From Pseudomonadota bacterium (GTDB lineage Bacteria > Pseudomonadota > Alphaproteobacteria > Rhizobiales > Xanthobacteraceae): DNA of 34,980 nucleotides. A program made the translations under genes and the position numbers. The stretch spans positions 1 to 34,980 of the forward strand of contig JACQAE010000104.1 of the NCBI GenBank assembly GCA_016195095.1, given 5' to 3'. Every line of letters starts with the position of its first letter. Position 1 is the first letter of the stretch. The notes below the pieces were generated by a model. That model did not search any database, was not told the origin of the DNA, and was given only the letters and a program-made list of their open reading frames with translations. This document shows positions 1-34,980 of this stretch, piece by piece.

Positions 1-4
1 GGCG

Positions 5-35
5 ATGGAAGAACCGGCAATGCCGGTCCGTCCAT
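5..35. other. Imperfect hairpin in the left flank
   Basis: A perfect 6-bp stem (ACCGGC/GCCGGT, 13-18 with 22-27, 3-base loop) is nested inside a 5-bp outer stem (ATGGA/TCCAT, 5-9 with 31-35). It could be the tail of a transcription terminator or part of a structured RNA from a gene to the left of the window. There is no T-run after it, so its role is open. Confidence 0.3.
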
Positions 36-63
36 TCCATCATGGGTGCCACGGAAAACCTAT
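31..63 (+). repeat. Imperfect direct repeat A, left copy (att-core candidate)
   Basis: This 33-bp stretch matches 22162-22194 in the same orientation at 27 of 33 positions. It lies outside the IS1595 element and left of the integrase remnant, where the outer attachment core of an integrated island would sit. The match is imperfect and no tRNA gene is seen, so attL is a hypothesis only. Confidence 0.35.
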
Positions 64-91
64 TCTCTTTGTATCTCAATTGTTTATGATA

Positions 92-122
92 TTTTTTAAC
101 GGAACTATCACCTTTAGGACTT
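92..122 (+). repeat. IS1595 left inverted repeat with 8-bp target duplication
   Basis: TTTTTTAA at 92-99 is repeated exactly at 3049-3056. Immediately inside, 100-122 is the inverted complement of 3026-3048 with one mismatch in 23 bp (fifth position, A against C). An 8-bp target duplication is the known hallmark of the IS1595 family, so the element's ends are fixed to the base. Confidence 0.9.
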
Positions 123-292
123 AATAGCCTTTAAAAAGGTTCCTTACTTCAATTAAATAAATGGTTTAGTGGTCAAAAAGAGTCTTTTTGACCATCTCCC
201 TGACCAAGCGCAATATAAGGATGCGTCCGTAGCTCAGCCGGAGCCGTCACAAGCCTTAAACCTCGACCTTGAGCCACGAACGCAGGTGGATA

Positions 293-2074
293 CTAGCGTA
301 TTTTGCGCCGCTTGGGAATCGGTTTGTGGACCCCCTGAAGGGGTAAAACGCCCTGTTTTTCCCAAGCCATCGTGGTTTGAACTTTTGCCGGTGTGTCAAA
401 AGCCCGGCCTTTCAGCAAGTCGGCCACGCTACGGATTTGGAGACGCGGGTAGTCAACCCCGAGATAGTGGTACATGCCAGCGTCCGCCGCTTCCTGAAGC
501 ATTCCCTTCGTGGGCTCCTGAAGACAGATGAACCCGGCTATTTCTGAGTCATCTTCTCTTTCTCTTTCAAGTGTCCCACGGAGTTCGCGGACATAAGCTG
601 GCGACAATTTTCCACCCTTAACCGACAGCACCATATTTTTCAGGCCACTCTGCGTTTCGAAATAGAGGCGACCATCAATTCCTTGATCTCCAGAATGTCG
701 ATTGTTCACAAACCCGCCAGACAGTTCGACAACCCAATGTTGGAATTGGCGCGGATCGTGTTCAAATAGTTCTGTGGCACCATCGACGCTCAAGGGAACA
801 CCTGACACTGAATAGTGTTGATCTTCGATCAGACCATATCGTTTGAGCAAAACGTCTCGAACGATCCTGACAGAGAGGATGGCAATGTCGCAACCGATCC
901 ACTTCCGCTTAAGCGTGTGTGCGGCGTAAATCGAGGTCCCGCAACCAGCGAAGGGGTCAAACACAACTTGACCTTCATCGGTGGAGCTTTCGATGATGCG
1001 CTTAAGTAATCCAATCGGCTTCTGTGTTGGATAACCAAGACGCTCGTCTTCGCCATCGAGCCATTTTACGTCTTGGTCAATCTCAAAATCCGTATCCGTC
1101 AGCACGCCAGCGGTCCCCGGCTGATATGCCCACATGTCCTGATAAGGAATGCCGAGACCCATGCGCTGCTTATAAGTGGGACGACCGTCCGGCGAAAATA
1201 CGATCTCGCCAGCTTCATCTAATGCATCAAGCATGGCGTGGGTACTCATGCCTTCACCCTCATTTGGCAAATACTCGCGCAAAGAGGCTGGCACCGCCCA
1301 ATGACGATCACGCGACGAAGGATCGTAATCGCGCCAAGGAACTCCACTTTCACCAGCGCGCCTTCCAGAGCCAGTTAGCTCATTGAGTCGGTATGCGCCC
1401 TTCGCATCCCGGAAACGAAACATCTTCTGCACATACGATTTTGTGTAGGGCGTGCGGCCAGGATGGAAGGTGAACTTGTTCGATTTCGTGTAGAACAAAA
1501 TTACATCGTGAATGGGGCCGTACTGTTTAGTGATCTTGTTATGGCTCGCGCTTCGTCGCCAAATTATCTCGCTGCGAAAATTGTTGTGACCAAATATCCC
1601 ATCCATCATTACTTTGATGTAATGGCTCGCTGCGGGGTCGCAGTGAAGATAGATAGAACCGGTAGGCGCAAGAATGCGCTTCATCTCTAGCAATCGGTAA
1701 GTCATATAGATGAGATACGCTAAGAGTCCGTCCTGCGTTCCTTTGAGAGCCTTGATCCAAGTCACCCAAAACTGAACTAGTGTTTCATCACACCCATAGT
1801 CTCTCATGACCATAGGCATCTTGCGGGCCATCTCTAGCTTTTCAGCATCTAAGTCCCATGCATCACAGAATGCTTCTTCCTGTTCTGGCACAGGGAGGCC
1901 CGTGAGTTGTTTGTAAATGAGATTGTAAGTGCGCTGACTATTAAATGGTGGGTCGAGATATATTAGATCGACCTCACCCTTATTCATTCCCTGCATGATC
2001 GTGAGATTGTCGCCATAGTAGAGGCGATTTTCTTTTTCTTTGCGATGATCGTGTCCGTCGAAAAGATTGTTCAT
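293..2074 (-). CDS. Site-specific DNA methyltransferase fused to PD-(D/E)XK-like domain (IS passenger)
   Basis: 593 residues. Motif IV, DPPF, is at about 41-44 and precedes motif I, FAGCG, at about 375-379; this is the order of beta-class N6-adenine/N4-cytosine methyltransferases. The region between them (about 200-340) probably contains target recognition. The C-terminal part (about 440-540) resembles Mrr-type nuclease domains: a GID motif (Asp about 467) is followed by SVKGG (Lys about 486), although Ser stands where Gln or Glu is usual two residues before the Lys. The protein ends in a basic KRRKIR tail. The ATG overlaps the transposase stop as ATGA, so translation is probably coupled to it. 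There is no separate restriction gene. It may modify or protect the element or host DNA; the target site cannot be read from sequence. Confidence 0.85.
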   Translation of the reverse strand: MNNLFDGHDHRKEKENRLYYGDNLTIMQGMNKGEVDLIYLDPPFNSQRTYNLIYKQLTGLPVPEQEEAFCDAWDLDAEKLEMARKMPMVMRDYGCDETLVQFWVTWIKALKGTQDGLLAYLIYMTYRLLEMKRILAPTGSIYLHCDPAASHYIKVMMDGIFGHNNFRSEIIWRRSASHNKITKQYGPIHDVILFYTKSNKFTFHPGRTPYTKSYVQKMFRFRDAKGAYRLNELTGSGRRAGESGVPWRDYDPSSRDRHWAVPASLREYLPNEGEGMSTHAMLDALDEAGEIVFSPDGRPTYKQRMGLGIPYQDMWAYQPGTAGVLTDTDFEIDQDVKWLDGEDERLGYPTQKPIGLLKRIIESSTDEGQVVFDPFAGCGTSIYAAHTLKRKWIGCDIAILSVRIVRDVLLKRYGLIEDQHYSVSGVPLSVDGATELFEHDPRQFQHWVVELSGGFVNNRHSGDQGIDGRLYFETQSGLKNMVLSVKGGKLSPAYVRELRGTLEREREDDSEIAGFICLQEPTKGMLQEAADAGMYHYLGVDYPRLQIRSVADLLKGRAFDTPAKVQTTMAWEKQGVLPLQGVHKPIPKRRKIR

Positions 2075-2976
2075 GCGGCGACCCCCGCCATGTGGCGCAT
2101 GAGGTCTGAAAACACGTCTGGATTATTGCGATTGTTGTATTTGAAGGCTGTTTCCGAAACGTAGTGATCGGCCCATTTCCGCGAATAAAAATGATGCTGC
2201 CCATACCAAGATCGTTTTACCAGCGACCAGAACCCTTCAATGGTATTCGTATGCGTCTCACCGGAAACGTAGGCGACCTTGTGATCGACAGCGTAGTGAG
2301 TGGTAATGGCCTTCAACCCGCGATAGCCACCAAATTCGTCAGTCATCACGATGGCGGAAGCGCCATCAACGTGCTTGCTGAAAAACGCATTCAATCGGTC
2401 GCTGTTGAGTGGGACATTATTAAACGCGCGCGCAACCACACGCCCATGACGCTCAACGACGCCAACTACTGGTAATTTTGCTGTCCCGCGTCCGCGCTTT
2501 GATTTCTTGGCACCGCTGCCGCCCTTCGGGCCGCCTTTGCGCGGCTTGCCGCCGATATAGACTTCATCCATTTCAACAATCCCTTGGAAGAGTCTTTTTT
2601 GAGCGGGGTCGGTAAGCATCGCGTTCCGAATGCGAAGCGCGAGGCTCCAAGCGGTCTTGTACGGCAGACCTAAGTCGCGTGAGAGTTGGGCATTAGAGAC
2701 GCCCTTTTTTGCGTTCAACATGATCGCCAGAGCAAGGAACCATGTTTGTAGCGGCAAATGCGTATGATGAAAAATTGTGCCAACTGTCGCGCTAAAAGCG
2801 CGAGTGCAGTCTTGGCACTGCCAGCGCGGTAGCGAGTGATCCTTGCTCGCGTGGGTGCAGGTCTTTTCGCTCTTGCAATAAGGGCAGACCACATGGCCGT
2901 TCCAGCGCACCTTTTCGAGATGAGCCATAGCCGATTCATGGTCTGGCCAGCGCCGGGTGATTTCGGTGATCTTCAT
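2071..2976 (-). CDS. IS1595-family (ISXO2-like) transposase
   Basis: 301 residues. The N-terminus has a zinc ribbon of two CxxC pairs (CPYC and CQDC) followed by a helix-turn-helix-like segment. The catalytic core shows MDEVYIGGK (first Asp), MTDEFGGY (second Asp) and NTIEGFWSLVKR (acidic/Asn end of the DDE triad), the pattern of the ISXO2-like transposase domain. The length is normal for the family. The ATG at 2976 follows a good ribosome site (AAGGGGGAT). The stop overlaps the start of the methyltransferase by 4 bases. No frameshift is visible, so it should be functional. Confidence 0.93.
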   Translation of the reverse strand: MKITEITRRWPDHESAMAHLEKVRWNGHVVCPYCKSEKTCTHASKDHSLPRWQCQDCTRAFSATVGTIFHHTHLPLQTWFLALAIMLNAKKGVSNAQLSRDLGLPYKTAWSLALRIRNAMLTDPAQKRLFQGIVEMDEVYIGGKPRKGGPKGGSGAKKSKRGRGTAKLPVVGVVERHGRVVARAFNNVPLNSDRLNAFFSKHVDGASAIVMTDEFGGYRGLKAITTHYAVDHKVAYVSGETHTNTIEGFWSLVKRSWYGQHHFYSRKWADHYVSETAFKYNNRNNPDVFSDLMRHMAGVAA

Positions 2977-3025
2977 AGCTATCCCCCTTGACTCTTATAA
3001 TATAGGGGATCGAATCATCCCTGTC

Positions 3026-3056
3026 AAGTCCTAAAGGTGATAGGTCCGTTTTTTAA
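3026..3056 (-). repeat. IS1595 right inverted repeat with 8-bp target duplication
   Basis: 3026-3048 is the right terminal repeat, matching 100-122 inverted at 22 of 23 positions. It is followed at 3049-3056 by the second copy of the TTTTTTAA target duplication. The transposase promoter must lie between this end and the start codon at 2976. Confidence 0.9.
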
Positions 3057-3117
3057 TGGGCCAGATCGCGAACCAGTGCACTCTAAATTAGCACAAATTG
3101 CATACGTTTGTACCTGT

Positions 3118-3137
3118 TTTGATCTCTCGGTGCACAC
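3118..3137 (+). repeat. Direct repeat B, left copy (integrase arm-site candidate)
   Basis: A 20-bp segment containing CTCTCGGTGCACAC, matched at 19 of 20 positions and in the same orientation at 22094-22113. It lies just upstream of the integrase remnant; further GTGCACAC-like and GCGCACAC words occur at 3141-3148 and 3162-3168. Repeated words next to an integrase gene are typical of arm-type integrase binding sites. Inferred, not proven. Confidence 0.4.
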
Positions 3138-3169
3138 GTAGCGCACACGAAGAGGTGGAGTGCACACGG

Positions 3170-3645
3170 ATGGCGACGATCATACAACTCACCTCCGGAA
3201 ACTGGCGCGCCCAAGTGCGCCGCAAGGGCCGATATGTGCCGAGACTTTCCGCCGCCGCAAGGACGCTGATGAGTTGGCGCTCGACACCGAGCGCTGCATT
3301 GACCGCGGCGTCTCGCTTCGACCCCGCACGCGTGAAGGAATTCGCACGCTCGGTGATCTGATCAATCTTCACATTGAGGACATGCAAGAGGTTGGTAAAA
3401 CCCCTCGCCGCTCCAAGGCCGCTGTGATGGAGGCGCACAAGACTTCTCTAGGCGGTGTCAAGATTCCTGATCTCACCCGCCAGCGTCTGATCGAGTACGG
3501 CAAACGTCGCGCAAAGCAAGGCGCGGGGCCAGCTACGCTATCAATCGACCTTTCGTTCATCCGCACGGTCCTTCCTCACGCCGCTGCAGTCCATGGAATT
3601 GAAACGTCGACCGAAGATGTCCGTTTGGCGCGTATTGCGCTGATA
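3170..3645 (+). pseudogene. Tyrosine site-specific integrase, 5' part, frameshifted and truncated
   Basis: The reading starts at ATG 3170 behind GAGGTGGAG with an N-terminal segment typical of alphaproteobacterial phage-type integrases (SGNWRAQVRRKGRYV). One G appears to be missing near 3236, after which homology continues in the next frame: ETFRRRKDADELAL, then a SAM-like core-binding domain (GDLINLHIEDMQEVGK, GPATLSIDLSFIRTVL). The sequence stops matching near 3643, where IS630 DNA begins. The catalytic domain with the R-H-R-Y residues is therefore absent. It was probably the integrase of the surrounding island and is now dead. Confidence 0.8.
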
Positions 3646-4000
3646 CTAATTCCCAGTAATTAGAACCCATTCGCCCGGCGGCGCGTGCCGATGGACTTGT
3701 TCCTCCAGGGCTAATCGGTGAGCTTGTTCCAAGCATCACAGCAATGGTCGACAAGAACGTCGTGAGATTTGAAGACGCGATTGGAGAGCCAGTTGTCGTG
3801 CATGAGCCGCCAGATATTTTCTTGCGGGTTGAGTTCGGGGCATTTCGGCGGCAAGGGGATGAGGGTGATGTTGGGTGGCACAACGAGGCTCTTCGCCATG
3901 TGCCAACCAGCCTGATCGAACAAGAGCACGGGGTGGGCACTGGCGCAACGGCTTTGGCGATTGGCGAGCGTGGCGCGAACCGACTCGGTGTGGTGGCGGT
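3644..4000 (-). pseudogene. IS630-family transposase, C-terminal fragment
   Basis: Reading leftward from about 3990 to the stop at 3711-3713, the frame gives ASAHPVLLFDQAGWHMAK, then PPNITLIPLPPKCPELNPQEN and an IWRLM segment. These are the second Asp and the PELNPxEN catalytic region of IS630 transposases. The N-terminal half is missing, and a stop occurs upstream in this frame near 4002. The left junction at about 3643-3645 cuts the integrase and begins TACTAATTCCCAG, consistent with TA-targeted insertion. Its right side is replaced by IS4 DNA. Confidence 0.8.
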
Positions 4001-4945
4001 TTTACCTCTTCTTTCAGTTCGTCCGGCTCGACGGTGCGCACGCTGCGCGCGTGGTAGTCGAGCTGCCGGGCCTTTCCGGCAACCCGTAGGTTCTGGCGAT
4101 CGATCGCACGAACTGGGATTTCGGCAAGACCACGATCAACATCCTGATGATCTCGGTGACAGGGAACGGCATGGGCATCCCACCGCAGTGGACGCTGCTG
4201 CCAACGGCGAGAAACTCGCATAACTCGCAGCGGACCGAGCTTCTGGATCGTCTCCGCGCGGCGTTTCCGGACAAGAAGTTCGCGGAGTTGATGGGCGACC
4301 GCGAGTTCATCGGTAATGCCTGGATGACCTATCTGCAGCGCCAGAACATCCCCATTCACCTTACGCTTGCGCGGGAATCAGCGCGTCCTGCGCGAGGGCT
4401 ATGCCGCCATGTCGATTTCCGCCATCGCGCGGCATCTCAGAACCGGGGAAAGAATGATCGACAAGGGCGGTTGCCGGCTCGGCCGCCACGACGAGACATT
4501 GTCCGCGCCGCTGCGCCTCGTGGTGACGCGGCTCGCGTCCGGCAAACTGTTAGCGTGGCCTGTTTCGGCCGCGCGCATCGTGCGCTCGCCCGCTATCGCC
4601 AATGCTGGACCATCGAAACCATGTTCGGCAATCACAAGACCAAAGGCTTCGCGCTGGAGGCAACCCACCTGACCAACCCGGGCAAGCTGTGCACCTTGCT
4701 CGGGCTCATGGCTTTCGCCGTGGCTGATGGCGAAAACCGGCGTCGCCATGGAGCGCCTGCATGCAATTCCAAACAAAAAACACGGTCGGCGTGCGCGGTC
4801 ACCATTCGCTCTCGGCCTGAACACGCTCCGCAAAATCTTCGTTGCTGCAAGTCCTGATCCAATAAACGAATTCCTCGATCAACCTTTGTCCCCACAACTA
4901 CCCGCGAAAACCATGCGCTTTTTGGCTTTCCGACAGGGAGTCGAG
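4001..4945 (+). pseudogene. IS4-family transposase remnant, multiply disrupted
   Basis: Plus-strand homology to an IS4-family DDE transposase. VLAIDRTNWDFGKT is the first catalytic Asp region (about 4093) and lies directly after an in-frame TAG at 4087. It continues as GNGMGIPPQWTLLP and DREFIGNAWMTYL, then shifts frame near 4372 (RVLREGYAAMSISAIA), shifts back near 4555 (YRQCWTIETMFGN, the Tyr/Glu signature region) and shifts again near 4735 (LHAIPNKKHGRRAR, ending PAKTMRFLAF about 4925). The N-terminus is lost at the junction with the IS630 fragment. It is a dead element whose exact ends are not resolved. Confidence 0.8.
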
Positions 4946-5057
4946 TACGATGAGTCGAGAGACTCCTCGTGACGGAAAAGCCGCACCTCAATGCAGCATG
5001 GCGAATCCCAGAAACGATAGCGCTCTATCATCTGACCGTCCGCGGTCGCTTGGTGCC

Positions 5058-7280
5058 TCAAGTCTTCAAAGCTCTCAGCACCCGCTCCGGAGTCATCGGC
5101 ATATGACGAAGCCGCACGCCCGTCGCTGCGGCAACCGCGTTGCTGATGGCAGGCGCTACGCCTGGAGTCGCCATCTGGCCCACCCCCGTCGGGTTGTTGG
5201 GGGTCGCGACAAGTTCGACATGGATGTCGGGAATGTCCCTCATACGGGGGACTTGGTAATCGTAGAAATTCGACTCCTGCACCTCGCCATTCGCCACGGT
5301 AATGCGTTCGCTGAGCGCTAGGCCCAACCCGTAGACGATGCAGCTTTCAGTCTGCGCCACGACGTTGTCGGGTTGCACGGCGATCCCGCAATCCAACGCC
5401 GTCCAGATGTCGTGCACTCGAATCTCGCCGTCCTTTGGATTAACCGTCACCTCGGCCACAGTCGCAACGTGTGTGCCAGTGTAGTCCATGTAGGCGAAGC
5501 CTAAGCCGCGGCCGTTCCGTTTCCGGCGCCAATCGGACATCTGCGTGACCTTATCCACGACGGCTCGCGCCCGCGGCACGTTCTTGAGCAGGTCGAGACG
5601 GAAGACGACCGGATCGATGCCGCGTTTGGCGGCCAGCTCATCGATGAACGCTTCGACGGCAAACTTGTTCGGACCGACACCGACGCCGCGCAAAGCCGAA
5701 GTTCGTATGCCGGAGTCGTTTTGCAAAAACTCACCGTGCCGGTTCGGGATTTCGTAGGGACTCGCCTCCATCCCTCGCATTGCGATCACGTCGCGCCTCT
5801 TGGCCATTTCGAAGAACACGGGATCCTGAAAGGCCGTAATGCCGTCCCCGGCATGTCGATGATGCCACGCCACCAGCTTGCCGGACTTGTCGAACCCTGC
5901 TCGCAGGAAATGCGCGGTCAAGGGCCGAAATCGGCCATTGCGAACATCGTCCTCGCGGGTCCACATGGTCTTGACGGGACGTCCGCGCGTCTCGTTGGCA
6001 AGCAGGACCGCGTCGACAATGAACTCCTCGTCGCGATGACCGCGCCGGCCGAAGCCACCGCCCAACAGCATGTCGTGAAGTTTGACCTTGTCGGGTGTGA
6101 TGCCGAGCGCCTTGGCTGTCGCTTCCACTGCCATGAACTGCGACTGCGTCCCACACCAGATTTCGGCGGCACCGCCCGACGTCGGAACCAGCGCAACGGC
6201 GTTCAGCGGCTCCATCTGAGCATGATAGGCATAATCGCAATGGTATTCCGCGCTGTAGACGCTATCCGCTTGCTGGAAAGCGGCCGCGGCATCGCCAACT
6301 TTCTCCCAATCGACACCCGGCTGCGCTAGATTGCGGGCGATGACGGCATTGACTTCAATTCCTTTTTCACTGCTGAAGCCCCAGGCCTTACCATCTCGCG
6401 ACCATGTGATTTTAAGTGCCTCCTTTGCGGCAAAAGCTGCTTCTGGGGTCTCGGCGATCACTCCAACACCATGGGGCAAGCTTACAAGCTTGATTACGCC
6501 CCTTATTCGCTGGGCGGCGGCATCATCGACCCTTTGCAGGCTGCTACCCTCGACAGGCGCGCGTGTGATCGCACCGTAGAGCATGCGAGGCAGCTGCACG
6601 TCGATGCTATATTGCGCGGTGCCGTCGACCTTGCTCGGCAGTTCGACGCGCATGACGTCCTTGCCGATTAACCGGAATTCGCCCGGCTTCTTGAGCTCGC
6701 TGTCTTTGATGTCTGGCGCCTTGGCCGGCAGCTCGGCAAACGCTGCAATCTCGCCATATCCGAAGCGTCGTCCCGACCTGGCGTGGATGACGACGCCGGG
6801 CTCGGTGGTCAGCTCCTCGACCGGCACGCCCCATTTTTTCGCTGCATTCTCGATCAGCACGCGCCGCACCTGGGCGCCGAACAAACGTAACGGCTTGTAA
6901 TAGCCCCTGACCGCGGCACTGCCGGCAGTGTACATCATGCCGCCAAAGCCAGGATTTCCGTAGATCGCCTGGATCGGCGGCGCCGGCACGATCTTTACCT
7001 TCGTCCAGTCAGCATCGAGTTCCTCGGCAAGAATCAGCGGCAGGGATGTGAGCGAGCCTTGCCCCATCTCCGCTGCGGGCGACATGATGTGCACCGAGCC
7101 ATCAGTGCTGATAGCTACCCATGGCGTGACGGTGATATTCTTATTCCTTACGGTCGTCGCGCTCGCGCCAATCCGTCCGGCCTCGACCAAACTGAAAGTC
7201 AGACCCGCCACACCGACCATGAAGCTGCGCCGGGTGACGCTGCTCTTCGACTGCCTGGTCTTCTTCGAATCGATCGCCAT
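5058..7280 (-). CDS. Molybdenum hydroxylase large subunit, isoquinoline 1-oxidoreductase beta (IorB) type
   Basis: 740 residues, the usual IorB length. The N-terminus has a twin-arginine export signal (SVTRRSFMVGVAGLTFS, RR at 17-18). The molybdopterin-cytosine-dinucleotide-binding fold is marked by GGGFGRRG (mid-protein) and ALRGVGVGPNKFAVE. The protein would oxidise an aldehyde or hydroxylate an N-heterocycle, passing electrons to the [2Fe-2S] subunit encoded just upstream (3-base gap). The conserved C-terminal GVGE motif, which supplies the catalytic Glu in xanthine dehydrogenase-family enzymes, reads GVGQMATP here. It is the last gene of a DUF6282-iorA-iorB operon. A GGGAGG ribosome site supports ATG 7280. 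The substrate is unknown. Confidence 0.85.
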   Translation of the reverse strand: MAIDSKKTRQSKSSVTRRSFMVGVAGLTFSLVEAGRIGASATTVRNKNITVTPWVAISTDGSVHIMSPAAEMGQGSLTSLPLILAEELDADWTKVKIVPAPPIQAIYGNPGFGGMMYTAGSAAVRGYYKPLRLFGAQVRRVLIENAAKKWGVPVEELTTEPGVVIHARSGRRFGYGEIAAFAELPAKAPDIKDSELKKPGEFRLIGKDVMRVELPSKVDGTAQYSIDVQLPRMLYGAITRAPVEGSSLQRVDDAAAQRIRGVIKLVSLPHGVGVIAETPEAAFAAKEALKITWSRDGKAWGFSSEKGIEVNAVIARNLAQPGVDWEKVGDAAAAFQQADSVYSAEYHCDYAYHAQMEPLNAVALVPTSGGAAEIWCGTQSQFMAVEATAKALGITPDKVKLHDMLLGGGFGRRGHRDEEFIVDAVLLANETRGRPVKTMWTREDDVRNGRFRPLTAHFLRAGFDKSGKLVAWHHRHAGDGITAFQDPVFFEMAKRRDVIAMRGMEASPYEIPNRHGEFLQNDSGIRTSALRGVGVGPNKFAVEAFIDELAAKRGIDPVVFRLDLLKNVPRARAVVDKVTQMSDWRRKRNGRGLGFAYMDYTGTHVATVAEVTVNPKDGEIRVHDIWTALDCGIAVQPDNVVAQTESCIVYGLGLALSERITVANGEVQESNFYDYQVPRMRDIPDIHVELVATPNNPTGVGQMATPGVAPAISNAVAAATGVRLRHMPMTPERVLRALKT

Positions 7281-7283
7281 GAC

Positions 7284-7739
7284 TCATCCCTCCCGCGCGG
7301 CACGTTCAATGGCGCGGACAATGCGCGGATAGGTTCCGCAGCGGCAGATGTTCGTGCTCATGTGCTCGACAATTTCAGCGCGGCTTGGCCGCCGATTTTT
7401 TGCGAGCAGATCGGCCGCGGCCATGATCTGCCCCGACTGGCAATAGCCACATTGCGGCACATTCTCCGCAAGCCACGCCTTCTGCACCGGGTGTTGGCCT
7501 TGCGGGGAAAGCCCCTCGATCGTGGTGACGGACTTACCCGCGACCTCTTGCACCGTGATCTGACACGAGAACGCGCGGCTGCCGTCGACATGCACCGTGC
7601 AGGCTCCGCAAAGGCCCGCGCCACAGCCGAACTTGGTGCCTGTCAATTTCAGATGTTCGCGGATCGCCCACAGCAGCCTTGTGTCCGGCAACACCTCGAT
7701 GCTCACCCGCTTGCCATTCAAGTCGAACGCAATCGCCAT
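7284..7739 (-). CDS. (2Fe-2S)-binding subunit, IorA/CoxS type
   Basis: 151 residues. The N-terminal plant-ferredoxin-like domain carries [11 protein letters not shown] and a further Cys in AFSCQ (first [2Fe-2S] cluster). The C-terminal all-helical domain carries CGYCQSGQ and [10 protein letters not shown] (second cluster). Both clusters are complete. It is the electron-transfer partner of the molybdenum subunit immediately downstream and would pass electrons to a cytochrome or other acceptor. A CoxM-type FAD subunit is absent, which fits the two-subunit IorAB class. ATG at 7739 follows AAGGGA. Confidence 0.9.
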
Positions 7740-7820
7740 TTATTTTATCCCTTCGAAAGAGAGATTGAGCTTTCAGAGACGATTTGCTGAGTGATGCGGC
7801 CTAGAAGGCAAGGTCGTGCA

Positions 7821-8648
7821 TCAGGGATTCAATCCAAGCAAACGCGCGGGATTCTTCCGCGACATCAGATCAATGTCCACGTCACTGATGCCCTCGCGCT
7901 TCAGGCCCTCCATGAACGCCTTGATCCCGTGCGGGGCGGTGGGATTGAAAAACTGGCCAAGATCCGATGAGAGGATCATGTTGGCCGCTCCGACCGCGTT
8001 GATCACCGCCGCGTGGTCTGCAATCGTAAAACGGCGCTGGCGGCTGAAGAACGGGCCAAGATGCGATTCCGGCCCCTTGAACATGCCGAGGACAGTGTGT
8101 TCGACGAACGCCCCGAGACGCACCGCCTCTTTCATCTGTTCGACGGTCATGTTGATCGGATCCTGGATCGCGTGGGTCACGACGATTCCCTGAATGCCGC
8201 GCGCCCTTCCCTCGCGGATGATCATGAGTGCTTCTTCGGAGGAAACATGGGAAGTCGCGAGCACGAGCTTGTGCTTGGCGATGGCGTCGAGCACTGCCAG
8301 GGTTTCCGGCAACAGCCGCTGGCCGTCGGACACGCGCACCGCCGTCCTGTTCAGTTTGTAGAACCGGATCTGCTGCTCCGCGTCGCTACTCGGAAACCAC
8401 ACAACTTTGGCCGTGCGGCCGGCGAGCCTGGCGAAACCTTCGACCGCGGCGGGATTCATTCCTCCCACATACGTGTTGAGGACGAGTCCGCCGAAGACTT
8501 CGATCCCGGGCACCATCTTGCGGGCGAGGTAGGCGCGGCTTGCACTCTCGAAGGTGGTTGGCTTGATTACGATGGCACGCATGCCGTAGTCACGAGCCTT
8601 GCGGGCGAGTTCGATATCATCCAGGGAAGACCCTCCGAAGGTGGCCAT
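7821..8648 (-). CDS. DUF6282 (amidohydrolase-like) family protein, N-terminally short
   Basis: 275 residues from ATG 8648, chosen because AAAGGAGAGA sits correctly upstream; a longer reading lacks such a site. The sequence resembles DUF6282 TIM-barrel proteins: SLDDIELARKARDYGMRA, then VPGIEVFGGLVLN, LATSHVSSEEAL, VVTHAIQDP, SSDLGQFFNP, and a C-terminal SRKNPARLLGL typical of amidohydrolase-like folds. The HxH metal motif usually found at the N-terminus of this class (DLHVHSGP-like) is missing; the protein starts just after where it should be. The later His residues are present. It is the first gene of the operon with iorA (81-bp gap) and iorB. It might hydrolyse the oxidation product, but activity without the HxH is doubtful. 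Confidence 0.65.
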   Translation of the reverse strand: MATFGGSSLDDIELARKARDYGMRAIVIKPTTFESASRAYLARKMVPGIEVFGGLVLNTYVGGMNPAAVEGFARLAGRTAKVVWFPSSDAEQQIRFYKLNRTAVRVSDGQRLLPETLAVLDAIAKHKLVLATSHVSSEEALMIIREGRARGIQGIVVTHAIQDPINMTVEQMKEAVRLGAFVEHTVLGMFKGPESHLGPFFSRQRRFTIADHAAVINAVGAANMILSSDLGQFFNPTAPHGIKAFMEGLKREGISDVDIDLMSRKNPARLLGLNP

Positions 8649-8976
8649 GTCTCTCTCCTTTGGCGCGAGTCCTGCACAAGCATTGCGCGCTCGACTGAGC
8701 GGCGGCCCGCGTGAGGACCTTTGTCCAGCGACCAAGCCCAATGACTCCAAGTGCGCCCCGCCGGTTCGTCAGATGGGCTCCTGCTGGGCGCTTGCCTAAA
8801 TTGCCTGTGCCAAATTTGCCTGCCGAAATCACTATAATTGTCATATCGTCGTACAATATTCCTGTCAAGGCAGAAAACGTAACCTGTTGCCGTGAACGGC
8901 TGGGCACGCTTCAACGCTGCGCGACAGGACCAACCGTAACGACTGCGAGCATCATGAAGATACCTCGAACAATCCA
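8649..8976. other. Upstream region of the DUF6282-iorAB operon
   Basis: 328 bp without a recognisable gene. It contains the minus-strand promoter/operator copy at 8837-8874. The right half (about 8890-8976) shows no feature until the IS1380 homology starts. Confidence 0.5.
8837..8874 (-). promoter_or_regulatory. Promoter/operator copy 1 (minus strand)
   Basis: Read on the minus strand, these 38 bp match 9241-9278 on the plus strand at 34 of 38 positions. They contain TTGACA, 17 bases, then TATGAC (a weak -10). The operator-like core spans 8837-8857 and has ATTGTA and a degenerate GACAAT as its arms. It faces the DUF6282-iorAB operon. The overlap of operator with spacer and -10 suggests repression by a shared regulator, possibly of the GntR/FCD type; this is inferred. 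Confidence 0.6.
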
Positions 8977-9234
8977 CCGAATTGGCGTTTTGAACGTCGC
9001 CTGATCGCCAAAGTCGAGTAGCATCTGGGCGAGCTGGTTCCGCGCGCCGGCTTCATCGTGACCAATCTGCCGTGGCCGACCGCGCGCGTCGTCGCCTTCT
9101 ACAACAAGCGCGGGACGTGCGAGCTATGGACCAAGGAAGCCAAGAACGCGATCAAGTGGACGCGGCTGTCATGCTGCTCGTTTGCAGCGAACGCCGTCCG
9201 ACTCCAGCTTCATGCGCTGGCCTACAATCTCGGC
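8977..9234 (+). pseudogene. IS1380-family transposase, internal fragment
   Basis: One frame reads FERRLIAKVE, a stop (TAG at 9019-9021, where Trp is expected), HLGELVPRAGFIVTNL, VVAFYNKRGTCELW, then KWTRLSCCSFAANAVRLQ and LHALAYNLG. This is the late catalytic part of IS1380-family transposases. The N-terminal two thirds and the extreme C-terminus are absent, so it is a scrap. It lies exactly between the two divergent promoter copies. Confidence 0.8.
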
Positions 9235-9240
9235 ACGCTA

Positions 9241-9278
9241 TCTGCCTTGACAGCCAAATTGTACGACGATATTACAAT
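9241..9278 (+). promoter_or_regulatory. Promoter/operator copy 2 (plus strand)
   Basis: TTGACA, 17 bases, then TATTAC, overlapped by a perfect inverted repeat ATTGTA-N9-TACAAT (9258-9278). It is the inverted near-copy of 8837-8874. It lies 32 bp upstream of the M20 peptidase start, so the M20-tctC unit and the DUF6282-iorAB operon are probably co-regulated. Confidence 0.6.
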
Positions 9279-9310
9279 CGTAGATCAAACCGAGACGCTA
9301 CCGAAGCGCG

Positions 9311-10582
9311 ATGACACATCCAGACTTTGCCAAGGCCGCCGCATATATCGGTACGGAGAACGTGCGCACGCTGCTGATGGACTTGGTCGACATTTCCAGT
9401 CCGACCGGCAAGGAAATCGGCGTCGCGCAATATCTCGTCGCGCGGATGCGCCGCGGCGGCATGGACACCGATCTGCCATTGGTGGACGAGGGAAGGCCGA
9501 ACGCGGTCGGCCACCGTCGTGGCCGCGGCGAAGGGCTCAATCTTCTTTTCACCGGACACATGGACACGTCCTACTCCGGGCAGGAGGAATATCTGGTCGG
9601 CGAGGGATTTCAGCCCAAGGCTATCGACCGCGACGGCTGGATATGGGGACTCGGCGCCAACAATATGAAGAGCGGGTTGGCCTCGGCGCTGATTGCGATC
9701 GAGGCGATCGCAAAAGCTGGCATCGTGCTTGACGGCGATGTTTCCTTCGGCGGCGTGGTCGGCGAGATTGAGAAGACCGCGATCGAGGAATTCCAGGGCG
9801 TGGAATATTCCGGCTACGGCATTGGCACACGACAACTGGTGACGCACGGCGTTACCGCCGATTTCGCGCTGCTGGCTGAGCCGACCGGCCTGCGCATCTC
9901 AATTGCCAACATGGGCTGCATCTGGCTTCGCGTCAGTGTCGGCGGCAGCATCGCGCATTCGGCGATGGCCAACCGGCCGAGCGTGGTCAACGCCATTGCC
10001 GTAATGCACGAGCTGCAGGCCGACATCGCAAAATGGGCGCGCGACTACGAGGCGGCGCACGTTTACATGGGTGAGCATCCCAACGTTACAGTCGCCGCCA
10101 TCAAGGGTGGCGCGCCGTGGCGGCTGTCGCGCAATCCGCATGAGTGCAGCCTCTATCTCGACATCCGCACCGTACCCGGCCAGACGGTGGACAGCATCAA
10201 GCGTGAACTTCGCCGCGTGCTGCACGGCTTCGGCGAGAGGAAGGGCATTCCTGAGCCAAGCTTGCACGTCTACGTCTCCGAACCTCCGACGAGGCTCGAC
10301 GAGAACCTGCCGTTGGTCCAGGCGCTTGGCGCCGCGCAGAAGGATGTCACCGGCGAGCGGCTGCCCTCGATCATCCGGCGGCCCGGCGCCGATGCCGTTC
10401 ATCTTACCGCCTATGGCGTGCCGTGTGTGTGCTTCGGCCCTGGCGGGCGCATGCATCCGGACGCGCGCAACGCGTCATCCATGCACGCCTTCGGCGAGCA
10501 TGTGCTGGTCGAGGACTGCGTGGCGGCGGCCAAGATCTATCTGGCGCTGGCGCTCGACCTGTGCAGCCGCAAGGCGCCGTGA
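9311..10582 (+). CDS. M20-family metallopeptidase/deacylase (ArgE/DapE-like)
   Basis: 423 residues. M20 signatures in order: FTGHMDT (first metal His, about 80), GLGANNMKSG (about 115-124), GVVGEIEK (general-base region, about 145), LAEPTG (metal Glu) and SSMHAFGEHV near the C-terminus (last metal His). The middle third is the dimerisation/lid domain. Family members hydrolyse N-acyl amino acids, succinyl-diaminopimelate or similar amides. Two motif positions are unusual: the bridging Asp of the canonical DMKGG is Asn here, and the canonical DEE reads GEIE. I believe such variants form their own subfamily, so this need not be inactivation. It is probably transcribed from the promoter at 9241 and precedes a TctC-type binding protein. 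The substrate is unknown. Confidence 0.8.
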   Translation: MTHPDFAKAAAYIGTENVRTLLMDLVDISSPTGKEIGVAQYLVARMRRGGMDTDLPLVDEGRPNAVGHRRGRGEGLNLLFTGHMDTSYSGQEEYLVGEGFQPKAIDRDGWIWGLGANNMKSGLASALIAIEAIAKAGIVLDGDVSFGGVVGEIEKTAIEEFQGVEYSGYGIGTRQLVTHGVTADFALLAEPTGLRISIANMGCIWLRVSVGGSIAHSAMANRPSVVNAIAVMHELQADIAKWARDYEAAHVYMGEHPNVTVAAIKGGAPWRLSRNPHECSLYLDIRTVPGQTVDSIKRELRRVLHGFGERKGIPEPSLHVYVSEPPTRLDENLPLVQALGAAQKDVTGERLPSIIRRPGADAVHLTAYGVPCVCFGPGGRMHPDARNASSMHAFGEHVLVEDCVAAAKIYLALALDLCSRKAP

Positions 10583-10677
10583 CGCCGCAGGGCACTGCGA
10601 CGCCGCAGACGTTGGAATGGACGCGAGACTTGCCTGAGGTGCTAGGCTTGAAACCGTTTTCACGTGAGGGGGTCGTC

Positions 10678-11667
10678 ATGACGCGCGCCAAGCTGACCGT
10701 TGCTCTGTTCGCGGCTCTGTGGAGTCTGATGTCGCCCGCGCAGGCGCAGAATTATCCGAACCGGCCGATCACGCTGGTGGTGCCGTTCGCGCCGGGCGGA
10801 CTGACCGACGTGCCGGCGCGCGTGCTCGCCGCGATCATGCAGGAAAAAACCGGCGCGACCTTCGTCGTCGAGAACAAGACGGGCGCCTCGGGCGTGGTCG
10901 GCGCGACCCAGGTCTGGCGCGCCGAGCCGGACGGCTACACGCTGCTGTGTAATGCGCTCGCCGATGTGCAGAACCTGCACTACATCAATGTGCCGTATAA
11001 CGCGATCACCGACTTTACGCTGATCGGCAAGATCACCGACGGGCCGCCGCTGGTGCTGATCGCCAACGCCGGACTGCCCTACAAGACACTGAAGGACGTG
11101 ATCGACGACGCCAAGGCCAATCCGAATAAGATCAGCTTCGGCACCTCGGGGCCGGCAACGTCGCCGGCGATCTCGCTGACGCAGCTCAATCACACCGCGG
11201 GCACCAAGATCGTCGGCGTGCCGTATCGCGGCTCGGGCGAGGCCGCAACCGCGGTGGTGACCGGCGCGGTACAGGCGACGTTCACGTTCTACACGGCGGC
11301 GAAGCCGCTCGCCGACGGCGGCAAGGTAAAGCCGCTCGCCATCGCGGGCGCGAAGCGGATTCCGACGTGGCCCGACGTTCCGACCATGCAGGAGCTGGGC
11401 TATCCGAATTTCAACCACGGCGGCTTCGTTGGCCTGGCCGGCCCCGCAAAGCTGCCGCCGAATGTCGTCGCGTTCCTGAACAAGGCGCTCAACGATGCGA
11501 TCCATTCCGACGCCTTCAAGACGCGGATGGAAGCGCTCGGCATGACGATCCCGGAGGCCGCGGCCAACACGCCGGAGAACTTCGCGGCCTTCATGCGCAC
11601 CGAGACCGCGCGGCAGGCCGAGCTTGCGAGGCTCACCGGCCATGGTCCGACGGCGCCAAAGCAATAA
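10678..11667 (+). CDS. Tripartite tricarboxylate transporter-type solute-binding protein (TctC/Bug family)
   Basis: 329 residues from ATG 10678 with GAGGGG upstream. The N-terminus is a clear Sec signal (LTVALFAALWSLMSPAQA, cleavage probably after AQAQ). The mature part has family motifs YPNRPITLVVPFAPGG, VENKTGASGVVGA, EPDGYTLL, ISFGTSGPATSP, VPYRGSGEA and WPDVPTMQELGYP. It binds a carboxylated ligand in the periplasm. No TctA or TctB membrane subunit is nearby, which is normal for many Bug proteins. It lies 95 bp after the M20 gene and may share its transcript, suggesting uptake or sensing of that enzyme's substrate. An IS3 remnant follows. Confidence 0.92.
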   Translation: MTRAKLTVALFAALWSLMSPAQAQNYPNRPITLVVPFAPGGLTDVPARVLAAIMQEKTGATFVVENKTGASGVVGATQVWRAEPDGYTLLCNALADVQNLHYINVPYNAITDFTLIGKITDGPPLVLIANAGLPYKTLKDVIDDAKANPNKISFGTSGPATSPAISLTQLNHTAGTKIVGVPYRGSGEAATAVVTGAVQATFTFYTAAKPLADGGKVKPLAIAGAKRIPTWPDVPTMQELGYPNFNHGGFVGLAGPAKLPPNVVAFLNKALNDAIHSDAFKTRMEALGMTIPEAAANTPENFAAFMRTETARQAELARLTGHGPTAPKQ

Positions 11668-11721
11668 GCGGAAGTAGAACTGAACCGCGCCCCGGGTTTT
11701 CCGGAGACCATTTCGTTTGAG

Positions 11722-12360
<639 letters not shown>

Positions 12361-12409
12361 AAGGCATCCGGTTCTTTCGCTCAAAGGTGTCTGGATCAGC
12401 TTGACTGCA

Positions 12410-12429
12410 TCGCCCGCTTTCGCGGGCGA
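12410..12429 (-). terminator. Hairpin downstream of the UxaA genes
   Basis: A perfect 8-bp stem (TCGCCCGC/GCGGGCGA) with a 4-base loop lies 14 bp beyond the stop of the UxaA large subunit. It has no strong T-run, so it could be an intrinsic terminator of reduced strength or a transcript-stabilising hairpin. Confidence 0.45.
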
Positions 12430-12442
12430 CGGCAGCGGAGCG

Positions 12443-13690
12443 TCATGCGCTTCGATACAGCTTGGTCATCACATATTCGCGGTGGCCGAGCGCTTCCGCC
12501 GCGGTCAGCCGGCCGTTGGCGGTGCGCACGATCATCTCGATCAGCGCGTCGCCGGCCTGCGGGATGGTCATGTCGCGGCGCAGAATGCCGGACACGTCGA
12601 CGTCGACGTGTTCGGACATGGTGCGGACGGTCCTGGGATTGCCGGTGATCTTGATCACCGGCACGATCGGATTGCCGATCACGTTGCCCTGGCCGGTCGG
12701 GAAGGTGTGCACCGCGTAACCTGCGGCCGCCATCAGCGTGACGCATTCGGCCGCCGCCGATGACGTATCCATGTAATAGAGACCCGGGCCGTTGCGCGGC
12801 GTTTCGGCTGGCGCCAACACATCGATGTATTTGCATTCGCGGCCGATCTTTTCGAGATTGCCGAGCGCCTTCTCCTCGATGGTGGTGAGACCGCCGGCGA
12901 TATTGCCCTTGGTCGGCTGCGAGTCGGAAAGATCGTTGGTCTTGTGAGCCTGGATTACTTCATTTTCATAGGCCTGCCACACCTTCATCCATTTCTCGCC
13001 GACCCTCTTGTTTGCGGCGCGCGCCTTGGCCAGATGCTCGCCGCCGGTGATTTCCGAAGTTTCGCCAAAAACACCATAGATGCCCAGCGGGATCAGCTTG
13101 TCGTACATGTTGCCGACGGACGGGCAGGACGCGAGGCCGGTAGTGGTGTCGCTCTCGCCGCACTTGGTCGAGACCCAAAGCTCCGAAAGGTCGCATTGCT
13201 CGCGATGCAGCTCGGACGCCCATTGCAAAAAATCCTTGGCCGCGCGCGAGGCCTTGGCGATGGTCATCAGATCGCCGTTGCCCTCGATGCCAAATCCGAC
13301 GACGGGTTTTCCGGTCTTCTTGATGCCGTCGACCACGCGCTTGGTCCATTGGTCCTCGATGCCAATGACGACGACGGCCGCGACATTCGGATTGGCACCC
13401 GTGCCGATCAGCGTGCGGAATAACAATTCGAGATCCTCGCCGAACTGCAGCCGGCCATAGGCGTGAGGCAGCGCGAGCGTGCCCTTGATGTTGTTGGCCA
13501 CCGCTTCGCAGGCGGCGTTGGAAAGGTCATCGAGCGGAAGGATAACGACGTGGTTGCGCACGCCGACGCGATCGTTCTCGCGCCGCCAGCCCCAAAAGCT
13601 CGGGCTCTGGCCGTTTTTCTTCGCCTGCACCACGGCCATGGATTGTTTTGCTTCGGCTTTGCGTTTCGTCTTTTGATTTTTGCGCGCCAT
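12443..13690 (-). CDS. UxaA-family hydrolase, large subunit (altronate/galactarate dehydratase-like)
   Basis: 415 residues from ATG 13690; a GTG at 13702 is also possible, but AAAAGGTGG is better spaced for the ATG. The sequence carries the hallmarks of the altronate/D-galactarate dehydratase C-terminal family: [53 protein letters not shown] and [10 protein letters not shown], with a late [22 protein letters not shown]. Conserved Cys and Glu residues likely hold the iron centre. Family enzymes remove water from sugar acids such as altronate or galactarate. A lysine-rich leader (about 1-27) is unusual. The small SAF-domain subunit precedes it with a 5-bp gap, so the two form a split UxaA enzyme. 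The precise sugar acid is unknown. Confidence 0.85.
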
Positions 13691-13695
13691 GACGC

Positions 13696-13983
13696 TCACC
13701 ACCTTTTCGTCTTCACGTTATGAACATGCAGATGCTCGCCTTTGCGGATCTTGGCCTTGGCGATGCCGATGTCCTGGCCATATTTCCAGATCGTGTCGCC
13801 CTTCTTGATATCAACCAGCGCCACCTTGTGGCCGATCGGCACGTCCATCCTGGATTTCAGCTTGAACGACGAATTGTCGGCGGTGACCACGCACAGCATA
13901 TCGGTGCCGGCTTTCAATCCCTCGACGACCACCACTCCGACGGAGTCCTTCTTGTCGTGGACCAGAAGTTGTGGAGTTTCCAT
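13696..13983 (-). CDS. UxaA-family small subunit (SAF domain)
   Basis: 95 residues from ATG 13983; a longer start at 14019 is possible but lies inside the preceding reading frame. It is a SAF-type beta domain with the motifs [40 protein letters not shown] and [10 protein letters not shown], as in the N-terminal module of altronate dehydratase. The ATG overlaps the stop of the isochorismatase remnant (TAATG), a coupling left from when that gene was intact. It should assemble with the large subunit encoded directly downstream. Confidence 0.88.
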
Positions 13984-14467
13984 TACCGACCCCCCGGGGT
14001 TAACAGCGGAAGTTCCCATGCAGAAGCGAAGTCCTTGGCAAGCTTGACGAAGCTAAGATGGTGACGAATTGAAGCGAGCGAGGAGGCGTGAAGATCGGCC
14101 AAATCGTCAGGCGCCGCGACGCAGTCCCCAGCCACTACGACGTAAAAGTCTCGCATTGCGACATCTCGGGCCGTCAATTCAACACCGCGTTTGTCGTGGT
14201 TCCCGCGATGACAACGGTGCGAATACCGTACGAACGAAGAAACAATTCCAAGCGTGTGTCGACAAACGCGCTGTACCGATGCTTCGTGATCACCATTTCG
14301 CTTGGATGCGGGATTATATTTTTGACAAATTCGCCACCCCAACTGCCGGGAGCACCGCTATCCGCAATCGCATCGCCAGCATGACCCGCTTCTTGAGCGC
14401 CGAGGACATGCTTTGTCCGCACTCCGTATTCAGCGAAGACCAACGCTGCTTGAGGTCTTGCAAGCAC
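13983..14467 (-). pseudogene. Isochorismatase-family cysteine hydrolase, broken
   Basis: Two minus-strand frames together give the later part of an isochorismatase-like fold: FVKNIIPHPSEMVITKHRYS (catalytic Lys region), YGIRTVVIAGTTTNA, a shift near 14180, and VELTARDVAMRDFYVVVAGDCVA up to a stop at 13983-13985. In intact relatives TN is followed by V-C-V-E with the nucleophilic Cys; the frameshift falls exactly there, so the Cys is lost. The N-terminal part with the first catalytic Asp is also not recognisable. It was probably the first gene of the UxaA operon, its stop overlapping the small-subunit start. Confidence 0.75.
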
Positions 14468-14552
14468 AATGCTCCTATAATATGGCAGCGCCCTTGACCC
14501 GGTCGTGCACCAAGTGTTTTTGGAGGCGTGTCCTACCGAAGCTAACTAGCAG

Positions 14553-14580
14553 TCTCATAGTACGGTATGACGAGAATATG
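14553..14580. promoter_or_regulatory. GntR operator candidate O1 (own promoter)
   Basis: 28 bp matching 15380-15407 at 23 of 28 positions, with the invariant core TAGTACGGTAT. It lies 46 bp upstream of the GntR gene and also faces the divergent isochorismatase/UxaA unit, so autoregulation and control of both directions are plausible. Confidence 0.55.
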
Positions 14581-14626
14581 ATACTGTCAATATTTCCCGG
14601 AACGAGGCAGACTCGCGAGTTTTGCC

Positions 14627-15322
14627 ATGGATAAGTTTGCACCTCTGATTCCTCGGGCTGCGGCACCGCTGCGCCAGCAAGTGCTGGACACGATGCGCCA
14701 GTCAATCGTCGACGGACGACTCGCGCCGGGGGCGCGCCTCATCGAGCGCGAGTTGATTAGCATGCTTGGCGTTTCGCGCACCGTTATTCGCGAGGTGATG
14801 CGTCAATTAGAGTCGCAAGGGCTGATAGTCGTCCTGCCCAACAAGGGAGCGATTGTCCGAGAGCTAAGCTTGGCCGATGCCAACGATCTCTATTCCATTC
14901 GCGCGGTTCTCGAAGGACTTGCGGCGGGCCTGTTTGCCAAGAACGCCACCGATGCCGACATTGAGAAGCTGGAGGAAGCCTTAGGCTTGACGATCAAGGC
15001 CTATCGCGCCGGCGATCCCAAAATCATTCTGGAAGCAAAAAACCAATTTTATGAAGTGCTGTTCCGCGGCGCAGCAAGTGAGTCACTCTGGTCGATGTTG
15101 GTTGCTCTCCACGCCCGCATCTGGCAGTGGCGTGCGATTGGCCTCGCGCACCCCCAGCGCGCAAAAAAACGCACGGAAGAGGCAATTACGAGCCTTCGGG
15201 TTCTCGTCTCGTCCATCAAGAAGCGCAATGCGAGCCAGGCCGAGTCGGTGGCGCGCACCGCGGTCAGCCAGGCCGCTGCGGAAATCGCTCGATTGCTGAG
15301 TGCGAACATCAAGTCAAGGTGA
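14627..15322 (+). CDS. GntR-family transcriptional regulator, FCD (FadR-type) domain
   Basis: 231 residues. The N-terminal winged helix-turn-helix (about 15-80) shows LRQQVLDTMRQSIVDGRLAPG, ERELISMLGVSRTVIREVMR and LESQGLIVVLPNKGAIV. The C-terminal all-helical FCD domain (about 90-225) includes DLYSIRAVLEGLAAGL and an FYEVLFRGAAS segment typical of the ligand pocket. FCD regulators usually sense an organic acid intermediate of the pathway they control. It is transcribed in the same direction as, and 105 bp upstream of, the MocA-creatininase-cupin-dehydrogenase cluster; the repeated operators on both sides support it as the local regulator, most likely a repressor. Confidence 0.9.
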   Translation: MDKFAPLIPRAAAPLRQQVLDTMRQSIVDGRLAPGARLIERELISMLGVSRTVIREVMRQLESQGLIVVLPNKGAIVRELSLADANDLYSIRAVLEGLAAGLFAKNATDADIEKLEEALGLTIKAYRAGDPKIILEAKNQFYEVLFRGAASESLWSMLVALHARIWQWRAIGLAHPQRAKKRTEEAITSLRVLVSSIKKRNASQAESVARTAVSQAAAEIARLLSANIKSR

Positions 15323-15379
15323 CAAACCACTTCGCGGTTCTAGCCTGCCCGCGCCTCACGTCCCTTGCTGGCTGCATAA

Positions 15380-15407
15380 TCTTGTAGTACGGTATTATGA
15401 GACTATG
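15380..15407. promoter_or_regulatory. GntR operator candidate O2 (catabolic operon)
   Basis: Second copy of the motif (23 of 28 identical to 14553-14580). Its imperfect arms are TCTTGTA and TATGAGA around the TAGTACGGTAT core. It lies 20 bp before the start of the oxidoreductase gene, a position suited to repression. Confidence 0.55.
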
Positions 15408-15427
15408 CAAACTCAGGAGAGCCGAAG

Positions 15428-16519
15428 ATGAGTACGGGACCAGTGAAAGTGGGCATCGTGGGCTTGGGCCGTTGGGCCGAGGTCCTGGCACGGGCCGCGA
15501 TGACATCCGAGCGGTTGGCGATCGTCGCCGGCTTTAGCCGTACCCATGAGACGCGCCAGAGCTTTGAACGACAATTCGGTATTCCCGGCACCGCCGATCT
15601 TGCCACGCTGCTGGCGAACCCCGAGATTAAGGGCGTTATCCTCACCGTACCGAACGAGCAGCACCTGGCGCTCGCGCGCGAGGTCGCCAAGTCCGGCAAG
15701 CACGTCTACACGGAGAAACCGATCGCCAGTACGCTGGAGGAAGGCCTCGCCATCGAGGCGCTGGAAAAAACTTATGGCATCAGCGTCACGGTCGGACACA
15801 GCGCGCGACTGATGGCCGGCATCCGCGCGATGGGCAAGGCGATCGAGGCCGGAGAATTGGGCCGTGTCGGCTTCATGGAGGCTAACTTCTCCAACGAGCG
15901 CGCGCTGGAGCTGACGCCGAAAGCGTGGCGCTGGTACAAGGATCGGGCTCCGGGTGGCCCGCTGTCGCAGCTCGCGATCCATCAGTTCGACGTGCTGCAT
16001 TATCTCGGCGGCGAGATTCTTGAAGCGAGCTCGATCGCCTCCAAGCTCTCGCCGGCCGGCGCCGAGGTGGACGACCAGTCGATGACGGTGCTGCGCTTCG
16101 CCGACGGCAAGATCGGTTATGTTGGCTCGTCATGGACCTCGCCCGGCGTGTTCTGCGTGCGCGTGTTCGGCTCGAAGGGCCTGATGCACTACGAGATTGA
16201 CTTCGGCGCCTGGGACACGCCCGACAAGCTGCACCTGACCTCGACGCTCTACATCCAGCGCGGCAAGGACGGCTACGGCAAGCGCGAGGAGCTGCCGGTG
16301 CCGAAGAGCGACATGTTCCGCGCCGAGCTCGACTTGTTCGCGGAAAGCTGCCGCACCGGGAGGGCCAACGAGCTGAACGCCCGGAACGGCAATGCCGCGC
16401 TCGCAATTGTCTATGCGGGGCTCCGCTCGATCGAGCGGCAGGGCCAGGCGGTGAAAATCGCCGACATCATTGCGGATGCGCACAAGAAGCTGGCGGAAGG
16501 AAACCGAAATGTTGCCTAG
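15428..16519 (+). CDS. Gfo/Idh/MocA-family NAD(P)-dependent oxidoreductase
   Basis: 363 residues. The N-terminal Rossmann fold has VGIVGLGRWAEVLARAA (dinucleotide loop) and the family-typical EKPIAS motif (Lys near 98). The C-terminal alpha/beta domain (about 125-340) carries the substrate pocket with GGPLSQLAIHQFDVLHYLGG, whose His is the usual acid/base residue. Members oxidise hydroxyls of sugars, inositols or related polyols. AGGAGA lies ahead of the ATG. The stop overlaps the creatininase-family start by 11 bases, so the two are co-translated. It is probably the first enzyme of the GntR-controlled pathway. Confidence 0.88.
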   Translation: MSTGPVKVGIVGLGRWAEVLARAAMTSERLAIVAGFSRTHETRQSFERQFGIPGTADLATLLANPEIKGVILTVPNEQHLALAREVAKSGKHVYTEKPIASTLEEGLAIEALEKTYGISVTVGHSARLMAGIRAMGKAIEAGELGRVGFMEANFSNERALELTPKAWRWYKDRAPGGPLSQLAIHQFDVLHYLGGEILEASSIASKLSPAGAEVDDQSMTVLRFADGKIGYVGSSWTSPGVFCVRVFGSKGLMHYEIDFGAWDTPDKLHLTSTLYIQRGKDGYGKREELPVPKSDMFRAELDLFAESCRTGRANELNARNGNAALAIVYAGLRSIERQGQAVKIADIIADAHKKLAEGNRNVA

Positions 16520-17312
16520 CCGGTATTTTTTCGACCTGACGCAGCCGGAGATCGCCGCGCAGTTCAAGAAGAACCCGCTGGTGATCCTGCCGTGTGGCAG
16601 CGTCGAGCAACACGGCCCTCACCTGCCGACCGGCACCGACACGCTCGCCGCCAACGTCATCAGTCACGCGGTGGCCGAACGCATGGACGGGCTGGTGCTG
16701 CCGAACACGCCGTTCGGCGTGACGCCAATGCACGCGCCGTTCGAGGGCACCATTACGCTCACGCCCGACACCTACATGCGCCTGGTGATCGAGGCATGCG
16801 CCTCCACCGCCAGGCATGGCGCCAAGGAGCTAATGATCGTGAATTGGCACGAGGGCAACATTCCCTCGCTCGCTATCGCCGCCGAGTCGCTGCATCGCGA
16901 CCACGGCATGAGCGTGCTCACCGTGCAGGCCTGTTACGTCGCGGAGGAACTTTACGGTCATTCCTGCGGCGGGCTGACCCACGGCGGCGAGATCGAGGCG
17001 CTCGCCGTGCTGGCGCACCGGCCCGACCTCGTGCATCTCGACCGCATCGAAAATTCGTCGGACCAAAGCCACGGCCACAAGATGGACAAGCTGCGGAGGA
17101 CGCGCGCCTATCAACCGGTGCTGACCGACATCCGCTCGATCGCGCCGACCGGCTGGTTCGGCAGCCCGGAGCACGCCACCGCCAATATGGGCCAAAAGAT
17201 GCTGACCGATATCGCTGACGCCATTGCGAAAGAGGCGCTCGATATCTTCCGTCAGTTCGACGCGGTGCAGGGCGGGGCGCGTGAGATCAAGCAATTGCGA
17301 CAGGTGGGCTAA
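16509..17312 (+). CDS. Creatininase-family amidohydrolase/lactonase
   Basis: 267 residues from ATG 16509, chosen for the GGAAGG ribosome site; an in-frame start at 16470 would lie deep in the upstream gene. Metal-binding motifs in order: LPCGSVEQHGPHLPTGTD (Glu, His and Asp ligands, about 28-45), VNWHEGN (about 117, where creatininases usually have NGHGGN) and THGGEIEAL (His/Glu, about 160). The family hydrolyses cyclic amides and lactone-like rings or acts on formamides. The setting after a sugar-type dehydrogenase suggests opening of a lactone, but this is inference. The stop overlaps the next start as TAATG. Confidence 0.85.
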   Translation: MLPSRYFFDLTQPEIAAQFKKNPLVILPCGSVEQHGPHLPTGTDTLAANVISHAVAERMDGLVLPNTPFGVTPMHAPFEGTITLTPDTYMRLVIEACASTARHGAKELMIVNWHEGNIPSLAIAAESLHRDHGMSVLTVQACYVAEELYGHSCGGLTHGGEIEALAVLAHRPDLVHLDRIENSSDQSHGHKMDKLRRTRAYQPVLTDIRSIAPTGWFGSPEHATANMGQKMLTDIADAIAKEALDIFRQFDAVQGGAREIKQLRQVG

Positions 17313-17686
17313 TGGCGCGTTTGTTGAAACAGTCCGAGGCGAAGAAGCTCCGCCTGCCCGGTCGCACGTCGCTGGAGCCGGTGTCGGGCGCGATCGGTTC
17401 AAAGGTTTCCGTCCGCATTGCCGAGCTTGCCGTGCCCAAACCGGGCGATCCGACGCGCGGCCCGCATCTGCACGACGGCTTCGAGGAATGCATCTACGTC
17501 CTCAAGGGCGCTGGCGTGACGGTCGCCGAGAGCGGCGAGATCCCGATCAAGCCGGGTGACATTGTGCTGATTCCGCCGAACGAGAAGCACATGACGCGCA
17601 ACACCGGGAGCGAGTCGCTGGTGCTGCTGTGCTTCTTCGCCGCGCCCGACGTTTCGGCGGGCACCACTGAATTCAATAGCTTCTGA
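17312..17686 (+). CDS. Cupin-domain protein
   Basis: 124 residues, a single small cupin barrel. Motif 1 is GPHLHDGFEECIYVLKG (two His and a Glu as metal ligands) and motif 2 is KPGDIVLIPPNEKHMTRN (fourth His). Such proteins serve as metal-dependent isomerases, lyases or dioxygenases, or as sugar-binding accessory proteins. The ATG shares a base with the preceding stop, so it is translated with the creatininase-family gene. Its place between a hydrolase and a dehydrogenase suggests isomerisation or keto-acid chemistry, unproven. Confidence 0.85.
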   Translation: MARLLKQSEAKKLRLPGRTSLEPVSGAIGSKVSVRIAELAVPKPGDPTRGPHLHDGFEECIYVLKGAGVTVAESGEIPIKPGDIVLIPPNEKHMTRNTGSESLVLLCFFAAPDVSAGTTEFNSF

Positions 17687-17695
17687 TCCTCCGCA

Positions 17696-18664
17696 ATGTC
17701 CAACCGAGTCCTCTGCCTTCGCCCCGAAGCCGATTTCACGCGCGTCGATGCCGCCGCGCCGAAAGGGCTTCAGGTCACCTACCACGCCCCCGCCGATACG
17801 CAGGTGGCGGCACTCATGAAAGCGAGCGACGCGCTGGTGATCCCGGCGGTGGGCCCGAAGCTCGCGCCGGAACTTTTCGAAGGCACGGCGCTCAAGATCG
17901 TTCAGGTCACCGGCGCGGGCGTCGACCGCATCGACCAGGCGGCCCTGTCACGTCTCGGTACTCCGGTTGCTAATGCGCCGGGCGGGAGCAACAGCGCGGT
18001 GGCGGAGTATGTCGTGACCACCGCGTTGCTGCTGCTGCGGCGATTCGCTTGGGCAGACGCGGAGATCAAGGCCGGCAACTACGCCAAATTCCGCAGCCGA
18101 ATGTTGGCCGACAACCTTGCGGGGATCGAGGGCCTCCAGGTCGGCTTGATCGGCTTCGGCACCATCGGCCGCGCGGTGGCACAGGCGCTTCATCGCATGG
18201 GCGCGAAGGTATGTTTCTTCGATCCGGCGGCGGGCGCTGCGACACCCGATGCACGCGCCGTCCCGCTGGACGAATTGCTAGCGACATCTGACGTGGTGTC
18301 GGTGCATGTGCCGCTCCTGCCCGCAACGCAAAACATGATCGGCGAGCGCGAGCTTGCGCGCATGAAGTCCTGCGCGGTGCTAATCCAAGCCTCGCGCGGC
18401 GGCATCGTCGATGACGCGGCGCTGGCGGCGAACCTGGCCGCGGGTCATCTCGGCGGCGCCGCCGTCGACGTCTATTCCACCGAGCCGCCGGCGCCCGACA
18501 ATCCGTTGCTCAAACTCACCGGCGAAGCCGCGTCACGGCTGCTGCTGACACCGCACATCGCCGGCGTCACGCGGCAGGCCTCGGCATTCCTGTTCCGTTC
18601 GGCGTGGCAGAATGTCGAGCGTGTCCTGATCGGCAAAGAGCCGCCGCTCAACCGGGTATATTGA
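17696..18664 (+). CDS. D-isomer-specific 2-hydroxyacid dehydrogenase
   Basis: 322 residues. The NAD-binding domain (about 100-290) has GLQVGLIGFGTIGRAVAQAL. Catalytic residues are visible: the Arg in IQASRGGIVDD, the Glu in YSTEPPAPDNPL and the His in LLTPHIAGVT. The flanking substrate domain includes VQVTGAGVDRID. It interconverts a 2-keto acid and a D-2-hydroxyacid with NAD(P)H. Resemblance to phosphoglycerate or glyoxylate reductases is only general. It follows the cupin gene by 9 bp and closes the GntR-linked operon; a hairpin follows. Confidence 0.9.
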   Translation: MSNRVLCLRPEADFTRVDAAAPKGLQVTYHAPADTQVAALMKASDALVIPAVGPKLAPELFEGTALKIVQVTGAGVDRIDQAALSRLGTPVANAPGGSNSAVAEYVVTTALLLLRRFAWADAEIKAGNYAKFRSRMLADNLAGIEGLQVGLIGFGTIGRAVAQALHRMGAKVCFFDPAAGAATPDARAVPLDELLATSDVVSVHVPLLPATQNMIGERELARMKSCAVLIQASRGGIVDDAALAANLAAGHLGGAAVDVYSTEPPAPDNPLLKLTGEAASRLLLTPHIAGVTRQASAFLFRSAWQNVERVLIGKEPPLNRVY

Positions 18665-18678
18665 AACAGGCATAGACT

Positions 18679-18717
18679 GAAAAACCGTTTGCGTGCGACT
18701 CGAAGCCAAGGTTTTTC
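18679..18717 (+). terminator. Terminator-like hairpin after the catabolic operon
   Basis: GAAAAACC (18679-18686) pairs with GGTTTTTC (18710-18717), a perfect 8-bp stem with a 23-base loop and a T-rich 3' side, 14 bp after the last stop. The long loop makes it a moderate call. Confidence 0.4.
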
Positions 18718-18772
18718 TTCTATCTCGCTATTCGGCGTGGGGAACGCGGTGCAAGATCGTCTACGGTTTGAC

Positions 18773-19066
18773 CTAAGCAATCATCGCGAAGCCTTGAATT
18801 TCCAACAACTTTTCAGCTCTTCCGGCGCCGTGACGATAATCAGCTCGCTGGCCGGGAAATTATCACCAAAAATTTCTTTTCTGACCCGGGTAAATTGTTC
18901 GCCATAGCGAATGTCGGTGACAACGGCTATCATGGTGACACTATCCGCGAGCTTGGCGCCGGATTCTGAGAGCGTTGCGTCCAAGCGCCGGAAAATTTCC
19001 CGAACATGGCCTTTAAAATCGCTCGCGAGCGACTTGCCGATCGCGTCCTCCGCAGCGGTCTGGCCG
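18773..19066 (-). pseudogene. RidA (YjgF/YER057c/UK114)-family remnant
   Basis: The minus frame reads GQTAAEDAIGKSLASDFKGH, VREIFRRLDATLSESGAKL, ADSVTMIAVVTDIRYGEQF and IFGDNFPASELIIVT, the middle and C-terminal part of a RidA-family protein. Near 18830 the frame shifts; homology resumes as KLLEIQGFAMIA with a stop at 18773-18775. The N-terminal beta strand is missing and a stop lies just upstream (TAG near 19068). RidA proteins deaminate reactive enamines/imines, and relatives often sit in amine or aromatic catabolic clusters. Confidence 0.7.
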
Positions 19067-19224
19067 GCGAGCTAACGATCGTCCCGCCTGTCGTGACGAC
19101 GGCCTGAGAGTGGCGCCTAGCCTGTGATCTCTCGCGCGTGATGTGTCGCGTGGCGTGCTGCTTATCGGCGTTTTGCGTCAATTTGCTCTCCCCCCTCCGC
19201 GTCCAGCGATCCAGTCTAATCATT

Positions 19225-19235
19225 CGGTATGACGA
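19225..19235. promoter_or_regulatory. GntR operator-like word O3
   Basis: CGGTATGACGA is identical to 14563-14573 inside operator O1 and lies about 160 bp upstream of the RidA remnant. It may be the leftover operator of that gene. Eleven bases alone are weak evidence. Confidence 0.3.
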
Positions 19236-19490
19236 TTTATCTACAAACCGAAAATGAGGTCGCGATTAAAACAGAATTCAAACGCCGGCGGCATCGGGGG
19301 CGGGCGCCAATTCATTTGGTGTGTTCAGCCGCCGTCCGCGGCATCGCATTTCGACTTCACGCTGGAAGTCCTGCATGAAGAAGTTTCGCCGAGCGGCTTT
19401 CGACACGCCCCCCACGGTCGCTTGCCTGGAATCGCCGCCTGGCGGCTTGCAGCGTTTGTCGCGACGCGCCTTGCAAAGCCGCAAGCTGAA

Positions 19491-19511
19491 TAGTACAGTA
19501 ATATTGTAGTC
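19491..19511. promoter_or_regulatory. GntR operator-like word O4
   Basis: TAGTACAGTAATAT aligns with TAGTACGGTATTAT in O2 (12 of 14). It lies about 260 bp upstream of the broken tctC gene, suggesting that this binding protein once belonged to the same regulon. Confidence 0.35.
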
Positions 19512-19772
19512 TGGTCATACGTTGATCGAACGTTTCCGATGCCGACAGATCGCCTGCGGTGCTTCGCGCCGAAGATTTACCCCTCGTCAAACCGATGTCC
19601 GGGCGCTGATTGATGCCGGAGATCGTTCTGCAGGACGTAATTCAAGTCGTTCTCCTCACTGCGTGGCACGACGACGTTCGCTATCGCGGCGCCGCGAGGT
19701 CGGCCTGGTGCGAGGGACGCAGATATGGGCCGCGCACGCCGTCAATCTGATCAATTGACAAGAGGAAAGGCC

Positions 19773-20757
19773 ATGTTTCTCACACGAGTGTTTATCGCTC
19801 TGCTGGCTGCTGGGCTCAGTGGCATCGTTATGTTGGATGGCGCCGGCGCTCAGGAATATCCGTCCCGGACGATCACTTTCGTGGTTTCCTTTCCAGCCGG
19901 AGGATTGTCCGACACCGTGGCGTGATCGATGGCCCAGGAGCTGCAAAGGCGGCACGGCCGATCCGTCATCTTTGACAACCGCAGCGGCGCGTCCGGCATG
20001 ATCGGCGCCGGCTACGTCGCGAAATCGGCGCCAGACGGATATACATTGCTGATCAATGCCGTGGCCGACGTGACCGTTCCGCATTACCTGGCAGAACCCT
20101 ATGACATCAGGCGCGACTTCAGCGCGATCGGAATGGTTGCCGATGGACCGCCGCGCGTTCTCGTGGTCAGGTCCTCATCGCCTTACAAGACGGTGCAAGA
20201 GCTTGCCGCGGCCGCGCGCGCCAGCCGGGGAAAGTTGACCTTCGGCGGCTCAGGCCGCGGCGCGTCACCGTCGATTGCTGTATCTCGGCTTAAATCCATG
20301 GCGAACATCGATGTCGTCGAAGTGCCTTATAGGGGGGAGCACAAGCCGCTATCGCGGTGCTTGCCGATGAAATCGATGCCACGTTTGCGTTTCTAGGGAT
20401 CGCCAAGCGGCTGTCAGACACTGGGAAGCTTTATGTTCTCGCTCTCACAACAAGAAGACGCAGCCCGGCGTGGCCCAACTTGCCGACGATGATAGAAACT
20501 GGATTTCCAGGATTCGAACACAACGGATTCGTCGGTCTTACGGGTCCAGCGAAAATGCCTTCCGGCATCGTCAGTGGGCTGAACACGGAATTGAACGCGG
20601 TTGCGTCGCAGCCAGACTTCCGTGATCGCTTTGCCGCGCAAGGCATGCAGCCGCCGCCGGGAAAGAACAGTCCGGAGGATTTTACGCAGTTCATAAAGGA
20701 CCAAGTGGCCATGCACGGCGAACCGGCAAACTGGCCGTCAAGAAGGCGCCGCCCTGA
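19773..20757 (+). pseudogene. TctC/Bug-type solute-binding protein, broken
   Basis: ATG 19773 follows AGGAAAGG and opens a Sec signal (VFIALLAAGLSGIVMLDGAG) and the family start EYPSRTITFVVSFPAGG. A TGA at 19923-19925 interrupts SDTVA-SMAQELQRRHG, where Arg is expected, so CGA to TGA is the likely change. Homology continues in frame (DNRSGASGMIGAGYVAKS, APDGYTLL, VVEVPYRG), shifts near 20330 (VLADEIDATFAFLG, WPNLPTMIETGFPGF) and shifts again near 20725 to end GKLAVKKAPP at a stop 20755-20757. Apart from three lesions it spans the full family length, so decay is recent. The intact paralogue is at 10678-11667. Confidence 0.88.
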
Positions 20758-20840
20758 CGTTGGACCGGCCGCTTCCGAGGCGTTTGGGTCTTACCTGATG
20801 CGGCAACTGCCGCACGATATGACAATGGCGGAAGCATTTG

Positions 20841-21671
20841 ATGCTTGAGCTCTACAATTTTTCGCAGTCGACCTGCAGCCAGAAGGTGCGCATCTGTCTC
20901 GCCGAGAAGAAGCTTGATTGGGTCGACCGCCGGCTGGTCTCCAAGGACCGGCACCATATCTCGCCCGAGTATCTCAAGCTCAACCCCAATGGCGTGGTTC
21001 CGACGCTTGTCCATGACGGCGCGCCGGTCATCGAGTCTTCCGTCATCGTGCAATACCTCGATGACGTCTTTCCCGATCCGAGACTTACACCGGGCGATCC
21101 CAAAACCGTCGCCCAGATGCGGGCATGGGTGATTTTCGTCGAGCAGGTGCCGACCCCGGCCGTCCGCTACCCGTCCTTCCAGCACGGCGGTCTAATGCAA
21201 AAATTTCAGGCAATGTCGCGCAAGGAATTCGAGGCAACCATTGTCCGTCGCCCACTCAAGTCGCGGTTCTACCGGCGCATGGGACAGATGGGCTTCCCGC
21301 AAGAAGACATCGATGATGCTCTTGACGATATACGCAAAACCGTTTGCCGCATGGAGATAATGCTAAGGGGATCGAATCCTTGGCTTCTCGGCGAGCAGTA
21401 CACCATCGCCGACATCTGCGTCGCACCCTTGATCGACCGGATGCAGGACATGGGCTATTCCGGCCTATGGGAGGCGGACCTGCCTCATGTCACCGGCTGG
21501 CTCCGCCGCATGAAAGCACGCCCGGCCTACACCACGACATTCTATTGGGGCAGCCGGCTGTCCGAACAATATCCGGATATCGCTCACGCGCATGGCGAAG
21601 AAATCGTGCGGGCGTTGCAGCGCTCGAGCGGCTCACCATCCGTGAGCACTACAATTTCATCGGCAATATGA
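20841..21671 (+). CDS. Glutathione S-transferase-family protein
   Basis: 276 residues from ATG 20841 with GGAAG upstream. The N-terminal thioredoxin-like domain (about 1-80) has LYNFSQSTCSQKVRICLAEK (candidate catalytic Ser/Cys near 10-13), LNPNGVVPTLVHDG (cis-Pro loop) and ESSVIVQYLDD (the Ser that contacts the gamma-glutamyl group). The C-terminal helical domain (about 95-250) includes LLGEQYTIADICVAPLIDR, the capping-box region. It would conjugate or reduce an electrophilic substrate with glutathione in the cytoplasm. It follows the broken tctC by 83 bp in the same direction and may have been its operon partner. The substrate is unknown. Confidence 0.88.
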   Translation: MLELYNFSQSTCSQKVRICLAEKKLDWVDRRLVSKDRHHISPEYLKLNPNGVVPTLVHDGAPVIESSVIVQYLDDVFPDPRLTPGDPKTVAQMRAWVIFVEQVPTPAVRYPSFQHGGLMQKFQAMSRKEFEATIVRRPLKSRFYRRMGQMGFPQEDIDDALDDIRKTVCRMEIMLRGSNPWLLGEQYTIADICVAPLIDRMQDMGYSGLWEADLPHVTGWLRRMKARPAYTTTFYWGSRLSEQYPDIAHAHGEEIVRALQRSSGSPSVSTTISSAI

Positions 21672-21863
21672 CGACGCATTCACGCGGCAGCCATGTCGCC
21701 CCAAATCAATAACTGCCATCGGCCACATTGCCACCCATCATCGTGCCGAAAGGCGGCATAGAGTTCCTGCAGTTGTAGAACATCGCTGCCGAGGAATTGG
21801 CCTGCGGCAAGTCCGGAAATCCTCGGGGCGATCTCGGCTTGTTTTACTCTCAGATTTTCCCCT

Positions 21864-21995
21864 CAGGACCACCTCAAACTGACGCCGGCCGACGTCTACT
21901 TCTGGCGCGGTCGAACCATTCTGCTGGAAAGAGAAAGGATCAAACGCCAAACCATTCAACACCGACGCTTGCTGTACAAAACTCACGTCGCGTAA
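21864..21995 (+). pseudogene. IS3-family transposase, C-terminal tail
   Basis: The frame reads QDHLKLTPADVYFWRGRTIL, LERERIKRQTIQHRRLLYKT, HVA, stop. The LTPADVYFGR...ILLERERIKR pattern is the common end of IS3-group integrase-core transposases. No catalytic region survives upstream. The following 80 bp, ending GACGGACAGTA near 22072, may be the terminal repeat of the lost element. Confidence 0.7.
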
Positions 21996-22093
21996 AATCA
22001 AACCAGATGCGCCAGAATCTCCATTAGATCAGGACGCCCCCTGTCTCAAAATCTCCGACGACGGACAGTAAGCGCTTTATTGAATTGATTTTC

Positions 22094-22113
22094 TTTGAAC
22101 TCTCGGTGCACAC
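22094..22113 (+). repeat. Direct repeat B, right copy (integrase arm-site candidate)
   Basis: Matches 3118-3137 at 19 of 20 positions in the same orientation. It lies 48 bp inside repeat A's right copy, mirroring the left end where B is also inside A. Confidence 0.4.
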
Positions 22114-22161
22114 ATTCTGCACAAGGCGCCTTCTAACGATCTGAAAAACTTAAACTCTCGC

Positions 22162-22194
22162 TCCACTCCATCAAGGGCGCCACGGCGAATCTAT
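22162..22194 (+). repeat. Direct repeat A, right copy (att-core candidate)
   Basis: 27 of 33 positions match 31-63. Beyond this point the window has no mobile-element debris, so it may mark the right boundary of the island. Confidence 0.35.
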
Positions 22195-22431
22195 GCGCAT
22201 CGACGTTCAAAGGTTCAAGCTATCCTCTCACTGGCGACGCTCGCCCACATGCGGCCGCCCAATCGGCAAAAAATGTACGCTTCTATATCTGGCCAAATTT
22301 TCGGGCGCACACAACGGGTGGAACACGAATTGCCGACGTCGGGGATATAACCGGCACATGACATCCGCGACGCGAAATATTGCGCGGCGCACAATCGGGG
22401 CACGAACCGACCCTCCCCGTCTTGAACGCCG
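22195..22431. other. Non-coding stretch between island edge and backbone
   Basis: About 240 bp downstream of the YjbR-type gene with no recognisable gene, repeat or clear terminator. Confidence 0.4.
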
Positions 22432-22764
22432 CTATCCGCCGCGGCGCGGCCGCTTCTTAGGCAAGGCGTGCCTCCAGGCCATCTCGATCGCATTTGACAA
22501 CTCGGCCACATCGAGCGCCGCCAGCCTTGTCGTCGTCCAACCCTGCTTGCCCCAAGCATTGGGCAGGGGCGCGAAGACGTCCGGCGCCAACAGGCACTTG
22601 AACTCCTGTTCCTCAGGCGCAAGCTTAAGGTTGGCGGTTTGGCCATCCGATGCAAGCGTCGCATAGATCTTGGCGACCTTGAACGCCGTGCGGTCGAAAT
22701 GCGGCGCTTCGGTCGTGCCGCTTAACGTACGGGCTATCCGGCGCATATCGTCGGCGTTTGCCAT
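22432..22764 (-). CDS. MmcQ/YjbR-family protein
   Basis: 110 residues from ATG 22764. The sequence has the YjbR/CyaY-like pattern: RRIARTLSGTTEAPHFDRTAF at the start, then KIYATLASDGQTANLKLAPEE and a C-terminal GKQGWTTTRLAALDVAELSNAIEMAWRHA. The fold is small and DNA-binding-like, but the role of the family is poorly defined. It starts 9 bp after the stop of the large molybdoenzyme gene and is probably on the same transcript. A basic KKRPRRGG tail could contact nucleic acid. Confidence 0.8.
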   Translation of the reverse strand: MANADDMRRIARTLSGTTEAPHFDRTAFKVAKIYATLASDGQTANLKLAPEEQEFKCLLAPDVFAPLPNAWGKQGWTTTRLAALDVAELSNAIEMAWRHALPKKRPRRGG

Positions 22765-22773
22765 CAAGAAAAC

Positions 22774-25656
22774 CTACCGCGCTTTCCTTGCGAACTGCAC
22801 GCCGAAATCCGACATGCTTGGCGCCGGGGGCAGCGGACTATTCCTGATCGGCTCGAAGCGCGGCGATGTTTCGTGCGCCTCGTCGGGCTCAGCCTTCTCG
22901 ATACGCACGCGAAGATCGTACCAGGCGGCTTGGCCCGTCACCGGATCGCTGTTGGAAAAGCGGTAGCCGCCTTCGCGCTCCGGCAGCAGTTCCGCGATCA
23001 GGTGGTTGAGCAAGAACCCGCGCGTCGTCTCCGGCACGTCGGGGTCGAGGCTCCAGGCGCCCGAACGCTTGCCGACGGCGTTCCAGGTCCAGGCGGTATC
23101 GGCGTTGACGCCCTCCATAAGCGCGACCTGGCATTTCACCCGGCCGACGGGGCTCGTGATCCAGACCCAATCATCGTCCCTGAGCCCGAGCGTCTCGCCG
23201 CGACCTCTGTTTAGGTACAGGCGATTGAAGCCATGGATCTGGCGCAGCCATGCGTTCTGCGAGCCCCAGGAATGGTACATGGCCATCGGCCGCTGCGTGA
23301 TGGCGTGCATCGGAAATGCGTTGTCGTCGAGATCGGCGCCCTCGAACGGCGGATACCAAAACGGTAGCGGATCGAAATAGGTCTCTACGCGCTTTCGGTG
23401 CGTTGCCGGCGGGCGCACGGTGCCGTGGCCTTGGGCAGCGAGGCGAAATCTTTGCAGCGGCTCGCTATAGAGCTCGAAGGTCAGGCGCGCGTCACCGCGC
23501 ACATATCCCATCGACACCGCCCAATCGAGATAGTCCTTGTTGGCATGCTTGAAATAGCGCTGACTGGGCTTGAGGTGGTAGGAACAAAACGAGCCGTTCT
23601 CGATATAGCGTTCGAGCTGACGCGGATTGGGCTCGCCGGTACCGAATTCGTCGCCGTCCTTGCCGCGCCAGCCGGCGAGCGGGCCGAGGCCGGGCAAGCG
23701 CTCGTGGTTGACGATATAGTCGGCATATCCGCCAGGATATTTCGCGCTTCCGTCCGAGTTGGTGAAACCGGGCAGATTGAGGCGTCCGCCAAGGTCTATC
23801 AGAACATCCTGGAACGGCCGCACGTCGCGATCCGGCTTGACCACGGGATGGCGGATGGCGTCGGCCGGACCGTCGGGTTCGGAGATCGGCCGGTCAAGCA
23901 GCGAAATGCAGTCCCATCGCTCTAGGTAGGTCGTGTCCGGCAAAACCAGATCCGCGTAGGACACCATCTCGGAGTTGAAGGCGTCGGAATAGATGATGCG
24001 TGGAATCTTGTAGGCGCCGGTCCACTTATCCTTCTCGGTGAGATACTTGATCGTGTCGGCCGTATTCATCGCCGAGTTCCAGCTCATGTTCGCCATGTAC
24101 ATGAACAAAACTTCGATCGGGTATGGCGACGCCAAGGCGGCGTTGGTGATCACCATGTGCATCAAGCCATGCGCGGCAAATGGCGCGTCCCAGCTGAATG
24201 CCTTGTCGATGCGCTGCGGGCGTCCGGCGCGGTCGACGAGAAGGTCCTCGGGGCTGACGGGAAAACCCAGATGCGGGCCGCCGAGCGGCTCGTCGGGATA
24301 GACCTCGCCCGGCTTGCCGCGCGGCTTGAGGCGCGGCGGGATGCATTTGGGGTAAGGCGGCTTGTAGCGGAATCCGCCCGGGCAATCGATGGTGCCGAGC
24401 AGGATTTGCAGAATGTGAATCAGACGGCAGGTGTGAAATCCGTTCGAATGCGCCGAGATGCCGCGCATGGCGTGCATGCTGACCGGCCGTCCGATCATCT
24501 TCTCATGCCGGCGACCGTGAATATCGGTCCAGGGAATGTCGAGGACGACCTCTTGCTCGAACGCAACCTGCGCAAGCTCGGCGGCGATGCGGCGGATCGT
24601 ATCGGCGGCGATTCCGGTTTCTTCCGCCGCCCGCTCGGGCGCGTATTCCGCGCAGAGATAGCGCTTGGCGAGCAATTCAAACACCGGCACGGCCTTGCGC
24701 CCATCCGGCAGCGTGAATTCGCCGGAAAGCGCGGGCACCAGATCGGCCCGGTGCGCGGCGACGAACGCCTTCGTCCGCGTGTCATAAGCGAGTGGGCGGC
24801 CATTGCCATCCTCGGCAATGAGGCCGTCATCGGCCGCGCCGGGGTTGCGCACAACCAACCACGGCGCGTTCGAATATCGTACAAGATAGTCGAGATCGAT
24901 CTTTTGCGTGCGCAGCAACTCATGGATCAGCGCGGCCACGAACAGCCCGTCCGTCCCCGGTTTGATGCCGATCCATTCGTCGGCAATGGCATTATATCCG
25001 GTGCGCACCGGATTGACCGCGACCACCTTGGCGCCGCGTTCCTTAAGCTTGCCGAGCCCGATCTTGATCGGGTTCGAGGCATGATCCTCGGCGACACCGA
25101 ACAACATGAAATAGCGCGTATGGTCCCAATCGGGGTCGCCGAACTCCCAGAACGACCCGCCGAACGTATAGAGCCCGGCCGCCGCCATGTTGACCGAACA
25201 AAATCCGCCATGCGCGGCGTAATTGGGCGTGCCGAACTGGATCGCCCACCAGCCGGTGAGCGATTGCGACTGGTCGCGGCCGGTGAAGAAGGCAAGCCGC
25301 CGGGGGTCGGTCTTGCGCACATGGCCAAGCCAGTCGCTGGCGAGATTGAGCGCCTCCTCCCATGTGATTTCCTTGAATTCGCCCGACCCGCGCTCGCCGA
25401 CCCGCAATAGCGGCGCGCGCAGCCGCGCCGGCGAATAGTGCTGCATGATACCGGCTGAACCCTTGCCGCAAAGCACGCCGCGATTGACCGGGTGATCGCG
25501 ATTGCCGTCGATGTAGCGGACCTTGCCGTCCTTGAGATAGACGCGGATTCCGCAGCGGCAGGCGCACATGTAGCAGGTCGTGGTCTTGATCTCGTCGGCG
25601 GGATTGACCGACAAATCAATTTCCGGCTCGGACGTCGAAAACCAGTTGTTTTTCAT
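22774..25656 (-). CDS. Molybdopterin oxidoreductase, SoeA-like (sulfite dehydrogenase catalytic subunit)
   Basis: 960 residues from ATG 25656; upstream in-frame extension looks non-coding. The N-terminal [4Fe-4S] ligands are CYMCACRC plus the Cys in GVLCGKG, followed by the bis-MGD domains of the DMSO-reductase superfamily (WEEALNLASDWL, FFTGRDQSQS, FCSVNMAAAG, VAVNPVRTGYNAIADEW, DLVLPDTTYLERWD, and a C-terminal cap with HSWGSQNAWLRQIHG). No twin-Arg signal is seen, consistent with a cytoplasmic enzyme. It most resembles SoeA of the SoeABC sulfite-oxidising complex, which feeds electrons to quinone. The SoeB iron-sulfur and SoeC membrane subunits are not adjacent, so partners must be encoded elsewhere. 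Related roles (polysulfide, thiosulfate) cannot be excluded. It lies just downstream of the cbb operon, same strand. Confidence 0.75.
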   Translation of the reverse strand: MKNNWFSTSEPEIDLSVNPADEIKTTTCYMCACRCGIRVYLKDGKVRYIDGNRDHPVNRGVLCGKGSAGIMQHYSPARLRAPLLRVGERGSGEFKEITWEEALNLASDWLGHVRKTDPRRLAFFTGRDQSQSLTGWWAIQFGTPNYAAHGGFCSVNMAAAGLYTFGGSFWEFGDPDWDHTRYFMLFGVAEDHASNPIKIGLGKLKERGAKVVAVNPVRTGYNAIADEWIGIKPGTDGLFVAALIHELLRTQKIDLDYLVRYSNAPWLVVRNPGAADDGLIAEDGNGRPLAYDTRTKAFVAAHRADLVPALSGEFTLPDGRKAVPVFELLAKRYLCAEYAPERAAEETGIAADTIRRIAAELAQVAFEQEVVLDIPWTDIHGRRHEKMIGRPVSMHAMRGISAHSNGFHTCRLIHILQILLGTIDCPGGFRYKPPYPKCIPPRLKPRGKPGEVYPDEPLGGPHLGFPVSPEDLLVDRAGRPQRIDKAFSWDAPFAAHGLMHMVITNAALASPYPIEVLFMYMANMSWNSAMNTADTIKYLTEKDKWTGAYKIPRIIYSDAFNSEMVSYADLVLPDTTYLERWDCISLLDRPISEPDGPADAIRHPVVKPDRDVRPFQDVLIDLGGRLNLPGFTNSDGSAKYPGGYADYIVNHERLPGLGPLAGWRGKDGDEFGTGEPNPRQLERYIENGSFCSYHLKPSQRYFKHANKDYLDWAVSMGYVRGDARLTFELYSEPLQRFRLAAQGHGTVRPPATHRKRVETYFDPLPFWYPPFEGADLDDNAFPMHAITQRPMAMYHSWGSQNAWLRQIHGFNRLYLNRGRGETLGLRDDDWVWITSPVGRVKCQVALMEGVNADTAWTWNAVGKRSGAWSLDPDVPETTRGFLLNHLIAELLPEREGGYRFSNSDPVTGQAAWYDLRVRIEKAEPDEAHETSPRFEPIRNSPLPPAPSMSDFGVQFARKAR

Positions 25657-26212
25657 GTTCGCGCCAGGACTCTTATCAAATTTAAAAAAATACAATGGCG
25701 ATTCTTCGCCCACGGTTCGGAAGGTGAATATCTCGTGCGTGGCGCTGACGCAAACGACCTCGCGCCTTGGCTCCAATCGTGTGGTTGCGCGGGTTCATGA
25801 CATGCGCTGACCCGTCTGCTGGCGCGATATTGCTTCACGAGCTATCGCACGATAGCCCCAGGCTTGCGTTCGAGCATGATCTTTTTCGAAGGCCGATTGC
25901 CGCTTTTCGCGATCATGTACAGGAGGCGCCAGCCCCCATTCGCGACTTTGCTTCATATGCTGATTTTTTCGAGCCTTGTCGGCCCGCCACGAGAATTGTT
26001 CGCCGTCGGACGCGACCCCAATTCAAAACAATCGCATCGTTTCGTGACCGCGGCTTGGCATATTTTTCAGGCGTGGGACCCAAGGTTTGGGCGTCTGGCA
26101 ACGCGCGATCTTCCCCGTGCGATATGCGCGCCCCAACCAAGTCCGCGCGATCCGCGCGGCGAAAAAGCGCCGAGGCAAACGCCACCGCGCCTCTTCGCCG
26201 GCCAATGACGCA
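25657..26212. other. Long intergenic region between cbbA and soeA-like gene
   Basis: 556 bp without a recognisable gene. It should hold the end of the cbb transcript and the promoter of the molybdoenzyme gene. A CCGCGCG-ATC-CGCGCGG hairpin at 26143-26159 lies 54 bp past cbbA but has no T-run. The left third is AT-richer, with an A-run near 25681, as expected for a promoter. Confidence 0.45.
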
Positions 26213-27277
26213 TCAATGAACGACCTGACGCAATTCGCCCTTGCGATAGCGCTGCGCCATGATTTCGAGTTCGATGGCGCGGATTTTCGCCGCCTGCCCC
26301 GCCGACCCGAACGCCTCGAAGCGCTCGACGCAGATCTTTTTCGTCTCGTTCATCGCCGCCTGCAGGAATTTGCGCGGATCGAACTCCCAACTGTTCTTCT
26401 TCATGGTACGGCGCATGGCCGCCGTCATGGCGAGGCGAATGTCGGTGTCGATGTTCACCTTGCGCACGCCGTGGCGGATGCCCTCCTGGATTTCCGCGAC
26501 CGGCACGCCATAGGTCTCGCGGATGTCGCCGCCATAGCAGCGGATCTCCTGCAAGAGATGCTGCGGCACCGAGGACGACCCGTGCATCACCAAATGCGTG
26601 TTGGGAAGGCGCGCGTGGATTGCCTTGATGCGATCGATGGCGAGGATGTCGCCGGTCGGCTTGCGCTTGAACTTATAGGCGCCGTGCGAGGTGCCGATGG
26701 CGATTGCCAGGGCGTCGCATTGCGTCTCGTCGACGAAACGCGCCGCTTCGTCGGGATCGGTCAGCAATTGCTCGCGCGACAATATGCCCTCCGCGCCATG
26801 GCCGTCCTCCTTGTCGCCGGAAAGCGTCTCGATCGAACCAAGGCAGCCAAGCTCGCCCTCGACCGAGATGCCGACCGCGTGCGCGAGGTCGACGACCTTG
26901 CGCGTCACGGCGACGTTGTATTCGTAATCGGCCGGCGTGCGCGCGTCGTCCCTCAGCGATCCATCCATCATCACCGAGGTGAAGCCCGACCTGATCGCGG
27001 TCATGCACACGTCGGGCGAAGCGCCGTGATCCTGGTGCATGACGATCGGCAATTCGGGATAGGCCTCGACCGCGGCGGCGACAAGGTGGCGCAGGAACGG
27101 CTCGCCAGCATATTTACGCGCGCCGGCCGAGCCCTGCAGGATCACCGGGCTTTCGGTCTCGCGCGCCGCTTCGGCAATCGCCTTGATCTGTTCCATGTTG
27201 TTGACGTTGAATGCCGGCACGCCATAGCCGTGCTCGGCGGCGTGGTCGAGAACCTGGCGCATGGAGACGAGCGGCAT
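26213..27277 (-). CDS. cbbA: Fructose-1,6/sedoheptulose-1,7-bisphosphate aldolase, class II
   Basis: 354 residues from ATG 27277, behind an excellent AAGGAGGA site; longer readings overlap cbbT. Class II (zinc) aldolase motifs: [12 protein letters not shown] at the start, [10 protein letters not shown] (metal His), [17 protein letters not shown] (Glu), [10 protein letters not shown] (His), [12 protein letters not shown]. In the Calvin cycle it joins dihydroxyacetone phosphate with glyceraldehyde-3-phosphate or erythrose-4-phosphate. It is the last recognisable gene of the operon, 20 bp after cbbT. Confidence 0.95.
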
Positions 27278-27297
27278 GGTGTCCTCCTTGGGAAAGG

Positions 27298-29340
27298 TCA
27301 GCGAATTGGCGATGAACTGCGGCGCGCGATGACCGAGCGGACCGCCTCGGCGACACGCTCCGGCGTGAAGCCGAAATGCGCGAACAGATCTGGGCCCGGC
27401 GCGGATTCGCCGAAGCGGTCGATCCCGATCACGGCGCCGCTGCGGCCGGCGTAACTCCACCAGCCCCGCGTCACGCCGGCCTCGACGGCGACCGCCGGCA
27501 AATGCGGCGGCAGCACGCTGCGCCGCCAATCCTGGTCCTGCCGCTCGAACGCCTCGACACAGGGCATCGAGACCACCCGCGTGGCAAAACCCTCGCCGGC
27601 CAACAATGCCGCGGCAGCGCCAGCAAGCGCGACCTCCGAACCCGTGGCGATGATGATGACGACCGGCGGCCGGTCCGGCTCGATCAGGACGTAGCCCCCG
27701 CGCCGGATCGCTTCGATTTGGGTGGCGATACGCGACTGATGCGCCAGCGCCTGGCGCGAAAGGATCAGCGCCGTCGGCCCGCCGTCGCGGGTGACCGCCG
27801 CGTTCCAGGCGACCGCCGTCTCGACCGCATCGCAGGGACGCCAGACGTCGAGATTGGGGATGAGGCGCAGCGATTCCGTGTGCTCGATCGACTGGTGCGT
27901 CGGCCCATCCTCGCCGAGCCCGATCGAATCATGCGTGAACACATGCACCACGCGTTGGCGCATCAGGGCGCTCATGCGAATGGCATTGCGCGCGTAGTCG
28001 GAAAACACGAGGAATGTCGCCACAAAGGGCAGGAAGCCGCCATGCAGCGCGATGCCGTTGGCTATCGCTGTCATGGCGAATTCGCGCACCCCGTAGAAGA
28101 TCGTATTGCCCGCCGCATCGCGCGTGATCGGGCGGGTGAGATTGTGGGTCGTGAGGTTGGAATGCGCGAGGTCGGCGGAGCCACCGAAAAGCTCGGGCAA
28201 TTCGCCGGCGAGCGCTGCCAGCGCATTCTGACCTGCCTTGCGGCTGGCGATGGTCTCGCCCTTGGCCGCGACCGCCGCGACGCGTTGGCGCGCCGCATCG
28301 GCGAAGCCCGGCGGCAATCGCGCATGAAAGCGACGGGTGAACTCCGCCGCTAATTCCGGATAAGCGACTTGGTAGCGCTCGAAGCGCTGGTTCCAATCGG
28401 CCTCAAGCACGCCGCCCTGGCGGCGCGCATCCCAGCTCTCGGCAATCGCGGCGGGGATGTCGAATGGCGCGTGCGGCCAAACCAAATCCGCGCGCAGGCG
28501 CGCAATCTCCTCGGCGCCGAGCGGGGCACCGTGGGTATCGTGATGGCCTTGCTTGGTCGGTGCGCCGCGCCCGATCACGGTCTTGCAGCACACCAGGCTT
28601 GGCCGCGCGGTCTCGGCAAGCGCGGCGGCGAGCGCGGTGTCGACGGCGATCGGATCATGGCCGTCGACATTGCGAACGACATGCCAGCCATAGGCCTCGA
28701 AACGCATGGCGCTATCGTCGGGAAACCATTCCGCAACCTTGCCGTCAATGGAAATGCCGTTGTCGTCATAAAGCGCGACGAGCTTGCCGAGACCCAGGCG
28801 GCCGGCAAGCGAGGCTGCCTCGTGGCTGATGCCCTCCATCAGACAGCCGTCGCCTACGACCACAAAGGTGCGATGATCGACGATCTCGTGGTCGGGGCGG
28901 TTGAACTGGGCCGCTAGCGTGCGCTCGGCGATCGCCATCCCCACCGCGTTGGCGAAGCCCTGGCCGAGCGGGCCGGTCGAGGTCTCAACCCCCGGTGTCA
29001 CGCCGAATTCAGGATGGCCGGGCGTCTTGGAGTGCAGCTGACGAAAACGCCGCAACTCGCCCATCGGCAAGTCGTATCCAGTCAAATGCAACAAGGCATA
29101 GAGCAGCATCGAGGCGTGGCCATTCGACAGCACGAAGCGATCGCGGCCGGGCCAGGCCGGGTTCGCCGGATTGTGTCGCAAGTAGCCGCGCCACAGCACG
29201 GTGGCGACTTCCGCCAATCCCATCGGCGCGCCCGGATGGCCGGACTTCGCGGCCTCGACGGCATCCGCCGCGAGAATGCGCAGTGCCGCGGTGAGCGGCT
29301 GGTCGAGTCCGGCGCGAATATGCGTCGTCATCACGTTCAT
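27298..29340 (-). CDS. cbbT: Transketolase
   Basis: 680 residues, full length. The N-terminal thiamine diphosphate domain has [23 protein letters not shown] and [13 protein letters not shown] (cofactor motif). The middle Pyr domain contains [15 protein letters not shown], and the C-terminal domain ends near [12 protein letters not shown]. It transfers two-carbon units between sugar phosphates in the regenerative phase of the Calvin cycle. ATG 29340 with GGGAG upstream; 14 bp after cbbP. Confidence 0.96.
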
Positions 29341-29354
29341 CGACTGGACTCCCG

Positions 29355-30230
29355 TCAGGTGCCACGCCGCCGCTTTTCCACGAGCTGAAGGATCATTGGC
29401 GTCAGAATGAGCTGCATCGCGATGTCGAGCTTGCCGCCCGGAATGACGATGGAATTGGCCCGCGACATGAAGCTGCCGTCGATCATGGTCACGAGGTAGG
29501 CGAAGTCGATGCCGCGCGGATTGCGAAAACGGATCACCACCATCGATTCATCGGGCGTCGGGATCCAGCGCGCGACGAAGGGATTGGACGTATCGACCGT
29601 CGGCACGCGCTGGAAATTGATATCGGTCTCGCTGAATTGCGGACAGATGAAGTGCAGATAGTCCGGCATGCGCCGCAAGATCGTATCGACGATCGCGCCT
29701 TCGGTGTGGCCACGGTCGGCGCGGTCGCGGTGATTCTTCTGGATCCATTCGAGATTGATCACCGGCACGACGCCGATCTTCAGATCGGCATGGCGGGCGG
29801 TGTTGACGCCGTTGGTGACGACGGCGCCGTGCAGCCCCTCGTAAAACAACAGCTCCGTGTCCGCAGGCAGCGGCTCCCAGTCGGTGAAGGTGCCGGGTGG
29901 CTTTCCATACATTTCCGACTGCGCGATATCGTGGACGTAGTGGCGCGTGCGCCCGCTGCCGCTCTCGCCATATTCGCGGAACACCGCCTCAAGCTCGGCG
30001 AGGATATTGGCGTTCGGACCGAAATGACTGAAATTGTAATTGCCGTTTTTCATCTCTTCGGCCATCGCCGCCTTCATTCCGGCGCGGTCGTAGCGATGGA
30101 AGGCGTCGCCCTCGATATAGGCCGCGGCGATGCCTTCGCGTCGGAAAATCTGCTCGAACGTGCGGCGCACCGACGTGGTGCCGGCGCCCGAGGAGCCCGT
30201 AACCGAAATGATGGGATGCTTGACCGACAC
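29355..30230 (-). CDS. cbbP: Phosphoribulokinase
   Basis: 291 residues, the typical bacterial length. The start codon is GTG at 30230, supported by TGGAG at suitable spacing. The P-loop variant is GSSGAGTTS (about 12-20). Then come [10 protein letters not shown] (catalytic Asp region), [21 protein letters not shown] and [14 protein letters not shown]. It phosphorylates ribulose-5-phosphate with ATP to make the RuBisCO substrate; bacterial forms are often activated by NADH. The gap from cbbF is 29 bp. Confidence 0.96.
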
Positions 30231-30259
30231 AACAACTCCATTGGACCGCGATGAAGCGC

Positions 30260-31303
30260 TCAGACGAACAAACCGCGCCGTGCGAAGAGCGGCGAGCCTT
30301 CGCCCTTGGGAAGCGGAGCGAGGTGATAACGTTCGAGACGCTCGACCTCCTCGCGCGCGCCGAAGACGAATGGCACGCGCTCGTGCAGCGAGCCCGGCAT
30401 GTAATCAAGCACCGCTTCGCGGCCGGTCGATGCGGCGGCACCGGCCTGCTCCATGAGAAACGCAATGGGGTTGGCCTCGTAAAGAAGGCGCAGGCGTCCG
30501 TTGCGGTAACCCTGGCGCGCGTCGCCTGGATAAAGATAGACGCCGCCGCGCACCAGGATGCGATGCGCCTCCGCGACCATCGAGGCGATCCAGCGCATGT
30601 TGAAATTCACCGCGCGCGGACCATCCTCGCCAGCGAGGCAGTCGTCGAACCATGTGCGTACCGGCGGGTCCCAATGGCGGTAGTTGGAGGCGTTGATGGC
30701 GAATTCACGCGCGTGCGGCGCGACCCGCACTTTCGCCGCCGTCTGCCAGAACGTGCGGCTAGCGGCGTCAAGCGTGAATATATCGGTCCCGGCGCCAAGC
30801 GTGAGCGCGAGCGCGGTTTGCGGGCCATAAATGACATAGCCCGCCGCCACCTGTTCGCGCCCGGCGCGCAGAAACGCCGCCGGGTCACCGCCGTCGCTGC
30901 CGTGCGGCGTGTTGAGCAGCGAAAAGATCGTGCCGACCGACACGTTGGTGTCGATATTCGATGAGCCGTCAAGCGGGTCGAGCGCGACGATGATGGGCGC
31001 GCCAGGCGCGAGCGCGAGCGGCGCGTCCATTTCCTCGGACGCCATGGCCGCGACCGGCGCGCTTTCCAGCGCCTTGGCCAGAAGGTCGTTGGCGCGCACG
31101 TCGAGCTCGGTCTGGAAATCGCCGCCCGCGATATCGCTGCGTCGCGCCGCCAGATCGCCGGCAAGCGGCCCGACGCCCACGATGCGGGCAATGTCGCGGC
31201 ATGCCGCGACCAACGCCGCCACGGTCGATGCCGCCGCCATGCGCCGGCCATCCGTGCCCGCCCACGACCCAAGATATTGTTCCAGACTGACTTTCTTATT
31301 CAT
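30260..31303 (-). CDS. cbbF: Fructose-1,6-bisphosphatase, class I
   Basis: 347 residues from ATG 31303; an upstream reading would overlap cbbX. Class I FBPase motifs: ASEEMDAPL (metal Glu), the metal loop ALDPLDGSSNIDTN, YVIYGPQTALALT, and the substrate-site segments ASNYRHWDPP, YLYPGDARQGYRNGRLRLLYEANP. In autotrophs this enzyme commonly also acts on sedoheptulose-1,7-bisphosphate. It lies 34 bp after cbbX. Confidence 0.95.
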   Translation of the reverse strand: MNKKVSLEQYLGSWAGTDGRRMAAASTVAALVAACRDIARIVGVGPLAGDLAARRSDIAGGDFQTELDVRANDLLAKALESAPVAAMASEEMDAPLALAPGAPIIVALDPLDGSSNIDTNVSVGTIFSLLNTPHGSDGGDPAAFLRAGREQVAAGYVIYGPQTALALTLGAGTDIFTLDAASRTFWQTAAKVRVAPHAREFAINASNYRHWDPPVRTWFDDCLAGEDGPRAVNFNMRWIASMVAEAHRILVRGGVYLYPGDARQGYRNGRLRLLYEANPIAFLMEQAGAAASTGREAVLDYMPGSLHERVPFVFGAREEVERLERYHLAPLPKGEGSPLFARRGLFV

Positions 31304-31337
31304 GACGCCCCCGAATAACGCGTCGCCGTTGAACGGC

Positions 31338-32243
31338 TCAGCTTGCAAATACGCGACTTGCCCTAATGTCCTCGGCATCGATTGTCTGCAGAATTTCGCG
31401 ATCGGCGATCGCGCTCCCCTCGCACAGCCGCATGGCGTGACGCAGTCGCGCGCGATCAAGCGCATTGCGGATCGAACGCGCGTTGGCAAATCCAGGCTGC
31501 CGGCGCCGCCGCACGATGTATTCGCTCATGGCCTCGCGAGCGGCCGGGCTCAAGCGATAGTGGCTGTCGCCCACAAGCGTCTCGGCGATGGCGAGAAGCT
31601 CGCCGTCGTCATAGTCGGGAAAATCAATGTGATGCGCGACACGCGAGCGGACACCCGGGTTCGACGCAAAGAAGGTATCCATGCGCGCGCGATAGCCGGC
31701 GAGAATGACGACCAGGTCCTCGCGTTGATTCTCCATGACCTGCAGCAGGATTTCGATCGCCTCCTGCCCATAATCCTTCTCGTTCTCCGGGCGATGCAGA
31801 TAGTAGGCCTCGTCGATGAACAAGACGCCGCCCATCGCGCGCCGCAGCACCTCCTTGGTCTTTGGCGCGGTGTGGCCGATATATTGGCCGACGAGATCGT
31901 CGCGGGTGACCGCGACAAGGTGGCCCCGGCGCACATAGCCCAGGCGATGGAGGATATTGGCCATGCGCAGCGCGACCGTCGTCTTGCCGGTGCCCGGATT
32001 GCCGGTGAACGCCATGTGCAGCGTCGGCGCGCCGGAAGTCAGCCCGACCTGCTCGCGCGCCCGCGTCACCAAAAGGAAAGCCGCGATCTCGCGCAGGCGC
32101 TGCTTGACCGGGGCGAGGCCAACGAGGTCGCGATCAAGCTCCGCGATCGGCGTGGCGATATCGGTTTCCGCGCGCAGCGCCTTGAGGTCGACGACCTCCC
32201 CCGCCACCGCGCCGAGCGTTGTCGCGGCATTCGCAATGGTCAT
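31338..32243 (-). CDS. cbbX: CbbX, AAA+ red-type RuBisCO activase
   Basis: 301 residues. The AAA+ core has Walker A GNPGTGKT (about 80-87), Walker [11 protein letters not shown], the pore-loop [11 protein letters not shown] and a sensor/arginine-finger region [15 protein letters not shown]. CbbX hexamers pull the C-terminal tail of red-type (form IC/ID) CbbL to eject inhibitory sugar phosphates and are activated by RuBP. The ATG overlaps the cbbS stop (ATGA), so its translation is tied to the small subunit. Confidence 0.96.
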
Positions 32244-32698
32244 GATCGACGGCCCCGCGGCTCGGTTGCAGGCTCGACGGACGGGTAGCGCTGGCCAGCC
32301 GGCCGGTCGAGACTATAGGCGCGCACGGCGTAGCGGATCATGCGACCCGCGGCTTCGACGCGCTCGAGGCGAAAGCCAGGCTCCTCGGCGGGACGCTGCA
32401 CGAAGAATGACAGGCGCACCGTTTCCCATCCGCGCGTCGAATCGAATGCGCTGACGCGGACATAGGTGTTGGGATTGGCCTCGCGACAGGCCTTGATTTC
32501 GCTCATCGCGCCCGCCGCGTCGCGCAGGTCGAACATCGGCGGACCCCACATGTCCCAATAGGTGTTGCGCGGATGCGGATCGTCGGTGAACTCGATGCTG
32601 ACCGCCCAGTTCTGCTGCAGGCAGTATTCCAGTTGCGCCACGATCTGCCGATCCGTGAGATCGGGCAGAAAAGAAAACGTACCTTGGGTCACGCGCAT
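32240..32698 (-). CDS. cbbS: RuBisCO small subunit, red type
   Basis: 152 residues from ATG 32698 with AGGAGA upstream. It opens with the form IC signature [16 protein letters not shown], then [20 protein letters not shown] and [13 protein letters not shown]. The C-terminal part after about 120 ([20 protein letters not shown] and an Arg-rich end) corresponds to the longer hairpin tail of red-type small subunits. It caps the L8 core of the L8S8 enzyme. 32 bp from cbbL; overlaps cbbX by four bases. Confidence 0.95.
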
Positions 32699-32730
32699 TG
32701 TGGGTCTCCTGCGGAACGGTCCGCTTCGCG

Positions 32731-34291
<1,561 letters not shown>

Positions 34292-34980
34292 ATGTCGCCC
34301 GCGATGCGCGATACCACCAAACCTGCTCCCGCCAAACGCAACGGCGGCAAACGCGACAGCGCCGACCGCCACGTTGCCAAGCGCGATGGCACCAAGCGCA
34401 ATGGCACCAAGCGTGACGACACGCTGCGCAACGTCACGATCAGGCAATTGCGGCTGCTGACCGCCGCCGCGCATGGCGGAAGCTTCGCGACCGCGGCAAC
34501 GGCGTGTCACGTCACGCCGCCTGCGGTCACCATGCAGATGCGCCAGCTTGAATCCAACGCCGGACTACCCCTGTTCGAGCGCAACGGCCGCGGCTTCGCC
34601 TTGACCGAGGCCGGCCGCGAGGTGCTGGCGGCCGCCGAGCGCGTCGACGCGGTGCTCGCCGATTGCGCCGCCGGCCTCGCCGCCCTCAAGTCGCTCGCCG
34701 GCGGGCGCGTCACCGTCGGCGTCGTGTCCACGGCGAAATATTTCGCGCCGCAAATGCTGGCGGCTTTCGCGCGCACGCATCCCGGCATCGATATCGAACT
34801 CGTGGTCGGCAACCGCCAGGACACGATTGCCGCGTTCAAGGGCGGCCGCCTCGACGTGGCCGTGATGGGGCGCCCGCCCGAGGATATCGGCGTCGAGAGT
34901 GCGCTGATCGGCGATCATCCGCAGGTGATCATCGCACCGCCCAGTCACCCCATGGCGCGCGCGCGCGCGATCTCGCCGCA
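34292..34980 (+). CDS. cbbR: LysR-type regulator CbbR, N-terminal part (runs off the window)
   Basis: 229 codons are visible, open to the right edge. After an unusual basic leader (about 1-48, repeats of KRDGT/KRNGT type) comes the LysR winged helix-turn-helix: TIRQLRLLTAAAHGGSFATA, CHVTPPAVTMQMRQLESNAG, LPLFERNGRGFALTEAG. It continues into the periplasmic-binding-like effector domain (VTVGVVSTAKYFAPQMLAAF, RQDTIAAFKGGRLDVAVMGR). CbbR senses metabolites such as RuBP, phosphoenolpyruvate or NADPH in other bacteria and switches on the cbb operon. The divergent position next to cbbL makes the assignment secure. No alternative ATG lies just before the HTH, so the extension is probably translated. 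Confidence 0.92.
   Translation, partial: MSPAMRDTTKPAPAKRNGGKRDSADRHVAKRDGTKRNGTKRDDTLRNVTIRQLRLLTAAAHGGSFATAATACHVTPPAVTMQMRQLESNAGLPLFERNGRGFALTEAGREVLAAAERVDAVLADCAAGLAALKSLAGGRVTVGVVSTAKYFAPQMLAAFARTHPGIDIELVVGNRQDTIAAFKGGRLDVAVMGRPPEDIGVESALIGDHPQVIIAPPSHPMARARAISP
34334..34423 (+). repeat. Degenerate 15-bp tandem repeat in the cbbR leader
   Basis: Units of the form AAGCGNAAYGGCACC: 34379-34393 and 34394-34408 differ at one base, 34409-34423 is more diverged, and earlier AAACGC units begin at 34334 and 34349. They encode alternating Lys-Arg-Asp/Asn-Gly-Thr blocks. Confidence 0.75.

Follow-up and report, generated by a model that had tools for sequence, protein, structure and literature searches.

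Insertion sequences are usually viewed as little beyond a transposase. A locus in a Xanthobacteraceae genome assembly (GCA_016195095.1; the window is the whole analyzed stretch of contig JACQAE010000104.1, 34,980 nucleotides) raises the question of how a DNA methyltransferase with a nuclease-like tail comes to stand beside the transposase of such an element, and what it might do there.

Anatomy and mobility of the element

Positions 100-3048 of the window form a complete IS1595-family element with two genes, both on the minus strand. It is bounded by a distal terminal inverted repeat, CGGAACTATCACCTTTAGGACTT (100..122, plus strand), and a transposase-proximal one, CGGACCTATCACCTTTAGGACTT (3026..3048, minus strand), which are identical at 22 of 23 positions with a single mismatch. 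Outside these lie a left (92..99) and a right (3049..3056) copy of the 8-bp target duplication TTTTTTAA, which match exactly. The same ends emerged from a repeat search of positions 1-3500, where 30-nt arms at 98-127/3021-3050 (90%) ranked at the top of nine inverted pairs, and from the automatic end search described below, which scored 19/20 on the ends and 8/8 on the duplication; in one relative, L054, 24 bases of the transposase-proximal end are the same as in the window. The consulted passages of PMC8101967 give an 8-bp target duplication as a family trait, which the window element displays, and those of PMC3129680 and PMC7986276 supply further family facts.

The transposase (2071..2976, minus strand, 301 aa) is a DDE enzyme that matches NF033547 (E 1.4e-51, 175 bits against a cut-off of 75) and belongs to the family by its match to PF12762 (DDE_Tnp_IS1595; E 7.2e-32). 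Its N-terminal zinc ribbon, recognized by PF12760 (E 8.4e-9, 35.7 bits against a cut-off of 25.4), is described in the same passages of PMC8101967 as typical of the family with the exception of the IS1016 group. The second gene (293..2074, minus strand, 593 aa) encodes, by domain and structure matches, a beta-class DNA methyltransferase with a PD-(D/E)XK-fold tail. The inverted repeats, the exact duplication and the domain matches of both proteins together bear out the original prediction of a complete element of this family with 22/23-bp ends. A perfect 12-bp hairpin 3' of the methyltransferase (170..194) is a possible terminator. A suspected tRNA fragment near 221-244 was dropped, as Rfam gave no match up to E 5 in positions 1-4000 and the window holds no tRNA.

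That the element inserted as a unit is apparent from its empty sites. We sought its right flank in 149 genomes of the family set, the element's own genome included, which gave 36 matches, and compared seven other loci (L134-L140) with the joined flanks of the window element. Five of the seven carry an uninterrupted allele that aligns across the junction with one 8-9 bp target copy, at identities of 81.6% over 684 columns (G321), 71.2% (G339), 75.4% (G351), 75.9% (G382) and 77.7% (G373); the other two match only further inside the flank. The G321 site reads TCCTCTCAA, in which the target is present once, at roughly the expected length, but does not spell TTTTTTAA exactly. Hence, the empty site expected by the original prediction is found, while exact restoration of TTTTTTAA is not, because the uninterrupted alleles are just 71-82% identical. 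In a relative from a Rhodobacteraceae metagenome-assembled genome (MAG), three copies (L069, L070 and L072) are 99.1-100% identical where aligned, and their homology begins at most 4 bases from the repeat start, at different places. L072 is interrupted by another insertion sequence, L069 runs off the end of its contig and L070 lacks a duplication; therefore, we take them as evidence of several copies of the unit rather than of clean recent jumps. Movement of the whole unit is thus supported for the window by the empty alleles and for this relative by the three near-identical copies. The window's own genome holds one copy of the element; 60 further genomes of the same family yielded no close copy, just two short stretches 115 and 26 bases long, and all plasmid matches to the transposase fall below 60% identity.

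Relatives and their passengers

A scan with five transposases recovered 305 confirmed relatives, and the analysis was conducted on the best 80 of these 305, among which L053 (70%) and L054 (69%) have the transposases nearest to that of the window. A methyltransferase of the window's type adjoins the transposase in 30 of the best 80, and a further 21 carry a passenger grouping with a P63C-domain match (the cluster was defined by blastp, with L061 alone run against Pfam); the remaining passengers comprise one C5 methyltransferase and 28 others. Family matches located elsewhere in L064, L073, L097, L112 and L115 were not counted as adjacent; in L097 the methyltransferase starts about 420 bases past the transposase stop, beyond our adjacency limit of 400. 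Nor was L030 counted, where the two genes run in opposite directions and ends are lacking.

The ends of the relatives were defined as 20-bp inverted ends matching at 17/20 or better together with an 8-bp duplication matching at 7/8 or better. Complete ends were obtained in 50/86 loci, the window included, as against 0/172 controls shuffled within 50-base blocks. Among the methyltransferase-positive loci, 27 of the 35 testable ones have complete ends, 24 of these with an 8/8 duplication (L040, cut by the contig start, lies outside this test). Because the search for the distal end began at the transposase stop, it was free to place that end ahead of the methyltransferase; in every one of the 27 the end lies beyond the stop of this gene, so that the gene is inside the repeats in 27/27 and outside them in none. 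The eight testable loci without ends passing the thresholds, like L030, decide nothing on this point. The conserved two-gene layout that had been anticipated among relatives is thus found. A passenger gene between the repeats, the hallmark of a transporter insertion sequence, is present in the window and in 27/27 of these elements, its dispensability for transposition being assumed. The target duplications of the 50 complete elements have an A+T content of 0.85, against 0.48 in the 200 bases upstream; the family inserts in A+T-rich targets.

Other enzymes of this general kind were observed inside complete ends: a C5 methyltransferase in L064, a methyltransferase-HNH fusion in L029, whose transposase is a distant outlier, and, in L110, a type I/IIG-like chain of 941 aa with HSDR_N_2 and N6_Mtase domains. 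Since almost every relative comes from a MAG, single host assignments can be wrong; the longest records behind such assignments are L109 (5.4-Mb Caldilineaceae), L111 (a 1.7-Mb Xanthobacteraceae contig) and L083 (the isolate Vannielia litorea).

The transposase stop and the methyltransferase start overlap in ATGA (2071..2074, minus strand), as noticed in the original prediction, and such an overlap recurs in 33 of 36 two-gene loci (ATGA in 30, GTGA in 3), rows that are not all independent as L069/L070/L072 are near-copies, likewise L101/L106. These 36 comprise the 30 relatives, the window, two loci of G279, a genome of the same class, and the viral contigs L040, L044 and L047, with a fourth viral contig, L046, standing outside as it shows only the transposase end; 32 of the overlaps were called by script and that of L087 from its junction sequence. 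Only L029 (+12) and L101/L106 (+39) lack it. The conserved overlap suggests that both proteins are probably made from one message. A promoter-pair search of the window found a -35-like hexamer TTGACA (3022..3027, minus strand), which reaches into the transposase-proximal repeat at its inner edge, and a -10-like hexamer TATATT (2999..3004, minus strand), an arrangement (TTGACA-17-TATATT) that agrees at 11/12 letters. Across the 50 complete elements, such a promoter-like pair (score at least 9 of 12) occurs at the transposase-proximal end in 24/50 and at the distal end in 2/50.

The methyltransferase and its nuclease-like tail

The passenger matches PF01555 (E 3.3e-38) and has the motif order of the beta class: motif IV, DPPF at residue 41 in the N-terminal half (residues 15-200; 1475..2032, minus strand), precedes motif I, FDPFAGCGT at 372. 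Modeled over its full length (pLDDT 78.5), the protein resembles RsrI, MboIIA and M.BceJIV at Z 23, with the cytosine-N4 enzyme 8s9m fitting the fold almost as well (Z 20.8). Motif order, the DPP(F/Y) motif and the fold thus agree on a beta-class DNA methyltransferase, which is probably of the N6-adenine type. Averaged over columns, conservation reaches 0.74 and 0.75 in the two halves of the catalytic part and 0.64 in the tail domain, falling to 0.38 in residues 201-340.

The tail domain spans residues 430-555 (410..787, minus strand). A model of residues 417-566 (pLDDT 88.7) finds PD-(D/E)XK proteins at Z 8-10, placing it in this fold; 1y88 (AF1548) comes first (Z 10.1), followed by the BspD6I small subunit (9.5), AspBHI and MspJI (9.2) and FokI (8.5). 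By title, or by known function in the case of Can2, Cdn1, Card1 and EndoMS, 32 of the first 34 structural matches are restriction enzymes or other nucleases, while the titles of the remaining two, 1y88 and 1xmx, give their function as unknown; RNA polymerase subunits start at row 35 (Z 6.4). A search of PDB sequences with the tail profile gave no match up to E 1. When the window tail is run by itself, its top Pfam match is NA-iREase1, a model named for an inactive endonuclease, at 27.7 bits (cut-off 27), which on the whole chain drops to 24.1 bits, under the cut-off.

In an alignment of 31 sequences, D463, D467, K486 and two glycines following K486 are invariant. The residue two positions before this lysine is Glu in 19, Ser in nine, including the window, and Gln in three; two plasmid and two phage relatives have Ser, Ser, Ser and Gln here, respectively. 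The window protein reads D467 ... S484-V-K486, so that the PD-(D/E)XK-like tail claimed in the original prediction stands as a fold but not as a complete D ... (D/E)xK catalytic set. Cutting by the window's own protein is doubtful, because Ser484 stands where an acidic catalytic residue should be, and, as 12 of the 31 sequences, the window's among them, have Ser or Gln, the restriction half may be dead in the Ser-type branch to which the window belongs.

Exchange of the target-recognition region

The poorly conserved middle of the protein corresponds to the target-recognition region (residues 205-333; 1076..1462, minus strand), a role that such a region plays in beta-class enzymes generally. 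Over the 465 pairs of 31 proteins, mean identity is 0.61 in the backbone and 0.23 in this region, with a correlation of just 0.14. Two elements from Chloroflexi MAGs, L101 and L106, have almost identical transposases and methyltransferase backbones that are 90% identical, with recognition regions at 10%; at the DNA level they agree at 93.5% as far as methyltransferase residue 162, cannot be aligned from there to residue 259 or 328, and agree at 88.5% beyond. L070 and L075 similarly combine a backbone of 88% with a recognition region of 26%. The reverse is seen in L028 and L040, which belong to different clades (backbone 55%, recognition region 67%), and in L059 and L122 (57% and 69%). The window's own recognition region is closest to that of L060 (51%), while its transposase shares 70% with that of L053. 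The region is therefore swapped as a module between elements, module exchange being a known route by which restriction-modification enzymes change specificity. This exchange favors a role in modification or restriction-modification with changing specificity, and makes it unlikely that the enzyme serves mainly to methylate the ends of its own element. Of the three functions offered in the original prediction, it is thus the coupling of methylation to transposition, through these ends, that is disfavored.

Co-divergence and circulation outside elements

A transposase tree of 87 rows, built with a quick method, explains the four passenger labels with 7 changes, against 40.4 on average after shuffling, and all 13 rows of the window's clade carry the methyltransferase. 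Distances of transposases and methyltransferases from 30 elements are correlated (Mantel r 0.855; 0.857 for 12 elements in the window's clade and 0.614 for the other 18), a value reached in 0/2000 permutations each time; this excludes L029 (outlier), L106 (near-copy), L069 and L072 (near-copies, incomplete) and L047 and L121 (incomplete). The two genes have thus co-diverged, and two transposase clades have a methyltransferase with a nuclease-like tail as their fixed second gene, its recognition region changing. Judged by its divergence, the element family appears old, and it is represented in several phyla.

The methyltransferase tree has 43 rows, 33 in elements and 10 without a transposase (eight viral contigs and two chosen genome loci). 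The two kinds are mixed (9 changes against 9.2 when shuffled), and therefore the gene also circulates outside elements. Among 289 genomes of the class, 15, the window's own included, have a match at E<=1e-40, and among those 15 a transposase lies directly upstream only in the window and the two G279 loci (flanks up to 1.5 kb). Nearest to the window's methyltransferase by tree path are the viral contigs L038 and L039, which lack a transposase; by plain identity, the element L060 (59.7%) and L038 (58.7%) tie. Named phages carry the family too, and the methyltransferase scan turned up viral contigs that carry a transposase: three hold one with 51-54% identity, and another holds the last part of one. 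A viral scan with a single transposase as query found no relative, a result that is no evidence of absence because of these contigs.

Functional proposal

We posit, with slightly more confidence than doubt, that the window holds a transporter insertion sequence whose enzyme methylates DNA, that members of the family's Glu-type branch probably also cut whereas those of the Ser-type branch more likely only modify, and that recognition is swapped between them. A promoter with its -35 box on the inner border of the repeat next to the transposase would drive both genes, with the second re-initiating translation at the ATGA. At each new location, the enzyme would place methyl marks on a short motif. 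Members of the Glu-type branch would probably also cut unmethylated sites with that one chain, acting as a single-chain restriction-modification enzyme, such that loss of the element would become costly and other DNA would be repelled. In the window's Ser-type branch, modification alone is more likely, and might mark the element and its replicon against restriction. A single swap of the one recognition region would suffice to re-target the entire enzyme, and its repeated exchange may reflect selection for new specificity.

A quite plausible rival, which we hold to be somewhat short of probable, is that all members only modify: their tail would be left over as a DNA-binding or structural part, and the enzyme would be a phage-like anti-restriction methyltransferase. 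In the branch of the window itself, this view partly coincides with our preferred explanation. Ser484 and the Ser or Gln of the 12 sequences speak for it, as do the match of NA-iREase1 to 26/31 tails at E<=0.1, its top rank for the isolated window tail, and the SVKGG shared with a Streptomyces phage relative (37% identical over 93%). However, the invariance of D463, D467 and K486 in 31/31 sequences, the ExK in 19/31 and the match of Mrr_cat to 27/31 tails at E<=0.1 argue against it, and a conservation of 0.64 per column exceeds expectation for an idle remnant.

It is improbable, in our estimate, that the enzyme times transposition by methylating the repeats or the promoter of the element that carries it, by analogy with Dam, which times that of IS10: the tight coupling and co-divergence of the genes would accord with such control, but recognition regions differ in spite of nearly the same (L101/L106) or close (L070/L075) transposases and ends. 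Least probable of all appears neutral hitch-hiking, in which the element happened to pick up a phage methyltransferase and retained it by chance. The nearest viral methyltransferases, L038 and L039 by tree path and L038 in a tie with L060 by identity, would suit it; nevertheless, the layout, overlap and long open frames are conserved across divergent elements, passenger classes change 7 times against 40.4 on shuffling, and complete relatives carry unlike methyltransferases (C5 in L064, the HNH fusion in L029 and the type I/IIG-like chain in L110).

Returning to the preferred explanation, we extend it tentatively to the whole: possibly, though we would not wager on it, this IS1595 lineage is a self-moving carrier of single-chain restriction-modification-like enzymes, co-translated with the transposase, their recognition module exchanged also between the two main clades, so that each jump can install a new methylation pattern. 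If true, small transposons would be vehicles rewriting methylation patterns and restriction barriers. The Glu/Gln/Ser variation makes the step from cutting to non-cutting testable, and the near-identical enzymes with unlike recognition regions offer a natural set for testing module exchange.

Comparison with known systems

Insertion sequences with passenger genes are a known kind, and reviews of transporter insertion sequences mention methyltransferases as passengers. For this reason an earlier report is possible, although the variant is new to us and the passages of literature examined describe no methyltransferase passenger in IS1595. The available passages of PMC5704250 describe tISCpe8, a lincomycin-resistance element, and MTnSag1/tISSag10 as mobilisable IS1595 transporter insertion sequences; as described there, they share with the window element the IS1595 DDE transposase, internal passenger genes and A+T-rich targets, whereas the window element has one methyltransferase overlapping the transposase.

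At the protein level, RsrI, MboIIA, CcrM and M.BceJIV have the fold in common with the window protein (Z 22-23 over 217-249 residues) but no tail, the alignments stopping at or before window residue 426. The Mrr-type restriction endonucleases (PF04471) are matched by the 27/31 tails noted above, but the window tail reaches 20.6 bits against a cut-off of 21 and has Ser at the ExK/QxK position. The methyltransferase of the Streptomyces phage Ejemplo (ON526985) is the relative with 37% identity over 93% of the query, displaying DPPF, FCGCGT and the SVKGG tail, but the stretch examined has six annotated features, none of which is a transposase.

Single-chain restriction-modification enzymes, such as those of type IIG, unite a methyltransferase, a recognition region and a nuclease fold in one chain. 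The window protein likewise combines three such modules, and in both, specificity changes by module exchange; in contrast to these enzymes, it has the beta-class order with a C-terminal nuclease fold, lacks the acidic residue, and resides inside an insertion sequence.

Cargo of related IS1595 elements

A distant IS1595 element, at the transposase-relative locus L029 (5842-7200), has both terminal inverted repeats and a target duplication, and its methyltransferase bears an HNH nuclease domain instead of the PD-(D/E)XK tail. Elements of this transposase lineage in Poribacteria carry large and diverse cargo: at L110 (4254-8975) a 941-aa chain with HSDR_N_2 and N6_Mtase domains is enclosed by ends with 20/20 identity in the inverted repeats and 8/8 in the target duplication, while the cargo is an FGE-sulfatase at L104 and a trypsin-like peptidase at L094. 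The same HSDR_N_2 and N6_Mtase chain type occurs at L092, a locus open at the contig end, in which element ends were sought and not found. In a sister transposase clade, a P63C-type protein lies near the transposase, as at L061 (5379-6296) and 20 further loci; this cluster was present in 21 of the best 80 of 305 transposase relatives, with the L061 protein alone searched against Pfam and the remaining members assigned by blastp clustering. The L061 protein, the only one compared, matches the phage family phrog_2384.

Genomic neighborhood of the window element

The far end of the window (27298-34980) holds reading frames resembling a Calvin-cycle cluster, named by eye as transketolase, phosphoribulokinase, CbbX and the RuBisCO large subunit, with a divergent LysR regulator. 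Two transposase-like remnants, likewise named by eye, adjoin the integrase remnant across 3711-4857, namely ORFs at 3711-3929 (minus strand) and 4147-4857 (plus strand).

The element itself is flanked on one side by the start of a dusA-like gene (1-91, minus strand) and on the other by an integrase-like gene (3098-3663), both named by eye. The latter is broken across frames in the window, whereas it forms a single open frame in L134, a locus from another genome of the family, where the relative of the dusA-like gene reads 20 protein letters (not shown). Going by these gene names, the surroundings of the element are a predicted dusA-site island, a type described in PMC4482086.
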